Positions 1 to 64,000 of a stretch of 64,000 nucleotides of DNA are shown here, piece by piece. This DNA comes from Elusimicrobiota bacterium (lineage in GTDB: Bacteria > Elusimicrobiota > Endomicrobiia > Endomicrobiales > Endomicrobiaceae). The stretch spans positions 1 through 64,000 of the forward strand of contig JAFXOV010000020.1 in the NCBI GenBank assembly GCA_017528425.1. Direction: 5' to 3'. The position numbers and the translations under genes are program-made. A model generated the notes under the pieces. That model was not told the origin of the DNA and ran no database searches. It saw only the letters and a program-made list of their open reading frames with translations. The first letter of the stretch is position 1, and each line of letters starts with the position of its first letter.

Positions 1-59
1 ATAATTAAATGTCAATAAATAATAAAAAAATAATTGCATTTAATTCGTTTATAATTCTT

Positions 60-96
60 ATAAAAAATAGATTAGTTGCACTGAACTAATCTATTT
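60..96 (-). terminator. Rho-independent terminator
   Basis: A perfect 13-bp inverted repeat (AAATAGATTAGTT at 65-77 against AACTAATCTATTT at 84-96) closes a 6-nt loop. On the minus strand it is followed directly by a T run (59-66). It would end minus-strand transcription coming from the cas1-cas2 side or from the gene remnant at 130-252. Confidence 0.75.
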
Positions 97-129
97 GTAT
101 AACTGCTTGTCGTACAAAAAAGACTGTCA

Positions 130-252
130 TTACTGACAATCAATATCAAGCCCGATTGTATCCGAAACAAAGTCTGCATTGGCATTAGTTCCTGTGCCAC
201 AACTTAATTCGACTTCTGTTCTCACAGGAATTTGAACGATTGAGTCATTAAG
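130..252 (-). pseudogene. Remnant of a protein-coding gene (C-terminal 40 codons)
   Basis: A minus-strand frame is open from a stop at 253-255 to a stop at 130-132 and has no usable start. It encodes about 40 residues rich in polar and small amino acids (for example VELSCGTGTNANADF and GLDIDCQ). Its base composition is clearly less AT-rich than the flanks. It ends shortly before the minus-strand terminator at 60-96, as a real gene end would. I read it as the decayed 3' end of a gene cut off when the cas module arrived. The family is not recognised. A small cell-surface or pilin-like protein is possible but unproven, and a chance open frame cannot be excluded. Confidence 0.35.
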
Positions 253-257
253 TTAAA

Positions 258-290
258 TTTGTATAAAACAAACCACCCTTTTTATACAAA
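258..290. repeat. Short inverted repeat downstream of cas2
   Basis: TTTGTATAAA (258-267) and TTTATACAAA (281-290) form a 10-bp stem with a 13-nt loop, between the cas2 end and the gene remnant. No long T tract follows on either strand, so it is a weak terminator at best. It could also mark the boundary of the inserted cas module. The rest of 291-482 is AT-rich with no gene or repeat that I can see. Confidence 0.4.
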
Positions 291-482
291 CAAAAAATAC
301 ATAATTATCAATACTTTTCTTTGCATATTTTTAAATATTGTTCTCAATATTAAATTGTAGTCAACAATATATAAAAACATATAATTTTTATAAAAGCATT
401 GATTTCTTAATAATTTTACTACAATATACAATTTTTCTCAACAATAAAAGTATGTAAAAAATGTTAAAATCTTGAGAAATTG

Positions 483-827
483 TCAGTCTTCATAATTCAA
501 AAAGAATTTATTTAAGTCCATACCAAATTTTATTTTAGTATTATCTTGTTTTTGTAAATTTCTTCTAACTATTCTTTTATTGTTAATTACAAAGATATTT
601 TTAAAACAATTTTTACATATAGGTAATATTAACAACATTATTTTTTTGTTATTCAGTATATTCGTTATGTCGGATTTCATCTTTTCTATTCTGTTTTTAG
701 TTAAATATCCTGAAAAAAGATAATATTGCACTTTTGACAAACCATAATCTTTACACTTTTCCGATATCTTATTTCTTAAATTTTTATTATAAATATCAAA
801 GAAAACATAAATAAAAAATTTATTCAT
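483..827 (-). CDS. cas2: CRISPR-associated endonuclease Cas2
   Basis: About 114 residues. It has the Cas2 ferredoxin-like start (IYVFFDIYNKNLRNK, with the conserved Asp after the first strand), the YGLSKVQYYLFSGYL segment that matches the family pattern YG...VQ.S.F.G.L, and a later LPICKNCFKN segment as in many type I/III/V Cas2 proteins. Cas2 forms the scaffold of the Cas1-Cas2 spacer integrase. I chose the ATG at 827 because GGTGAT lies 6 nt upstream; a start at 839 would overlap the cas1 stop and has no Shine-Dalgarno (SD) sequence. It is translationally close to cas1 in a two-gene minus-strand unit. No CRISPR repeats are visible between it and the window edge. Confidence 0.88.
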   Translation of the reverse strand: MNKFFIYVFFDIYNKNLRNKISEKCKDYGLSKVQYYLFSGYLTKNRIEKMKSDITNILNNKKIMLLILPICKNCFKNIFVINNKRIVRRNLQKQDNTKIKFGMDLNKFFLNYED

Positions 828-832
828 AATTA

Positions 833-2020
833 TCACCATTTAAAACTAAAACTTTTATAATTTTTACTTTCTTGTAATATATAATTAACTATATTCCTTG
901 CTTGTAATAATATAATGTCACTAATTTTATATTTCCCGCCCATAAATTGTTCTTTAGTTTCTAATCTATCAAGTATTTTGTTGCTAAATTTTTGCCTTGT
1001 TTCTAAAGATATAAACCCCTGTTCAACTTTAATTTTTTTGTTAGACATAATAAAAGATATTACCGTTCTATCTACAACAGGAGCTCTAAATTCTTCTATC
1101 AAATCAAACACCAATGATGGCTTTCCTTTGTTCTCAGTATGTAATAAACCTATATAGGGATCTAATCCGGACAAAACTATCGCTTTCCATATTTGAGAAT
1201 ATAATATGCCATACCCGTAATTTAACAACGTATTTACAATATCTGTAGGCATTTTGTGTTCTCTACCAAAAAAATCTATTTTATTCTTTAGCAAAACCGA
1301 AATAGTTTCCCAATAAATTCTTGCGCAAGTTCCTTCATATCCCATAATCTTAGTTTTTGTTTCTTCTATATCGGCCATATTCTTTTCCAATGTTAGAATT
1401 TTTTCGATATTGTTATTCATTTGTTCAATAGCATTTTTCGTAGCATTAAGTTTTAAAATATTTTGCTCATTATTTGCTTTTATATTTTTTGTAATATATT
1501 TTAATAAAGAAATTTGATTAGATATTTTCCCCGATATTATTTTTATAATTAAGTTGCTTTCTTCAACCGAGTCTTTGATATTCAATTGTTTTCTTTTTAA
1601 GATTGTATTATTTGTAGCATTTATTGGATTTAGTAAAGCATACGGTTTTCCCGAATAATCATGAAAAGACAAATTAATATTATTTTTTATAAATTCTTCT
1701 AGTAAATCCGAAGACAGTCCGACTCCTTTAGAAAAAATTGCTACGGTATTCAATTTAAAGAATGGGATTTCAAACATTACTTTATTGTTCTCCTTTATTT
1801 GCAATCTTTCAGATTTTTTTGATAACTTTACTCCAAAACCTGACACTAATAAACAAGAAAAATCTTTCGACACATAAAACAACAAATTTTCGTTAAATTG
1901 CCATCTTATAAAAGTGTCAAAAAACAAAAGATTTTCCGTTGAATAATATTCGGTATATTCTTTTCCGAACAATTCCTGCTGAACATACTTTTGCGGACGA
2001 ATAATGTAATCTAAATTCAT
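833..2020 (-). CDS. cas1: CRISPR-associated integrase Cas1 with N-terminal extension
   Basis: 395 residues. It catalyses integration of new spacers together with Cas2. The canonical N-terminal beta domain seems to begin near residue 57 (CLLVSGFGVKLSKKSERL). It is followed by the helical domain with the metal-binding Glu in MGYEGTCARIYW (about residue 229), the His in GLLHTENKG (about 294) and the acidic FDLIEEFRAPVVDR segment (about 306-319). The first 55 or so residues (including FGKEYTEYYSTENLLFFDTF) lie outside the usual Cas1 fold and have no Cas4-type Cys cluster. No alternative ATG occurs before about residue 80. The start was chosen at the ATG 7 nt after AAGGAGG rather than at the GTG at 2026. 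No effector gene, cas4 or array is in the window, so the subtype is undetermined. Confidence 0.93.
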   Translation of the reverse strand: MNLDYIIRPQKYVQQELFGKEYTEYYSTENLLFFDTFIRWQFNENLLFYVSKDFSCLLVSGFGVKLSKKSERLQIKENNKVMFEIPFFKLNTVAIFSKGVGLSSDLLEEFIKNNINLSFHDYSGKPYALLNPINATNNTILKRKQLNIKDSVEESNLIIKIISGKISNQISLLKYITKNIKANNEQNILKLNATKNAIEQMNNNIEKILTLEKNMADIEETKTKIMGYEGTCARIYWETISVLLKNKIDFFGREHKMPTDIVNTLLNYGYGILYSQIWKAIVLSGLDPYIGLLHTENKGKPSLVFDLIEEFRAPVVDRTVISFIMSNKKIKVEQGFISLETRQKFSNKILDRLETKEQFMGGKYKISDIILLQARNIVNYILQESKNYKSFSFKW

Positions 2021-2044
2021 AATCACACCTCCTTGCTTTTTTTA

Positions 2045-2068
2045 AAAAGTATAGTATGCTATACTTTT
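2045..2068. promoter_or_regulatory. Perfect palindrome in the cas1/transporter divergent promoter
   Basis: AAAAGTATAG and CTATACTTTT are perfect 10-bp arms around TATG. Each strand contains a TATACT hexamer, so the symmetry overlaps a likely -10 box for cas1-cas2, whose ATG lies about 35 nt away. The same symmetry gives a -10-like box facing the transporter gene. This is the geometry of an operator or of back-to-back promoters; the regulator is unknown. Confidence 0.55.
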
Positions 2069-2126
2069 ATTTGCTAAAAATTTAATTTTATTTATACAAT
2101 TATGTAAACAAATCGGAAACAAAGAA

Positions 2127-3074
2127 ATGAATTTATTAAATAATATGAGCAATTTTTTCGGCAAATATATGGCTGTTATAGTGCTTATTGTAACAGCTGC
2201 TACTTTATTTATTCCTCAAACGGGATTATGGGTTTCGTTATCGTGGATAAATTATCTTCTTATGATAATAATGTTCGGTATGGGACTTACTTTAAAGTTT
2301 GAAGATTTTAAACTTGTTTTTGTTCGCCCGAAAGATATTATTACAGGTTGTGTTGCGCAGTTTACCATAATGCCGTTACTTGCTTTTATGTTATGTAAAC
2401 TGTTTAACCTTGATGCCGCACTTATGACCGGTGTTATTCTTGTAGGTGCTTGTCCCGGAGGAACATCAAGCAATGTTATTACTTATCTTTCCAAAGGGGA
2501 TGTTGCATTATCGGTAAGTATGACAAGCGTTAACACAATACTTGCTCCAATTCTTACTCCTTTAATTACATACCTTTTATTAAGTACCACCGTCAATGTC
2601 GATACTTATTCAATGTTTATTTCCATTATAAATGTGGTTATTATACCGATAGTTTTAGGTTTTATTATAAACAAATTTTTCGGAAATTTTACACAAAAAG
2701 TTATAACAATTCTTCCCATGGTTTCAGTTATAAGTATTTGTATGATTGTTGCAAGTGTTGTATCTCACAATGCAGCAAAAATTTTGTCGACGGGGTTGAT
2801 AGTATTTACTGTTGTTATTTTACATAATATTTTAGGTTATGCTTGCGGGTTCGGGTTAGGGAAAATGTTGAAATTCAATGTTGCAAAAACTAAAGCCGTT
2901 TCCATTGAAATCGGTATGCAAAATTCAGGTCTTGCAACAAGCCTTGCATCAACATCGTTTGCTTCTCTTGCCATGGCTACCGTTCCGGGAGCAATATTTT
3001 CGGTATGGCACAACATTTCCGGTGCAATTTTGGCAAACATTTTTAACCATTGGAATGAAAATAAAAATGAATAG
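2127..3074 (+). CDS. Bile acid:sodium symporter (BASS) family transporter
   Basis: 315 residues with about nine or ten hydrophobic segments. The BASS signature regions are visible: GMGLTLKFEDFK near residue 50, the discontinuous-helix motif GACPGGTSSNVITYLSKGDVALSV near 110-135, and EIGMQNSGLATSLA near 255-270. These segments form the two crossover regions that bind Na+ and substrate in the family. Bacterial members carry organic acids such as pyruvate or pantoate/ketopantoate as well as bile acids, so the substrate is not assigned. It is a plasma-membrane protein. Its last 8 bases overlap the start of the next gene, an MFS exporter, which implies co-transcription. Confidence 0.9.
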   Translation: MNLLNNMSNFFGKYMAVIVLIVTAATLFIPQTGLWVSLSWINYLLMIIMFGMGLTLKFEDFKLVFVRPKDIITGCVAQFTIMPLLAFMLCKLFNLDAALMTGVILVGACPGGTSSNVITYLSKGDVALSVSMTSVNTILAPILTPLITYLLLSTTVNVDTYSMFISIINVVIIPIVLGFIINKFFGNFTQKVITILPMVSVISICMIVASVVSHNAAKILSTGLIVFTVVILHNILGYACGFGLGKMLKFNVAKTKAVSIEIGMQNSGLATSLASTSFASLAMATVPGAIFSVWHNISGAILANIFNHWNENKNE

Positions 3075-4299
3075 ACTAAAAAATATTTTTAGGGGATTTA
3101 AATACAGAAATTTCAGACTGTTTTTCCCTTCTCTTGCCATAACCCAAATAGGGTTATGGATACAGAATGTTGCCATAAGTTGGCTTGTTTACGATATAAC
3201 AAAATCCGCTTTTACTATGGGCAGTTTAACTTTTATAAGTACTGCACCGTTGTTTATTTTGTCCCCTTTCACAGGTGCGGTTGTAGATAAATATAACAGG
3301 CACAAACTGTTAATCATTGTTCAATCTTTATATATACTGCAAACATTTTTAATGACAATTGTTGCTTTTTCCGGATTATTAAACCTTTACCTTATAGTAA
3401 TTTTAGGTGTATTTTTAAATACGGTTGCAGCCATTGATGCACCGGTAAGGCAATCGAGTTTTGTTCTTTTGGTGGATGATCCGAAAGATTTGGGTAATGC
3501 AATTTCGTTAAACGCTTCTTGTTTTAATCTTGCAAGGTTTATAGGTCCTGCCATAGGCGGGCTTATTATCGGTTATTTGGGTGCAAAATATTGTTTTCTT
3601 TTAAACTTCTTGGTTTTGGTTCCTACTTTCTTTCTAATAAAAGCAATGAGAATAAAAGATTTTAAAAATAAAGAAACACAAAAAGAAAACATATTTAGTT
3701 CGATTAAAGAAGGATTTTTATATTCAATAAAAAATTCGCCGATAATAACGGCACAAGTATACCTTTTTCTGTTTAGTTTTTTGGTTATGAGTTATCCTAT
3801 GCTTTTACCTATATATACTGCGGATGTTCTTGTTTCAAAAGCGGATATTTTAGGATACTTGCTCGGTGCAACAGGTATAGGTTCGCTTACTGCATCTTTA
3901 CTTATTGCATCTAAAATGTCGGTAAAAGGGTTACGAAGAATTTTGTTTATCGGTTGTATATTTGTAAGTTCCGCTTTTATTTTTACGGGACTAAATTCCA
4001 ACACATATTTTGTTTTGATAGCAATGTTCTTTTTGGGGGTAGGTTCAACATTTTTTATAACACCGCAAAATGTGTTGGTACAAACTGCCGTTGCGGACGA
4101 AAAAAGGGGAAGAATAATAAGTTTAAATGCTTTATGCTTTTTAGGAACATTTTCTTTAAGCAGTTTTTTTACCGGTTCTGTTGCACAAAAAATTGGAATA
4201 TCAAACACTTTTGTTTTTTTAGGTGTTACGGTTTTTATAATAAGTTGTTTATTTAGTTACAAAATGTCTAAATATGATTACACTAAAAAAATAAGTTGA
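3067..4299 (+). CDS. MFS transporter (MFS_3/EntS-like exporter)
   Basis: 410 residues and about 12 transmembrane segments. The N-terminus FRGFKYRNFRLFFPS and the helix-1 region with ITQIGLWIQNVAISWLVYD are typical of the MFS_3 group of exporters (EntS, TetV-like drug efflux). The loop GAVVDKYNRHKLL matches the conserved MFS loop 2-3 motif. The frame is open far upstream, but the start is placed at the ATG at 3067. That ATG overlaps the BASS gene stop and has GGAA upstream; earlier in-frame residues are a shadow of the BASS gene. It probably exports a small hydrophobic compound; the substrate is unknown. Confidence 0.88.
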   Translation: MNRLKNIFRGFKYRNFRLFFPSLAITQIGLWIQNVAISWLVYDITKSAFTMGSLTFISTAPLFILSPFTGAVVDKYNRHKLLIIVQSLYILQTFLMTIVAFSGLLNLYLIVILGVFLNTVAAIDAPVRQSSFVLLVDDPKDLGNAISLNASCFNLARFIGPAIGGLIIGYLGAKYCFLLNFLVLVPTFFLIKAMRIKDFKNKETQKENIFSSIKEGFLYSIKNSPIITAQVYLFLFSFLVMSYPMLLPIYTADVLVSKADILGYLLGATGIGSLTASLLIASKMSVKGLRRILFIGCIFVSSAFIFTGLNSNTYFVLIAMFFLGVGSTFFITPQNVLVQTAVADEKRGRIISLNALCFLGTFSLSSFFTGSVAQKIGISNTFVFLGVTVFIISCLFSYKMSKYDYTKKIS

Positions 4300-4318
4300 G
4301 CTTTATAAGGAGAACCTT

Positions 4319-4933
4319 ATGAAAAAAGTTTTTTTAAGTATTTTATTTTTAACATTAACCTTTGCAGGTTGCCAAAACAATCAACAAAACATTGAAGAAC
4401 AAAAAGTTGATTCGGTTACCATAACCGAAACAGATTCGTCAGAGCCTGAAACTGTTCAAAAAGAAACAAATTATTTCCCTGCCATCGACCGCTATCTGAC
4501 TAATTCTATTGGCAGCAAGTATACCAAAGGTGAACATTGCGTACCCATTCACAGCATAGTGAGAGTTGACGAGCGTGATGCCGAGGACATCAAGGTATGG
4601 GGCGATTTCTGGGTCTTCAACTACAATCTAGTGGGCGACACGTTGGAATGTGTCTCTGGCGGCAGTCATCCCGGATTATTACACATCCGACAGACTGAAA
4701 AGGGCTTCGAAGTGACTGCCTTCGACCAGGTAGAGGATGGCTCCAGATACTTGCCGACAGCTAAGAAAATCTTCGGTGATAAGTTCAATGCCTTTAAAAT
4801 CATCAATAGCGATGAGAAGAATCGCGAAAGATTGAGAGCAGAAGGGTTGGCGACTTATGTAAAAAAGCATAACATTGCAGCAACAAAATATAAAGATTAC
4901 GGCTGGCCCGAAAAACAGCTTCCTTTAGAATAG
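4319..4933 (+). CDS. Lipoprotein of unknown function, mosaic composition
   Basis: 204 residues with a lipoprotein signal peptide. Positively charged MKK is followed by a hydrophobic stretch and the lipobox FAGC at residues 16-19, so it should be anchored to a membrane by diacylglycerol. A low-complexity linker rich in Q, E and T runs to about residue 50. A compact domain follows, with KVWGDFWVFNYNLVGDTLEC, GGSHPGLLHI and AFDQVEDGS. The function is not recognised; the domain resembles small secreted proteins I associate with Bacteroidota. AGGAG precedes the ATG. Bases about 4470-4860 use GAC, ATC, CTG and GGC codons at a far higher rate than the neighbours, while the first 150 and last 70 bases are host-like. 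This suggests a transferred core fitted between native ends. Confidence 0.75.
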   Translation: MKKVFLSILFLTLTFAGCQNNQQNIEEQKVDSVTITETDSSEPETVQKETNYFPAIDRYLTNSIGSKYTKGEHCVPIHSIVRVDERDAEDIKVWGDFWVFNYNLVGDTLECVSGGSHPGLLHIRQTEKGFEVTAFDQVEDGSRYLPTAKKIFGDKFNAFKIINSDEKNRERLRAEGLATYVKKHNIAATKYKDYGWPEKQLPLE

Positions 4934-4999
4934 AAAAATTAAAATTTTCAACAGTTTTTTGTTTTGTCGTTAAAAGACCTTAAGATTTTTCTATAAAAT

Positions 5000-5698
5000 T
5001 TAACACTTAATTTTTTTATATTTATTCAATTCTTTTTCTAAAAATTTTGCAATTTGTACAGAAAGTTGTTTACAATAATCGACATACTCTGAGATTTCTT
5101 CTTTGGTAAAAGAAATCGTAGCATCTTGATGAATAATATTATTACGTTGGTATGTAATTCCATTAACAATATTTTTAAAATCAACAATTGTTATTTCTAC
5201 ACCACCATCTATTGTATTTTGTTTTTTGGTTATAGTAATCTTGTCCCAAATATTCTCAATCCCTATTTTCTCAAACAAAAAATTTATTTCGTCTTCCCCA
5301 TGATTTCCATAATTAAATTTTGTTTCTATGTTTATTTGTGTAGGGCCAATATTTTGCCATAAATTAGATAGTTGTTTCATATACTCAATACTTTCAGATT
5401 TTTTATGTGGATGACAAGAGACATCATAAAAAGATTTAAAAAGTTGTTTAGAGTATCCTAATTTGATTTCATCTGAAATTTGTTCTAGTTTCAATTCTTT
5501 ATTAATAAAAGAAATATATTCACTGGAAATATCTTCTAAAAAAACTTCAAGTTTAATTGTCAATAAAATTAAAGCTGATTTTAAAAAAACATTACTTGTA
5601 TCACGTTGTTTTTCTTCTTTTGCAGAATATTCTATTAGAATTAAAACTTCACGAAGAGCAAATTGAAACCGGTTTACACTTTCAAATATAATAGACAT
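5000..5698 (-). CDS. HEPN-like nuclease (MAE_28990/MAE_18760 type)
   Basis: 232 residues, mainly alpha-helical. The HEPN active-site pattern R-x4-H is present as RNNIIH at about residues 185-190, in a C-terminal helical bundle. The length and the position directly after a DUF262 gene fit the MAE_28990/MAE_18760 HEPN-like family. HEPN proteins are usually metal-independent RNases in defence and toxin-antitoxin systems. Its ATG overlaps the DUF262 stop by one base (TAATG) and has no separate SD, so the two are translationally coupled. It is the last gene of an operon with the RM gene. The target is unknown. I am confident of the motif and context, moderately so of the subfamily. Confidence 0.7.
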   Translation of the reverse strand: MSIIFESVNRFQFALREVLILIEYSAKEEKQRDTSNVFLKSALILLTIKLEVFLEDISSEYISFINKELKLEQISDEIKLGYSKQLFKSFYDVSCHPHKKSESIEYMKQLSNLWQNIGPTQINIETKFNYGNHGEDEINFLFEKIGIENIWDKITITKKQNTIDGGVEITIVDFKNIVNGITYQRNNIIHQDATISFTKEEISEYVDYCKQLSVQIAKFLEKELNKYKKIKC

Positions 5699-6873
5699 TA
5701 TTTACTCATTACTTCGTTCATTTTTTTAAACCATACAGAAAGTCTATACTCCAATTTTTTAGGTTCTGATGTTCCAACTGTTATAGCTTGTACAAAAGTT
5801 TTATCTTCGTTACTACATTCTTTTAAAATATTCAATATCTCTGCTTTTTTTGAGAGGAGCACTTTTAAATCAAACTTTTCAAAACTAAGCATCATAAAAT
5901 CATATATTGCTTTATTTACATAAGGAAGGAATTTTCCGTTAGAATCAATACGTCTAAAAGAATCCTCTCCAAAAAGAGCGTATACTCTGTTTAATGTAGT
6001 ATTAAACTTCTTTCTTAATATATCGATTTCTTCTTTAGATAGTTCTTTATGTTTTTCCATATATGAATTGAGAAATGTTTTCATAATACCAGTATATTCA
6101 GTAATAAAAACATTATCTCCATTACAAAGACAACTTTTAGACAAAGCAAAATATCGAAGAATTAATTCTGCATCATCCATTCTTATGTGTGGCTCTGTTA
6201 ATTTTAATATCTTTAGTAATTGTTCATTATGCCTAAGTTCTTTTAATAAATCATTTAAAGTTCCTCTATATAAGCAATTTCTTAATTCTTGTTCTTTTAA
6301 TTTAACAGCTCCTCTATTTAAACGCATAAAAACATCATATTTCATTTCGGGGTGCGATTCTTTCGTAATTAGGACAATACGTAAAAGTCCATTATTTAAA
6401 ATATTTTTTGCATTAGAATTTAACTCATTATAATTTTGTTTATTTAGTTCTTTTAAAGAATCTAACCCTCTTAATTTAAATTTGTTTTCATAAAAATTTT
6501 TAAAACTAGTTAATCTTTGTAAACCATCAATAATATTCCACGTTCCATCATCTTCTTCTGCAACATATATTGGAGGAATTGGCACATTTAACAATACAGA
6601 TTCTATTAATTGAGATGATGTTTTATAATCCCATATTTGAGAACCTCGTTGAAAATCCGGTTCTAAAAATATTCGATTATTTTTTATCATATTCACTGTA
6701 TCTTCAACACTTTTATCATAGGCCTGTGTTCTTATTTTTCTTAATTCCTTTGGTATTTTAATACTATCTTCATAATCATTACTATATTCGTAGTCTTTTG
6801 TTTGCTTACCAAAAATTTGTTCATCATTATTTTTTTGTTCACTTTCTCTTTCAATTTCTAAATCTTTTTCCAT
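5698..6873 (-). CDS. DUF262 domain protein (GmrS-like, ParB/Srx-fold NTPase)
   Basis: 391 residues. The DUF262 signature is clear: a W-x-x-x-x-SSQLIESVLLNVPIPPIY segment near residues 80-105 and IIDGLQRLTSF near 113-123, where the DGxQR residues form the nucleotide-binding/hydrolysis site in the ParB/sulfiredoxin-like fold. It is the GmrS half of GmrSD type IV restriction systems. I see no DUF1524 HNH nuclease domain in the C-terminal half, so cleavage would have to come from a partner, most likely the coupled HEPN gene. The first 45 residues are highly charged and probably disordered. It lies 24 bp after the RM gene on the same strand. Confidence 0.85.
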   Translation of the reverse strand: MEKDLEIERESEQKNNDEQIFGKQTKDYEYSNDYEDSIKIPKELRKIRTQAYDKSVEDTVNMIKNNRIFLEPDFQRGSQIWDYKTSSQLIESVLLNVPIPPIYVAEEDDGTWNIIDGLQRLTSFKNFYENKFKLRGLDSLKELNKQNYNELNSNAKNILNNGLLRIVLITKESHPEMKYDVFMRLNRGAVKLKEQELRNCLYRGTLNDLLKELRHNEQLLKILKLTEPHIRMDDAELILRYFALSKSCLCNGDNVFITEYTGIMKTFLNSYMEKHKELSKEEIDILRKKFNTTLNRVYALFGEDSFRRIDSNGKFLPYVNKAIYDFMMLSFEKFDLKVLLSKKAEILNILKECSNEDKTFVQAITVGTSEPKKLEYRLSVWFKKMNEVMSK

Positions 6874-6897
6874 ATTATCAACCTCTTAAATATATAT

Positions 6898-9800
6898 TCA
6901 TCCTTTCAAATACTTATCTAAAATTTTTTGTTTTTCAAGTTTAGAATTATCAATTATTTTTTGAGTTTCATTTATCTGATTTTTAAATTTTTCAATTTGA
7001 GAAACGATTTTTTGTTGTTCTTGTAATGATGGAATATTAACTTCAATATTATATGCTGTGTTACGATTTAATCCTCCAGGTCCCAAACCTGTATTTAGTT
7101 TTTCTAGATTTGCTCTTTTTAACATATAATAACAAAACTTAAAATCAATTATGTCGCTATTTATCTTTACATAGAAACAAGTATCTATAGGAGTACAATT
7201 TTCTTCTACCAAATTAATTTTGCCAACAGAACCTTTTCTTCCAACAATAATATTTGGAGCTTTTAGCATATATTCATTATGATAACCATCTATCCCATTT
7301 GAGCCAACTACAGGATAAATTCCGTTTATCCTATTTGCTTTTGGTAAAGATTTTCCATATTCTAATGTTAAAACTTGCCCAATTTTATATTTTTTAGTTT
7401 TAGATATAGAATCAAATATATTGTCAATATTATTTTTTAATTTTTCTATTTTCTCTTTGTCTTTGTTATTTTGTTTTTCTATTTTTTCTATTTCGTTAAT
7501 AATTTTTTGTTGAGTTTCTATTGGTGGTAATGGAATTTGTATACTGTTTAAATTATATTGATTTAATTTAGGAACATTTTGTCCTGTTATATAAGAGGAT
7601 AAATCATATTTATTTAAGATTTCAATTAAATACTTATCTAAAATTTTATTTCTGTTTGGTCTTAAAACATGTGCATGATTATTAACCCAAGTTTTTCCAC
7701 TTATTTGAAATGCAGATTTTTCATTTGCACCCCATTTCGCACCATCTTCTCCAATTAATACTAATTTTTCGTTAAATATATATTCATCAACATAATCTAT
7801 TATACCTGTTGCCCCATAATAAGGTATTTTACCTGATACTCTTTCATTTTTACTTAAAGGAATTCTCTTGCTATCTAAATTTTCAACAAGTTCACCAAGT
7901 TTATGGATCTCAAATTTACTATCTATATTTACTTTTTTTTTAAAACTTAAATTGATATTTTTTTCAAAATCAAACCTATCAAATATCATCATATCAATCA
8001 AATTATTTCTTGAAACATTTTCTTTTAAACTTTCATCTATTTCAGTTTCAAAATCGCCATTGAAAGCTTTGTAAATATATGTGCTTGCTTTTTTAGGATT
8101 ATCAAATGATTTCGCATCAAACAATCTCGTGCATTCATCAATATTTTTACCTTTTTGTATTGAATGAATTCCTTCGTATCCTCTACGATTTGAAAATTCA
8201 TAACCTAAAAATTGTTTTTCTTTATCTTTTTCACCTGTTCTTATAATAACAACTTTTTGATTACAAGTTAAAATAAAATAATAAATTTTTTCTTTTTCGA
8301 GCTCTATTATTTTATTAAAAAAGTCTTTTTCATCTTTGAATTTTATTTTTTGCGAATATTCTTTAAATAAATCATGTTTTTTTACTTTTTCATTTGGCTT
8401 TTGTTTTAATAGAGATATATAATCATTAAAACTCAAATTTTTCCATACATAATTTATATATTTCGTAATTGGTTTTTCTATATTAATAATTGTTACATCT
8501 ATATAATTTGTAAAAAATTTATTAACAGCTTCTTGTAAATTTATAGATTCATTATTATTTCTTCTTCTTAAAAATAAAACAACAGTATTTGTTCCTGTTG
8601 CCATAAATGTATTTGAACCAAGTTCAGTTATTGCGATAATTTCAAAATATTTTAACAATAATTCTCTTGTTTTTGTATAAATACCAGAATTGGTTAAAAT
8701 AGAGCTTGGTAAAATTATTCCTGCAATACCACCATCTTTTAAAAGTTGTTTTGTTCTTTCTACAAATAAACATTCTATTTCAGAACTTCTATCAGTTAAA
8801 TATTTATATAGTTCAAATTCTTTATTTACATTTATATTTTTAATATCACCTTTAAATGCATCTACTGAATATGGCGGATTAGATACAACAATAGCAAACT
8901 TTGCTTTTGATGAATCTTCAATTTTTATATTTTCAGACAATAATCCTACATAGTTTTTTGAATATTTAAAACTATCCAATCCATCACCATGTATAACTTG
9001 TGCCAAACCATCACCATAAAAATAACATCCTACTTTTGCGACTTTTACAAGTCTATAATCTTTTTCTATACCATAAATATATTTCCCTGCCCAAGAATAA
9101 GGATTTGTTTTCCAAGTATCAACCATTGTTTTAGCTTCCGGATAAAAATTGTTTGTGTTCAATTCATTGATACAATCTTGATAAGCTTCCATCATTTCTG
9201 TAATAAAATGACCACTACCAGCTGCATAATCAATAACTGCAGGTAATTTAGGAACCGGCTGATTAATAGATTCCGTAAGCATTTTATCAAGAGGCAAAGA
9301 TTTTGTTATAAATTTTGTAATTGGAGGAGGTGTAAAAAACTGTCCGGCTTCTTGTTTTAATCCAGTTGTTAATAATCTTTCAAAAAAATCACTTAAATGT
9401 TGTTGTTTTCTAGGATATCTTATTTTATATTTTTCTAAAAGTTGAACCACTTCTTTTAATACTCTAAAATTATCATCAAAAGACTCATCGTCAATAACAT
9501 CTTTTATATCAAATACTTTATTAAATTTTAACAATTTCTTTTTTTTCTCTAATAACTCTTGTTCATTTTCATATTTAAAATCATTATCAGAAATACCTTC
9601 TATTTCTTTTTTTAAAAATTCATATAATCCAGCTTTATGCAAATTATAAAGTCTAACTTCAAAATCTACAGGATTATCTTTTTCCTCTAACCATTGAAAT
9701 TCTAATTCATCGTCTTTTCTTTTTCTTTCATCATATATTTTTGCTAAAAACAAATTGAAAATTTTATTAAATGCATTTGGTTTATCTGATACAGAATGCT

Positions 9801-10518
9801 TTCTTAATATCGACAAAAAACCATGAAAAATTTTACCACTATTTTCTTCTGTTAGTTCTATTAAATCAGATTTGGTTAATGGTTTATTTTTATAGCAATA
9901 TATATTAACCCATTTATCGAAAATTCCATTAGAATAAGTTTGTTTATTCCAACGTTCATATGTATCAACAACATTTCCTGCCTGTCTATAATATTCCTCA
10001 ACTTTTATAATTTCATTTTTATAGTCAATTTTTTTATTATCTAGCCTAGATGCATATAACATCAAATATTCGGCATATTTATCGTTTTGAAAATATGTTA
10101 ATAATTGTCCACCGTTTTTTTGTATATTAGAAAATTCGTCATTAAATTCTTTACCCCAAGTTTTACATTCTATCATTAAAAAAGCTTTTGTATTTTTTAT
10201 AACTAAAATGTCTAATATTCCTGAATGACCATGCCCTGATGGATAAGATTTCTCTAATATTATATTTTGAGGTTTATATCCTTTTTCTAAAAGTCTATCT
10301 ACACATTCTAATACCACAAAATTTTCATTTTTTGAAAAATTTTGAGTTGTTTTAGTATCAAATGTAATTAATGTTCCATAATCTATTTTTTCTTTTGAAA
10401 AATCAATATTGATTATATAACTATTATGATTTTTATATTGTTTATAATAAATATCTGTTGTTCCGTTTTTAGGAGAGAAACCTATTGCTTTTATTAATTC
10501 TTTATAATTTGTTTTCAT
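6898..10518 (-). CDS. Single-chain restriction-modification-specificity enzyme (type IIG/I-like)
   Basis: 1206 residues. Domains in order: an N-terminal PD-(D/E)xK nuclease (GILDILVI at about 103 and IECKTWG at about 116-122); a helical linker; an N6-adenine methyltransferase with GQFFTPPPI (about 390), the SAM motif DYAAGSGHF (about 429) and catalytic NPPY (about 547); then two HsdS-type target recognition domains. TRD1 starts near 866 (HKLGELVENLDSKRIPL) and TRD2 near 1038 (YKIGQVLTLEYGKSLPK), each followed by a coiled-coil spacer (for example LPPIETQQKIINEIEKIEKQ). One protein could therefore recognise a bipartite site, methylate it and cut. No SD is visible before the ATG, which sits in an AT-only leader. 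It heads an operon with DUF262 and HEPN. Confidence 0.9.
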   Translation of the reverse strand: MKTNYKELIKAIGFSPKNGTTDIYYKQYKNHNSYIINIDFSKEKIDYGTLITFDTKTTQNFSKNENFVVLECVDRLLEKGYKPQNIILEKSYPSGHGHSGILDILVIKNTKAFLMIECKTWGKEFNDEFSNIQKNGGQLLTYFQNDKYAEYLMLYASRLDNKKIDYKNEIIKVEEYYRQAGNVVDTYERWNKQTYSNGIFDKWVNIYCYKNKPLTKSDLIELTEENSGKIFHGFLSILRKHSVSDKPNAFNKIFNLFLAKIYDERKRKDDELEFQWLEEKDNPVDFEVRLYNLHKAGLYEFLKKEIEGISDNDFKYENEQELLEKKKKLLKFNKVFDIKDVIDDESFDDNFRVLKEVVQLLEKYKIRYPRKQQHLSDFFERLLTTGLKQEAGQFFTPPPITKFITKSLPLDKMLTESINQPVPKLPAVIDYAAGSGHFITEMMEAYQDCINELNTNNFYPEAKTMVDTWKTNPYSWAGKYIYGIEKDYRLVKVAKVGCYFYGDGLAQVIHGDGLDSFKYSKNYVGLLSENIKIEDSSKAKFAIVVSNPPYSVDAFKGDIKNINVNKEFELYKYLTDRSSEIECLFVERTKQLLKDGGIAGIILPSSILTNSGIYTKTRELLLKYFEIIAITELGSNTFMATGTNTVVLFLRRRNNNESINLQEAVNKFFTNYIDVTIINIEKPITKYINYVWKNLSFNDYISLLKQKPNEKVKKHDLFKEYSQKIKFKDEKDFFNKIIELEKEKIYYFILTCNQKVVIIRTGEKDKEKQFLGYEFSNRRGYEGIHSIQKGKNIDECTRLFDAKSFDNPKKASTYIYKAFNGDFETEIDESLKENVSRNNLIDMMIFDRFDFEKNINLSFKKKVNIDSKFEIHKLGELVENLDSKRIPLSKNERVSGKIPYYGATGIIDYVDEYIFNEKLVLIGEDGAKWGANEKSAFQISGKTWVNNHAHVLRPNRNKILDKYLIEILNKYDLSSYITGQNVPKLNQYNLNSIQIPLPPIETQQKIINEIEKIEKQNNKDKEKIEKLKNNIDNIFDSISKTKKYKIGQVLTLEYGKSLPKANRINGIYPVVGSNGIDGYHNEYMLKAPNIIVGRKGSVGKINLVEENCTPIDTCFYVKINSDIIDFKFCYYMLKRANLEKLNTGLGPGGLNRNTAYNIEVNIPSLQEQQKIVSQIEKFKNQINETQKIIDNSKLEKQKILDKYLKG

Positions 10519-10941
10519 TTTTTATTTTTTATAAAAAATACAGTTAATATAAAAATATCACTTTTTTTCATGTGGTTAACAATTGATATTGTATATTCTA
10601 TTATTTTTTAACTTTTATTTCAAAATTTTATATTTTTTGTTTTTTATAATTATATCATACAAAAGTATATATGTCAAGTTATTATAATACAATATATTTT
10701 TCGTTGTCGTTAGATTTACAAGTTCAACTACATTATAGTCGTTTTGTTGCTTTCAAAGGATTTAAGATTTTAAATTAGAACGAAGCATTTTGCGACTACT
10801 TTGCCGTTGTTGTTAGATTTGCAAGTTTGTAAACGAAACGAAGTGTTTTCAAAATGAAGTGTACTAAAAAGATAGCGGAGCGAATGGGTACATGAGTTTT
10901 GAAAACACAAAGTTGCAGTTAGAAATTGCAAATCGCCATAA
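10519..10941. repeat. Intergenic region with degenerate copy of a palindromic repeat family
   Basis: There is no gene in these 423 bp. Two imperfect 23-bp direct repeats lie at 10702-10724 and 10805-10827 (CGTTGTCGTTAGATTTACAA against CGTTGTTGTTAGATTTGCAA at their starts). A 12-bp perfect inverted repeat lies at 10843-10854 (GTGTTTTCAAAA) and 10897-10908. The stretch 10745-10908 aligns loosely with the 145-bp repeats at 22818-22962 and 23983-24127: it shares TTTAAGATTTTAAATTA and a GTAC...GCG.A.GCGAA...GTACAT core. I call it a diverged third member. 10519-10690 is plain AT-rich sequence. Confidence 0.55.
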
Positions 10942-12729
10942 CTACTTGTCGATTTGCAGAACGGCCACAAACGCTTCCGGCGGCAGCTCCACCTTCCCGA
11001 ACTGTCTCATCTTCTTCTTTCCCTCTTTCTGTTTTTCGAGAAGTTTTCTCTTTCTGGTGATATCACCGCCATAACATTTTGCAAGAACATCTTTTCTCAT
11101 AGCAGATATTGTTTCTCTGGCTATAATCTTATTATTTATTCTTGCCTGAATTGGAATTTCAAACATGTGGCGGGGAATAATTCCTCTTAATTTTTCCGTT
11201 AAAAAGTGTGCGGCAGTTTGTGCTTTATCTTTATGAACGATTACTGAAAATGCGTCCACAACTTCACCGTTAACAAGTATTTCAAGTTTTACCAAATCAC
11301 CAAGCTGCGGAGCTATATGTTCATAATCGAACGATGCGTAACCTTTAGATACGGATTTGAGTGCATCGTAAAAACCTACAATAATTTCCGCTAACGGAAT
11401 TTCGTATTTTAAAATAGCAATTTTCATGTTAACATATTTCATGTCAACTTGTTTGCCTCTTTTCTTTTGACACAAATCCATTAGTCCGCCGAGATATTCG
11501 GTAGGAGAAACTATTGTTGCCATAACATACGGTTCCCAAATTTCCTGGATTTCCGCATTGTTAGGAAACTTTGCAGGATTATCTATTGTTACCATCTGAT
11601 TTTTTGTTTTTACATTATATATAACGTTAGGGGCGGTAACTAAAAGATTTAAACCGAACTCTCTTTCGAGTCTCTCTCTAACGATTTCCAAATGAAGATG
11701 TCCCAAAAATCCGCATCTGTAACCGAACCCCAAAGCAACGGAAGTTTCCGGAACATAAGTTAAAGATGCATCCGAAAGTTGCAATTTTTCAAGAGCAACT
11801 TTTAAACTGTCGTAATCGGATGTACTGTAAGGGTAAAGACCTGCAAATACGAACGGATTAACTTCTTTGTATCCTGCATGAGGATGAGTTGTCGGTCTTG
11901 AACTTTCGGTTATCGTGTCACCGATTTTTACGTCTTGTATTGTTTTGATACCTGCAACAACAAACCCTACTTCACCGGCGGAAAGGCTGTCTGATTCTAC
12001 AGGTTTTATTTTCATGTAACCTACTTCAAGAACTTCGTATTGAGCGCCTGAAGCCATAAAAGTTACTTTCATACCTTTTTTAATTGTTCCGTCGAACACT
12101 CTTATAATAATAACAACACCTTTATAAGAATCGTAGAAAGAATCGAATATCAAGGCAGATAACGGTTCTTCTTTTTTGCCTGTAGGTGCGGGGATATTTG
12201 CTATAACCGAATCTACTATTTCGTTTATACCGATACCTTCTTTTGCACTTGCAAGTATAGGTTGATCGATAACTTCCAAAGCGTCCGTCATTTGTTCATA
12301 AGCGGAATCTATATCGGCGGTAGGCAAATCTATTTTGTTTATTACCGGAATAATTTTTAAATTTGCATTTTTTGCAAGCATTGTGTTTGCAAGAGTTTGT
12401 GCTTCAACACCTTGTGACGCATCTATAACTAAAAGTGCACCTTCGCATGCTTCAAGTGCACGAGAAACTTCATAGGTAAAATCCACATGACCGGGGGTAT
12501 CTATAAGGTTTAAAATATATTCTTGACCGTCTTTATCTTTATACTGCATTTTAACGGCTTTAGCTTTTATTGTAATCCCTCTTTCTCTTTCAAGTTCCAT
12601 ACCGTCGAGAATTTGGTCTTTCATTTCTCTTTTGGAAATTGTTCCTGTATACTCCAATAATCTGTCGGCAAGTGTACTTTTACCGTGATCTATATGGGCG
12701 ATGATGCAAAAATTTCTAATGTTTTTCAA
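10942..12729 (-). CDS. lepA: Elongation factor 4 (LepA), ribosomal back-translocase GTPase
   Basis: 595 residues, normal for LepA. The G domain starts at once with [16 protein letters not shown] (P-loop), [12 protein letters not shown] (switch I), DTPGHVDF (G3) and NKIDLP (G4). It is followed by the beta-barrel, two EF-G-like domains and the LepA-specific C-terminal region with [33 protein letters not shown]. It acts on ribosomes during translation. The start is a TTG at 12729 with GGAG 7 nt upstream; no ATG exists closer that would keep the P-loop. It lies 29 bp downstream of the O-antigen ligase gene and is probably co-transcribed with it. Confidence 0.97.
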
Positions 12730-12758
12730 AAAATTACTCCAAAATGCTTTTAATAAAA

Positions 12759-14972
12759 CTATATTTCCGAACTCATTTGTTTAACATACTCATCTTCAGG
12801 ATAAATTTGTTTTAACAAATTGTAAACTTCTTTATACCCTTCTTTGTTGTTTGTTTTTATATAAACTACTGATAAATTTTTTAATCCTTCAATATTATTA
12901 GGAACATATTTTAAAGATTCTATGTATGATTTTTCGGCATTATCAAGATTATTCATATTAAATTCCAAGTTACCCAAATATATACAAGTTTGAGCATATT
13001 CTTCTCTTCTTCTTTCTTTCCAATTTTCTTTATGGAAATTGTGCGGTTTTTCCTGTAAAGAGTTAGGGAAATTAAGCTGATCCAAATATTCTTTTTCGGC
13101 TAAATCCGGATGACCGGACTGTATATACAAGTTCGCTAATTGATAATATGTTTGGGGGAATATCGGATCTATGAGTTTGTATTGGTTATAATATTTTATT
13201 GCTTGTTGAAAACAATAATCCCTTTTTTGTGCTGCCAATTGTCGTTCTTGTTCATTATTTTCCTGTCCATACTGGTTTACTTGATTATTAAAATAATTTA
13301 CCAACTTTGAGTATACCAAACCCGTTAAAAATTTTGATTGAACATAATTTGGTGCCAATTTCCATATCTCGTTATATTCCGCAAGTGCTTTTTCCGGATC
13401 ATCGTTTTGCCATCTGTCGTTATAATTGTTTGCCTTAAAATATCTTGGCATAATAAACGAAGGATTCTTCTTTAGTACTTGAGAATATAGTTCTATAGCT
13501 TGTGTAAAATTGCCTGATTTTGAATATTGTATTGCCTGAGAATGTATTGCATCAGCCTGAAAATATCCCCAGAAAATGTATATAAGATATATTGTCGCTG
13601 ATAAAACTAAAATCTGGCATAATCTCTTTATTATTACAGGGACAATGATGCTATTTTGATTTTCGTTACCTTCTTTTTTCAATGAAACTAATGCTATGGC
13701 AACTATCGATCCTATTAACATCCACAACATAACACCGGAAGAAACAAATCGTAAAGATACACACAAACAATCATGAGCAAGTTGAGCAATCAGTGCCGAA
13801 ACAAAACCTAATTGCAGATATGAGAAAGCACTTTTATTCAAATTATTTTTATTAAAATAAGATAAATTTTTAAATCCAATAGCGAAAATTGTTAAAAGCA
13901 ACAACAAAAATATACCAATTCCGATAATACCTTCATCGTAGAAAACTTCAAGATATTCGTTTTCCGGATGATCACTTTCGGTATTATGCATTCCTTCTAT
14001 AAAAAATATTTGCGGTCTTCTGTATGACGGATAAGTTAAATAAAACGTTCCGATACCTGTACCTATAATCGGATGAGTGTTTATCATTTCCCAACACGAA
14101 AGCCAAGTAAAGATTCTAAAAGAAGAACTGTCCGGCCTTTTTTTAAGTTGGAACATAGTCCCGCCGGCAACCAAAGATATCACAAATAAAGATGTTAACA
14201 CTATCAATACTGCTTTCTTTTTCTTGCTTATATTTAATATGTATCCGATAAACAAAAACGTAAATGCTACAATACCTACACCAAACCCGATCCATGCTCC
14301 TTTAGAATATGAAAAAACTGTTGAAAAAACTATAAGTAACCATAACAACAACAGATGAAAACTCTTTTTTCTAAAGAACAAAGCCAACACTATAGGGTTC
14401 ATTACTACAAGGAAATCACCGAAAAAGTTTGGGTTACCAAATGTAGAAAAAATTCTTTCTTGAAAAGCCCATCTCCATATAAACGGATCTAATCCTTTTT
14501 CGGGCGGTGCGGGAAAATACCTCGTATCAATATACTGAATGACTGCATATATACAAACAATGTATGTTGCAAATATTAAAAAATTAACCAATCTTTTTAA
14601 ATCTTTTTTATTTTGAAAACAGTCTATTATTATAATCGCCAAAAAACAATATATTAATCTTCTGATAAACTCGTTTAATGATGCCAACGGAAACGGGGAA
14701 TGTAAAAAAGATATTAAGCCGGATAACAAAAACAGGATTATCGGAAGCAAAACAATTATGTTTTTTCTGAAATTATTAAAAAAATCACCTTCAAACTTGT
14801 AAATAAGCCATGAACAAAGTAATGCCACGCCACCGATTTGAACTATGGTTATCTTTATTTGTGCGGAGTCATAAGTTCCTAAATAAAAACTTACCGCCAC
14901 CAAAAAATAAAATAGCGGTAACCCGTAAAGAATAAATTTCGAAGAAACTTTTTTTATAATATTCGAAAACAT
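12759..14972 (-). CDS. O-antigen ligase (Wzy_C) family protein with C-terminal TPR repeats
   Basis: 737 residues. The first 475 or so contain about 11-12 transmembrane helices. A large extracytoplasmic loop carries [26 protein letters not shown], the Wzy_C/WaaL signature, near 290-315. Residues 480-737 form tetratricopeptide repeats ([59 protein letters not shown]). Members join polysaccharides to lipid A-core or polymerise glycans, or glycosylate proteins such as pilin; the sequence alone does not say which. AAAGGAAAAG precedes the ATG. The tRNA-Thr gene lies just upstream on the same strand. Confidence 0.88.
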
Positions 14973-14995
14973 ACTTTTCCTTTAAAAAAGAAATA

Positions 14996-15068
14996 AGCCG
15001 ACAATAGGATTTGAACCTACGACCCATCGCTTACGAAGCGATTGCTCTACCAACTGAGCTATGTCGGC
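14996..15068 (-). tRNA. tRNA-Thr (anticodon CGT)
   Basis: 73 nt on the minus strand. The acceptor GCCGACA pairs with TGTCGGC, the D arm is GCTC-AGTTGGTAGA-GAGC with the usual sharing, the anticodon stem ATCGC/GCGAT encloses loop TTCGTAA, and the T arm loop is TTCAAAT. The 3' CCA is not encoded. It reads the rare (in AT-rich genomes) ACG threonine codon. Confidence 0.95.
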
Positions 15069-15080
15069 AAATTTTTATAA

Positions 15081-15109
15081 ATTATATCATATATTTATAT
15101 TAAATTGAA
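15081..15109 (-). promoter_or_regulatory. Promoter of tRNA-Thr
   Basis: On the minus strand a TATAAT (complement of ATTATA at 15081-15086) ends 12 nt before the tRNA 5' end. A weak -35 (TTCAAT) sits 17 nt upstream of it. Confidence 0.55.
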
Positions 15110-15110
15110 G

Positions 15111-15836
15111 TTAGTACTTCAATAATATTTTTTTCATATCACTTACGGCATTCTCAAGACCGTTAAATACAGCCTGAGCTATAATTGAAAAACCTATGTT
15201 TAACTCGTTAATATTGGGAATTTCGCATATGTCGTACACATTATTGTAGTCTAAACCGTGACCGGCATTAAATATTAAGTTCTGTTGTTGAGCTAAAACC
15301 GAAGCTTTTTTTATTTTTTCAAGTTCAGGCAATGCCTGTGTTTTGCCCAATTTAAATAGGTTCGCATATTTTCCCGTATGTATTTCTATAGCGTTTGCTC
15401 CGATAGATGCACAAGCTTCTATTTGTATTGGTTCGGGATCTATAAACATGCTTACGATTATGCCGTTACCCTGAAGTTTTTTTACAACTTCCGATAAATA
15501 TTTTTTTTGACCCGCAACATCAAGTCCGCCTTCGGTGGTAACTTCTTGTCTTTTTTCCGGTACTATACAAACCGAATACGGTTGAAGTTTTAGTGCAACA
15601 TTTACAATTTCTTCGCAGGCTGCCATTTCAAAGTTGAGTTTTGTTCTCATACATGCTTTTATATCGAAAACATCTTTATCTTGAATATGTCTTCTGTCTT
15701 CTCTTAAATGTGTAGTTATGGAATCCGCGCCTGCCTTTTCGCAAATTGCTACGGCTTTTACGGGACTCGGATAATCTTCCATTCTTGCCTGTCTAAGTGT
15801 TGCTATATGATCTATATTTACACCTAATTTTATCAT
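15111..15836 (-). CDS. pdxJ: Pyridoxine 5'-phosphate synthase PdxJ
   Basis: 241 residues, full length. It condenses 3-amino-2-oxopropyl phosphate with 1-deoxyxylulose 5-phosphate to make pyridoxine 5'-phosphate. Family motifs: KLGVNIDHIATLRQAR at the N-terminus, DSITTHLREDRRHI near 35-50 (catalytic Glu/His and phosphate site), FEMAACEEI, VCIVPEKRQEVTTEGG and NAGHGLDYNNV near 190. The ATG follows immediately after the glmM stop (TAA-ATG), so it is the second gene of a glmM-pdxJ unit. It is cytosolic. Confidence 0.97.
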   Translation of the reverse strand: MIKLGVNIDHIATLRQARMEDYPSPVKAVAICEKAGADSITTHLREDRRHIQDKDVFDIKACMRTKLNFEMAACEEIVNVALKLQPYSVCIVPEKRQEVTTEGGLDVAGQKKYLSEVVKKLQGNGIIVSMFIDPEPIQIEACASIGANAIEIHTGKYANLFKLGKTQALPELEKIKKASVLAQQQNLIFNAGHGLDYNNVYDICEIPNINELNIGFSIIAQAVFNGLENAVSDMKKILLKY

Positions 15837-17192
15837 TTATTTACCCTTCACTGTTTTTTCTATTTCTTTTTTTGCCACATTTATAACATCTTGTGCTATT
15901 TTTTTAATTTCTTTTTTATCTTGCCCCTCGAGCATTACTCTCAACAATTTTTCTGTTCCCGAATATCTTACTAAAATTCTTCCGTTATCTCCAAGTTTTT
16001 TTTCAATTTGTTTTATAAGTTTCGTTGTTTGCGGTAATTTCTCCAACGGAATTTTTTCTAAAACTTTTTCGTTTATAAGAACTTGCGGATACTTTTTTAT
16101 CCAACCGCACATTTGCGAAAGAGTTTTGTTCTCTTTCGTTAATATATTCAACAATTGTAATGCGCTTATAATTCCGTCACCGGTATCTAATAGTTGTTTA
16201 AAAATTATATGTCCTGATTGCTCTCCGCCGATAATGGCTTTATGTTTTATCAAATCTTCGTAAACATATCTGTCACCGACTTTACTTGTAACAACTTTAA
16301 TTTTTTCTTGCTTCGTGGCTTTTATTAAGCCTAAATTTGCCATTACAGTTATAACAAGTGTATTATTTTTTAATTTATTGTTGTCTTTTAAATATTTTGA
16401 TACCACACCCAAGAAATAGTCACCGTCACGAACTATACCTTTGTCGTCGACAGAAATTACTCTGTCGGCATCTCCGTCAAAAGCAAACCCGCAAAAAGTT
16501 TTTTTCTTTTTTACTACTTTTGCTACCGTTTCCGGATGCAACGCTCCGCACTTTAAGTTTATATTTTTGCCTGTAGGTTTGTTGTTTATAACTACAACTT
16601 TGGCTTTTAATTTTTTCAATACTTCCGGAGCAATTTTGTACGATGCACCATTTGCACAATCTATTGCTATTATTTTTCCCTGTAATGCATTTTTCGGCAA
16701 TAACGATATTAAGAAATTTTTGTACTGTGTTACTAAATTCTTACCTGAAACATTTTTTATTTTCGATTTTTTAGGTAATGTTTTTTTTTCTTCGATATAT
16801 TTAACCAAATTTTTTTCAAGTTTTGCTTCGACTTTATCGGGAAGTTTTTTCCCTTTAGACGAGAAAAACTTTATCCCGTTATCCAAATACGGATTATGCG
16901 ATGCGGATATTACTATTCCCGCTTGATAATTGTTATTCTTTAACAAATATGCTACGGCCGGCGTCGGTAATACGCCCAAATCCGTAACTTTTATTCCTGC
17001 AGCGTTTATGCCGATCTGTAAAGCTTTTAATATTCTTTTACCGGACTCTCTTGTATCTCTGCCTATTAGAACACCGTTACCTTTTTTGTCGAGAGTTTCG
17101 GCTAAAACATAGCCTATTAAAGAAACCGTATTGTTATCAAACGGAAATTCGTTTGATTTTCCTCTTATACCGTCTGTTCCGAAAAATTTCAT
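15837..17192 (-). CDS. glmM: Phosphoglucosamine mutase GlmM
   Basis: 451 residues, normal length. It interconverts glucosamine 6-phosphate and glucosamine 1-phosphate for UDP-GlcNAc and peptidoglycan. The N-terminus FFGTDGIRGKSN, the active phosphoserine loop VISASHNPYLDNGIK (Ser near residue 98), the Mg2+ site FDGDADR (about 237-243), the sugar-binding GGEQSGHI (about 320) and the C-terminal phosphate-binding RYSGTEKLLRVMLEG (about 414) are all present. AAGGTAG lies before the ATG. The protein is unusually Lys-rich, as expected from strong AT bias. Confidence 0.96.
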   Translation of the reverse strand: MKFFGTDGIRGKSNEFPFDNNTVSLIGYVLAETLDKKGNGVLIGRDTRESGKRILKALQIGINAAGIKVTDLGVLPTPAVAYLLKNNNYQAGIVISASHNPYLDNGIKFFSSKGKKLPDKVEAKLEKNLVKYIEEKKTLPKKSKIKNVSGKNLVTQYKNFLISLLPKNALQGKIIAIDCANGASYKIAPEVLKKLKAKVVVINNKPTGKNINLKCGALHPETVAKVVKKKKTFCGFAFDGDADRVISVDDKGIVRDGDYFLGVVSKYLKDNNKLKNNTLVITVMANLGLIKATKQEKIKVVTSKVGDRYVYEDLIKHKAIIGGEQSGHIIFKQLLDTGDGIISALQLLNILTKENKTLSQMCGWIKKYPQVLINEKVLEKIPLEKLPQTTKLIKQIEKKLGDNGRILVRYSGTEKLLRVMLEGQDKKEIKKIAQDVINVAKKEIEKTVKGK

Positions 17193-17264
17193 ATCTTCTA
17201 CCTTAAAATTAAAATATTCGTCTTGATATTATACATAATTATATTCAAAAAACAGAATTTTTTA

Positions 17265-18587
17265 CTACAACAACTCTTTTTTTTCGGTTAAACTGTTAAT
17301 TCTTTCTCTCTTTTTTAAAAGTTCTGTTATTTTGTCGTCTATGATTACATCTGTTTTTTTTATCGGTTTTGCTAAGCTTATTCCGTCTAAATCTTTACAT
17401 CTGCTAAGTGCAACATAGAGTTGTCCCGGAGCAAAGGCTCCGTATCCTAAATCTATTAACACATTATCAAAAGTTTTACCCTGACTTTTGTGTATAGTTA
17501 CCGCCCAGGCAAGTTTCATGGGATACTGTGAAAAAGAACCGGCATGTTCTGTTTCTATGATGTTTAAATCTTTGTTCCACTTATATTTGAAAAGTTCCCA
17601 CTTGTACTGTTCTACAATTTCTGTCTTGCCGTTTTGCATTTTAACATATATTTTATATTTGTCGTCGGAAAAATCTTTTACGATATCTTCAATAACACCT
17701 ATGGAACCGTTAACCCATCTGTTTTTACTGTCGTTATTTAACATCATAACTTGTGCACCGACTTTCAGTTTAAGTTCATAGTTTACCGGGAAAGCAGAAA
17801 TATTTTCCACATCTTCGGTTTCTGCCGTAAAAGTGTACGGATCACAATGTATTTGACCTAAAAATTTGTTGTTATAAAATTCAGCGGATTTGTTTGTCGT
17901 CGTTAATAATACCGAAAGCTTTTTGTTCTCTAACTTTTTATTTACATTCTTGTTCAAAGAATTTATTGTGTCCGAATCTACATTGTTTGTTCTGATAGAG
18001 TTCAGTATATTTATAAATTTCTCGTCGGTTTGTCTGTAAACTTTTTGAAATTCTATTACATGACAAAAAACTTCGTTCATGCATTTAGCGCTGAAGAAAT
18101 ACGGACTGTCATAATAATTTGTAAACAAAAATTCTTCGTCTTTTGTAACTACCGGCGGAAGTTGCATTAAATCGCCTATAAAAAGCATCTGTACCCCGCC
18201 GAACGGTAGTTTCGGGATAGGACCGTTCAATCTTAAAAACTTATCTACACAATCTAAAAGATCTGCTCTTAACATTGAAACTTCGTCGATAATAATTGTA
18301 TCTATGTTTTTGTATATGGAATTTTTGCCGTACTTTCTTTTTGTAACTTTGTCTAATGTAATATCTGTTTTAAATTTAAAAAAAGAATGAATTGTTTCAC
18401 CGCCGGCATTTAACGCCGCAACTCCGGTAGGTGCCAATATCACAAACTTTTTTTTGAATTGCGAAACAAGATACTTTAGAAAAGTGGTTTTTCCGGTTCC
18501 GGCTTTTCCCGTAACAAAAACATTATCGTTTGTTTGCAACAATATTTTTAAAGCTACTTGAAACTCATCATTTATTTCCACTGCCAT
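17265..18587 (-). CDS. Pif1/RecD-like DNA helicase
   Basis: 440 residues. SF1B helicase motifs: Walker A VTGKAGTGKTTFLKYL near 25-40, motif Ia APTGVAALNAGGETIHSFF, Walker B IIIDEVSML near 97-104, motif III GDLMQLPPV, EFQKVYRQTDEKFI, and C-terminal motifs WAVTIHKSQGKTFDNVLIDLG and YVALSRCKDLDG. This is the short AAA_30/Pif1-type architecture (5'-3' helicase acting in recombination or fork processing), without extra domains. It lies between glmM and the parB region, with a spacer carrying DnaA boxes upstream of it. Confidence 0.9.
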   Translation of the reverse strand: MAVEINDEFQVALKILLQTNDNVFVTGKAGTGKTTFLKYLVSQFKKKFVILAPTGVAALNAGGETIHSFFKFKTDITLDKVTKRKYGKNSIYKNIDTIIIDEVSMLRADLLDCVDKFLRLNGPIPKLPFGGVQMLFIGDLMQLPPVVTKDEEFLFTNYYDSPYFFSAKCMNEVFCHVIEFQKVYRQTDEKFINILNSIRTNNVDSDTINSLNKNVNKKLENKKLSVLLTTTNKSAEFYNNKFLGQIHCDPYTFTAETEDVENISAFPVNYELKLKVGAQVMMLNNDSKNRWVNGSIGVIEDIVKDFSDDKYKIYVKMQNGKTEIVEQYKWELFKYKWNKDLNIIETEHAGSFSQYPMKLAWAVTIHKSQGKTFDNVLIDLGYGAFAPGQLYVALSRCKDLDGISLAKPIKKTDVIIDDKITELLKKRERINSLTEKKELL

Positions 18588-18633
18588 TTATATACCTAAA
18601 TAAATACATACTTTAATATTATACTTCCTATAC

Positions 18634-18779
18634 TTATCCACAAGTTAATAACAATTGTTGTTTTTTGTAATTTTTTTATTTGGTTTTATTATAATTTATT
18701 GATTTTTCAATGATTTTTATTAAAACTCAAAGTAAACTATATTATACAAACCATGCAAAAACTTACCTTATTATCCACA
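18634..18779. promoter_or_regulatory. Two consensus DnaA boxes flanking an AT-rich spacer
   Basis: TTATCCACA occurs perfectly at 18634-18642 and 18771-18779 in the same orientation. Between them is a very AT-rich stretch (18655-18730). The spacer lies between divergent-looking regulatory space of the helicase and the 3' end of parB. It may be an accessory DnaA-binding locus or a second origin element. The main origin candidate is around dnaA. Confidence 0.55.
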
Positions 18780-18789
18780 ATTGTGAATA

Positions 18790-19650
18790 CTATCTTTTTA
18801 AAACATTTGATATTCTTTCCAATTCTTCAAGGTTGCTGTAATTAAATATTATTTTACCTTTTTTCCCGTTTCCGGTAATGGCAATTTTTGTTCCGTATAC
18901 TCTTTGCAAATCATCAATTAAATTTACAATTTCAGCATCTTGTTGTTTTGTTACCACAAATCTTGTCACTTTACCCTTTGTTTGAGATACTTTATTTTCA
19001 ACATCTCTTACGGTTAAACCTTCGTTTAATATTTGGTTTACCAACTCTTGTACTTTGTTTTCATCGTTTATGCTTGCCAACATTCTGCCATGCCCGGCCG
19101 ATATTTTACCTTCTATTATCATATTTTGAACATTTTCCGGCAAATTTAATAATCTCATTGTGTTTGCTATTACCGATCTGTTCTTTTTTACTATAGATGA
19201 TATCTGTTCTTGTGTATATTTATATTCTTCCGAATACTTTTTATATGCTTTGGCTTCTTCTATCGGGTTTAAATCTTCTCTTTGTATATTTTCTATTAAA
19301 GCAAGATCCAATTTATCTTTATCCGAAGCTCCTTCCTGAATTATTGCTCTGATTTCCGTAAGACCGGCAAGTTTTGATGCTCTTAATCTTCTTTCTCCTG
19401 CTATAAGTTCATATTCTCCCGGAGCAACGGAACGAACTACAACTATAGGTTCGATTAATCCGTTTTGCTTTATAGATTCCGCAAGCTCTTGTAATTTTTC
19501 TTCATTAAAAATTGTTCTTGGCTGATGTCTGTTAGGTTTTATTTTGTCAATACTAATATTTTCTATTTTTTCCGCTGCATCATTATTTTGATTTGCTGTT
19601 AACGGTGACATTATTGCTTCTAGTCCTCTTCCTAATTTCATTTTAGACAT
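18790..19650 (-). CDS. parB: Chromosome-partitioning protein ParB
   Basis: 286 residues. The N-terminal ParB/Srx CTPase domain carries KPNRHQPR and the arginine patch IAGERRLRASKLAG (near 90-103). A helix-turn-helix region follows (YTQEQISSIVKKNRSVIANTMRLLNLP, about 150-177). The C-terminal dimerisation domain includes NLIDDLQRVYGTKIAI. It binds parS and spreads as a CTP-dependent clamp. AGGAG precedes the ATG. It is downstream of parA in a parA-parB operon, and six parS-like sites lie within the next 6 kb upstream. The short FNEEKLQELAESIKQNGLIEPIVV segment is canonical. Confidence 0.96.
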   Translation of the reverse strand: MSKMKLGRGLEAIMSPLTANQNNDAAEKIENISIDKIKPNRHQPRTIFNEEKLQELAESIKQNGLIEPIVVVRSVAPGEYELIAGERRLRASKLAGLTEIRAIIQEGASDKDKLDLALIENIQREDLNPIEEAKAYKKYSEEYKYTQEQISSIVKKNRSVIANTMRLLNLPENVQNMIIEGKISAGHGRMLASINDENKVQELVNQILNEGLTVRDVENKVSQTKGKVTRFVVTKQQDAEIVNLIDDLQRVYGTKIAITGNGKKGKIIFNYSNLEELERISNVLKR

Positions 19651-19696
19651 TTTATTCTCCTTTATTAATTTTATAGCTTAATTTTTATATATTATT

Positions 19697-20476
19697 TTAG
19701 TGTGCTACATTTGTAACAATATTTTGTCTTTTTAAAAATTCCGTAGCAAAATCCAAATAAGATTCCGTTCCCTTACAACTTTTATCGTATAATATTACAG
19801 GTTTTCCAAAACTCGGAGCTTCCATTAATTTTACTGTTCTCGGTATTTTTGTATCATAAACTTTATCTCCGAAAAATTTTACAACTTCATCCACGACTTG
19901 CTGAGAGAGTTTTGTTCTGCTGTCAAACATTGTGAAAAGAACACCTTCCAAATCTAAATGATATGTTTGCATTAAAGTAAAAATTGTTTTTGATAATTGA
20001 CCTAAACCTTGCAACTCAAAAAATCCACATTTCATAGGAATTATAACCGTATCTGCAGCAACCAAAGAGTTAATTGTGAGAAGACCAAGTGTAGGGGGAC
20101 AATCTATTATTATATATTTATATACTTTCTGAAATTTTTCCAAAGCCATTTTTAATCTTTTTTCCCTATTTTCCATGTTAACCAGCTCTATTTCCGCACC
20201 GCTTAAATCGATACTTGCGGGAGCAATGTCTAACCAATCCATTTCAGTGGTTTTGAGAATATCTTCCAAAGCAACTTCATCTATTAGCACATTGTATATA
20301 GTCTTTGTTATACCGGTTTGATCTATACCCAAACCGCTTGTAGTGTTACTTTGAGGATCCATATCTATTAACAAACACTCCTGCCCTAAATGAGCCAAAC
20401 TTGCTGCAAGATTAATTGCAGTCGTAGTTTTTCCTACCCCACCTTTTTGATTTGCAATGGCAATTACTTTACTCAT
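19697..20476 (-). CDS. parA: Chromosome-partitioning ATPase ParA (Soj)
   Basis: 259 residues. The deviant Walker [22 protein letters not shown] is at residues 7-27, followed by [27 protein letters not shown] and [15 protein letters not shown]. This is the full Soj/ParA length without a DNA-binding N-terminal extension. The start is the ATG at 20476 with GGAGAG upstream. An upstream in-frame TTG reading MFHVKQ is the parS-like site translated, not coding. ParA forms ATP-dependent gradients on the nucleoid that move ParB-parS complexes. Confidence 0.96.
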
Positions 20477-20504
20477 ATTAAACTCTCCTAACTTAACTTC
20501 TAAT

Positions 20505-20520
20505 TGTTTCACATGAAACA
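20505..20520. promoter_or_regulatory. parS-like site 1
   Basis: TGTTTCACATGAAACA differs from the universal parS TGTTTCACGTGAAACA only at one central base. It is flanked by AAT/ATT that extend the dyad to 22 bp. It sits between parA and the first membrane-protein gene. The same 16-mer recurs at 21989, 22757, 23905 and 25563, and in reverse at 22984. Confidence 0.8.
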
Positions 20521-20532
20521 ATTATATATTTT

Positions 20533-21264
20533 TTATTTTATTATAGAATCATATATATTATTTGGATCAGAATTCGAATTATTATCTTTACTATTTACTT
20601 TATTATTTACAGTATCAGCACTATTTTTCTTTTTAATAAGAAAATTTACCCCCAAACTTAAGATAGAGCATATAATAGGAACGGGTAATAAATTAAAAAA
20701 AACAAATTCAGAAAATATTTGTAATGATGCCAGATTGGAATGTTGTGGCCTGGATGCGTAATATGCAATAATAATATACATAATCGGACACAATATTATA
20801 AGCATAGCCAACAATAAACCAAATTTTTCCAATAACCCCAAATTATTAAACCAAACTACAGTTTTATATATAAAAGATCCTCTTGTTATTTCATAAGGGA
20901 TAGTATTTCTAAGTGCATCATTAACTTCTTTTGAATACTTTGCCAACTCTTCCCTGGAAGAAGCTCTGAAAACAACCTTTCTTTTTTTTGGAAATATCAT
21001 TTCAAAACAATATTCTCTTTTAGTATAAGAAGCATGCGACCGCCCCAAAGATGCGCTCTCAATACTAAAAACACAAACTCTTTGCAAATTTTCATATCTG
21101 CGAATCCAATCGGTAAAGGGCAACAGAAAAAATTTTTTACTAATTGTTACTATAGGTTTTCCTTCAACGAAATTAAGTTTAAAATAAACCGGAAAAAATA
21201 AATGAATTAGCAACAATACAAATAACCCCAAACCTACAGATACTATTATAGATTCATACGTCAT
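20533..21264 (-). CDS. Paralogous membrane protein A (PH-like domain between TM helices)
   Basis: About 244 residues with an N-terminal TM helix (about 5-27), a soluble middle of about 115 residues (ITISKKFFLLPFTDWIRRYENL...), and two TM helices near 145-170 and 185-205. A polar tail ends in NNIYDSIIK. The middle resembles a bacterial PH-like fold as seen in membrane proteins that sense lipids or scaffold, but I cannot prove this. The two genes upstream encode paralogs with the same layout and the same C-terminal peptide. The second ATG (21264) is preferred because AGGATGG lies upstream of it; 21273 is possible. Function unknown. Confidence 0.65.
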   Translation of the reverse strand: MTYESIIVSVGLGLFVLLLIHLFFPVYFKLNFVEGKPIVTISKKFFLLPFTDWIRRYENLQRVCVFSIESASLGRSHASYTKREYCFEMIFPKKRKVVFRASSREELAKYSKEVNDALRNTIPYEITRGSFIYKTVVWFNNLGLLEKFGLLLAMLIILCPIMYIIIAYYASRPQHSNLASLQIFSEFVFFNLLPVPIICSILSLGVNFLIKKKNSADTVNNKVNSKDNNSNSDPNNIYDSIIK

Positions 21265-21274
21265 TTTTACCATC

Positions 21275-21970
21275 CTATTTTATTATAGAATCATATATTT
21301 TTTGAGCTTCGGAATTGATATCTCTGTTTTCTTCTTTTATATTCTTTTCTATATTATAATTCGGCAACGACATAACCTTTGCTTTATTTTTGGATTCCGA
21401 CAAACGATTTATCGTTAAACTTAAAATTATGGACACAATAATTATAGTTATTGACGATAAATATACATACATAAAATATTGAAATTCTATGTCTTGTGTA
21501 TAATTAAAACCGTCACTATACGCATGAGATATTATCAGTATCAGGGGAACTATTACCATTGCAAGAATTATGAATATTTTCCAGTTTCCACTGCATATAT
21601 CAAACGAGTATTCTTTGAGAGATATAATGGATTTATTAATATTGTCGCGATGTTTTGATAATTCTTTATCTTCTCTTTTGCCTCTTAAAAGGGTTATTGA
21701 TCTTTTTGAGAGCTCTAATACAAGATCGTAAACAAAGTATTTAGAGTATCTGCCTTGTTCCACCCTTCTTCTGACATATGCTCCTTTCATATTTTTATAT
21801 TTTCTTATTTTTATTGTAAAAGGAAAGAAAAAATATGTTGAATATAATAATGCCATGAGTTCATTGTCGATAATTTTCAACTCAAATTTCTTTGGAGATG
21901 CCGAATATATTGCAAGAAATCCCAGAAAACTTACAAGGGCACTTAATATCAATATATTTGTAAAATTCAT
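21275..21970 (-). CDS. Paralogous membrane protein B
   Basis: 231 residues with the same architecture as its two neighbours. There is one TM helix near 5-25, a basic soluble domain (TYFFFPFTIKIRKYKNMKGAY and LELSKRSITLLRGKREDKEL), and two TM helices near 120-140 and 155-180. A charged tail ends AQKIYDSIIK. GGAG precedes the ATG. FFFPF followed by a K/R-rich strand is shared by all three paralogs. The gene lies between parS-like sites and may be co-transcribed with protein A. No enzymatic motif is visible. Function unknown. Confidence 0.65.
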   Translation of the reverse strand: MNFTNILILSALVSFLGFLAIYSASPKKFELKIIDNELMALLYSTYFFFPFTIKIRKYKNMKGAYVRRRVEQGRYSKYFVYDLVLELSKRSITLLRGKREDKELSKHRDNINKSIISLKEYSFDICSGNWKIFIILAMVIVPLILIISHAYSDGFNYTQDIEFQYFMYVYLSSITIIIVSIILSLTINRLSESKNKAKVMSLPNYNIEKNIKEENRDINSEAQKIYDSIIK

Positions 21971-21988
21971 GCCTTCTCCATATTTGAT

Positions 21989-22004
21989 TGTTTCACATGA
22001 AACA
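21989..22004. promoter_or_regulatory. parS-like site 2
   Basis: TGTTTCACATGAAACA again, between paralogs B and C, followed by ATTATATATTG as at site 1 and site 3. Confidence 0.78.
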
Positions 22005-22020
22005 ATTATATATTGTATTC

Positions 22021-22740
22021 CTATTTTATTAAAGAATCATATATTTTTTGAGCAGCCAACCTTAAGTCGTTATTTTCTTTAACACTTTGCTCATACATAT
22101 AATCATTTATGTTATCAATTTTGTCGTCAATTTTAGCTTTCTTTGTATTATTTTTGTTTTTGTCTAAATAATTTAATATTATGCTTGATACGACAAATAT
22201 AAAAAATGCAACCGTTGCTATCATATACGACATGACTATTGTTTCCGCATATTCATCGTTAACCATTTTAATTTCCGGACCAACATTGGCAAACAACACA
22301 AAAAGAACAACAGCAAAAAAACAAACAACTATTCCCATGTTAAACGAAGAATTATTCATCGATATATACTCTTTAGAAGAGTTTATACTTTGAATAATAG
22401 TTTCACATTCACTCAACAATTCTTTTCTGTTTCCTTTTTTTAATAATATATTCTTTTCGGAGACATGCAAAACAAGTTCGTATATATTATGTTTCTTGGC
22501 ACTTACCATATCTCTATTTACAGATAATTCTACATTCTTTAATGTATGGTATTCAGTCACTTTTGTTCTAAAAGGGAAGAAAAAATAATTCGTATATATT
22601 TTTAGTGGAGCAGTATTGCCGGCACTATTAATTTCAATCCTTTTTGGAGGAGAAAAATATATTAAAAATAATTCTATAGCCGTAAAGAAACCGGTAAACA
22701 ACAACATAATTCCGAAAAATGATATAATTTCGAAATTCAA
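22021..22740 (-). CDS. Paralogous membrane protein C
   Basis: About 239 residues. An N-terminal TM helix is followed by the shared soluble part (IYTNYFFFPFRTKVTEYHTLKNVEL, then LVLHVSEKNILLKKGNRKELL). Two TM helices lie near 125-145 and 160-185, and a polar tail ends AAQKIYDSLIK. The start is taken as the TTG at 22740 because GGGAG lies 6 nt before it; a longer frame to 22773 translates the parS-like site and is unlikely. It is the first gene of the three-gene array and the third copy of the family. Function unknown. Confidence 0.62.
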   Translation of the reverse strand: MNFEIISFFGIMLLFTGFFTAIELFLIYFSPPKRIEINSAGNTAPLKIYTNYFFFPFRTKVTEYHTLKNVELSVNRDMVSAKKHNIYELVLHVSEKNILLKKGNRKELLSECETIIQSINSSKEYISMNNSSFNMGIVVCFFAVVLFVLFANVGPEIKMVNDEYAETIVMSYMIATVAFFIFVVSSIILNYLDKNKNNTKKAKIDDKIDNINDYMYEQSVKENNDLRLAAQKIYDSLIK

Positions 22741-22756
22741 TTTCTTCTCCCATAAT

Positions 22757-22772
22757 TGTTTCACATGAAACA
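22757..22772. promoter_or_regulatory. parS-like site 3
   Basis: TGTTTCACATGAAACA upstream of paralog C, in the same AATTG...CAATTATATATT context as sites 1 and 2. Confidence 0.78.
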
Positions 22773-22817
22773 ATTATATATTATTTAACAAAATTTATCA
22801 ATATATCTTTTAAAATC

Positions 22818-22962
22818 TAGCTAAACGGCTTTATCTTTAAAACTATAACTTCGTATTTGCCTTCTTTATGTACCAGTCGCTTTCGCTTTTTCTTATGTAC
22901 ACTACAGTCGGCAAATACTTTGTTATAATTTAAAATCTTAAAAGCCTTTGAAAGTAACGAAT
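22818..22962 (-). repeat. 145-bp palindromic repeat, copy 1
   Basis: The reverse complement of 22818-22962 matches 23983-24127 at nearly every base (I estimate over 90%). It contains long internal inverted arms around TTTGTATTTGCC/GGCAAATAC, and a core with GTACATAAG, AAAGCGAAAGCGAC and GTACATAAAG. This is the structure of a non-autonomous palindromic (MITE/REP-like) element. With copy 2 it brackets the radical-SAM gene at 23010-23885. Confidence 0.8.
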
Positions 22963-22983
22963 AATGAATTTATATTTTAGTTT

Positions 22984-22999
22984 TGTTTCATGTGAAACA
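22984..22999. promoter_or_regulatory. parS-like site 4 (reverse orientation)
   Basis: TGTTTCATGTGAAACA, the reverse complement of the other sites, lies 11 bp downstream of the 3' end of the radical-SAM gene. Confidence 0.75.
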
Positions 23000-23009
23000 A
23001 TTTATATAT

Positions 23010-23885
23010 TTAGAATAGTTCCGGTTGTACTTTGTCTGCGATTTCCTTACTTTCAAAAGTGTTTAAATATTGAAAAATATCATTATTATCGCACATTATA
23101 TTATGTTCTTTACAGGTTTTGTAGAATATATTCATTAAATATTTACTATTTAAACTGTTTAAGATGTAATTTGTTCCGTAAGTTTGTATATATTTTTCTT
23201 TTAGTCGGGGGAAATACTTATCCAGTTTACCATAGAAATACTCTCTGTTTCCCTCTCTCAAAGTTAATCCCATACCGAAACAAATTATTCCATGCACTTT
23301 TGCTTTTATGCAATAATCTAATATACCGGTCAGGTTCTCTTCTGTATCATTTATGAATGGCAGTATCGGTGTGAACCAAACAATTGTCGGAATATTATTT
23401 TGATTAAGTATTTTTAATGTTTCAAATCTTTCTTTGCTACTGCTTACATTCGGCTCTATTATTTTACAGAGTTTTTCATCGAAGGTAGTTAATGTCATTT
23501 GAATAACACATTTTGTTTTACTGTTTATTGCTTTTAAAATATCTAAATCTCTTAATATCGATGATGATTTTGTTATAAGTGTTACCCCGAAATCATATTT
23601 ATATATTAATTCCAGAGCTTTTCTTGTATTTTGTATTTCTTGTTCCAAGGGAATATAAGGATCTGTCATGGAACCCATACCAATCATACATTTTTTTCTC
23701 TTTCCTTTTAAAGCCTTTTCCAATAGTTCTATAGCATTTGATTTTATTTCTATATCTTCGAACGAATGTTGCATATTATAAACTTTACTTCTTGAATCAC
23801 AATATATACAACCATGGGAACAACCTCTATATAAATTCATCCCATTTTTAGCAGATAATATAGTTTTTGCCTTTACATAATGCAT
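23010..23885 (-). CDS. SplB-like radical SAM protein
   Basis: 291 residues. The [4Fe-4S]/SAM motif C-x3-C-x2-C is CSHGCIYC near residues 22-29, preceded by NLYRGC as in spore-photoproduct-lyase-related proteins (COG1533, the group often labelled DNA repair photolyase). GMGSMTDPYIPLE (about 69-81) and LITKSSSILRDLDIL (about 103-117) are also family features. True spore photoproduct lyase activity cannot be assumed; most members have no known substrate. AGGG precedes the ATG. The gene sits alone between two parS-like sites and two inverted 145-bp repeats, which suggests acquisition or rearrangement as a cassette. Confidence 0.85.
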   Translation of the reverse strand: MHYVKAKTILSAKNGMNLYRGCSHGCIYCDSRSKVYNMQHSFEDIEIKSNAIELLEKALKGKRKKCMIGMGSMTDPYIPLEQEIQNTRKALELIYKYDFGVTLITKSSSILRDLDILKAINSKTKCVIQMTLTTFDEKLCKIIEPNVSSSKERFETLKILNQNNIPTIVWFTPILPFINDTEENLTGILDYCIKAKVHGIICFGMGLTLREGNREYFYGKLDKYFPRLKEKYIQTYGTNYILNSLNSKYLMNIFYKTCKEHNIMCDNNDIFQYLNTFESKEIADKVQPELF

Positions 23886-23904
23886 AATTTACCCTAATTA
23901 TAAA

Positions 23905-23920
23905 TGTTTCACATGAAACA
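23905..23920. promoter_or_regulatory. parS-like site 5
   Basis: TGTTTCACATGAAACA, 20 bp upstream of the SplB-like gene start. It is followed 6 bp later by CAATTTATAATTTACAAT, a block that recurs inverted beside site 6. Confidence 0.78.
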
Positions 23921-23926
23921 GAACGA

Positions 23927-23944
23927 CAATTTATAATTTACAAT
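23927..23944 (+). repeat. 18-bp inverted repeat, left copy, adjacent to parS-like site
   Basis: CAATTTATAATTTACAAT matches the reverse complement of 25539-25556 exactly. Similarity continues into GTATAATTAACAAC on one side and into the parS-like site on the other, so the repeat unit is about 55 bp with a 6-bp deletion in one copy. Confidence 0.7.
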
Positions 23945-23982
23945 TTATAATGTATAATTAACAACTAAAACACAAATGCCCT

Positions 23983-24127
23983 ATTCGTTACTTTCAGAGG
24001 CTTTTAAGATTTTAAATTATAACAAAGTATTTGCCGACTGCGGCGTACATAAGGAAAAGCGAAAGCGACCAGTACATAAAGAAGGCAAATACAAAGTTAT
24101 AATTTAAAAGATAAAGCTGTTTAGCTA
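23983..24127 (+). repeat. 145-bp palindromic repeat, copy 2
   Basis: Inverted copy of 22818-22962. TAAATTATAACAAAGTATTT at 24013 and the matching right arm ending at 24107 make a long hairpin with a 4-nt mismatch block. The loop holds GTACATAAGGAAAAGCGAAA. No reading frame or transposase is inside. The rest of 24128-24199 is AT-rich without a recognisable feature. Confidence 0.8.
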
Positions 24128-24199
24128 AATATTTTATAAAAAATTACTCGATTGAGTTAGTTGCAATATTATAGCCAAAATATTAAAGTCGATATAATA

Positions 24200-25507
24200 C
24201 TATAATTTTTTATTTAATTCCTTGGCATATTCTTTCAACTTGATAAGTTTATCATAATCTTTATTTAATGTCATAAAATATGTATTATTTTGGGTGAGGG
24301 GATCTTGTTTCAGTTCGGGGGATAAAGTTTGCCAATCTTTAGTGTATGGAATAGGGCTATATTCGGATAATGATATTCTTGAGCCCCAATCATGAACATA
24401 TTTTATAGATTCTCTAATATTTTCTATATTTTGTCCGGGCATACCTATTAAAAGATATGTTATATATTCCCCTTGCCCATATCCGGCATTATTTAAATAT
24501 TTTATTGTTCGTTCATATTCGCTATTACTAACCTTATTGTTACTGTTTTTCTGTTCCTGACTGTTAGATGTTTCCAAGCTGAACCTCGGTTGTATAAACT
24601 TTGCATTAAACATCAATTCTGCAAGTTCTTCATCTAAAAAACGCGCATGTAAACCATTAGGCGTATGAAAATTAAACTTTTTATTATTTTTTTGTATTTC
24701 CTTTAGCAAAACTTTTATTAATTTATCAGAATTAAATATTAAAGCATCATCATAAAATGCTATGTTTTGAATATCTTCCCCTGCCAACTGATAAATTTCA
24801 TCCCTTATTGTTAAAGGGTTTTTTATTGTATAGGTATTGTTGTTTAATATATATTGCGCACAATAGTTACATTTAAACGGACAACCTATACTTGTTTTTA
24901 ATACTATATACTCTTTTTGCTTATAAAAAGAATAATCCGGGATAGGAAATCTTTCAAAATTTGAGTTTAATTCAATATTTATATTATATTTTTTAAATAT
25001 CGAACTAAAATTATCAAAAGAACCGATAACAACTTCATCTACGGTTTTTATTTTCTTTGCGTGTTCGTTACATAGTGTCGCATATATACCACTAAGTATA
25101 ACAGGAACATCGGGAAATATCTTTTTTAGTAAATTCGATGCTTCTATTACCCCCAAATACCAATAAGTCATTATTGAACCGACTATTATTATGTCCGGTT
25201 TTTCTGTATTTCTAAAAAACTCTTCTGCCACATCTGAAGGGATACCGTATCTGTGATACTTTCTTTTAATATTACTTATTACTGTCGGTTTTTCTATTTC
25301 TTGTTGTATATAATGACCACATCCATACTTGTTTGATTTTTGCTTTGGTATGTTTGGATATTTTCTATCCATATAATCAAATAACTGTACATTTATATTT
25401 TGTTGTTTCAATATTGAAGATAAATATAGTAGACCTAAGGGCTTCGCCCATAAATCGTAAGCGGCAAAATCATATATTGGGGGATTAACTAACAATATTT
25501 TAACCAT
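24200..25507 (-). CDS. B12-binding domain radical SAM protein
   Basis: 435 residues. The N-terminal part (about 1-140) has the cobalamin-binding Rossmann pattern of this class (VNPPIYDF, PLGLLYLSSILKQ and, further on, IIVGSIMTYWYLGVIEASNLLKK). The radical SAM core follows with SIGCPFKCNYCAQYIL (C-x3-C-x2-C near 210-217) and GQGEYITYLLIGMPGQNIENI near 340. Such proteins perform methylations or rearrangements of unreactive carbons, often in lipid, hopanoid, glycan or natural-product synthesis. The GT2 gene upstream on the same strand hints at a glycan or lipid role. No SD precedes the ATG. Confidence 0.87.
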   Translation of the reverse strand: MVKILLVNPPIYDFAAYDLWAKPLGLLYLSSILKQQNINVQLFDYMDRKYPNIPKQKSNKYGCGHYIQQEIEKPTVISNIKRKYHRYGIPSDVAEEFFRNTEKPDIIIVGSIMTYWYLGVIEASNLLKKIFPDVPVILSGIYATLCNEHAKKIKTVDEVVIGSFDNFSSIFKKYNINIELNSNFERFPIPDYSFYKQKEYIVLKTSIGCPFKCNYCAQYILNNNTYTIKNPLTIRDEIYQLAGEDIQNIAFYDDALIFNSDKLIKVLLKEIQKNNKKFNFHTPNGLHARFLDEELAELMFNAKFIQPRFSLETSNSQEQKNSNNKVSNSEYERTIKYLNNAGYGQGEYITYLLIGMPGQNIENIRESIKYVHDWGSRISLSEYSPIPYTKDWQTLSPELKQDPLTQNNTYFMTLNKDYDKLIKLKEYAKELNKKL

Positions 25508-25538
25508 TTTTGTTTTCTGATGTTGTTGTTAATTGTAC

Positions 25539-25556
25539 ATTGTAAATTATAAATTG
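25539..25556 (-). repeat. 18-bp inverted repeat, right copy, adjacent to parS-like site
   Basis: ATTGTAAATTATAAATTG is the reverse complement of 23927-23944. It lies 6 bp from parS-like site 6, mirroring the arrangement at site 5, so the pair frames the B12-radical-SAM gene and repeat copy 2. Confidence 0.7.
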
Positions 25557-25562
25557 CTGTTT

Positions 25563-25578
25563 TGTTTCACATGAAACA
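25563..25578. promoter_or_regulatory. parS-like site 6
   Basis: TGTTTCACATGAAACA between the B12-radical-SAM gene and the 3' end of the GT2 gene; the outermost site of the cluster. Confidence 0.78.
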
Positions 25579-25587
25579 ATTTAATAT

Positions 25588-26319
25588 TTATTTTCTGATG
25601 CCTAATATAATAAGGATACTATATATTCTAAAAATTATAATATCCCTTAATGAATACATAATATTTCTTAATTTTCCGAAATGTTTTCTGCTGAATTTTC
25701 TTCTGTTATACTTTGTTTCTATCGTTTTAACATTATATTTTAAATATTTTGCTCTTAATATTATTTCCGCTTCTATAAAATTAGAACTTATAGATCCGGG
25801 GAATACTTTTTTTAATACATCTTTCCTTATTATAAATGTATAATTACAGTCTGCTATATCCAATAATGCTATTGGAAACATAATATGTAATATGATTCTA
25901 TTGAAAACAGAAACGAACCGTCTCCAGTTTGAAATGCCTGAAAAATCTTTTCTTTCCAATACCAATAAATCAAAGGGGAATTTTTGTTCAATTATGTTGC
26001 AAATTTCTTTAGGATCTAAAGGTAAATCTGCCGAGTTAAACAAAATATAATCGTTTAATACTTTTAAAAAGCCATATCTTAATGACTTTGCTATACCTAT
26101 ATTTCTATGATTTTTTAAAACTATTAAATTGGGGTATTTTATTGATAAATCAATGAGTTTTTTGTTGGTATCATCATTGCTGCCATCGTTAATAACTATT
26201 AGTTCGGCCTTTTTAAAATTTTTACATTCCAACATTGTTTGCTCTATGGCAAACATTATGTTTTCCTGTTCATTATAAACAGGCATTATTATGGATAATG
26301 ATATTTCCGAACACTTCAT
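25588..26319 (-). CDS. Family 2 glycosyltransferase
   Basis: 243 residues. The GT-A fold start ISLSIIMPVYNEQENI, the VINDGSNDDTNKKLIDL segment near 40-57 and HRNIGIAKSLRYG near 75-87 match the dolichyl-phosphate-mannose-synthase-like branch of GT2. The acceptor is usually a lipid carrier, polysaccharide or protein. The usual DxD is replaced here by NSADLPLDP near 95-103, with the acidic Asp kept. The C-terminal 40 residues are hydrophobic/basic and may touch the membrane. AGGA lies 10 nt before the ATG. It is downstream of a HAD phosphatase gene. Confidence 0.88.
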   Translation of the reverse strand: MKCSEISLSIIMPVYNEQENIMFAIEQTMLECKNFKKAELIVINDGSNDDTNKKLIDLSIKYPNLIVLKNHRNIGIAKSLRYGFLKVLNDYILFNSADLPLDPKEICNIIEQKFPFDLLVLERKDFSGISNWRRFVSVFNRIILHIMFPIALLDIADCNYTFIIRKDVLKKVFPGSISSNFIEAEIILRAKYLKYNVKTIETKYNRRKFSRKHFGKLRNIMYSLRDIIIFRIYSILIILGIRK

Positions 26320-26330
26320 TATAATATATC

Positions 26331-26984
26331 CTATAAAACATCACTAACTTTTTTACAAACAACATCCGATTGTTTTAAGTATTGTTCGGGAAGACTTGTG
26401 GTAACCGTTACACAAAACATTTTTGCGGCTTTTGCGGCTTTTATGCCATAGGGGGCATTTTCTATAACTATACATTCACCGGGTTTAACTTTTAATTGTT
26501 TTGCTGCGGTTAAATATGAATCCGGATAGGGTTTTCCTCTTTTTATCATATCCGCCGCTATTATTACATCGAATTTGGATACTATCTTTTTAGGTAACAT
26601 GGATTTTACTTTTTCCCTGTTTGAACCTGTAACTATTGCAAGCAAAAATCCTTGTTTTTTCAATCTGTTTAGCACTTGTTCAATATCCGGAAACAAATGA
26701 ACTTTAAAATATTTTTTATATAGTTTATCTCTTAATTTTAAAACTTCAGTTATAATTTTATCATTGCATTTAATATTATCTCTTTTAAAAAATCTCTTAA
26801 CACAAATTTCGCATTTTTCACCTTCGTTTTCATAAATATCGAAAGGGGAAACGGTAACTTTATACTTTTTTAATGTTTCAAACCAAGAAATAAAATGATA
26901 TGGCATGGAATCAACAATGACTCCATCCATATCAAATAGTACCGCTTTATATTTGTTTATATTTTTAATCTTTTTTGCTTCCAA
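26331..26984 (-). CDS. HAD-superfamily sugar-phosphatase/beta-phosphoglucomutase-like protein
   Basis: 217 residues. HAD motif I AVLFDMDGVIVDSMPYH (about 14-30) has the nucleophile and general-acid Asps. Motif II is in LLAIVTGSNREKV near 115-127, and motif III/IV is KRGKPYPDSYLTAAKQLKV with IVIENAPYGIKAAKAA (about 150-185). The helical cap lies between motifs I and II, as in beta-phosphoglucomutase or sugar-phosphate phosphatases; the substrate is not assignable. The start is a TTG at 26984. It lies 4 bp after the ACT-domain gene and 11 bp before the GT2 gene, so these are one operon. Confidence 0.85.
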   Translation of the reverse strand: MEAKKIKNINKYKAVLFDMDGVIVDSMPYHFISWFETLKKYKVTVSPFDIYENEGEKCEICVKRFFKRDNIKCNDKIITEVLKLRDKLYKKYFKVHLFPDIEQVLNRLKKQGFLLAIVTGSNREKVKSMLPKKIVSKFDVIIAADMIKRGKPYPDSYLTAAKQLKVKPGECIVIENAPYGIKAAKAAKMFCVTVTTSLPEQYLKQSDVVCKKVSDVL

Positions 26985-26988
26985 TCTT

Positions 26989-27423
26989 CTATAACCCTAA
27001 AGCAACTTTTTCTTCTACTATAGGAATATTATTTGCTTGTAAAATTTCTATAGCTTTTTCAATATTATCGAATTTTAATACCATCAATGCTTTTTCACTG
27101 GCTTTTTCAACAAATCCGTACATATATTCAAGATTTATATCATTATCGGCTAAAATTTTTAATGCTTTGGCAAGTCCTCCTGGAGTATCGGATACTTCAA
27201 CGGCAACTACCGGTGCTATTGTTGCAATAAAACCGTTTTCTTTGAGAATTTTCTTTGCTTTTTCAGTATTGTTTAAAACAACTCTTAATATTCCGAATTC
27301 CGGACTTTCCGCAATTGTAAGAGCTTTTATATTAATATCATTACTACCCAAAAGTCCACAAACTTCTGCAAGTCTTCCTTTAGTATTTTCAATAAAAATT
27401 GATACTTGGCTGATTGTTTTCAT
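26989..27423 (-). CDS. Tandem ACT-domain protein
   Basis: 144 residues made of two ACT domains. The first begins QVSIFIENTKGRLAEVCGLLGSNDINIKALTI and the second begins near residue 72 with VVAVEVSDTPGGLAKALKILADNDINLEYMYGF. ACT domains bind amino acids. Stand-alone tandem ACT proteins next to phenylacetate-CoA ligase and indolepyruvate oxidoreductase genes are a recurrent arrangement in anaerobes that ferment aromatic amino acids, so sensing Phe/Tyr/Trp is a plausible role (inference). AAGGAG lies upstream of the ATG. Confidence 0.9.
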   Translation of the reverse strand: MKTISQVSIFIENTKGRLAEVCGLLGSNDINIKALTIAESPEFGILRVVLNNTEKAKKILKENGFIATIAPVVAVEVSDTPGGLAKALKILADNDINLEYMYGFVEKASEKALMVLKFDNIEKAIEILQANNIPIVEEKVALGL

Positions 27424-27479
27424 TTTTATCTCCTTTAAAAAATACTCTTAAATCCCTCTAATCTTCCATTCTTCCGTCA

Positions 27480-28784
27480 TTAATGTAATTTTCTCTTATC
27501 AATAACTCTTTTGGATTTTCCTTCACTTCTTGCAAGAGTTTTCGGTTCTACCAACTTAACATTAACACCTAAACCTATCGTAGAATCTATTGCTCTTTTT
27601 ATTGTGGCTTTTATATTTTCCAAAGCTTTTAATTCATCAGTAAAGAATTTCTCGTCAACTTCAACAAGAACTTCAAGTTTATCCAAAGAATTTTCTTCTC
27701 TGTCAACTATCAACTGATAATTCGGTAAAGCACCGTCAACCTGCAACAATGCATGTTCTATTTGTGTTGGGAACACATTTATTCCTCTAACAACTATCAT
27801 GTCGTCGGTTCTGCCCTTTATTTTGCTGAGTCTCGGTGCCGTTCTTCCGCATTTACAAGTTTCGTAAGTAATAGAAACTATATCTCTTGTTCTGTATCTT
27901 ATTAAAGGAATTGCCTGCTTTGTTAATGTGGTAATTACAAGTTCACCGGGCTGTCCTTCGGGAACAGGTTGATTTGTTACAGGGTCAATTATTTCAGGAT
28001 AAAAAACATCAGACCAAATATGAAGTCCTTCTCTGTAAGTACAATCTTGTGCAACTCCCGGACCACAAATTTCCGAAAGTCCGTAAATATCGGTTGCTTT
28101 CATATTCAAGGTTTTATCTATTGTGTCTCTCATGGCGATACTCCACGGTTCGGAACCGAATATTCCCACTTCCCAGCTTGAAGTTCTCGGATCGATTCCC
28201 AATGCTTTCATTTCTTCCGCCAAATACAAAATATAGCTCGGTGTACAAGCTATAATTCTCGGCTTAAAATCCTGCATTAACTTTATTTGTCTTTTTGTTT
28301 GTCCTGTTGCTGCGGGAATAATTGTTGCACCGAGTCTTAATGCTCCGTAATGAAGCCCTAAGCCTCCGGTAAATAATCCGTAACCATAGGATATTTGAAT
28401 TATGTCTCCTTTTTTACCGCCTGCACAAGCAATAGAACGGGCTGCAACATTTGCCCAAAGGTTAAGATCTCTTTTTGTGTAACCTACAACCGTAGGATTA
28501 CCTGTTGTTCCGCTCGATACGTGAATTTCCGCAACATTTTGTACTTTACTTGAAAATAAACCAAACGGATAAGAATCTCTTAAATCTTCTTTCGGTGTAA
28601 AAGGCAATTTTGTAATATCGTCTATAGACTTGATATCCGTAGGCACTATTCCCAATTTGTCAAATTTTTGTCTATAAATAGGTGAATTATCATAGATGTA
28701 TTTTACTACTTTTACTAATCTCTCCGATTGTAAATTCTTTAAGTTTTCTCTCGATGCGCATTCAACTGCTTCATTGTAAATCAT
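27480..28784 (-). CDS. paaK: Phenylacetate-CoA ligase
   Basis: 434 residues, the usual length. This adenylate-forming enzyme converts aryl acids such as phenylacetate with CoA and ATP to aryl-acetyl-CoA, or runs in reverse to make ATP. AMP-binding motif HVSSGTTGNPTVVGYTKRD is near 89-107, DIYGLSEICGPGVA near 233-246, and YRTRDI near 302-307. The C-terminal hinge carries IKGRTDDMIVVRGINVFPTQIE near 325-346. AGGAG precedes the ATG. Next to iorB and iorA, it probably acts on aryl-acetates or aryl-acetyl-CoA from aromatic amino acids, as described for IOR clusters. Confidence 0.94.
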   Translation of the reverse strand: MIYNEAVECASRENLKNLQSERLVKVVKYIYDNSPIYRQKFDKLGIVPTDIKSIDDITKLPFTPKEDLRDSYPFGLFSSKVQNVAEIHVSSGTTGNPTVVGYTKRDLNLWANVAARSIACAGGKKGDIIQISYGYGLFTGGLGLHYGALRLGATIIPAATGQTKRQIKLMQDFKPRIIACTPSYILYLAEEMKALGIDPRTSSWEVGIFGSEPWSIAMRDTIDKTLNMKATDIYGLSEICGPGVAQDCTYREGLHIWSDVFYPEIIDPVTNQPVPEGQPGELVITTLTKQAIPLIRYRTRDIVSITYETCKCGRTAPRLSKIKGRTDDMIVVRGINVFPTQIEHALLQVDGALPNYQLIVDREENSLDKLEVLVEVDEKFFTDELKALENIKATIKRAIDSTIGLGVNVKLVEPKTLARSEGKSKRVIDKRKLH

Positions 28785-28828
28785 ACAACTCTCCTCTTTA
28801 ACAACTTATAACAACTATTTATTAAACT

Positions 28829-29293
28829 CTAAATTGCAGATTTAAAAATTTCTAAATTCTTATCCACAAATTGCGGTTTTATTACCGATTTTAATGCCTT
28901 TTCCCAACTTTCCTGTGAAATTTTTAAATGTTTGGATAATACTCCCAACATATATGTATTTAAAAATTTAGGATTTGTTATTTTTTCTTGTCCTTTAACA
29001 AAATCTTCAAACAAATCTACTCCGTCTTTTTTTAACATAAATTTCATTCTTTCGTGTTCGCCTTTTTCAAAAGAAAGCAAGAAATCTGCTTTGCCGCACT
29101 CTATTATCGGCGAAAAAACTTCTTTTCCGAACCTTAAATGAGATTCTACCGAACCCCCTCTTTGTGCCATACCGTGCACTTCGGATTTTTTTACATGGTG
29201 CCCGTCGTACATTGCAGCAAGCCCTACGATTTCCGCTGCGGTTAAAATACCCTGACCGCCTGTACCACAAAACAAAATATTTATTGTATCCAT
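28829..29293 (-). CDS. iorB: Indolepyruvate:ferredoxin oxidoreductase, beta subunit
   Basis: 154 residues; somewhat short compared with the usual 180-200. N-terminal NILFCGTGGQGILTAAEIVGLAA and KSEVHGMAQRGGSVESHLRFG are the gamma-type domain signature of 2-oxoacid:ferredoxin oxidoreductases. With IorA it oxidises indolepyruvate, phenylpyruvate or hydroxyphenylpyruvate to aryl-acetyl-CoA and reduces ferredoxin. The missing length is at the C-terminus. AGAGGAA precedes the ATG. The usual adjacency to iorA is broken by a small zinc-ribbon membrane gene. Confidence 0.93.
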   Translation of the reverse strand: MDTINILFCGTGGQGILTAAEIVGLAAMYDGHHVKKSEVHGMAQRGGSVESHLRFGKEVFSPIIECGKADFLLSFEKGEHERMKFMLKKDGVDLFEDFVKGQEKITNPKFLNTYMLGVLSKHLKISQESWEKALKSVIKPQFVDKNLEIFKSAI

Positions 29294-29320
29294 TTAATTT
29301 ATTCCTCTTTTCTTTAAATA

Positions 29321-29656
29321 TTAAAGTTTTTCTATTAAATCTTGTTTTTCGGAATAATATTTACATGCAATCTGTTTCCCGACTTGTGATTTAATAAGAA
29401 TTAGATTTTTTGAGCCACATTTTGCACATTTTTTATGTTTCCTAAAATAATCCATTATAAGAGCAACTAAAAGAAGCAGTACCCAACTGGTATAGAAAGA
29501 CGCAATTACACATAAAATTCCAAAAGCAAAATAAAGATTACTATTAACTTTCTTTTTTTTAAAAATCTCTCCACATACCGGACAGATATATTTGCCGCCC
29601 AATTCTTTATAAATTTTCTCTCTTCCGGCTTCCTCTGCTAAAATATCTTTTTCCAT
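29321..29656 (-). CDS. Small zinc-ribbon membrane protein
   Basis: 111 residues. Two CxxC knuckles (CPVC near 25-28 and CAKC near 77-80) bracket a hydrophobic region of about 35 residues (FAFGILCVIASFYTSWVLLLLVALIM) that can form one or two TM helices. The Cys pairs may bind one zinc on the same side of the membrane, with a basic CGSKN...KSQVGKQ tail. The family is not recognised. It sits between iorB and iorA with short gaps (27 and 17 bp) and its own SD, so it is probably made with the oxidoreductase. Confidence 0.65.
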   Translation of the reverse strand: MEKDILAEEAGREKIYKELGGKYICPVCGEIFKKKKVNSNLYFAFGILCVIASFYTSWVLLLLVALIMDYFRKHKKCAKCGSKNLILIKSQVGKQIACKYYSEKQDLIEKL

Positions 29657-29673
29657 TCTTCACTTCCGGTCTT

Positions 29674-31389
29674 TTACTTTGCGGCTTCCAATGCACCGAA
29701 TTTGCATTGTTGTACACAAACGTTACAGCCTGCACATAAGTTTTCGTTCAATTTTATATTTCCGTTTTCGTCTTTAAATATTGCAGGGCAATCCACGCTT
29801 ACACATATATAACATTTTTTGCATTTGTCAGCATAAAATTTCGGTGCAGGTTTTTTACTTCTGTCTATCATTTTGCAAAGACCTATTCTAACTATCAAAA
29901 CAGAAAGTTCGTCTTTTGCGGTATATTCTTTTATTTTTGATTCTATTACGGCTGAACTGTCGCCGATAACTTCAACATTGTCAGCACCGCAAGCTTTACA
30001 TAGTGTAACTAAATCAAGTCTCTTTGTTTGTTCACCTTTAGCGGTAACTCCAGTTGCAGGGTTAGGTTGTGCGCCTGTCATTGCAGTCGTTCCGTTATCG
30101 AGTATAATTATTACACCTTTAGTTTTATTGTATGCACAATTAACAAGTCCCTCTATACCTGAATGACAGAATGTTGAATCACCGATAACCGCAACTGCTT
30201 TATCTTTTCCTAAAATTTTGGTTAAACTGCTCATTATCGTTACGCTTGACCCCATACAAACCGTGGTATGAAGCGCGGATAACGGCGGTGTTGCACCGAG
30301 AGTATAACAACCGATATCACCGGCAACAACGACTTTAGTTTTTCTTAAAGCAACAAATGTTGCTCTGTGAGGACATCCCGGACACAAAACAGGTTTTCTT
30401 CCCGCCTGCGGATATGTGGTTTTAGGTTTACCTTCAACTATATCTCTAACAGATTCCGGATTAAGTTCCCCTACTCTGTATGTATAATGTTTTCCCTGAC
30501 ATTTTATTCCCATCTGTAAAAGATGTTCTTCTATAAAAGGTTCGCTCTCTTCAACAACAACAACTCTTTCCACCTGAGAACAAAACTCCTTTATTTTTTT
30601 GTCCGGAAAAGGAAACGGCATAGAAAGTTTTAATACGGAAGCATTGGGATAAACTTCTTTAACATACATATATGAAACACTGTCGGTAACTATACCTAAC
30701 TTTTTATCTTTTATTTCAATGAAATTTTCCTCTAAATTTTCGGAAAATTCCTGCATTTTTAATAATTTTTCTTCCAAATCTATATGTTTTTTGTAAGCAT
30801 TTGCCGGAACCATAACATATTTTCTCGGATTTTTTTCGAAAGGTTTATCGGCAACTTCAACTCTTTCGCCTATCTCTACCGTTTCTTTAGTATGAGCAAC
30901 TCTTGTCGTCATTCTAAATAAAACCGGAGTATCGAATTTTTCGCTTATTTCATAAGCGAGTTTTATTAATTTTTTTGCTTCCTGCGGAGAAGAAGGTTCA
31001 AGTAACGGAATTTTTGCAAACTTTGCAACAAGTCTGTTATCCTGCTCGTTTTGAGACGAGTGCATTCCCGGATCATCCCCGGTAACAATAACAAAACCCG
31101 CATTAATTCCCGAATATGTTGCCGTCATTAAAGGGTCCATCGCAACATTTACTCCCACATGTTTCGACGAATAAATTGACCTTACTCCGGCGAAAGCAGC
31201 TCCCAAAGATACTTCAAAAGCCACTTTTTCGTTTATTGACCACTGTGCATCTACTTCTTTGAACTGTGCTAAATACTCTAAAATGTCTGTTGCAGGTGTT
31301 CCCGGATAGGAAGCTGCAAATTTTAGTCCTGCTTCATAAGCTCCTTGTGCAAGAGCTTCGTTTCCTGATAAAAGTTTATAGTTTTTCAT
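29674..31389 (-). CDS. iorA: Indolepyruvate:ferredoxin oxidoreductase, alpha subunit
   Basis: 571 residues. The N-terminal pyrimidine-binding half includes LLSGNEALAQGAYEAGLKFAASYPGTPATDI and GDDPGMHSSQNEQDNR near 105-120. The TPP-binding half has CPGCPHRATF near 337-346, GDIGCYTLG and GDSTFCHSGIEGLVNCAYN near 400-420. The C-terminal two-cluster ferredoxin domain includes CKKCYICVSVDCPAIF and CAGCNVCVQQCKFGAL (about 528-566). One motif (CxxCxxxxxCP) is of the modified type common in IorA. The enzyme uses TPP, CoA and ferredoxin for 2-oxoacid oxidation. It heads the iorA-iorB-paaK-ACT run. Confidence 0.96.
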   Translation of the reverse strand: MKNYKLLSGNEALAQGAYEAGLKFAASYPGTPATDILEYLAQFKEVDAQWSINEKVAFEVSLGAAFAGVRSIYSSKHVGVNVAMDPLMTATYSGINAGFVIVTGDDPGMHSSQNEQDNRLVAKFAKIPLLEPSSPQEAKKLIKLAYEISEKFDTPVLFRMTTRVAHTKETVEIGERVEVADKPFEKNPRKYVMVPANAYKKHIDLEEKLLKMQEFSENLEENFIEIKDKKLGIVTDSVSYMYVKEVYPNASVLKLSMPFPFPDKKIKEFCSQVERVVVVEESEPFIEEHLLQMGIKCQGKHYTYRVGELNPESVRDIVEGKPKTTYPQAGRKPVLCPGCPHRATFVALRKTKVVVAGDIGCYTLGATPPLSALHTTVCMGSSVTIMSSLTKILGKDKAVAVIGDSTFCHSGIEGLVNCAYNKTKGVIIILDNGTTAMTGAQPNPATGVTAKGEQTKRLDLVTLCKACGADNVEVIGDSSAVIESKIKEYTAKDELSVLIVRIGLCKMIDRSKKPAPKFYADKCKKCYICVSVDCPAIFKDENGNIKLNENLCAGCNVCVQQCKFGALEAAK

Positions 31390-31485
31390 AATTGCATATT
31401 TTATATAATTTGACGGCTGTTGTGCAAGGAAAAATTATGTATTTTTATCAAATCATTTTTATTATCAATAAATGTCAACAAAGAG

Positions 31486-31515
31486 GTGAAAAAATTTTTT
31501 ATATTTTGCTATAAT
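31486..31515 (+). promoter_or_regulatory. Promoter of the M23 lipoprotein gene
   Basis: TATAAT at 31510-31515 with GTGAAA (4 of 6 to TTGACA) at 31486-31491, spacing 18. The ATG at 31525 starts only about 3 nt after the expected transcription start, so the message may be leaderless. Confidence 0.5.
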
Positions 31516-31524
31516 TTAGAGAAT

Positions 31525-32709
31525 ATGAGAAAATTTGTTTCTTCCATACTATTGTTTTTTATTGCATTGTTTGTCGGTTGCACAAGCGACAACATGGAAA
31601 TAGATATAACAAAAATGCCGGAAGTTGAAACTGTTGTGTTTCAACCGGGTGATGTTTTTGGTAAAACTTTCGAGCAAACAAAGTTGTCAAAACAAGAAAG
31701 TTTAAAAATTTTGGCAGAGTTAAAAAAGTATATAAATATAAATAAGTGTAAACCTGATGAGTTTTACGAAATAACTTATTCCACCGATACGGCTATCGAA
31801 GAAACTTGGACCAACTTTAAGTTTTTCCCGGAAGGACAATATTTTTATTCTATAGATAAATCCACCGATAATGTTATAACTTCAGAAAAGATTGCGTTGC
31901 AAACAACATCTCAAATTTTTGAAGTTTCGGGAACAATAGAAAACTCGTTGTGGGAATCGATGTCTGCTTCCGAAATAAAACCTGCCATTATTCTTGCTTA
32001 TGCGGACATGTTTGCATGGCAGGTAGATTTTCTTACCGACTGCAGACAAGGTGATATTTATAAACTTATATATGAAGTAGTAACTTTGGAAAAGAAAGAT
32101 ACTGTTCTTTCTTCGGATATTATTGCCGGACAATATATTACCGCAACATCAACAAATACAGCACTAAGATTTACAAATTCCAAAGGGGATGAAGGATATT
32201 TTGATGAAAAAGGAAAATCCGTAAAAAGTGCATTTTTGAAAGCCCCTTTACAATTTAAAAGAATTTCCTCTTATTTCACAAAGAAAAGATTTCATCCTAT
32301 ATTAAAACGTTACAGAGCACACGAAGGTATAGATTATGCCGCACCGATAGGAACTCCCGTGTCGGCGGTAGGCGATGGAGTTGTAACGAAATCTCAATAT
32401 AGTGGCGGATACGGAAACCTTGTAATTATAAAACATCCTAACGGATGCGAAACATATTACGGACATTTATCCAAATACGGTAAAGGTATAAAAAAGGGTG
32501 TTAGAGTTAAACAGGGACAGGTTATAGGTTATGTAGGTTCTACAGGACTTTCAACCGGTCCGCATTTAGATTTCAGAATTAAAAAGAACGGATCCTTTTT
32601 TAACTATCTTACCATGAAAATGCCGCCTACTTATACATTAACCGGTAAAGATAAAGAAAATTTTGATTTATATAAAGAAGAACTTATAAAAAAACTTGAT
32701 CAAATATAA
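31525..32709 (+). CDS. M23-family peptidoglycan endopeptidase lipoprotein
   Basis: 394 residues. A lipoprotein signal (FFIALFVGC, Cys near residue 18) is followed by a long beta-rich region with an OapA-like or OB-type appearance. The LytM/M23 domain follows at about 265-365: HEGIDYAAPIGTPVSAVGDG (H-x3-D zinc ligands), YYGHLSKYGKGIKKGVRV, and GPHLDFRI. The last motif is normally H-x-H; here the second His is Asp, a variant I know from other envelope M23 proteins. It probably cuts peptide cross-bridges at the cell wall. The start is the ATG at 31525; an upstream in-frame extension has no signal features. The promoter sits directly before it. Confidence 0.88.
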   Translation: MRKFVSSILLFFIALFVGCTSDNMEIDITKMPEVETVVFQPGDVFGKTFEQTKLSKQESLKILAELKKYININKCKPDEFYEITYSTDTAIEETWTNFKFFPEGQYFYSIDKSTDNVITSEKIALQTTSQIFEVSGTIENSLWESMSASEIKPAIILAYADMFAWQVDFLTDCRQGDIYKLIYEVVTLEKKDTVLSSDIIAGQYITATSTNTALRFTNSKGDEGYFDEKGKSVKSAFLKAPLQFKRISSYFTKKRFHPILKRYRAHEGIDYAAPIGTPVSAVGDGVVTKSQYSGGYGNLVIIKHPNGCETYYGHLSKYGKGIKKGVRVKQGQVIGYVGSTGLSTGPHLDFRIKKNGSFFNYLTMKMPPTYTLTGKDKENFDLYKEELIKKLDQI

Positions 32710-32764
32710 AATTCAGCAAAAAATTATTACAAAAAAACACCCAAAAATTTATTAAATTTTTTGC

Positions 32765-32793
32765 TTGACTATTGTGTATCAATTTTATATACT
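32765..32793 (+). promoter_or_regulatory. dnaA promoter
   Basis: TTGACT (32765-32770), 17-bp spacer, TATACT (32788-32793). Transcription would start near 32800, giving an 80-nt leader that contains two DnaA boxes, so DnaA probably controls its own synthesis. Confidence 0.75.
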
Positions 32794-32850
32794 CTTGTGA
32801 CGATAAACTTTAAATCTTTTTATTAAGTTTTTTGTACAATTTTTAATAAG

Positions 32851-32942
32851 TTATCCACAATGTGGATAAGTTTGGGGATAAAATGGATAGTTCTATTATA
32901 GATGCATGGAAAAAAGTTGTGGATAACTTGACATTATCCATA
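32851..32942. promoter_or_regulatory. DnaA box cluster upstream of and inside dnaA (oriC part 1)
   Basis: TTATCCACA (32851-32859) and TGTGGATAA (32861-32869) are consensus DnaA boxes head to head with one base between. A third perfect box, TGTGGATAA, is at 32918-32926, and TTATCCATA (8 of 9) is at 32934-32942 within the first codons of dnaA. This is the usual origin-proximal pattern. Confidence 0.75.
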
Positions 32943-34241
32943 GGACAAGCATCTGTTAGTTTGTGGTTTAGGGATGTAAAACCTGTTTCTTTAGATGAAA
33001 ATATTTTTACAATTTCGGTACCTACAAAGTTTTTTTCAGATTGGATAGAAAAGAATCAACAATTTAATATTGAACAGAATTTAAAAGAAATTTATTCTAA
33101 AGATATAAAATTGGAATATAACATCGAAAAAGATATCTCCGACGAGATGTCAAAAGTTCCAACTATACCTATTCATAATGATACACCTGTTCCTTCGGTA
33201 ATAAAAGATCAGCTTAATCCAAAATTAACATTCGACAGATTTATCGTCGGAAACTCTAACAGGTTTGCCTCCGGATGTGCTGAGGCCGTAACAAAAAATC
33301 CCGGAAAACAGTTTAATCCTTTATTTATATACGGCGGTGTAGGTCTCGGTAAAACACATTTGATGCATGCAATAGGAAACGAATTAAAAAAGAATTTTCC
33401 TAATTTCAGAATATTATATGTAACATGCGAAAAGTTTGTTTCAGACTTCATTGAAGCTATAAGATTTCCGGAAAAAATGTCGGCGTTTAAAAATAAGTAT
33501 AGAAATCTTGATTGTCTTTTAATAGACGATATTCAATTCCTTACAAAAAATGCGGGAAGATCTCAGGAAGAGTTTTTTAACATATTTAATACGTTAAAAG
33601 ACAGCGGTAAACAAATAGTTATTGCATCCGATAGACCTCAAGATAAATTGGAAGTGGAAGAAAGGTTAGTTTCAAGATTTAAATGGGGTAACACTGTTGA
33701 TATACAAAAACCTGATTTAGAAACAAGAATTGCAATATTAAAGAAAAAAGCTGAAGAAGAAGGTTTTTCCGTACCTGAAGATGTTACATTATTTATAGCT
33801 TCTCAAATAAAATCCAATATCAGAGAATTAGAAGGAACATTACTAAGAGTTACATCTTTTATTAAGTTTACAAATACACCTTTTACGTTGGATTCCGTAA
33901 AAATGATATTAAAAGATATTGTTGTTCCGGAAGAAAATGTTCAAATAACAATAGATAAAATTCAAAAAGTTGTTGCGGAAGAATATAATTTAACGGTAAA
34001 AGATTTAAAAGTTAAAAAAAGAACCAATCAGCTTGCTATGCCGAGACAAATTGCAATGTATTTGGCAAGATCGTTAACAGATATGTCTACTACCGAAATA
34101 GGTGATACTTTCGGCGGCAGAGATCATACTACCGTTATGCATGCTTATAATAAGATATCTAAAAAAGTTAATGATGATGCTTGGTTTGCTGCTGAGATAA
34201 ATAAAATTATTAAATTGATAAAAGAAAAAGAAGATAATTAG
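32883..34241 (+). CDS. dnaA: Chromosomal replication initiator protein DnaA
   Basis: 452 residues. Domain I (about 1-80) has WFRDVKPVSL. A short linker comes next. The AAA+ domain has FDRFIVGNSNRFA, Walker A YGGVGLGKTHLMHAIGN near 150-166, Walker B CLLIDDIQFL and the arginine-finger region RLVSRFKWG. Domain IV carries the DnaA-box-binding signature GRDHTTVMHAYNKI near 413-427. It unwinds oriC and loads the replisome with its partners. The start is the ATG at 32883 with GGGGAT upstream. An in-frame GTG at 32862 lies inside a DnaA box and is unlikely. Confidence 0.98.
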   Translation: MDSSIIDAWKKVVDNLTLSIGQASVSLWFRDVKPVSLDENIFTISVPTKFFSDWIEKNQQFNIEQNLKEIYSKDIKLEYNIEKDISDEMSKVPTIPIHNDTPVPSVIKDQLNPKLTFDRFIVGNSNRFASGCAEAVTKNPGKQFNPLFIYGGVGLGKTHLMHAIGNELKKNFPNFRILYVTCEKFVSDFIEAIRFPEKMSAFKNKYRNLDCLLIDDIQFLTKNAGRSQEEFFNIFNTLKDSGKQIVIASDRPQDKLEVEERLVSRFKWGNTVDIQKPDLETRIAILKKKAEEEGFSVPEDVTLFIASQIKSNIRELEGTLLRVTSFIKFTNTPFTLDSVKMILKDIVVPEENVQITIDKIQKVVAEEYNLTVKDLKVKKRTNQLAMPRQIAMYLARSLTDMSTTEIGDTFGGRDHTTVMHAYNKISKKVNDDAWFAAEINKIIKLIKEKEDN

Positions 34242-34300
34242 TTGTTAATATTTTTGTTAGTTGTTTGATTTTTTTATTGAAAAAAATTTTTTGTTCTAAT

Positions 34301-34414
34301 ATGTTAATAAATATGAAAACTTATTAACATAGTTATTAACTTTAAATTTATAAAAAAAATATTTGATAATTATAAATTTTTTAAATTTATTTTTAATTAT
34401 TGAATTATTAACAT
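34301..34414. promoter_or_regulatory. Relaxed DnaA boxes and AT-rich unwinding region between dnaA and dnaN (oriC part 2)
   Basis: TTATTAACA fits the relaxed box TTATNNACA. It occurs at 34321-34329 and 34405-34413, and inverted (TGTTAATAA) at 34302-34310; the first two make a 10-bp dyad (34301-34310/34321-34330). The spacer around them (34335-34400) is almost pure A/T, as expected for a duplex-unwinding element. With the boxes upstream of dnaA this resembles a bipartite origin. Confidence 0.5.
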
Positions 34415-34463
34415 GTATTATTATTATAATTAATTTTTTTAAATAAGAAGGAGGAAAATAGTA

Positions 34464-35582
34464 ATGAAGGTAATTTGTGCAAAAGATGAATTGATGAAGG
34501 GGATGCAAATAGTTCAACCTGTGATAGCTTCGAAAATAACTTTACCTGTTTTATCTAACTTTTTATTTGAAACAGAAAAAGACAAAATAAAATTATCTGC
34601 AACGGATTTAGAAATAGGAGTAACTTGTTATATAAAAGCGGAAATAGTAAGTGAAGGTGCAATAACTATACCTGCAAAAAGGTTTTCAGATATTATAAAA
34701 GAAGTTTCTGACGGTAATATAGAAATAAAATCAGATGAAACAAATCAAATAAATATAAAAGCAAATAAATCTAAATTTGTTTTAATGGGTATAGATAAAA
34801 AAGATTATCCTACACTTCCTGATTTTCAAAAAGAAAATATGTTTTCTTTAAAAACACAAGTATTAAATTCTATGCTTAAGAAAACAATATTTGCCGTATC
34901 TAAAGATTCTCAAAGATATGTATTGAACGGAGTATGTTTTATAGTTGAAGACGGAACAATAAAAGCTGTTTCTACCGACGGAAGAAGATTATCTTATATA
35001 AACAGTGACGGTATAGATAAAAAAATTAAAGGTAAAGTAATTATTCCTACAAAAGCAGTTTCCGATATTTTAAGATTAATTTCCGCCAATGATAAAGTTG
35101 AAGAAGTAAAAATAAGTTTAAGTGATAATTTAATGACGGTTATGATCGGAGATATAACTTTTCAAACAAAATTAATAGAAGGTGTATTTCCAAATTATGA
35201 ACAGGTTATTCCCAAGAAAACAATGTCGAAAATTAAATTAAATGTTGCAAATACAATATCTGCAGTGAAACAAATGGCATTGCTTACCGGAGATAAACTT
35301 GTTGCAGACAGAGCATCGTCGATAAAATTGAGTTTTGAAAAAAATAAAATGATAGTTTCGGCAAATACAGTAGGTTTGGGTTCAGGAGAAGCCGAAGTTG
35401 AAACAGAATATTCGGGTGAAGTTTTTGATATAAATTTTAACCCTAATTATATTAAGGATATTTTACAAAATATAGAAGACGAAAATATTTATTTTGCATA
35501 TACAACTTCACAAAATCCGGTTGTTATAACCCCGGAAAAAGATAAAAATTATCTCTGTGTAGTTATGCCTATGAGATCGTAA
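34464..35582 (+). CDS. dnaN: DNA polymerase III sliding clamp (beta subunit)
   Basis: 372 residues, normal length, three repeated clamp domains. Domain 1 starts MKVICAKDELMKGMQIVQPVIASKITLPVLSNFLFE. Domain 2 includes FAVSKDSQRYVLNGVCFIVEDGTIKAVSTDGRRLSY, and the protein ends with the conserved PVVITPEKDKNYLCVVMPMRS, whose MPMR is the clamp hydrophobic-pocket signature. It encircles DNA and tethers polymerase III and repair enzymes. GAAGGAGG precedes the ATG. dnaA-dnaN order is conserved in most bacteria. Confidence 0.98.
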   Translation: MKVICAKDELMKGMQIVQPVIASKITLPVLSNFLFETEKDKIKLSATDLEIGVTCYIKAEIVSEGAITIPAKRFSDIIKEVSDGNIEIKSDETNQINIKANKSKFVLMGIDKKDYPTLPDFQKENMFSLKTQVLNSMLKKTIFAVSKDSQRYVLNGVCFIVEDGTIKAVSTDGRRLSYINSDGIDKKIKGKVIIPTKAVSDILRLISANDKVEEVKISLSDNLMTVMIGDITFQTKLIEGVFPNYEQVIPKKTMSKIKLNVANTISAVKQMALLTGDKLVADRASSIKLSFEKNKMIVSANTVGLGSGEAEVETEYSGEVFDINFNPNYIKDILQNIEDENIYFAYTTSQNPVVITPEKDKNYLCVVMPMRS

Positions 35583-35586
35583 CAAA

Positions 35587-35859
35587 ATGGAATTTACGGA
35601 AGTTTCGTCGATAATAAAACAAATTTCTGATAAATTGGGTTTGAATGACGACTATTTTATTATTATGTCTAAATGGCAACAGGAATTAGGTAATAATAAA
35701 ATAGAGTTAAGCGGTTTTAAAGACGGAATTATTTTTGCATCGACGAAATCTGCAATTTATTTAAATGATTTAAATTTAAGAAAAAGACAAATTATAAATA
35801 AACTTAACCAATATTTGGGTAAGAAATTAATAAAAAATATAAAGTGTGAAATTAAGTAG
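35587..35859 (+). CDS. dciA: DUF721 protein, probable helicase loader DciA
   Basis: 90 residues, matching the DUF721 core. WQQELGNNKIELSGFKDGIIFASTKSAIYLNDLNLRKRQIINKLNQ covers the KH-like fold typical of DciA. DciA is the ancestral loader of the replicative helicase DnaB in bacteria lacking DnaC/DnaI. Its position between dnaN and gyrB, where recF is normally found, fits a replication role. It begins 5 bp after dnaN and ends 25 bp before gyrB. It is shorter than most DciA proteins, having the KH-like domain and no disordered tail. I am sure of the fold pattern, moderately of the function. Confidence 0.72.
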   Translation: MEFTEVSSIIKQISDKLGLNDDYFIIMSKWQQELGNNKIELSGFKDGIIFASTKSAIYLNDLNLRKRQIINKLNQYLGKKLIKNIKCEIK

Positions 35860-35862
35860 TAA

Positions 35863-38340
<2,478 letters not shown>

Positions 38341-38370
38341 TTTGGGAATTTATAAGAAGGGGTTAATATA

Positions 38371-40917
38371 ATGGCAGAAGATAAAGACTTAAACAAACCA
38401 ACGGAAGAAAAAGAGGTAGTTATAAATCCGGGAATTCTTCCCACAAATCTTCAAGATGAAATGAAATCATCTTACATAGATTATGCAATGAGTGTTATTG
38501 TAGGTAGAGCATTGCCGGATGTAAGAGACGGTTTAAAACCGGTTCACAGAAGAATTTTGTATGCAATGAAAGAAATGGGTGTAAGAAGAAATACACCTTA
38601 CAAAAAATCCGCCAGAATCGTGGGTGATGTGCTTGGTAAATATCATCCGCACGGAGATTCTTCGGTATATGATGCACTTGTAAGAATGGTTCAAGACTTT
38701 TCTATGAGATATCCTCTTGTAGACGGTCAGGGAAACTTCGGTAGTGTTGACGGTGATGATCCGGCAGCTATGAGGTACACCGAGGTAAGAATGGACTATA
38801 TCGCAGACGAAATGCTTGCCGATATAGATAAAGATACAATAGATTATATTCCAAACTATGACGGTTCATTACAGGAACCTTTAATACTTCCTACAAAGTT
38901 GCCCGAACTTTTAATAAACGGTTCATCAGGTATTGCAGTAGGTATGGCAACAAACATTCCTACACACAATTTATCTGAAGTTATAGACGGAACAGTAGCT
39001 TTTATAGACGATCCTGAAATTTCAATATCAGAAATAATGAAATATATTAAAGGTCCGGATTTTCCTACGGCAGCTTTAATTTTAGGTAAAGCCGGAATTA
39101 AAGATTATATGGAAACAGGCCGCGGTTCCGTAAAAATGAGAGCCAAAACCGAAATCGAAGAAATGAAAGGCGGCAGAGAAGCTATCATTATTACCGAACT
39201 TCCGTACCAAGTAAACAAGGCAATGCTTATTACATCAATAGCAAACCTTGTAAAAGATAAAAAGATAGACGGTATTTCCGACTTGAGAGATGAAACCGAC
39301 AGACACGGTATGAGAGTTGTTATTGAATTAAAAAGAGATGCAAATGCTCAAGTTGTGTTAAACCAATTGTTCAAACATACGCAAATGCAAACAAGTTTCG
39401 GTGTTATAATGCTTGCACTTGTTAACAACAAACCGAAAGTTTTGAATATTAAAGAAATGCTTTACCATTTCGTAGAGCACAGAAAAATTATCGTTGTAAG
39501 AAGAACAAAATTCGAACTTAAAAAAGCTGAAGCAAGAGCACACATATTGGAAGGTTTGAAAATTGCTATCGATAATCTTGATGCAGTGGTAAAAACAATA
39601 AGACAATCCCCCGATACAGATACGGCAAGAATCAACTTAATGGAAAGATTCAGATTATCAAAACTTCAGGCACAAGCAATTCTCGATATGAAATTGCAAC
39701 AGTTAACAGGTCTTGAAAGAAAGAAAATAGATGAAGAATATATAGAAGTTATAAAAAATATCGAAAGATTAAAATCTATTTTGGAAGATCCCAGAAAAGT
39801 TTTAGGTATAATTAAAGACGAGTTGTTACAATTAAAAGCTAAATACGGCGACAAGAGAAGAACTCATTTAACTGCAGATGCCGAAGATTTCAACATTGAA
39901 GATTTAATTCAAGAAGAAGAAGTTGTAGTTACGGTATCAAATGCAGGATACATCAAGAGAATTCCTGTAAACACATACAGAGTTCAAGCAAGAGGCGGCA
40001 GAGGTGTTGTAGGCATGACAACAAAAGAAGACGATTTTGTTGCAAAAATGTTTGTAACATCTACACACGCTTACTTGTTATCGTTCACTACAAGAGGAAG
40101 ATTGTATTGGTCAAGAGTATACGAAATTCCTGAAGGAACGAGAACATCCAAAGGTAAAGCTATCGTTAACATAATTCAGTTATCAAGTCCGGATGAAAAG
40201 ATTACGGCTTCAATTCCTATAAGATCATTCAATCCGAAAGACATTAAAGACGAATATTTGTTAATGTGCACAAGAAAAGGAACTATCAAGAAAATTGCAT
40301 TGTCCGAATTTGCTAACCCGAGAAGAGGCGGAATTATAGCAATAAAATTGGATGACGGCGATATCTTGATGGACGTTAAAAAGATAGAGAAAAACCCTGA
40401 AGTAGTTATAGCTACAAAGAAAGGTATAGCCATAAGATTCAAAGAACAGGATGTTAGAGCTATCGGAAGAGCAGGTCAAGGTGTAAGAGGTATATCACTT
40501 GAAAAAGATGATGAAGTTATAGGTATGGAAGTATTCTCACCGGAAGATGTGTTTGTATCTGTAGCGGAAAACGGTTACGGTAAGAGAACCGAAGTAGGCA
40601 AATACAGATTACAAAAGAGAGGCGGTAAAGGTGTTATAAATATGCAAACTTCCGAAAGAAACGGAAATGTTATATACATCGGAAAAGCAAACGAAGGTCA
40701 AATAATGCTTATAACCGAACACGGTATAACAATAAGAAGTAAAGTGGACAAAATTTCCGTAATAGGAAGAAACACACAAGGTGTAAGACTTGTAAGACTT
40801 GAAGAAGGTGATAAAGTAGCTTCGGTTGCAACGGTAGTAGGTGAAGAAGCCGAAGAAGAAGAAAACAAACCGACAGAGTTGGAACAAGCCGCACAAGAAC
40901 CAAAACCTGAAAAATAA
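38371..40917 (+). CDS. gyrA: DNA gyrase subunit A
   Basis: 848 residues. The winged-helix/catalytic region has [70 protein letters not shown] and the active Tyr in [10 protein letters not shown] near 130. There is a coiled-coil gate. The C-terminal beta-pinwheel has the GyrA-box-like QRGGKGV segment near 750 and [10 protein letters not shown] near 538. Ser-87-type position DSSVYDAL is wild-type in form (quinolone-determining region intact). It ends in an acidic/Glu-rich tail. AGAAGGGG precedes the ATG. It is last in the dnaA-gyrA run and is followed by a strong terminator. Confidence 0.98.
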
Positions 40918-40944
40918 CAGGTTGCTGTTATAAAACAATAAAGG

Positions 40945-40976
40945 GAGACGATATTTTTATCGTCTCTCTTTTTTAT
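40945..40976 (+). terminator. Rho-independent terminator after gyrA
   Basis: GAGACGATA and TATCGTCTC (9 bp, 4-nt TTTT loop, 40945-40966) followed by TCTTTTTTAT. It separates gyrA from the giant gene. Confidence 0.92.
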
Positions 40977-40987
40977 GTTTAAAAAGA

Positions 40988-41016
40988 TTGTGAGCCGTAA
41001 AAAAATGTATTATACT
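40988..41016 (+). promoter_or_regulatory. Promoter of the giant exported-protein gene
   Basis: TTGTGA (40988-40993), 17-bp spacer, TATACT (41011-41016). The likely start of transcription is near 41023, only about 7 nt before the ATG at 41030, and no SD lies in that interval. Confidence 0.7.
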
Positions 41017-41029
41017 TTAAGAGTATATC

Positions 41030-44000
41030 ATGATGAAAATGATGTCTGTTTTTACACTAGTTTGTTTTATTTTAACTAATGTATTAGGTGGTGCCTTTGC
41101 CAATACAATGGTGTTTCCTTTGCCGTATAAATACGACAATAATGAAATTGTTACCAAATATGACAGCTTATCGCAATATGCGCAAATAACAGAAAATATT
41201 TACAGAAAAGATACTCCGCTGGTTGTGGTAATACACGATTTACATAACAATGCAAAAGTACAACAAAATATAGAACAAATAATAAATTTCATTTCTCAAA
41301 ATTCACACATAAACAAAATTATGATAGAAGGTGCTCCCAACAAACAAATATCCACAGAATTATTTTCATCATTACAAAATAAGCAATATATAGAAGATGT
41401 GTTAAACGATTTGTTATATAACGGAAAAATTTCCGGTGCCGAATCTTTTGTTGTAAAACAAAACCTGCACAATTTATACGGACTTGAAGATTGGGAAATA
41501 TACAACAAAAACATCAATTGGAATTTAATATTAAAGGATAAATATGTAAACGAAACAGAAAAAATTTATGAATCTTTTGTTAAAAACAGAATTTATTTTT
41601 CAAAGCCGGAACTGTTTTCGTTATTTTCACAAGAAATCGATATAGAAAAACGAATAGTAAAATTGTACGAATACTGTAAAGAAAACAATATTGATTTAAG
41701 TCTTTATTCCGAAATTAACAAGTTTATTGCCGTAACAAAATATAAAAATAAAAAAAATATATCCAAAGATTTATCTCGTTTATTCAATGATATAAAAAGT
41801 AAAATTCCTTACCAAAATTATATGCAAATTACTACTCTTTTGAAAAACATGGATGTAAACGGTAAAGAAAAATTAAATTTAATATTTAATATTATAAAAA
41901 ACAGTTCACCGGAAACATTGTTAAAATATGAACCCCTCGTCTTATACTTTAATAACATTGAAGCAAGAACCGCTATTAACTTTTATGCACTCATGCAACA
42001 AACTGAAACTCTTGAAAATTTTATCTTGGATAATTTTGTTGATTATAATGAAAAAGAATTAATATTAGTGGATAAATTTATATATATCTTGTCGGAATAT
42101 GCAAGGTTGTCCATATCGTACAATCAATACAAATATTTTGAACAAAACAAAGACTATTTATATAACATATCAATAAAATATTTGGATAATCAATCACTAA
42201 AGATAATAAACGATATTTTAAAAGATGAAGATTTGAAAAATTATCATTTAACAAACGAACAAAGAAACAAAATTTTTTACAGCAATATAAAATCGTTAAT
42301 TAATATTTCCGATAATGATAATATAGAAGTAACGGAAACAAATATAATAGAAAATTTAAGAAACATTGATTCCGTAAACATTGTTGTTGTAGGCGGCTTT
42401 CATAATGAACTTACAGACATATTGAAACATCAAAACGTTTCCGTGTTGTCTGTTATACCGAGAGTTGAACAATTAACCGATTTTGATAACGAACTTGTAA
42501 GAACGGAAAATGTTGTTTACAAAAATGCTTTGGCACCGCCTACTGTTCTGGTACAGGCTGATGTTTCTACAATTGCTTCCATAATAAAAAAATGGTCCGG
42601 CTCCATGACAACTTCCGGTATAGATTTTTTCCGACAAAAGCAGGCAATCAGAAAATGGTTATCGGATAACAAAATAGATTTGGAATTTGAAATTGTAAAC
42701 GAAACAATGTATTTAGGTTCCGTTCCGATAGATGATATATTAAATCCAAAAACAAGATATAAAAAAGAAGATAACAGCCGTAAAAAAAGTACTGTTTCCA
42801 ATATCGTGTGGAAGTTGCACGACATATATTCAAATATAAAAGTTTTTATATCACAAAAAACAAAAAGTATAAGACAACTGTTTGGCGGAATAAGCACATT
42901 TACCGACATTTCTTCTTTATCTTCACAATATATATCAAGAAGATTATTGAACGAAAGAATAATAAAAAATGAGTATCAAAGAACACTTAACAGTTTAAAC
43001 CGAAAAATGCCGGACGTTATAGTAATTTCCGTAAGCAGTGAACAAGATAAAACTTTTTGTGAACAAGTATTGGCAGATATCAAAACCCATCCGAGCTTTC
43101 AAAATACACAAATACAATACATAATGAAAGAACAAGCGGGAACCGCCGACGGTTTTATAAAATCAATGGAATATTTAAAATCTTCGAATTTCGGTAAAAG
43201 TTTTAAAGATTTAACTTCGGTGGTAATAGATATAGATACAAACGAGAAAGAAAATATAGCAAGAAAAGACCTTCCTATCAAATTTAACGGAAGAAATATA
43301 ACTCCTTTGGAATTGGCGGTACTCAACGGTATAAGAGCATGTCATAAATTTAAAACAGGCGGCGGTATTGCGGTTATAGATCCGCAAAGTATATATATAG
43401 GAAATATGCTTCCGACGGAAGATATTACTTTTATATCGTCGGCGGTTAATATGGAAGAAATTCAACATCACAGACATTCGTTGATAATTAAAGATTATCC
43501 CAGCACGTTGGAAGAAATTTATTACGGTTTTACACCTGAAAATATTTCCGATGTTGTTGAAAGAAAAGGTATAGAACACAGAAACTTTTATAATTTCGAT
43601 AATAACAGAATGAGACAGTTCGAAATTGCTACCGGTAATGTTCTTATAAGTTTTGACGATGAAACAAAATATAAAGAATTTTTTAATTTTATATCGGAAT
43701 ACGGAAACAGCCTTAACAATTTGTCTGAAAAAACACATTTGTTTCAACATATATTTGTTCCTTTTATAAGACTTAAAAACAAACAAAATGTAAGTTCATA
43801 TTTTGCAAAGACGGCATCCGCAAAAGACAGAGATTTGTTTATTGATTTTGCCGATAGAATTGGTAACTATTACCGAAACAGCAGTTTAATCCAGGAAATG
43901 AAGTTCGGAGTATACCATCAATCAAAATCTTTATACAGCAGAAATTTTACAAGGCAACTCATTAATAAATTGTCCGACATTTTTAAATCAAAACAATATC

Positions 44001-47000
44001 AACATATAAAACAAGATACAAAATCAACAATAAAGCAAAAACAAGTTGTAATAACCGAAACTTTTGATGAAGATAATGCATTATCGAGAGCATATAAAAT
44101 GTTATCGCAAATTCAAGATAAACGCTTGGATTCATCTGCGGATTATGAGCAGGTATACGATACTTTAATAGAAATTTTCAGAACAACTCCCGCTCAAAAC
44201 GAGTTATACAATTTAGAAAACAAAAATACGGCAAAACTTTACAGATATATATCCGATATCATAAGTAACACCATTGCTCAAATTAACGACGAAAAAGTTT
44301 TAAATAAAAACAGAATAGAACAAACGTATTTAGAGAATTTAAAAATAAGTTTTTTGTCTATGCAGCATTACACCATAGAATATTTGAGATTGTTGGATTA
44401 TACGACGAATTTGGCTACTTTAGGAAGTTATATATTCCCCAAAAGTTCTTTTTTTGAAAAATCCAAACTAATGCCGTTAAACAGACTTATTTTCGGGTTC
44501 ACAAGAGGTATAAAAAAATCCAAACAAAATGTAAGAGAACAACTTGCAACGGTATATTCTTCGGGAAACTTTTTAATAGATTCGTTATATTCTTTTCCGG
44601 TACTTAAAAACGATATAGAATCGTTTATAACAAATATTGAAAACCCTAAAGAAAAAACATCCGTAGGTATACAAAAAGAGTGGGGAAGCAGAAGAGCCGT
44701 TCAAAGATTTTTATCGTTATCTATCGGGTTACAGTCTTTCGCAACATCAATAATAGCGGCATTAAGTACGTCATCGTTTACCGTTGCAACGATTTCGGCC
44801 GCGGTAATTTCATTAATGAGCGGATTAGGCCTTTCGATTTTCTTACACAGAGCAGGAATCGGTATAGGGCAAAATGATAAGTTTTATAACGAAAAGAAAA
44901 AAGAAATAGAAAATGAGTTGGACGGTCAAAGTTCCATAAAAGAGTCTATGGACTTTTTTGCTTACGATATAAATAAAATTTCACAGTTGGAAAAATTTTA
45001 TGCTAAGTTGGCAAAGAATGCATCAAAAGAGAATAAAGAATTGCTGGATTCAACATTAACATTATTGCATCAGTATAAAGATAACTGTGATTTAAGATTA
45101 ATAAGCCCTATTTTAAATAACAGCAGACAACTTTATATATTACTTGCCGGAAGATCCGATTTGCAGTTGCAATTATTACAGTTTATAGATTATTTAGAGA
45201 AATTCAACGTTGAAGATGAACCGAAAGAATATAAAGGTATAAGATACGGATTTGTTTCCGATATGGAAATTACGGAACAAGAAACCAACGGACATTTAAA
45301 AAATTGGTTTGAAATTTTAAAAACAAATTCTATTACCAAAGAGTCGATAGACAACATAATAACCAATGCTACCGAAATAATAGAAAAAACAAATTTTAAT
45401 CCTACCGTATTAAAAGGAACAAATAAAGATGTTATTATATCTCAATTACAAGATTTCATTTCTTTTTATAACGATACGATAAAATTGTATTCGGCACTGA
45501 CAAAACAGGAGCAGGATAAGTTAAGACCGGAAATAGAAATATTGGAAAAGATGGGAGAATATGCCATTCAATATTATAAAGCATTAAATTATTTGGTAAG
45601 TTTGGAAATATTGTACGGATACAGAATTTCCAAAGGAAACAAACTGTACTTTTTGGAACAAATAGGGTTAATGTCCGTTGTAAGAAATGTATACGGTATA
45701 CAAACCGGAATATTTTTGTCAAAGAGAAGATTTTTAAAATCTATCACGGCGGTAAAAAATATAGGTAACGAAATAATAAACGGTTTTTACGACAATAAAA
45801 TCGAAGAAACAGTGGATTCGTTTTTTAAAGAAAAAGAAAATCCTGATTATTTTTATTTAGGTATTATAGAAAGTTGGAAAGACAGAAAAATGTTGGCAAG
45901 GTTTTTACCGTTGGTTATATTTATACAAAAAGTTGCAACATCCGTAATTTCAGGCTCGTTTTATTTACATAATTTTGTTATATCGTTTTTTACCGGTGTA
46001 GGCTTAACGGTAAGTTTGCATTGGCTTTCCATCATGATAGGATTTTTTAAAACTTTAATTATAAGTAAAAAAAATGTATCCGGGAAAGAAGAAAAAAATA
46101 CAATAGAAACCAACAGACAATTGCTGTTACAAAAGCATATAGACGAATTGGCAAAAGTTCCGTACGGACAAATGCCCGATTTAATAATTATGGTCGGTTC
46201 TAAAAACAGGCACACGGCAACATCGTTAAATGAAGGTATAAGAAATATAAGAAGATTCGGCAATTTACAATCTGTTCCTATAGAATCACTTGTTACTGAA
46301 AACGACGGCAACGGTAACAGTTTGTTGGATGTATTTAATTTTATTCAATCAAAACAATTCGAAAAAGATTATCCGTCACTCACACAAAAAGATTTAAGAG
46401 ATTTAAAAATAGTTGTAATTAATATCAACGAAACATCTTCACAAATAATAAACAGACAACTTGATATGGAAATACTCGATAAACAAACAACACCGTTGGA
46501 ATTATCCGTATTAAATGCTGTTTGTATGACACAAAAAAATAAAGGGCAAAAAGGAAATATAGTTATTGCCGATCCGGGATATATGTATTTGGGTAACTTA
46601 ACACAAACGGATAATATAACAATGGTTGCATCAAATGTTACTTACGAACAAATGAAAAATCAAAGTTTGCCGTTACTGATTACCGACCAAACCGACTTTT
46701 CTCAAGACGGCAGCAGCCGTTTAAAAAAACTTTACAGAAATTTCGATTATAAAAAGATATCTAATATTGCCGTAGCATATATGTTTAGTCGTATGTATGA
46801 TACGGACAATATTTCGCTTGTTCAAATGCCGGCATATGCCGGACTTATAGGTATGAATTTCAGCGACGACAAAAATTTTGATTTATTGTTGGAGTTTATG
46901 AATATAGCAAGACAATATGAACAATCTTATAAAGGCAGAAAATTTAAAATTGATTTAATTCAACATTTGCTTACGCCGTTAACAATGTTAATGAATAAAG

Positions 47001-49471
47001 AAAATATCTTTGTTTATTTGGAAGTTTTAAAAGTTCCGATATCGAATTTAAATCCTCAAATAAAAAAAGAATACGATGACTTCTTTTACGGGTTATTCGA
47101 AAAACTTAACAACGAATTTCAAAATAAAATTTCCGACTCGTTTATTAATGTTGTGTCGTCGCAGGATTCCACTTTAACAAGAAACGGTATTTTGGGAAGC
47201 GTTTTCTATAAAAATTTTATTTCGTTGTTGAGTACTTTAAAAAATTTCAATGCAGGTAAAGCGGTAGACAAAATTGCAGATACAATAAAAAATATGGTTA
47301 TATCTCAAAAACAGTCGGGTATTTTAATAGTTCCGCAATTGACACCGTTTTCAAAACATCAACTTTTTGCATTCGACAATGAACTCAGCGGAAACATAGC
47401 AATAACGTCGTTTGATCAGTTATCCGAAGACAAAAAAGATTTAGGTGTAATTATCAATGTTCCTGTTGAAAATACCGTGATTCCGGCAAAAGTATATTCC
47501 GATGTTATAGTCGATAACAAAGGAAACAATCATGTTGTTGTTGCTTTTGTACCGGTATTACTTGATGATATTGATATGTATTCTTCTGTAACGGAAACCG
47601 ATTTTATAAAATCAATTTTGTCCGAAGAGAAAACGAAACAAAACGAACTCAGAAAACAATTGTTTATAGGCAGAGCAACATTATCTTTTATTAAAGAGCT
47701 GAAAACAAATTCCAAATTAAGTTCTATATACGATAATTCCGATTTTATGGTAGATAATGTCGATACTTCTTACATTGTATCTTTTGATGATTCCGGATTG
47801 TTCAGTGTTCCGGAACTTATAAAAGACGATTTCTTTACCGATACGGATTTGCAGAACATCAGACATATAAATATTGTTACAAATACAAATTCAACAAGTG
47901 TTCCGTTAACCGATATAAGAAATTTAAACTTGTCACCCTTGATTGATGAGTATAATGTATCCGAGAATGGTAAAGTAAATTTATCATTACTGTTTAAATT
48001 GGTATCAAATTACAATTACTCTTTTGAAGATTCCGATTTTTCGTTATTTTTGAAAAATCCGAAACAATATGCACAAGATATGTTAAAGAGCATATTTGAT
48101 ACAAAAACGACGATAAAAGATTTTTCCAATATAAACACTGTTACAGAAATAGATATAAACAAATTTTCTTTGGAACAGTTGGAATATTTGTTAAACAGTG
48201 TTAAACCGGAAAGTGTTATAATAAAAAACATTTTCCATCAGGGAACGGAATTGTTCAATATTTATTCGTTGGACATTTCTTCCGAAATAGACAGACTTAA
48301 TAATTCGGAATTAGATAAATTCAGAACATTATTAGACGATAAGAATGCTTTAAATAACAGTAAAATTTTTGTCTTGAATAATTTGTTGCAGTATATAAAA
48401 TCAAATAAACAGGAATATGAACTGTTCAAACAATTTTGTACCGATATGACACCGGAATTACAAAAAGAGTTGGAATTTTTAACTGCAGGACTGATTACAA
48501 ATAATCAAACAGTTACCGAAGAAACGATTGAAAAATTAAAAGCGGAAAATTTGGATAAATGGAATTATTATTATGAACTAAACCAATACATGCAATATAT
48601 GGCATATATTCGTTATCAAAAAATTATGAGCATGTCGCAACAATCAAACACTAAAATGGTGTTCGGTATCGATATGTCGCAAACATCACTGATACAAACT
48701 GTTTCCCAAATAAACAATCTTCACAAGATGTTTGGCATTAACGGATTTAAATTGAACGGGTTATCCGATGATTTATATCAACAACAAACAATTACATATA
48801 TGCACAGAAATATAACAAATGATATTACTTTAATTTTTGACGATATAACTCAAGCGGTGGACACCAGCAAATACAATAATATTATTTGTTTATCAAAGAC
48901 AACTTCACAAGAAACAACAGACCACTTAAAAGTTGATTTATCTTCGATGGAAGAGATAGACGACTTTTTAACAAACTTATCAAAAAATAACAAGTTAACA
49001 ACATTGTATATTGATTTGAACAATATCGTAAACGATTCCGAGAATTTAACAAAATTTTTCAGTTTGGTAAATCTGTTAAAAAATGCTAACTCTTTTGATT
49101 ATATGGAATACGGCAAACATTTTGTAAGTAAATATGAAGACAGCATTGTTGCCGATACATTAAAAGGAAATATTAAAAAAATCGATATTTCCGAAATAGA
49201 TGAAATAAGCGGCCAAAACTACTTCCCTTATGTGTATAGAGTTTTATATGAGGCCGGTATTGATAACACAAACTACGATAATTTGATTGAATTAATAGCT
49301 CATTTATATATGCAGTACGAATATTCGAACAATTCAAATAAAGAAAACATAGTGTTGGAGCTTAAAGGAATACTTTTGGCTATAGCACAACTTCAACAAA
49401 TTACGGAAATTTCGTTGGAAGAAAACAGTATTAAGTTCGAAAACATCAATTCACTGCTTGCATGTGCATAA
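41030..49471 (+). CDS. Giant exported multidomain protein with internal duplication
   Basis: 2813 residues in one uninterrupted frame with a signal peptide (VFTLVCFILTNVLGGAFA). Visible layout: a TraB/ChaN-like part (about 60-475) with VVVIHDLHNN, IMIEGAP and, at its end, VVVGGFHNE near 451; a linker; nucleotidyl/glycosyltransferase-like block 1 (about 658-970) with MPDVIVISV, KEQAGTADGF and TPLELAVLNGIR; helical region; TM hairpin 1 (about 1218-1280) after WGSRRAVQRFL; a second helical region; TM hairpin 2 (about 1614-1680) after WKDRKMLARFL; block 2 (about 1714-2040) with MPDLIIMVGS and TPLELSVLNAV; then a 700-residue C-terminal part including MVFGIDMSQTS near 2542. It is convergent with ccdA, 2 bp apart. 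Codon use matches the host. I do not know the function; the domain names are my reading of short motifs. Confidence 0.85.
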   Translation: MMKMMSVFTLVCFILTNVLGGAFANTMVFPLPYKYDNNEIVTKYDSLSQYAQITENIYRKDTPLVVVIHDLHNNAKVQQNIEQIINFISQNSHINKIMIEGAPNKQISTELFSSLQNKQYIEDVLNDLLYNGKISGAESFVVKQNLHNLYGLEDWEIYNKNINWNLILKDKYVNETEKIYESFVKNRIYFSKPELFSLFSQEIDIEKRIVKLYEYCKENNIDLSLYSEINKFIAVTKYKNKKNISKDLSRLFNDIKSKIPYQNYMQITTLLKNMDVNGKEKLNLIFNIIKNSSPETLLKYEPLVLYFNNIEARTAINFYALMQQTETLENFILDNFVDYNEKELILVDKFIYILSEYARLSISYNQYKYFEQNKDYLYNISIKYLDNQSLKIINDILKDEDLKNYHLTNEQRNKIFYSNIKSLINISDNDNIEVTETNIIENLRNIDSVNIVVVGGFHNELTDILKHQNVSVLSVIPRVEQLTDFDNELVRTENVVYKNALAPPTVLVQADVSTIASIIKKWSGSMTTSGIDFFRQKQAIRKWLSDNKIDLEFEIVNETMYLGSVPIDDILNPKTRYKKEDNSRKKSTVSNIVWKLHDIYSNIKVFISQKTKSIRQLFGGISTFTDISSLSSQYISRRLLNERIIKNEYQRTLNSLNRKMPDVIVISVSSEQDKTFCEQVLADIKTHPSFQNTQIQYIMKEQAGTADGFIKSMEYLKSSNFGKSFKDLTSVVIDIDTNEKENIARKDLPIKFNGRNITPLELAVLNGIRACHKFKTGGGIAVIDPQSIYIGNMLPTEDITFISSAVNMEEIQHHRHSLIIKDYPSTLEEIYYGFTPENISDVVERKGIEHRNFYNFDNNRMRQFEIATGNVLISFDDETKYKEFFNFISEYGNSLNNLSEKTHLFQHIFVPFIRLKNKQNVSSYFAKTASAKDRDLFIDFADRIGNYYRNSSLIQEMKFGVYHQSKSLYSRNFTRQLINKLSDIFKSKQYQHIKQDTKSTIKQKQVVITETFDEDNALSRAYKMLSQIQDKRLDSSADYEQVYDTLIEIFRTTPAQNELYNLENKNTAKLYRYISDIISNTIAQINDEKVLNKNRIEQTYLENLKISFLSMQHYTIEYLRLLDYTTNLATLGSYIFPKSSFFEKSKLMPLNRLIFGFTRGIKKSKQNVREQLATVYSSGNFLIDSLYSFPVLKNDIESFITNIENPKEKTSVGIQKEWGSRRAVQRFLSLSIGLQSFATSIIAALSTSSFTVATISAAVISLMSGLGLSIFLHRAGIGIGQNDKFYNEKKKEIENELDGQSSIKESMDFFAYDINKISQLEKFYAKLAKNASKENKELLDSTLTLLHQYKDNCDLRLISPILNNSRQLYILLAGRSDLQLQLLQFIDYLEKFNVEDEPKEYKGIRYGFVSDMEITEQETNGHLKNWFEILKTNSITKESIDNIITNATEIIEKTNFNPTVLKGTNKDVIISQLQDFISFYNDTIKLYSALTKQEQDKLRPEIEILEKMGEYAIQYYKALNYLVSLEILYGYRISKGNKLYFLEQIGLMSVVRNVYGIQTGIFLSKRRFLKSITAVKNIGNEIINGFYDNKIEETVDSFFKEKENPDYFYLGIIESWKDRKMLARFLPLVIFIQKVATSVISGSFYLHNFVISFFTGVGLTVSLHWLSIMIGFFKTLIISKKNVSGKEEKNTIETNRQLLLQKHIDELAKVPYGQMPDLIIMVGSKNRHTATSLNEGIRNIRRFGNLQSVPIESLVTENDGNGNSLLDVFNFIQSKQFEKDYPSLTQKDLRDLKIVVININETSSQIINRQLDMEILDKQTTPLELSVLNAVCMTQKNKGQKGNIVIADPGYMYLGNLTQTDNITMVASNVTYEQMKNQSLPLLITDQTDFSQDGSSRLKKLYRNFDYKKISNIAVAYMFSRMYDTDNISLVQMPAYAGLIGMNFSDDKNFDLLLEFMNIARQYEQSYKGRKFKIDLIQHLLTPLTMLMNKENIFVYLEVLKVPISNLNPQIKKEYDDFFYGLFEKLNNEFQNKISDSFINVVSSQDSTLTRNGILGSVFYKNFISLLSTLKNFNAGKAVDKIADTIKNMVISQKQSGILIVPQLTPFSKHQLFAFDNELSGNIAITSFDQLSEDKKDLGVIINVPVENTVIPAKVYSDVIVDNKGNNHVVVAFVPVLLDDIDMYSSVTETDFIKSILSEEKTKQNELRKQLFIGRATLSFIKELKTNSKLSSIYDNSDFMVDNVDTSYIVSFDDSGLFSVPELIKDDFFTDTDLQNIRHINIVTNTNSTSVPLTDIRNLNLSPLIDEYNVSENGKVNLSLLFKLVSNYNYSFEDSDFSLFLKNPKQYAQDMLKSIFDTKTTIKDFSNINTVTEIDINKFSLEQLEYLLNSVKPESVIIKNIFHQGTELFNIYSLDISSEIDRLNNSELDKFRTLLDDKNALNNSKIFVLNNLLQYIKSNKQEYELFKQFCTDMTPELQKELEFLTAGLITNNQTVTEETIEKLKAENLDKWNYYYELNQYMQYMAYIRYQKIMSMSQQSNTKMVFGIDMSQTSLIQTVSQINNLHKMFGINGFKLNGLSDDLYQQQTITYMHRNITNDITLIFDDITQAVDTSKYNNIICLSKTTSQETTDHLKVDLSSMEEIDDFLTNLSKNNKLTTLYIDLNNIVNDSENLTKFFSLVNLLKNANSFDYMEYGKHFVSKYEDSIVADTLKGNIKKIDISEIDEISGQNYFPYVYRVLYEAGIDNTNYDNLIELIAHLYMQYEYSNNSNKENIVLELKGILLAIAQLQQITEISLEENSIKFENINSLLACA

Positions 49472-49473
49472 TG

Positions 49474-50190
49474 TTAACTTAATACCTTCATTATGTTCAT
49501 TGTTATTTTGTTAAATCCGCCTGAAATTATCAGTATACCCATAAGTATTAAAAGTGTTCCGGAAATAATTTCTATTACTTTGTAATACTTTTTTAACGAA
49601 TTAAACAATGTTAAAAATTTGCTGACAAATAATGCGGTCAATATAAACGGTATTGCAAGTCCTAAAGAATAAATTAGAAGCAAAAATGTTCCTTTTGCAA
49701 TTGTTCCCTGAGTTGCTGCCATTATAAGAATAGATGCAAGTATCGGATCAACACAAGGGGTCCAACTGAATGCAAAAGCACAACCTATAAGATATATAGT
49801 GAAATAGTTTGAAGTTCTTTTTATTTTGTCCATCCATCCGAACTGTTTATATAGAAGTTTTATTTTGAATATTCCCAACAAATGTAACCCGAAAACAATA
49901 ATAATTATTCCGCCGACTGTTCTTAAAATATCTATATTATTTAAAAAGAATTGTCCTATAATTGTTACCGATAAACCCAGAAAAACAAATACTGTAGTAA
50001 AACCTAAAACAAAACAAATCGATGATAAAAAAACGGATAACAAATTTTTTCTGTTATCCAATTCTTCTATAGACAGGCCTGTAACTAATGTTATATATAC
50101 GGGAATAAGAGGTAAAATGCAGGGACTTATAAATGTTAATATTCCTGCCAAAAGACTTGCAAATACGGGAAAACTGCCTAAATCTTGCAT
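49474..50190 (-). CDS. ccdA: CcdA-like cytochrome c biogenesis / thiol-disulfide membrane protein
   Basis: 238 residues with six TM helices. The two redox-active Cys positions are in GILTFISPCILPLIPVYIT near residue 22-24 and FAFSWTPCVDPILAS near 144, both with the adjacent prolines of the DsbD/CcdA transmembrane family. It passes electrons from cytosolic thioredoxin across the membrane to extracytoplasmic thiol proteins. Its ATG overlaps the nadA stop by one base (TAATG), so it is translationally coupled to nadA. No DsbD-type periplasmic domains are fused. Confidence 0.9.
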   Translation of the reverse strand: MQDLGSFPVFASLLAGILTFISPCILPLIPVYITLVTGLSIEELDNRKNLLSVFLSSICFVLGFTTVFVFLGLSVTIIGQFFLNNIDILRTVGGIIIIVFGLHLLGIFKIKLLYKQFGWMDKIKRTSNYFTIYLIGCAFAFSWTPCVDPILASILIMAATQGTIAKGTFLLLIYSLGLAIPFILTALFVSKFLTLFNSLKKYYKVIEIISGTLLILMGILIISGGFNKITMNIMKVLS

Positions 50191-51101
50191 TATGAAGGTT
50201 TTACCTCAAGCATTCTTTGAATCGGAACAATTGCTTTATCTGCAATTTCTTTAGGAACTTTTATCTCGTTATTCATTTCTTTCAGAACATTTAACACTTT
50301 ATCCAACGAATTCTTTTTCATGTTAGGACATACTGCCAAATCCGTAACCGGATAAAACTTTTTGTTGGGATATTCTCTTTGAAGTTTAAATGTTATTTCG
50401 TTTTCTGTTCCTATAATAAATTCTTGTTTATCACTTTTTGCAACATAATTTAATATACCTGTTGTGGATAACACTTCGTCTGCAAGTGCAACCGTTTCCG
50501 GACAACATTCCGGATGAACCAAGAAAATTGCATTAGGATGCACTTCTTTTTGTAATGCAACATATTCCGGTAACATTTTCATGTGTGTAGGGCAAAATCC
50601 GTTCCACAAAATAAGTTTTTTGTTTAACACTTTTTGTGCATAAGAACCTAAATTTCTGTCCGGGCAAAATATTATTTTATCGTTTTGAACTGACTTAACC
50701 ACATTTATGGCATTAGAAGATGTACAACAAATATCGGTTTCCGCTTTAACCGCCGCAGATGAGTTTATATATGTAACAACAGTTGCACCGGGATTATCTT
50801 TTTTAAATTGTATCAACTGTTCTGCTGTTATCATGTCTGCCATAGGGCAACCGGACTGTAAATCGGGCAACAAAACCTTTTTATTGGGACTTAATATAGA
50901 AGCGGTTTCCGCCATAAAATGTACACCACAAAAAACAATAACATCGGCATTTGTTTGTGCGGCTTTTCTGCTGAGTTCCAAAGAATCGCCTGTGAAATCC
51001 GCAATAGATTGTACTTCTTGTCTTTGATAATTATGAACAAGAATTACGGCATTTCTTTGTTTTTTTAAATCTTGAATTTGTTGTATTATTTCTTCTTGCA
51101 T
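50190..51101 (-). CDS. nadA: Quinolinate synthase NadA
   Basis: 303 residues, the standard size. It condenses iminoaspartate with dihydroxyacetone phosphate to quinolinate in NAD synthesis and needs a [4Fe-4S] cluster. Motifs: AVILVHNYQRQEVQSIADFTGDSLELSRKA at the N-terminus, VFCGVHFMAETASIL near 75-90, PDLQSGCPMADMI (cluster Cys), VHPECCPETVALAD near 195-210, and LAVCPNMKKNSLDKVL near 265 (cluster Cys). The three expected cluster cysteines are visible. It is the first gene of nadA-ccdA. Confidence 0.96.
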   Translation of the reverse strand: MQEEIIQQIQDLKKQRNAVILVHNYQRQEVQSIADFTGDSLELSRKAAQTNADVIVFCGVHFMAETASILSPNKKVLLPDLQSGCPMADMITAEQLIQFKKDNPGATVVTYINSSAAVKAETDICCTSSNAINVVKSVQNDKIIFCPDRNLGSYAQKVLNKKLILWNGFCPTHMKMLPEYVALQKEVHPNAIFLVHPECCPETVALADEVLSTTGILNYVAKSDKQEFIIGTENEITFKLQREYPNKKFYPVTDLAVCPNMKKNSLDKVLNVLKEMNNEIKVPKEIADKAIVPIQRMLEVKPS

Positions 51102-51133
51102 AATATTTTACCTTTAAAATTACAGTTATTATA

Positions 51134-53854
51134 TTACTTTTTTCTAATAAGATTTTCTACAAATTTACTGATCCCTATAACAGCATAAATTATAAAGCCC
51201 AATATGAAAAGTCTGCCCCAGGAAGCAAGTGATATTCCTTCCGTTGAGAAGAATGTGTTTACCGGAGAAACATACAAGAATATAAACTGTGTTGCAAACA
51301 TTATAAATATACCGAGCCAAATGTACGGGTTTGAAAATAAACCGAGAGAAAACATGGATTTTGTCATTGAACGGCAATTTAATAAATACATACTTTGACA
51401 TACTATAAACACTGATACTGCAACACCTCTTGCCTGTGCAAGTGTTGCACCGTGAGCAAGTTCATAATTAAACAATATTACTACACCGGTAACTATTATG
51501 GCACTTATCATTGCAAGTCTGTACCAGAAAATTCCGTCCATAATCTTCATATCGGGGCTTACAGGCTTTCTATCCATTATACCGTCTTCTTTAGGTTCAA
51601 AAGATAACATCATACCCAAAAATAATGCGGTAGACATGTTTATCCACAGAATTTGTTTCGGTAAAATAGGAAGTTCCGGCATATTAAGAAATATTGCGGT
51701 CATCATGGCAATACCTTGAGCCATGTTTGTGGGAAGTGTCCAAATAATAAATTTTCTTATATTATCAAATACACATCTTCCTTCTTCAACGGCAGCAACA
51801 ATAGAAGCAAAATTATCGTCGGTTAAAACCATATCCGCAGACTCTTTTGCAACTTCCGTTCCCGTTATACCCATAGCAACACCGATATTTGCTTGTTTTA
51901 AAGCAGGTGCGTCATTTACACCGTCACCGGTCATAGCGGCAATATTTTTTTGTACCTGTAATGCTCTTACAAGTCTTAATTTCTGTTCGGGTGTTACTCT
52001 TGCAAATACGGAATATTTTATTGCTATTTCTTTTAGTTGTTCATCATCGTATTGTTCAAGTTGGCTGCCTGTTATGGCGGTGTAGTCGGGATTTTCTCCT
52101 TTAATTATTCCTATGGCTTTTGCTATTGCCGAAGCTGTTAATGCATGGTCACCGGTAACCATTTTAATTTTGATTCCCGCACTGTGACATTTTTTTACGG
52201 CCTCTATAACTTCCGGTCTTGCGGGATCTATCATAGCTTGAAGACCTACGAAAGTTAAACCTGTCGCAATATCTTCATGTCTTAACTGTTTATGATTTTC
52301 GTCCATATCCGTATAAGCAAAACATAAAACTCTTAATCCTCTTGTTGCCATTTCGTTGGCAACTTTTACTACTTCTTCTTTGTTGAAAGGTATTTTGTTG
52401 CCTTGTTTATCAAGCATGTAAGAACACATGTTCGTAATTTTTTCTACGGCACCCTTTACGAAAGCAATGTTTGTTCCGCCGTTTTCATGCAATGTTGCCA
52501 TATACTGATATTGAGATTCAAACGGTATAGTATCAAGTTTAGGATATTGTTCCACAAGTTCATCGTTAAGTTTTGCTTTTGCTCCGGAAACTATCAAAGC
52601 ACCCTCTGTCGGATCGCCTTGCACGTCATTTTTTCCGTCTATATTTATTATTTTTGCATCGTTACACAAATAACCTGCGGTTAAACAAAGTTTTAACGAT
52701 TTTGAATATTCTATACCTATAATTGTATTTGTTTCTTTAAGTTTTAATTGTCCGTCAAAACTGTAACCTGTTCCGGATACTTCTATGGTTTTACCGTCTG
52801 TAAACATTTCAACAACGGTCATTTGGTTTTCGGTTAAAGTTCCTGTTTTATCCGAACAAATTACTGTTGTACTTCCCAAAGTTTCCACTGCGGGAAGTTT
52901 TCTTATAATGGCTTTTCTTTTAGCCATTCTTGAAACACCTATAGCAAGAGTTATAGTCATTGCCGCGGGAAGTCCTTCGGGTATTGCTGCAACGGAAAGG
53001 CCGATAGCGGCCAAAAACATTAACACCCAACCTTGATGGTGATATATACCTACACCAAATGTAATTGCTGCCATAGACATAATTAAGTATATAAGAAACA
53101 CACTGAATTTTGCCATTCTTTGTGTTAAAGGAGTTTCTAATGAATCGGCAGATGATATAAGTTGAGAAATTTTACCTACTTCGGTATTATCACCCGTGGC
53201 AACAACAACACCTTTGCCGCTGCCGTAAGTTACAAGTGTTGATGCATACAACATATTTTTCCTGTCCGCCAAAACAGTTGAAGACGGTAAAGTGTTAATG
53301 TTTTTTTCAACAGGTAAAGATTCTCCGGTGAGAGCCGATTCGTTTATTTGTAATTCTCTTGAAGAAATAAGTTTTATATCCGCTGCAACTTTATCTCCGG
53401 AAACGAAGAACAAAATGTCCCCGGGAACAACTTCGGAAGAATCAATATGCATTCTTTTACCGTCTCTCATAACCACCGCTTGAGTAGTCATTGATTTTGC
53501 GAGAGCTTCCAACGATTTTAATGCTTTCGATTCTTGAATAAATCCCACTATTGCATTAACCAACACCACACCGAATATTACACTGCAATCCGCCCACTGT
53601 TTTAAAAACAATGTTATAAAACCCGAAATGATTAACACATATAAAAGACTGTTATGGAACTGTAAAAAGAATCTTTTTATAGGACCGTCACCTTTTTTTT
53701 GAGTTAAAACATTTTTACCGTATTTTTGTTGTCTTTCTGAAATTTCACTTTCTTTAAGTCCGGTATGGCTGTTGCTGTTGAACTCTTGTAAAACATCATT
53801 AATTTCAATACTATGCCAAAACTTTTGTTCTTGGTTTGTTCCTTGTTTTTCCAT
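51134..53854 (-). CDS. P-type cation (Ca2+-type) ATPase
   Basis: 906 residues, SERCA/PMCA-like P2 ATPase. The N-terminal cation-ATPase domain starts [24 protein letters not shown]. Actuator motif [10 protein letters not shown] is near 176-185 and membrane helix M4 contains [10 protein letters not shown]. The phosphorylation site is [15 protein letters not shown] (near 335-349), and the hinge is [22 protein letters not shown]. Ten TM segments are visible in total. PEGL and the M5/M6 residues fit Ca2+ or Na+/K+ type IIA pumps; the ion is not proven. AGAGGAA precedes the ATG. It lies between metW and nadA on the same strand. Confidence 0.95.
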
Positions 53855-53878
53855 CGTTTTTCCTCTGCTTTTGCGAGA

Positions 53879-54490
53879 TTATTTAGTGATTACGAAAATT
53901 GCTTGTTGTGCAAATAAGTTCGGTAATATATGACAATATTTGTTATTAGCTATAAAATATTTTTCCATTATTTTATACTTTCTTTCTTTACAGAAAACTT
54001 CAAAATCTTTTATGCTTAAACATCTGATATTCGGAGTATCGTTCCATCCGTACGGGAGAGATTCGGTAACAGGTGCTCTTCCGCCGAAAAAGAGTTTACT
54101 TCTTACCGTTATATGAGCAAAGTTTGGGAATGCCACAATAACTTTTTTACCGATTCTTAAACATTGTTTTAATACTTCATCGGTTCTTGTAACCTGTTGT
54201 AAACTTTGGCTTAATATAACAAAATCAAAAGTATCGTTTTTATAAAAATCCAATGCACCGTCAATATCCGAATGCATAACACATAACCCTTTTTCCACAC
54301 ATTTGTATATCGCATCTTCGGATATTTCCACGCCTTGAGCATTTACTTGTTTATTTTGTACGAGTAAATACATTAAATCACCGTCACCGCACCCCAAATC
54401 CAAAACTTTTGATTTCGGTGTCACGATTCCGGCTATTTTTAAATGTGATAACAAAGTATTTTTATCTTTCACCGCCAAAAACCTCATCAT
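53879..54490 (-). CDS. metW: Methionine biosynthesis protein MetW (SAM methyltransferase fold)
   Basis: About 203 residues. SAM-binding motif VLDLGCGDGDLMYLL near 30-44, VEISEDAIYKCVEKGLCV, and FDFVILSQSLQQV followed by FGGRAPVTESLPYGWNDTPNIRCLSIKDF, the MetW signature. MetW assists MetX in homoserine acylation. The frame overlaps metX by 29 bp. A GTG at 54472, giving MKDKNTLL, is an alternative start with less overlap. This metX-metW arrangement is the usual one. Confidence 0.93.
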   Translation of the reverse strand: MMRFLAVKDKNTLLSHLKIAGIVTPKSKVLDLGCGDGDLMYLLVQNKQVNAQGVEISEDAIYKCVEKGLCVMHSDIDGALDFYKNDTFDFVILSQSLQQVTRTDEVLKQCLRIGKKVIVAFPNFAHITVRSKLFFGGRAPVTESLPYGWNDTPNIRCLSIKDFEVFCKERKYKIMEKYFIANNKYCHILPNLFAQQAIFVITK

Positions 54491-55589
54491 ATAATCTGTT
54501 TAAAAAGTTTTTTATAAGTCTGGTTTCATCTTTTACTTCCAAAAGAAAAGCATCATGTCCGTAAGTGGAAAATATGTTACAGTAAGTAACTTCCTGATTT
54601 TTCATTTTTAAAAATTTCACTATATTTTCCGATTGATACGGAGGATACAACCAATCGGACTTAAAAGATATAACCAAAAATTTTATATCCAAATTTTTTT
54701 CTTCCGGTAAAAAATTATCTTTTTGAACATCAAAATAGTCTATAGCTTTCGATAAATATAAATAGCTGTTAGCATCAAATCTTTTTACGAAAGAGCTTCC
54801 CCTGTATCTTAAATATTCTTCAACTTCAAAATCAGCATTAAAGTCAAAATTTTCGTTCGGTTCCGGATTTTTAACCGGAAACTTCTTCTGCATCGAGTAG
54901 TCGCTCATGTATGTTATATGTCCCAACATTCTTGCTACGGCAAGCCCTTTATTAGGTTCGTCTCCTCCGTAATAATGCCCGTGAGACCAAGCCGAATCAC
55001 CCATTATGGCTTGTCTGCCGACTTCGTTAAAAGCAATCTGTTGAGGTGTAGATCTTAAAGTAATTGCTATTGGAATTGCAGAATACATATATTCCGGATA
55101 ATCCATTACCCATTGTAATACCTGCATACCGCCCATCGATCCGCCTGCAACGGAAAAAAGTTTTTCTATTCCGAAAAATTCCACCAACTTTTTTTGAGCT
55201 TTTACCATATCGGAAATTGTTATTGCGGGAAAATCAGTTCCGTATGAAACACCAGTTGCCGGATTTATAGATTCCGGTCCGGTTGTTCCCGCACATCCGC
55301 CCAAAACATTTGAGGCAATAATAAAATATTTGTTGGTATCAAAAGCTTTTCCGGGTCCAACCATCGAATCCCACCAACCGGGTTTTTTGTCCCCTTCATG
55401 AAATCCCGCACAATGAGCATCACCCGTAAAAGCATGAGTTATCAATATAGCATTGTTCTTTTGTTCGTTTAAAGTTCCGTAAGTTTCGTAAGCTATTGTA
55501 ACTTGCGGTAAACTTTGCCCGTTTGCAAGAACAAGGTTTTCAAAAGTAAAATATTTAGTTTGAACAATTCCTACACTATCTCTGGCCAA
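54462..55589 (-). CDS. metX: Homoserine O-acetyltransferase MetX
   Basis: 375 residues, alpha/beta-hydrolase fold. Nucleophile elbow AGGSMGGMQVLQWVMDYPE near 145-163 (Ser). The oxyanion region NAILITHAFTGDAHCAGFH lies near 42-60. The C-terminal FKSDWLYPPYQSENIV (Asp) and YGHDAFLLE (His) complete the triad. It acylates homoserine (acetyl or succinyl donor not determinable by eye) for methionine synthesis. The start is a TTG with GAGG 7 nt upstream. It overlaps metW. Confidence 0.95.
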   Translation of the reverse strand: MARDSVGIVQTKYFTFENLVLANGQSLPQVTIAYETYGTLNEQKNNAILITHAFTGDAHCAGFHEGDKKPGWWDSMVGPGKAFDTNKYFIIASNVLGGCAGTTGPESINPATGVSYGTDFPAITISDMVKAQKKLVEFFGIEKLFSVAGGSMGGMQVLQWVMDYPEYMYSAIPIAITLRSTPQQIAFNEVGRQAIMGDSAWSHGHYYGGDEPNKGLAVARMLGHITYMSDYSMQKKFPVKNPEPNENFDFNADFEVEEYLRYRGSSFVKRFDANSYLYLSKAIDYFDVQKDNFLPEEKNLDIKFLVISFKSDWLYPPYQSENIVKFLKMKNQEVTYCNIFSTYGHDAFLLEVKDETRLIKNFLNRLYDEVFGGER

Positions 55590-55791
55590 AATAAAACCTC
55601 ATTTAAAATTAAAATAATAATGAATTTCTTATTATAGTATTTTTTGCATGAAAAATATAGTATTTATATGTTTTTAGATTAATAAAAATTGCATAAAATT
55701 TATATTTTTGTTATTATCTAACAGATATAAACAAGAGTAAATTATCTTGTTTTGAGGTTTTATTTTTCAAATTAAACTTGGAGGATATAAA
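55590..55791. other. Divergent intergenic region metX / etfB
   Basis: A 202-bp AT-rich spacer between the divergent metX and etfB genes. AACAAGA (55730-55736) and TCTTGTT (55745-55751) make a 7-bp dyad 40 nt before etfB that could be an operator. I see no SAM riboswitch for metX. GGAGG lies before the etfB ATG. Confidence 0.35.
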
Positions 55792-56577
55792 ATGCACATA
55801 CTCGTTTGCATTAAACAGGTACCGGGCACAACCAATGTTCAAATTGATCCCGAAAGAGGTACTTTGAAGAGAGAAGGTGTTGAAGCTATAATTAACCCTT
55901 TCGATGAATATGCTATAGAAGAAGCAGTCAGACTTAAAGAAAAAGTCGGCGGAAAAGTTACTGTTATCACAATGGGACCACCGCAAGCGGAATCTGCTTT
56001 AAGAGAAGCAATTTCAAGAGGATGCGATGAAGCAATTTTAATAGGAGACAGAGCATTCGCAGGAGCAGATACCTGGGCAACTTCCTATGCTATATCAACC
56101 GCAATTAAAACCATACCGGATTTCGGTGTTATATTTTGCGGAAAACAAGCAACAGACGGTGATACCGCACAGGTTGGACCTTCGGTAGCGGAAATGTTAA
56201 ATATCCCTCATGTTGCATATGTAAGAAAAATCGAAGAAGTTACTGAAAATTCAATAAAAGTTCAAAGAATGATGGAAGACGGATACGATTTAATAGAGGC
56301 TCCGGTTCCTTGCTTACTTACAGTAGTTAAAGAAATAAACACACCGAGAATTCCGTCACTTAAAGGTAAAATGGCAGCAAAAAAAGCGGTAATTAAGCAG
56401 TTAAATGCTGCAGCAATCAACGCAGATACAAAAAAGACAGGTTTGGCAGGTTCTCCTACACAAGTTAAAAAGATATTTACTCCACCTCAAAGAACGGGCG
56501 GAGAAAAATTTGAGGGCGAACCACAAGATATTGCAGCAAAGTTGGTAAAGAAGTTGGCAGAGAACAGCTTAATATAG
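55792..56577 (+). CDS. etfB: Electron transfer flavoprotein, beta subunit
   Basis: 261 residues. N-terminal HILVCIKQVPGTTNVQIDPERGTLKREG and NPFDEYAIEEAVRLKEKVGG are characteristic. GCDEAILIGDRAFAGADTWATSYAI and CGKQATDGDTAQVGPSVAEML carry the nucleotide-binding parts. In bifurcating Etf, the beta subunit holds the bifurcating FAD near this site. LTVVKEINTPRIPSLKGKMAAKKA is the conserved recognition-loop region. It pairs with the etfA gene 10 bp downstream. No acyl-CoA dehydrogenase or lactate dehydrogenase partner lies in the window. Confidence 0.96.
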   Translation: MHILVCIKQVPGTTNVQIDPERGTLKREGVEAIINPFDEYAIEEAVRLKEKVGGKVTVITMGPPQAESALREAISRGCDEAILIGDRAFAGADTWATSYAISTAIKTIPDFGVIFCGKQATDGDTAQVGPSVAEMLNIPHVAYVRKIEEVTENSIKVQRMMEDGYDLIEAPVPCLLTVVKEINTPRIPSLKGKMAAKKAVIKQLNAAAINADTKKTGLAGSPTQVKKIFTPPQRTGGEKFEGEPQDIAAKLVKKLAENSLI

Positions 56578-56587
56578 GAGAATGAAA

Positions 56588-57790
56588 ATGGCTAATAAAA
56601 TAAATATAGATTTAGATAAATGTGTCGGTTGCGGAGCCTGTGAATCTGCTTGTCCGTTCGGTGCAATATCCGTAAAAGACGGTAAAGCCGTTGTTGACGG
56701 TGAAAAGTGCAGATTTTGCGGTTCTTGCGTTGAAGCATGTCCCGTAAAAGCAATTTCAATGCAGAAAGAAGAAGTTCAAGATGCAGTAGATAAATCTTTA
56801 TATAAAGGCGTATGGGTATATGCGGAACAAAGACACGGCGAAATATCGTCGGTTGTATATGAACTTTTAAATAAAGGTTCCGAACTTGCAAAAACATTGA
56901 ACGTTCCTTTAAGTGCAATACTTATCGGCTCAAATATTTCTGCAAAAGCTCAGGATTTGATAAACAGAGGCGCAGATAAAGTTTATGTTTATGATGATCC
57001 GATATTGGCAGAGTTTCAAGACGATCCGTACAGTTGCATATTGGCAGATTTAATAAAAGAAGAAAAACCGGAAATAGTTCTTATGGGTGCAACAAATATA
57101 GGAAGATCTTTTGCTTCAAGAGTTGCAGCAAAAATTTATACCGGTCTTACTGCGGATTGTACTGCATTGGAAGTGGATTTGGAAACAAGAAACCTGATGC
57201 AAACAAGACCTGCTTTTGGCGGAAACATTATGGCAACGATTTTAACACCGAGACACAGACCTCAAATGGCAACCGTCAGACACAAAGTATTTAAAGAAGC
57301 AAAAGCTCAGGAAGGCAGAACAGGTGAAGTTATAAACAAAACCATAGACGCACAGAAAATTATCAACAGAACAAAGTTTATAGGTTTCTTTAAAGATCAA
57401 ACCGCAGACGTAAACATTTCAGATGCGGATATCATAGTTTCGGGCGGTAGAGGATTAGGTAATCCGGAAGGATTTAAACTTATAAAAGAGTTGGCGGACT
57501 TGTTGGGCGGAGCAGTTGGTGCATCAAGAGCAGCTGTAGATTCAGATTGGATAGCATATTCTCATCAGGTTGGCCAAACCGGCAGAACGGTAGCACCTAA
57601 AATTTATATTGCGTGCGGTATTTCAGGACAAATTCAGCACATGGTAGGTATGAGTTCATCGGACACAATCATTGCAATTAACAAAGATAAAGATTGTCCT
57701 ATGATGCAAACGGCAACTTATTCGTTGGTGGGAGATTTGTATGAAATTATTCCTGCAATAATAAAAGAAATCAAAAATATAAAAGGATAA
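56588..57790 (+). CDS. etfA: Electron transfer flavoprotein, alpha subunit with N-terminal ferredoxin domain
   Basis: 400 residues, about 70 longer than plain EtfA. The extra N-terminus is a two-[4Fe-4S] ferredoxin: CVGCGACESACPFGAI and CRFCGSCVEACPVKAI (residues about 12-60). EtfA follows, with an N-terminal half including GVWVYAEQRHGEISSVVYELLNKG. The FAD-binding C-terminal half has SGGRGLGNPEGFKLI and VGASRAAVDSDWIAYSHQVGQTGRTVAPKIYIACGISGQIQHMVGM (FAD signature). The start is the second ATG, with AGGAG 7 nt upstream. This fused form occurs in anaerobes with ferredoxin-linked or bifurcating Etf complexes. The partner dehydrogenase is not here. Confidence 0.95.
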   Translation: MANKINIDLDKCVGCGACESACPFGAISVKDGKAVVDGEKCRFCGSCVEACPVKAISMQKEEVQDAVDKSLYKGVWVYAEQRHGEISSVVYELLNKGSELAKTLNVPLSAILIGSNISAKAQDLINRGADKVYVYDDPILAEFQDDPYSCILADLIKEEKPEIVLMGATNIGRSFASRVAAKIYTGLTADCTALEVDLETRNLMQTRPAFGGNIMATILTPRHRPQMATVRHKVFKEAKAQEGRTGEVINKTIDAQKIINRTKFIGFFKDQTADVNISDADIIVSGGRGLGNPEGFKLIKELADLLGGAVGASRAAVDSDWIAYSHQVGQTGRTVAPKIYIACGISGQIQHMVGMSSSDTIIAINKDKDCPMMQTATYSLVGDLYEIIPAIIKEIKNIKG

Positions 57791-57806
57791 GGGAGAGGCA
57801 AAAAAA

Positions 57807-58412
57807 ATGAAAAAATTGGTAATGTTGGTAGCAGTATTTGTAAGTTTGTCGGTGGCTTCGGTTTATGCAGCAGATTCATCACAGTTTATTGACATCTGTA
57901 AAGAAGGCGGAATAGCAGCAATACAAAGCATGTTAACAACCGGTACGGTTGATGTAAATGCCGTTGCAAAAGAAACAGGAAAAACAGCTTTGATGTCAGC
58001 TTGTGAAAACACATCACCTTCCGCAGTTGCTATAGTTGGTTTGTTGTTAAACAAAGGTGCAGATGTTAATACTGCAGATGTTCTTGGAAAAACAGCATTG
58101 GATTATGCAAAAAACAATGTGAAATACGGAGACAAAATTGTTCCTCTTTTGGAAAAAGCAGGTGCAGTTAAATCAGCAGTTAACACAATAAAGAATTCTT
58201 CGGCAACTGTTTCAGAAATGGCAACAGCAGCAGCAACGGCAGCGGCAATACAATATGCAACATCCGAAGAAGTATCAACAAAAGATCTTGCAGCAACAGC
58301 GGCAAATGCAGCACAACAAACGGCAGCTGCAAAATCAACGGAACCTAAACAAGAAGAAAAGAAAGAAGAAGGCGGATTCTTCAGCAAATTGTTTAGTTTC
58401 TTTAAGAAATAA
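57807..58412 (+). CDS. Exported ankyrin-repeat protein
   Basis: 201 residues. A signal peptide (KKLVMLVAVFVSLSVASVYAADS) is followed by about three ankyrin repeats, including GKTALMSACENTSPSAVAIVGLLLNKGADVNTAD and GKTALDYAKNNVKYGDKIVPLLEKAGA. An Ala/Thr-rich helical stretch (about 135-175) leads to a KKEEGGFFSKLFSFFKK tail. The basic aromatic end may bind a membrane surface. The binding partner is unknown. GGGAGAGG precedes the ATG, 17 bp after etfA. Confidence 0.82.
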   Translation: MKKLVMLVAVFVSLSVASVYAADSSQFIDICKEGGIAAIQSMLTTGTVDVNAVAKETGKTALMSACENTSPSAVAIVGLLLNKGADVNTADVLGKTALDYAKNNVKYGDKIVPLLEKAGAVKSAVNTIKNSSATVSEMATAAATAAAIQYATSEEVSTKDLAATAANAAQQTAAAKSTEPKQEEKKEEGGFFSKLFSFFKK

Positions 58413-58443
58413 GTTTTTTGACATGCTTTTCTACGACGATTAA

Positions 58444-58472
58444 TTGTAGAAAAAGACAAATTATGATATAAT
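58444..58472 (+). promoter_or_regulatory. Promoter of tRNA-Ser
   Basis: TTGTAG (58444-58449), 17-bp spacer, TATAAT (58467-58472); the tRNA begins 13 bp later at 58486. Confidence 0.75.
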
Positions 58473-58485
58473 TTGAAAATAATCT

Positions 58486-58577
58486 GGAAAGGTCGCATAG
58501 TTGGTCTAGTGCGCCGGTTTGCTAAACCGGTGTACAGGTGAAAGCCTGTACCGAGGGTTCGAATCCCTCCCTTTCCG
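58486..58577 (+). tRNA. tRNA-Ser (anticodon GCT)
   Basis: 92 nt. Acceptor GGAAAGG pairs with CCTTTCC, anticodon stem CCGGT/ACCGG has loop TTGCTAA, a long class-II variable arm has the TGTACAGG/CCTGTACC stem, and the T loop is TTCGAAT. CCA is not encoded. A T-run (58580-58591) follows. Confidence 0.96.
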
Positions 58578-58684
58578 GATTTTTTTATTTTTAATAATAT
58601 ATTTTTGTATAATATTTAAAGTGTAACAATAGATGGAAACGGAAGTCTAAAATAGTAACAATATCTTTATAGAGGAGCAATGCT

Positions 58685-59497
58685 ATGAAAAAATTTTTTT
58701 CTATAGTTGCAATGTTGTTTTTAACTTCTTGTTTGTTTGCGGCAAATATAGCAGATATGAAACTCGGCAAATTTGATGTAAAAGCAATACAAATACAACC
58801 TACAAACCATAAAAAAGAGTTGTTCCGTTATAAAGATACCAACAAATTGGAAGAATTTTTAAATCAGAAAGATTCTACGGCTTCCGCAATAAATGTTTTT
58901 TATGTCGATACCGGTGACCATAAAATATTGTTTGATACCGGCATAAATGCGCCTGCATTGTTGGAAGCATTAAAAAGTATTAATGTCGAACCAAAGAGTA
59001 TAGATACTATATGCATTACACACATGCATTATGACCATATAGCCGGTCTTATAACCGATTACAACAGAACATTCCCCAAGGCAGATGTTTATATCGCTCA
59101 GGAAGAAATAAATGCAAATTTAAAATCAGAAATATTATTGGCATATCCGAACAGAATAAAATCATTTAAACAAAACGAACAAATATTGCCCTTTATAAAA
59201 TCTGTTCCGGCATTCGGCCATACTTTAGGACACACAATGTTTGAAGTTACAAGCGAAGGACAAACAATGTTGGTATGGGGCGATATTTTACATGCACCTA
59301 TACAATTTCAAGATCCCGAAATTTTTTTGGTATATGATACAGATCCTATACAGGCATTATCCGTAAGGAAAAAAGTTTTGAAAGACTATGCGGACAGTGA
59401 TAAATATATCGCAGGTGCACACCTTTTGAATTGCGGTATAGGAAAATTGCAAAAAGACGAGTCCGGTTACAAATTTGTATTTTTAAAAGCGGAATAA
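58685..59497 (+). CDS. Exported metallo-beta-lactamase-fold hydrolase
   Basis: 270 residues. The signal peptide MKKFFSIVAMLFLTSCLFAAN may carry a lipobox (LTSC). The MBL core has ITHMHYDHIAG (H-x-H-x-D-H) near 113-123, GHTLGHTMFEV near 179-189 (His ligand) and WGDILHAPI near 199 (Asp). A last His in GAHLL near 248 completes the two-metal site. It is close to quorum-quenching lactonase-like or AttM-like members, but the substrate is unknown. AGAGGAG precedes the ATG, and TATAAT at 58608-58613 is a possible promoter. It is convergent with the nitroreductase gene, with stops adjoining. Confidence 0.88.
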   Translation: MKKFFSIVAMLFLTSCLFAANIADMKLGKFDVKAIQIQPTNHKKELFRYKDTNKLEEFLNQKDSTASAINVFYVDTGDHKILFDTGINAPALLEALKSINVEPKSIDTICITHMHYDHIAGLITDYNRTFPKADVYIAQEEINANLKSEILLAYPNRIKSFKQNEQILPFIKSVPAFGHTLGHTMFEVTSEGQTMLVWGDILHAPIQFQDPEIFLVYDTDPIQALSVRKKVLKDYADSDKYIAGAHLLNCGIGKLQKDESGYKFVFLKAE

Positions 59498-60025
59498 TTA
59501 TTCCACAAAATAAACTCTGTTTTCTTTTCTTGGTGCCGGTTTGGGTATATCGCCGTCAATATAACCTATTGCACAATGGCCGATACCTTCCCATTCACCT
59601 TGAACACCGATATCCTTCAACAATTTTTTATATTCTTCCGTTTCAAACTCTTCTTTTGCTCTGTGGATCCAAATGCTTCCCAAACCTAAAGAATGGGCTG
59701 CGAGCATCATATTGCCTATAACAAGACTACCGTCATAAACTCTGTTTCTCCAATCTTTTTCGGCAAGAACTATTAATATTACTGGTGCTCCGTAAAACGG
59801 ATCAAATCCTTTGTCCCAACCGCCGATTTTACGATTATCTTCCGCGATTTTATCTCTTAATTCTTTATTTGTAACGGCAACCGTAATAACGGCTTGTCTG
59901 CCCATGCCGTTAGCGGCATAAAGGCCCGCTTTTATTATTTCATCTATATCTTTTTTTGAAACCATATCGGATTTAAATTTTCTTATACTTCTTCTTTCCA
60001 GCATTGCTTTAATTATTTCGTTCAT
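59498..60025 (-). CDS. Nitroreductase-family FMN oxidoreductase
   Basis: 175 residues. RRSIRKFKSDMVSKKDIDEIIKAGLYAANGMGRQ at the N-terminus is the nitroreductase FMN-binding pattern. AHSLGLGSIWI near 110-120 and the C-terminal CAIGYIDGD segment are also typical. It probably reduces quinones, nitro compounds or flavin using NAD(P)H; the substrate is undetermined. GGAGG lies before the ATG. It is 15 bp downstream of the SirTM sirtuin, and flavoenzymes are reported members of extended SirTM loci, so a connection is possible. Confidence 0.9.
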   Translation of the reverse strand: MNEIIKAMLERRSIRKFKSDMVSKKDIDEIIKAGLYAANGMGRQAVITVAVTNKELRDKIAEDNRKIGGWDKGFDPFYGAPVILIVLAEKDWRNRVYDGSLVIGNMMLAAHSLGLGSIWIHRAKEEFETEEYKKLLKDIGVQGEWEGIGHCAIGYIDGDIPKPAPRKENRVYFVE

Positions 60026-60040
60026 AATACCTCCAAGTGG

Positions 60041-61030
60041 TTACAGTTCTTTCAAAACTTCCCCTATATCTCCGTTAATAGAAACGGTTCTGTCTTTTAT
60101 TGCTTCGGGAGAAAATAAATCCTTTACATTTATATAAATATATCTTGCATTTTCGTTTTCGTATGTCATTTGCCAAAACGGCATTTTTATTATAACCGGC
60201 GTAAACATTCCGACACCAAGTTCCAAATACAAAATATGACTGTTTTGGTTTTTCATAAGGAAGTTATAATAATTCCTTGATGCTTTATGCCACCCTTCAT
60301 CTTCAACAAAAGTGTCGTCCATACGAAGATTCATAACAACATCACTGTTATCATCCGGACATTTCGGTATAAGCACCGAAGGTATTCGCATTGAAATATT
60401 TTTATCTTGCGGAACTTGATACACTCCGTTATTATCTTTAACAAAGCCTTGTGCCGCCATCATATCCATAACTATTTTCTCATTATCATAAGTTTTTTTG
60501 TTTTCCGGATTAATGCTTTGAAACAAACCGTAATCTCCCTGAGTGTAAAAAAGTTTTGTTTTATCAAAACCGGCTTTTTGAAATAAGTGGTCAACGTTTG
60601 TCGTAATAACAAAATAGTTTTTATCCTTCACCAGTTCAAGAAGTTCTTTATGTACAGGTTTGGGGGGATCAATATATCTGTTATAATAAATGTGTCTTGC
60701 CCACCAAGCCCAAAAAGTTTCTTTGTCTTTAAAGTGGTGAAAACCTCCGGAATATATATCTTTAATTCCATACTTTTGTGCAAAATCAAAAAAATATTTT
60801 GTAAATCGTTCCCCTGTATAAGTGAACCCTGCAGAAGTTGAAAGACCTGCTCCGGCACCTATTAAAATTGCATTTGCCGAAGAAAGTTCTTCTTTTAAAA
60901 ATTTTATTTTTTCTTTTCTTGATAAATCTTTTCCCAAGGAAGATACTTGACCGAAGAAATCCGATTCTATCCCTTTCTGTACTGAATATAGATAACCATT
61001 GTTTGTTTTATTGTTGTAAGAAGTGCTCAT
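60041..61030 (-). CDS. SirTM-class sirtuin (protein ADP-ribosyltransferase)
   Basis: About 329 residues. Sirtuin NAD-binding motifs: ILIGAGAGLSTSAGFTYTGERFTKYF and VITTNVDHLFQKAGF. The usual catalytic His-Gly is replaced by Gln-Gly in FYTQGDYGLFQ. There are no zinc-ribbon CxxC pairs. These are the marks of class M sirtuins, which ADP-ribosylate targets (lipoylated GcvH-L in firmicutes) rather than deacylate. The ATG at 61030 lies inside the macrodomain gene end; an upstream ATG at 61060 is an alternative. It is coupled to the macrodomain hydrolase. No GcvH-L or LplA2 gene is in the window. Confidence 0.88.
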   Translation of the reverse strand: MSTSYNNKTNNGYLYSVQKGIESDFFGQVSSLGKDLSRKEKIKFLKEELSSANAILIGAGAGLSTSAGFTYTGERFTKYFFDFAQKYGIKDIYSGGFHHFKDKETFWAWWARHIYYNRYIDPPKPVHKELLELVKDKNYFVITTNVDHLFQKAGFDKTKLFYTQGDYGLFQSINPENKKTYDNEKIVMDMMAAQGFVKDNNGVYQVPQDKNISMRIPSVLIPKCPDDNSDVVMNLRMDDTFVEDEGWHKASRNYYNFLMKNQNSHILYLELGVGMFTPVIIKMPFWQMTYENENARYIYINVKDLFSPEAIKDRTVSINGDIGEVLKEL

Positions 61031-61838
61031 AACAAAATTTGTCCTCTTGTTTAAAGACATTAAATACTACTCTGTCTATTTTGTTTCCATTTTGTTTTAG
61101 CCAATCTATAACGGTTTCAACAGCAATTTCTGCAGCCCTTTCGTTAGGAAAACGAAACACTCCGGTAGATATACAACAAAAAGCTACAGACTTTAAATTG
61201 TTTTTTAGGCATATATCTAAAATATTTTTATAACACTTTTTTAAATCTTGTTCAAGAGATTTTGTCAGTATTCCGGTAACGATGGGCCCTGCAACATGTA
61301 TAACTTTTTTTGCGGGAAGATTATATCCGTCGGTAATTATCGGAACAGCCACAGGCTGCTCATAATCGTCCCCATACTGTTTTCTAAACTCGTTCATTAT
61401 CTTGTTACATTCATATCTTAATTGAACACCTGCAAAAGTATGAATACAATTATCTATACAAGTATGCATCGGTACAAAACAGCCGAGCATCTGTGAATTT
61501 GCCGCATTTACTATTGCATCACAAGATAATTTTGTAATATCTCCCTGCCAAATTGAAATTTTTTGTGAATACGGATGTTTACTGTTAATAGTTTCTTTTA
61601 TCGTTTTAATATCTTTCAAATAAACAATACCTTTTTCTTTGTTCCGTTCTGTAAGATACTCGTCTTGAACTTTTAATATTTCACCGGAAGTTTCTTTAGG
61701 TGGTCTTACATTCATTAAAGATCTTAACAATACTTTTTTATCTTCAACATCTGCAGGTATTTCTAAATTTTTATATTCCAACAATTCTTCTTTAAATTTT
61801 TCTATTAAATAATTTAATCTTTCTTCCTGTGTTTTCAT
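61008..61838 (-). CDS. Zinc-dependent macrodomain ADP-ribosyl hydrolase
   Basis: 276 residues. A helical N-terminal region of about 90 residues is followed by the macrodomain: WQGDITKLSCDAIVNAANSQMLG near 98-120, with the ADP-ribose loops VIHVAGPIVTG and CCISTGVFRFPNERAAEIA near 222-240. CFVPMHTCIDNCIHTFAG (about 121-138) supplies the Cys/His zinc ligands of the Zn-Macro class, which removes SirTM-type modification. AAAGG precedes the ATG. It overlaps the SirTM gene. SirTM and Zn-Macro pairs are an established reversible ADP-ribosylation module. Confidence 0.9.
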   Translation of the reverse strand: MKTQEERLNYLIEKFKEELLEYKNLEIPADVEDKKVLLRSLMNVRPPKETSGEILKVQDEYLTERNKEKGIVYLKDIKTIKETINSKHPYSQKISIWQGDITKLSCDAIVNAANSQMLGCFVPMHTCIDNCIHTFAGVQLRYECNKIMNEFRKQYGDDYEQPVAVPIITDGYNLPAKKVIHVAGPIVTGILTKSLEQDLKKCYKNILDICLKNNLKSVAFCCISTGVFRFPNERAAEIAVETVIDWLKQNGNKIDRVVFNVFKQEDKFCYEHFLQQ

Positions 61839-61847
61839 ATATAACCT

Positions 61848-62468
61848 TTAAAAAATTTGTCCGGGAAGTTTTAATTTTTGTTTAGGCGGAAACTGTTTAT
61901 CGAATTCTTCAACTTCTTTTTCGTTAACAAAATATCCTTTCGGCGGTGTATATTCACCTGTAATGCCGGTAAGATAACCCGGTATTAACTCTTTACATAA
62001 AAAGAAAGAAGCATCCGCTCCTTCGGGCAAATCGTGATACCTGATTCCGAATTTACTTGCATAAGTAAATCCGCTTTTACCGTAAAAATCTATATTACCT
62101 TCAAAACAAAGTGCACCGCAACCAAGTTCTTTTGCTTTATCTATGGAATAATCAAGTAACATCTTTCCATAACCTTTTCTTTTTAGTTCGTTAGCAATAC
62201 AAATAGGTCCCATAGCCATAATTGGAATATCTTTTCCGTTATCTGCTTTAATAACAGCTTTCATAAACATATTTTGTCCTATTATCTTGCCGTCTTTTTC
62301 CATAACGAAATCAAGTTCTTTAACAAAATCTTTATCGTTTCTTAACTGATTAAGAACATAATGTTCCAAACATCCCGGGCGATACACATTCCAAAAACTT
62401 TCTCTGACAAGATTTTCTACTTCTCTATACTCTTCTTTCTTTTCTAAACGAATTATTATGTTGTTCAT
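61848..62468 (-). CDS. GNAT-family N-acetyltransferase
   Basis: 206 residues. The acetyl-CoA-binding pattern follows PIMAMGPICIANELKRKGYGKMLLDYSIDKAKELGCGAL (about 82-120, with the R/K-x-x-G-x-G/A pyrophosphate loop). FYGKSGFTYASKFGIRYHD follows, as in YhbS-like (COG3153) acetyltransferases. The acceptor is unknown. The ATG overlaps the stop of the TfoX gene (ATGA) and has AGAGG upstream. It is part of the minus-strand run of small genes from 63.6 to 59.5 kb. Confidence 0.88.
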   Translation of the reverse strand: MNNIIIRLEKKEEYREVENLVRESFWNVYRPGCLEHYVLNQLRNDKDFVKELDFVMEKDGKIIGQNMFMKAVIKADNGKDIPIMAMGPICIANELKRKGYGKMLLDYSIDKAKELGCGALCFEGNIDFYGKSGFTYASKFGIRYHDLPEGADASFFLCKELIPGYLTGITGEYTPPKGYFVNEKEVEEFDKQFPPKQKLKLPGQIF

Positions 62469-62779
62469 TTTTTCCTCTTTGGTGCAGGTAATTCATTATA
62501 CATTGCATTAAACAACTCTGCAAGAAACTCTTTATTGTCAATTTCATCAACAAGCAACATTTCTTTAGCACCTTTATAAGGTAATTCCACAGTTGCATTC
62601 GGCATCATTGATATCGCAGACTTTGTAGGTTTTACAAGAAACCTGTCATCATAAATTCCGCCGACAATTTTACCTTGATAATAAATTATATATTCGCCCA
62701 TCATTGCACGATATGATATGTCTTTTAAATTGGAAAGCTGTTCTAAAACAAATTCTAAATATTGTTTACTTGAAGCCAC
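62465..62779 (-). CDS. TfoX N-terminal domain protein
   Basis: About 104 residues. SKQYLEFVLEQLSNLKDISYRAMMGEYIIYYQGKIVGGIYDDRFLVKPT matches the TfoX/Sxy N-terminal domain. Stand-alone versions are common and are not known to regulate competence by themselves. The start is taken at a GTG (62779) with GGGG 6 nt upstream. A longer frame to 62863 overlaps the next gene and has an unnatural basic extension. The acidic/basic KRKK tail is retained. Confidence 0.8.
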   Translation of the reverse strand: MASSKQYLEFVLEQLSNLKDISYRAMMGEYIIYYQGKIVGGIYDDRFLVKPTKSAISMMPNATVELPYKGAKEMLLVDEIDNKEFLAELFNAMYNELPAPKRKK

Positions 62780-62799
62780 TTTATTCCCCAATCGGCTTG

Positions 62800-63252
62800 T
62801 TATCTTGTTAATTTGTAACGAGGTCCTTCTTTCCCGTTTTTTCCGGTAAAAATAAATCCGCACTTTTCGAGAACTTTTCTTGAAGCTATATTTTTATCTT
62901 CTATTTCTGCTTCTATGGCTGTAACTGTAGGTTCTTGAAATGCCCAAGCAGAAATTGCTTTAACCGCTTCGGTTGCATAGCCATGTTCCTGATATTGTTC
63001 CGTAATACCATACCCTATTTCCACAACACCGTCGGAATTAAGGCCTTTGAAACACATTTCGCCTATATGAGTCCCGTCCTTAAGTTCTATCATCCAAATT
63101 GCATACCATTCCCACTGTTCAGGATTTTCAATACATCCGTTCAACATTTCGGTATAAGCAGCTTTTAAAACTTCATTGGTTTGTAACTCAATGAAGTTTT
63201 CCATTTCGTTTTGTGAAGCTGCATAGATTTTTAAATTTTCTGTTTCTATCAT
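62800..63252 (-). CDS. RimJ/RimL-like GNAT N-acetyltransferase
   Basis: About 150 residues. HIGEMCFKGLNSDGVVEIGYGITEQYQEHGYATEAVKAISAWAF contains the acetyl-CoA loop (Q-x-x-G-Y-A-T-E). EDKNIASRKVLEKCGFIFTGK is the C-terminal signature of the RimJ/RimL subgroup. The target (a protein N-terminus or small amine) is unknown. The ATG at 63252 with GGAA upstream is preferred over the TTG at 63267. Confidence 0.88.
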   Translation of the reverse strand: MIETENLKIYAASQNEMENFIELQTNEVLKAAYTEMLNGCIENPEQWEWYAIWMIELKDGTHIGEMCFKGLNSDGVVEIGYGITEQYQEHGYATEAVKAISAWAFQEPTVTAIEAEIEDKNIASRKVLEKCGFIFTGKNGKEGPRYKLTR

Positions 63253-63267
63253 TATATTTTCCAACAA

Positions 63268-63600
63268 CTATTTTTCTAAATTTTTAAGTGCATCAGCATT
63301 GTTTCCGATAACCATTGCAACTTTTTTGCAAGTTTTCATTTCGTTACAGTCGCCGCAAGTTTCATACTTTTTGTTCATGGCACATTGTCTTATTTGGCAA
63401 AGTTTATCGCAAAATACCGTTTTCTTTCCGTCTGTTCTGCACCCTTCACAATTTATCATTTCCGGAGTAATAGTAATATTGTTTAGTCTGCTCCATTCAG
63501 TTGCAACTTTTTTCCTTAACTCATTATCGTTATTTATTGTTGCTAACATTGCCTCGCATTTTTCGCAATCCAACCCGCAATATGCAATAAGATTTTTCAT
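63268..63600 (-). CDS. DUF3795 cysteine-rich protein
   Basis: 110 residues with 11 or so cysteines. AYCGLDCEKCEAMLAT at the N-terminus, CEGCRTDG near 51-58, CDKLCQIRQCA near 65-75 and CGDCNEMKTCKK near 82-93 are typical of DUF3795. The cysteines probably bind zinc or an Fe-S cluster; the function is unknown. AGGAG precedes the ATG. It lies between the SDR and GNAT genes, very tightly spaced. Confidence 0.85.
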   Translation of the reverse strand: MKNLIAYCGLDCEKCEAMLATINNDNELRKKVATEWSRLNNITITPEMINCEGCRTDGKKTVFCDKLCQIRQCAMNKKYETCGDCNEMKTCKKVAMVIGNNADALKNLEK

Positions 63601-63622
63601 TTGTTGCTCCTATATATAATGT

Positions 63623-64000
63623 TTAAAGTGCATGGCCGCCAGAAACTTTTATTACTTGCCCGGTAACCATTTTTGCCTGCTTGCTTGCTAAAAATAAAAT
63701 AGTTTCGGCAATATCTTCCGGTTGAATTAACTTTCCCATAGGAATTATCGGAATAACCGATTTTTCCAATTCATCATCAATCCACCCTGTTTGAGTCGGG
63801 CCCGGTGCAACACAATTTACAGTAATTCCGTACTTTGCCACTTCAAGAGCAATACTTCTGGTAAGTGCTTCTAAGGTTGCTTTGCTTGCTCCATAAGTAA
63901 TTTGACCTGCAAAAATTTGTGATGAGTCTGTAGAAATATTTATAATTCTTCCGTAATCACCATGATGTTTAACAAATTCTCTTGTCATCAAAATGCTTCC
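63623..64000 (-). CDS. SDR-family oxidoreductase (N-terminus beyond the window)
   Basis: The C-terminal 126 or so residues of a classical short-chain dehydrogenase/reductase. GRIINISTDSSQ contains the catalytic Ser, YGASKATLEALTRSIALE contains Tyr-x3-Lys, and VNCVAPGPTQTGW and FLASKQAKMVTGQVIKVSGGHAL complete the FabG-like fold. The NAD(P)-binding GxxxGxG part is outside. The frame stays open to the window edge (ATG-like codons at 63991 and 63988 are internal). The substrate is not determinable. Confidence 0.88.
   Translation of the reverse strand, partial: GSILMTREFVKHHGDYGRIINISTDSSQIFAGQITYGASKATLEALTRSIALEVAKYGITVNCVAPGPTQTGWIDDELEKSVIPIIPMGKLIQPEDIAETILFLASKQAKMVTGQVIKVSGGHAL

Follow-up and report, generated by a model that had tools for sequence, protein, structure and literature searches.

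A type IIG restriction-modification gene ahead of a PD-T4-2-like DUF262-HEPN pair: a candidate layered defence operon in an Elusimicrobiota genome

When a restriction-modification (RM) gene is followed at once by a DUF262 gene and a HEPN gene, do the three make up a single defence system, or does a second defence stand behind the first? The question is raised by a gut bacterium of the Elusimicrobiota (assembly GCA_017528425.1, contig JAFXOV010000020.1), from which one stretch of 64,000 nucleotides, here called the window, was analysed. It holds three complete open reading frames on the minus strand between positions 5000 and 10518, with the same coordinates as in a first-pass annotation of the DNA, and the order given there (a nuclease-methyltransferase-TRD-TRD protein, then DUF262, then HEPN) was recovered from the intact frames and their Pfam and PADLOC domains (Table 1). 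The DUF262 gene starts 24 bp past the RM stop codon, the ATG of the HEPN gene overlaps the DUF262 stop by one base, and a scan of the minus strand found no terminator-like site inside the operon. From this spacing and the absent terminator match the genes appear to form a single operon and are probably co-transcribed. The promoter-like site upstream of the RM gene, read from 10677 to 10649, matches the consensus at 12 of 12 positions, in a scan whose total of 48 sites was no better than that of shuffled sequence (mean 47.7). An Rfam search over 20 kb returned a single tRNA and nothing else, and no convincing CRISPR-like repeats were found beside Cas1-Cas2.

Table 1. Positions of the operon, its genes and their principal motifs in the window
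Feature	Position	Strand	Remarks
Island lacking at the corresponding site of sister species G008	4990-10742		comparison with locus L159
HEPN (RiboL-PSP type) gene	5000-5698	-	232 aa; predicted RNase effector, from Pfam and fold
HEPN catalytic motif R185-NNII-H190	5129-5146	-	R and H kept in 86/87 aligned HEPNs
DUF262 (GmrSD_N) gene	5698-6873	-	391 aa; predicted ParB/Srx-type NTPase sensor, BrxU-like without DUF1524
D-G-L-Q-R nucleotide-pocket motif	6514-6528	-	DUF262 aa 116-120
RM gene	6898-10518	-	1206 aa; type IIG (BsaXI-like): putative nuclease, N6-adenine methyltransferase domain and a pair of target-recognition domains (TRDs) in a single chain
Second target-recognition domain	6907-7401	-	about aa 1040-1204; Specificity_I 1040-1204 (PADLOC), second Methylase_S stretch (Pfam)
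First target-recognition (Methylase_S) domain	7435-7920	-	aa 867-1028; Pfam
N6 methyltransferase domain	8326-9402	-	aa 373-731; PF02384 and motifs AAGSGHF, NPPYS
Nuclease motif region of RM protein	10144-10239	-	aa 94-125; ILDILV...MIECK, D...ExK
Promoter-like site	10649-10677	-	TTGACA-17-TATAAT, TG ahead of the -10 hexamer; likely operon start

The RM protein matches the PADLOC model REase_MTase_IIG with 802 bits and the Pfam family N6_Mtase (PF02384) at 1.8e-24, and has two Methylase_S (TRD) matches, so that the type IIG feature of an N6-methyltransferase and TRDs joined in one chain is present. Methyltransferase motif I reads AAGSGHF and motif IV NPPY, both intact. The nuclease profile signal is weak in the window protein (HSDR_N_2, E 0.01, below the cut-off) and reaches 6.7e-7 in the corresponding region of its sister-species homologue; an alignment of three enzymes, from the window, sister genome G003 and locus L044, shows the motif residues D...E-x-K in each. 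The names PD-(D/E)xK and Vsr, and those of the methyltransferase motifs, are applied throughout in their general usage. The chain resembles RM.BsaXI (type IIB/IIG; PDB 8w0p), with which it shares the nuclease-methyltransferase arrangement (E 2.9e-39 over aa 43-698) and from which it differs in also carrying two TRDs in the same chain.

The DUF262 protein was identified by Pfam as GmrSD_N (5.8e-24), and no DUF1524 HNH domain was found by Pfam in any of the three operon proteins, as the annotation had claimed in calling it a DUF262 protein without HNH domain. Residues D116, G117, Q119 and R120 are invariant across 32 aligned sequences. The best Foldseek match of the structural model is BrxU, at 3.3e-3 and thus short of 0.001, and VIA likewise ranks BrxU at the top (Z 9.4 over 280 residues, rmsd 16.1), followed by SspE and ParB. 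The protein is predicted to be a ParB/Srx-type NTPase sensor akin to BrxU. It shares with the type IV enzymes GmrSD and BrxU a DUF262 domain with D-G-x-Q-R, the best-fitting fold being BrxU over aa 49-389, but it differs from them in having a separate HEPN and no DUF1524 HNH, whether in the same chain or in the gene that follows. DNA cleavage of the GmrSD kind by the pair was rejected since there is no DUF1524.

The HEPN protein matches HEPN_RiboL-PSP (PF18735) at 1.1e-10, with 42.2 bits against a cut-off of 28.4, and the R-x4-H motif read from its sequence is present as R185-N-N-I-I-H190. The top seven VIA rows for its model are all HEPN toxins (Z 8.4-10.0, values to be read with care for helical bundles); Foldseek gave nothing significant, with HEPN rows only from rank 12. 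The protein diverges fast, and neither tblastn in plasmids and phages nor a viral scan returned a match to it. That the effector may be an RNase, as the annotation had suggested, is from the HEPN fold, the R-x4-H motif and the missing DUF1524 the most likely assignment; it is probably not an HNH DNase, and RNA would be the molecule cleaved.

The two smaller genes belong together. The locus search behind the counts kept 80 of 255 confirmed loci, its pattern rows being those among the matches listed. Of 100 DUF262 loci found independently, 78 have a HEPN gene immediately downstream (several of the 22 others are truncated by contig ends), so chance is excluded for that order. The gap is at most 10 bp in 72 of these 78 pairs, and DUF262 and HEPN distances co-vary (Mantel r 0.88, n=86), with 0 of 1000 permutations as high. 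Judged from gene order and these distances, DUF262 and HEPN form one unit. The HEPN and methyltransferase profiles behind these counts were built by iteration from few seeds, and C5 enzymes were sought by motif alone. L132 was left out because its DUF262 frame is shorter than 200 aa, L168 was left out of the unbiased counts because it was found through its methyltransferase, and neither L207 (second gene only 'hypothetical') nor L025 (a broken copy of L026) was counted; the HEPN of L170 is a fragment. The closest relative of the window pair among the matches listed (71% over DUF262) has no upstream RM gene. Within its own lineage the window DUF262 was found in 1 of 83 genomes of its order and the window HEPN in 1 of 99 relatives, and a conserved three-gene system of that lineage was rejected on these figures.

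The pair has the same two domains as PD-T4-2 of E. coli ECOR65 (Vassallo et al. 2022), which consists of a DUF262 protein and a PF18735 HEPN (table in PMC10952713) and which, according to the passages on it, was discovered as a phage-defence system and guards its native strain against T4, deletion raising T4 plaquing. The PADLOC model PD-T4-2_A matches the window DUF262 protein over aa 52-379 (2.2e-45, 153 bits), with the PF18735 HEPN adjoining. Unlike PD-T4-2, for which those passages mention no RM gene, the window pair is preceded by one in its operon, and the window HEPN lacks a match to PD-T4-2_B (no PADLOC family at E <= 1). Because that model is unmatched, we call the pair PD-T4-2-like, not PD-T4-2. 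The DUF262 protein is matched still higher by NsnA (297 bits, 4.5e-89, aa 12-389). NsnA, NsnB and NsnC we take to be the Menshen genes; however, neither an AAA/DUF3696 (NsnB) gene nor NsnC lies alongside, a HEPN stands in their place (compare L027), and with HEPN and RM genes as the neighbours Menshen identity was rejected. That DUF262-HEPN pairs as such are known was rightly stated in the annotation, PD-T4-2 being one case and a printed 'Ribo L-PSP-HEPN ... operon with ParB' another. To call the whole arrangement undescribed was too strong: a 2013 survey lists, in a line of its Table 1, HEPN genes of MAE_28990, a neighbouring family, 'in operon with a ParB nuclease and DNA methylase genes' (PMC3710099). 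This is the nearest printed notice that we found and names the same three ingredients, but the window HEPN matches RiboL-PSP, and the survey line is silent on RM types and gene order. Literature searches turned up no published account of how PD-T4-2-like pairs work.

How tightly, then, is the pair bound to an RM gene? Where the upstream slot is occupied, it holds an RM or methyltransferase gene in 5 of 16 cases, whereas such genes make up 21 of the 693 other genes in the flanks (Fisher 1.5e-4, a test that treats the genes of one operon as separate although they are not independent). The search for the same order in other genomes that the annotation had proposed finds such genes commoner directly upstream than elsewhere in the flanks. 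Within the phylum 4 of 12 other loci have one directly upstream. Yet 73 of the 78 pairs are without a detected RM or methyltransferase gene in the adjoining slot, the number with one being at least 5 of 78 because C5 systems can escape such a search, and further plasmid loci have pairs with no neighbouring RM gene. The single three-gene system implied by the annotation is not borne out by these counts: the pair does, for the most part, occur regularly apart from an RM gene, which had been named as evidence against such a system, and the upstream enrichment nevertheless stands. The RM types ahead of pairs are mutually unrelated (IIG, type I, XhoI type, and C5 with Vsr), and on a quickly built tree, in which L031 and L168 have long branches, linkage to RM or methyltransferase genes requires 7 changes across 9 rows. 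The proteins encoded upstream in L024, L174, L105 and L198 are nuclease-like by motif or position and have no profile match; two large upstream frames of L035, RM-like by size, were rejected from their sequence. For 22 downstream-chain proteins the families listed include a single match to an Mrr-type nuclease and none to a DNA methyltransferase.

Three loci have the order methyltransferase-DUF262-HEPN with no nuclease recognised within the stretch examined: L079 of Pyxidicoccus fallax (4-bp overlap), L168 of Roseomonas mucosa (2 bp) and the viral contig L125 (21 bp). The L079 methyltransferase matches only three Roseomonas plasmids in 72,556 records at a threshold of E 1e-15, and DUF262 adjoins in all three. 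It was found in no viral contigs, and a search of these with the DUF262 proteins of L079 and L125 returned only L125's own contig again.

At the 3' side of lepA the window genome carries the RM gene and the pair, G003 a related RM gene and an ATPase gene, and sister species G008 nothing, its flanks corresponding to 4305-4989 and 10743-12729 standing 65 bp apart in L159. The G003 ATPase is best matched by PtuA models (3.3e-34) and less well by AriA (1.2e-17), which we take to be a PARIS gene. Since the related RM gene occurs with an ATPase instead in G003 and the site is empty in G008, the RM gene and the pair are separable modules.

We favour, with modest confidence, a layered defence in which the RM enzyme comes first and an autonomous PD-T4-2-like sensor and RNase pair second, in one transcript. 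The type IIG enzyme would mark host DNA and cut unmarked phage DNA. DUF262, as an NTP-binding sensor with no nuclease of its own, would pass a signal to the separately encoded HEPN, which would cut RNA and halt the infection, probably sacrificing the cell; we infer both the NTP-driven activation of the HEPN and the trigger. The pair would sense by itself, with no need of the RM gene, and might sit behind RM genes because it covers their gaps, for example phages with modified DNA or phages that defeat restriction. BREX with BrxU is a published case of complementary defence layers (PMC8565348). Several observations count against this reading, among them the unmatched PD-T4-2_B model and the higher NsnA score: wholly independent modules would require no selection for an RM gene upstream, whereas that position is enriched, and independence gives no account of the methyltransferases without recognised nuclease in L079, L125 and L168. 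A further possibility is that pair and RM gene have no functional link and share only an insertion hot spot. Defence genes cluster in islands, and the lepA cargo differs between sister genomes; but RM and methyltransferase genes are in excess in the upstream slot that adjoins the pair and shares its orientation, rather than merely in the vicinity, and the downstream chains show no comparable methyltransferases; we hold this account to be very improbable. Alternatively, the pair could be a toxin-antitoxin or addiction module, with HEPN as toxin, DUF262 as antitoxin and phage defence as a by-product. Many pairs lie on plasmids, some beside toxin-antitoxin genes, and the nearest HEPN folds are toxins of such pairs, but DUF262 exceeds its partner in size and retains its NTPase pocket, and PD-T4-2 was found through phage defence with a deletion phenotype; we consider the module improbable in this form.

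A closer tie to restriction is assumed if the pair guards the RM enzyme, silent while this works and released when a phage protein blocks it. Like PrrI-PrrC and PARIS, the operon has what would be a latent abortive module placed after an RM gene, the pair recurs directly behind many RM types, and the G003 slot holds the ATPase with its lower AriA match. PrrC and PARIS are published RM guards (PMC12707154), and the 2013 survey proposed a guard role for HEPN-RM neighbours in general (PMC3710099). However, there is no ABC ATPase-HEPN fusion within a type I RM locus here; most pairs have no adjoining RM gene and are therefore not generally guards of a linked one, and the linked types have no common subunit for one sensor to obviously watch. 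We consider guarding rather unlikely, but less so than one three-gene system in which the methyltransferase marks self, DUF262 reads methylation and DNA that is unmarked or wrongly marked sets off the HEPN, a form of restriction whose output would be RNA cutting; this we hold to be distinctly unlikely. The loci L079, L168 and L125, and the exclusive company of the L079 methyltransferase, speak for such a system, as do BrxU and SspE, DUF262 kin by fold that, in the published passages on them, read DNA modification. Against it, most pairs lack a methyltransferase in the adjoining slot, the window enzyme probably carries its own nuclease, and the linked methyltransferases are of unrelated classes.

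A more speculative reading, to which we give little credence, is that DUF262-HEPN serves as a portable output stage that cuts RNA and has repeatedly been joined to DNA methyltransferases: in L079, L168 and L125 DUF262 would read methylation and HEPN would replace the restriction enzyme, and the window operon, its RM nuclease retained, would represent an intermediate state. Self and non-self would then be told apart on DNA while an RNase acts as the effector. That the pair is found repeatedly behind RM and methyltransferase genes hints at the trigger, either the modification state of DNA or the failure of restriction, and the sets of Pyxidicoccus and Roseomonas without recognised nuclease are small enough to ask whether a methyl mark licenses the RNase. 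If it does, restriction-modification would need no DNA-cutting enzyme; if not, the operon would show bacteria stacking independent layers in one transcript and exchanging the second of these while the site stays fixed. In G003, where that second layer differs, a similar promoter-like site precedes the RM gene.

The first-pass annotation had described an operon of a restriction-modification (RM), a DUF262 and a HEPN gene, and that observation holds, with all three open reading frames where it had placed them. The RM product, of type IIG, is one chain with an N6 methyltransferase and two target-recognition domains, and its best solved relative is RM.BsaXI. Its predicted N-terminal nuclease scores weakly as a profile match; the nuclease and methyltransferase motif residues are intact and common to two homologues. 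DUF1524 was not found in the DUF262 protein. The DUF262 gene starts 24 bp after the RM gene, and the spacing to the HEPN gene is minus one base. Because a promoter-like site precedes the RM gene and the scan of the coding strand turned up no terminator-like site within the operon, a single transcript is likely. The promoter spacer contains a short dyad (ATAC-TTTT-GTAT), possibly an operator, kept by eye both here and upstream of the RM gene of locus L019. At the contig edge lie genes for Cas2 and for a Cas1 carrying an N-terminal extension of about 58 residues; in the preceding 482 bases neither an effector gene nor a clear CRISPR array was seen.

Positions of the operon genes and of other features in the window and in compared loci
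Feature	Location	Positions	Strand	Description
RM gene	window	6898-10518	-	1206 aa
DUF262 gene	window	5698-6873	-	391 aa
HEPN gene	window	5000-5698	-	RiboL-PSP HEPN, 232 aa
Promoter-like site	window	10649-10677		12-of-12 site
Cargo on lepA 3' side	window	4990-10742		RM, DUF262, HEPN
cas2, cas1	window	483-2026	-	
RM remnants	L021 (G022:C46)	2912-3551		contain stop codons
HsdR-like and DUF262 genes	L054	4935-9302		no HEPN
HsdR-like and DUF262 genes	L078	637-5137		no HEPN
Helicase and methyltransferase set	L032	8914-16240		broken up
Fic/DOC gene	L044	514-1458		with HTH domain

The DUF262 and HEPN genes form a unit. A profile was built from five DUF262 proteins; from its search of species genomes 80 of 255 confirmed loci were kept, and viral contigs gave another 21. 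Counting the 100 loci with a DUF262 ORF of at least 200 aa, a HEPN gene lies directly downstream in 78, with a gap of at most 10 bp in 72 of these pairs. The R-x4-H residues R185 and H190 are present in 86 of 87 aligned HEPNs, the sole exception being a fragment, and DUF262 and HEPN distances correlate across 86 loci (r = 0.88, higher than all 1000 permutations). Two plasmid records of A. baumannii ATCC 17978 (L025, L026) carry the same pair, broken into several ORFs in one of them. PD-T4-2 appears in a review table with these two domains (PMC10952713); the discovery paper reports that T4 plaquing rose after its deletion in the native strain (PMC9519451), and a 2013 HEPN survey has the entry 'Ribo L-PSP-HEPN ... 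operon with ParB' (PMC3710099).

The HEPN was modelled with high confidence (pLDDT 95.2). A Foldseek search with this model gave no significant match, but in VIA the first seven rows are taken up entirely by HEPN toxins (Z 10.0 to 8.4, alignments of 119-134 residues). For the DUF262 model (pLDDT 85.2, the first 38 residues below 50), the type IV restriction enzyme BrxU is the top match in both Foldseek (3.3e-3, short of 0.001) and VIA (Z 9.4, 280 residues, 16.1 A), an alignment that we read as two matching domains differently arranged. SspE and ParB rank after it. By these fold matches, the predicted sensor is like a type IV restriction enzyme lacking its nuclease, and the HEPN occupies the nuclease's place.

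The RM gene is separable from the pair. Of 83 genomes from the order, a single one has the window DUF262. Its nearest named relative among the matches listed (71%) comes from a Candidatus Gastranaerophilales MAG, where no RM gene precedes the pair. Next to lepA in the sister species G003 lies an RM homologue (62% across the first 867 aa and 50% across the full chain). It is followed after 35 bp, where the window has the pair, by a 630-aa AAA_21 ATPase that has PtuA models as its best match and whose C-terminal part matches an RT-Toprim model. DNA similarity between the window, from a genome of 2.08 Mb, and G003 ends within the RM gene near the target-recognition region and returns at 4989, 11 bp beyond the HEPN stop. 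The site holds a T5orf172 gene in G001 and is empty in G008, where the flanks of 4990-10742 are 65 bp apart. The lepA site is a hot spot in which the second layer is swapped; across the genus (window, L019, L158, L159, L160, L166) it carries RM with DUF262 and HEPN, RM with ATPase, T5orf172, other genes, or nothing. In L021, behind a gene identified by eye as gyrA-like, stop-bearing remnants of the same IIG RM gene represent a decayed copy.

RM genes nevertheless recur upstream of such pairs. A co-oriented ORF of at least 150 aa within 150 bp upstream fills this slot in 16 of 78 pairs, and RM or methyltransferase genes make up 5 of the 16, compared with 21 among the 693 other ORFs in the flanks (Fisher p = 1.5e-4): a type I set in R-M-S order (L037), a methyltransferase with HSDR_N_2 plus a specificity gene (L044), and RM or methyltransferase genes at L079, L105 and L125. 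The 22 HEPN-less loci give 2/8 and 8/199 (p = 0.05), so the tendency extends beyond HEPN pairs. Pfam families of 38 upstream-chain proteins (24 loci) include N6_N4_Mtase (4), N6_Mtase (2) and Methylase_S (2). For 22 downstream-chain proteins (15 loci), 25 of 26 families were listed, and these three are not among them; one Mrr-type nuclease match is. In the phylum, 13 of 284 genomes match, and RM genes stand directly upstream at 4 of the 12 loci other than the window: an XhoI-type nuclease and methyltransferase (L193), Vsr with a C5 methyltransferase and a REase_II match (L194), and C5 methyltransferases by sequence (L023, L198). In L194 and L198 the third gene matches HEPN in Pfam, and in L193 and L023 it is motif-like only; three others with profile-detected HEPN (L180, L181, L183) gave no RM profile match in the stretch examined. 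Twelve plasmid pairs were retrieved by their DUF262: a methyltransferase-bearing set stands upstream of two (L024, L174), an oppositely oriented RM pair lies downstream of one (L205), and the remainder have no such genes. None of ten Menshen-like plasmid loci has an annotated methyltransferase directly upstream; in one of them, helicase and DUF1837 genes occupy that position. In a quick tree with 112 DUF262 rows, the nine methyltransferase-linked rows need 7 changes, which argues for repeated gain or loss, not a single origin. The first-pass interpretation of the three genes as a possibly undescribed coupled system is partly right: the pair is known and the RM gene detachable, but RM genes do recur upstream, a setting that is unstudied as far as literature searches show.

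In the mechanism that we propose, the RM enzyme would be a first layer of defence, and the DUF262 protein would bind NTP, detect a sign of infection and, once triggered, let the HEPN cut RNA. Since most pairs lack an RM gene, this sensor would have to work alone; given the kinship with BrxU and SspE, the prime candidate for its trigger is modified phage DNA. BREX with BrxU is a printed parallel for such complementary layers (PMC8565348). Alternatively, the pair could guard the RM enzyme, as PrrC and PARIS do (PMC12707154). The ATPase in the corresponding slot of G003 keeps this role alive, although we regard it as unlikely.

The boldest reading, an improbable one in which DUF262 would read a methylation mark and HEPN would replace the restriction nuclease, rests on methyltransferase-DUF262 loci. 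A methyltransferase abuts DUF262 in Pyxidicoccus fallax (L079, -4 bp), Roseomonas mucosa (L168, 2 bp) and a viral contig (L125, 21 bp), with no nuclease recognised nearby; related methyltransferases in Tabrizicola (L174) and Siccirubricoccus (L105) have a neighbour that is PD...ExK-like by eye and gave no profile match. At L054 and L078, DUF262 genes that lack a HEPN follow HsdR-like genes after 9-13 bp, so the docking to RM operons extends beyond the HEPN pair. Downstream of the pair's closest relative (L032), a helicase and methyltransferase set is perhaps another RM-like system. In L044 a Fic/DOC gene lies ahead of the split IIG RM genes and the pair, and a Lactobacillus gasseri plasmid likewise has a Fic gene before a related RM gene.
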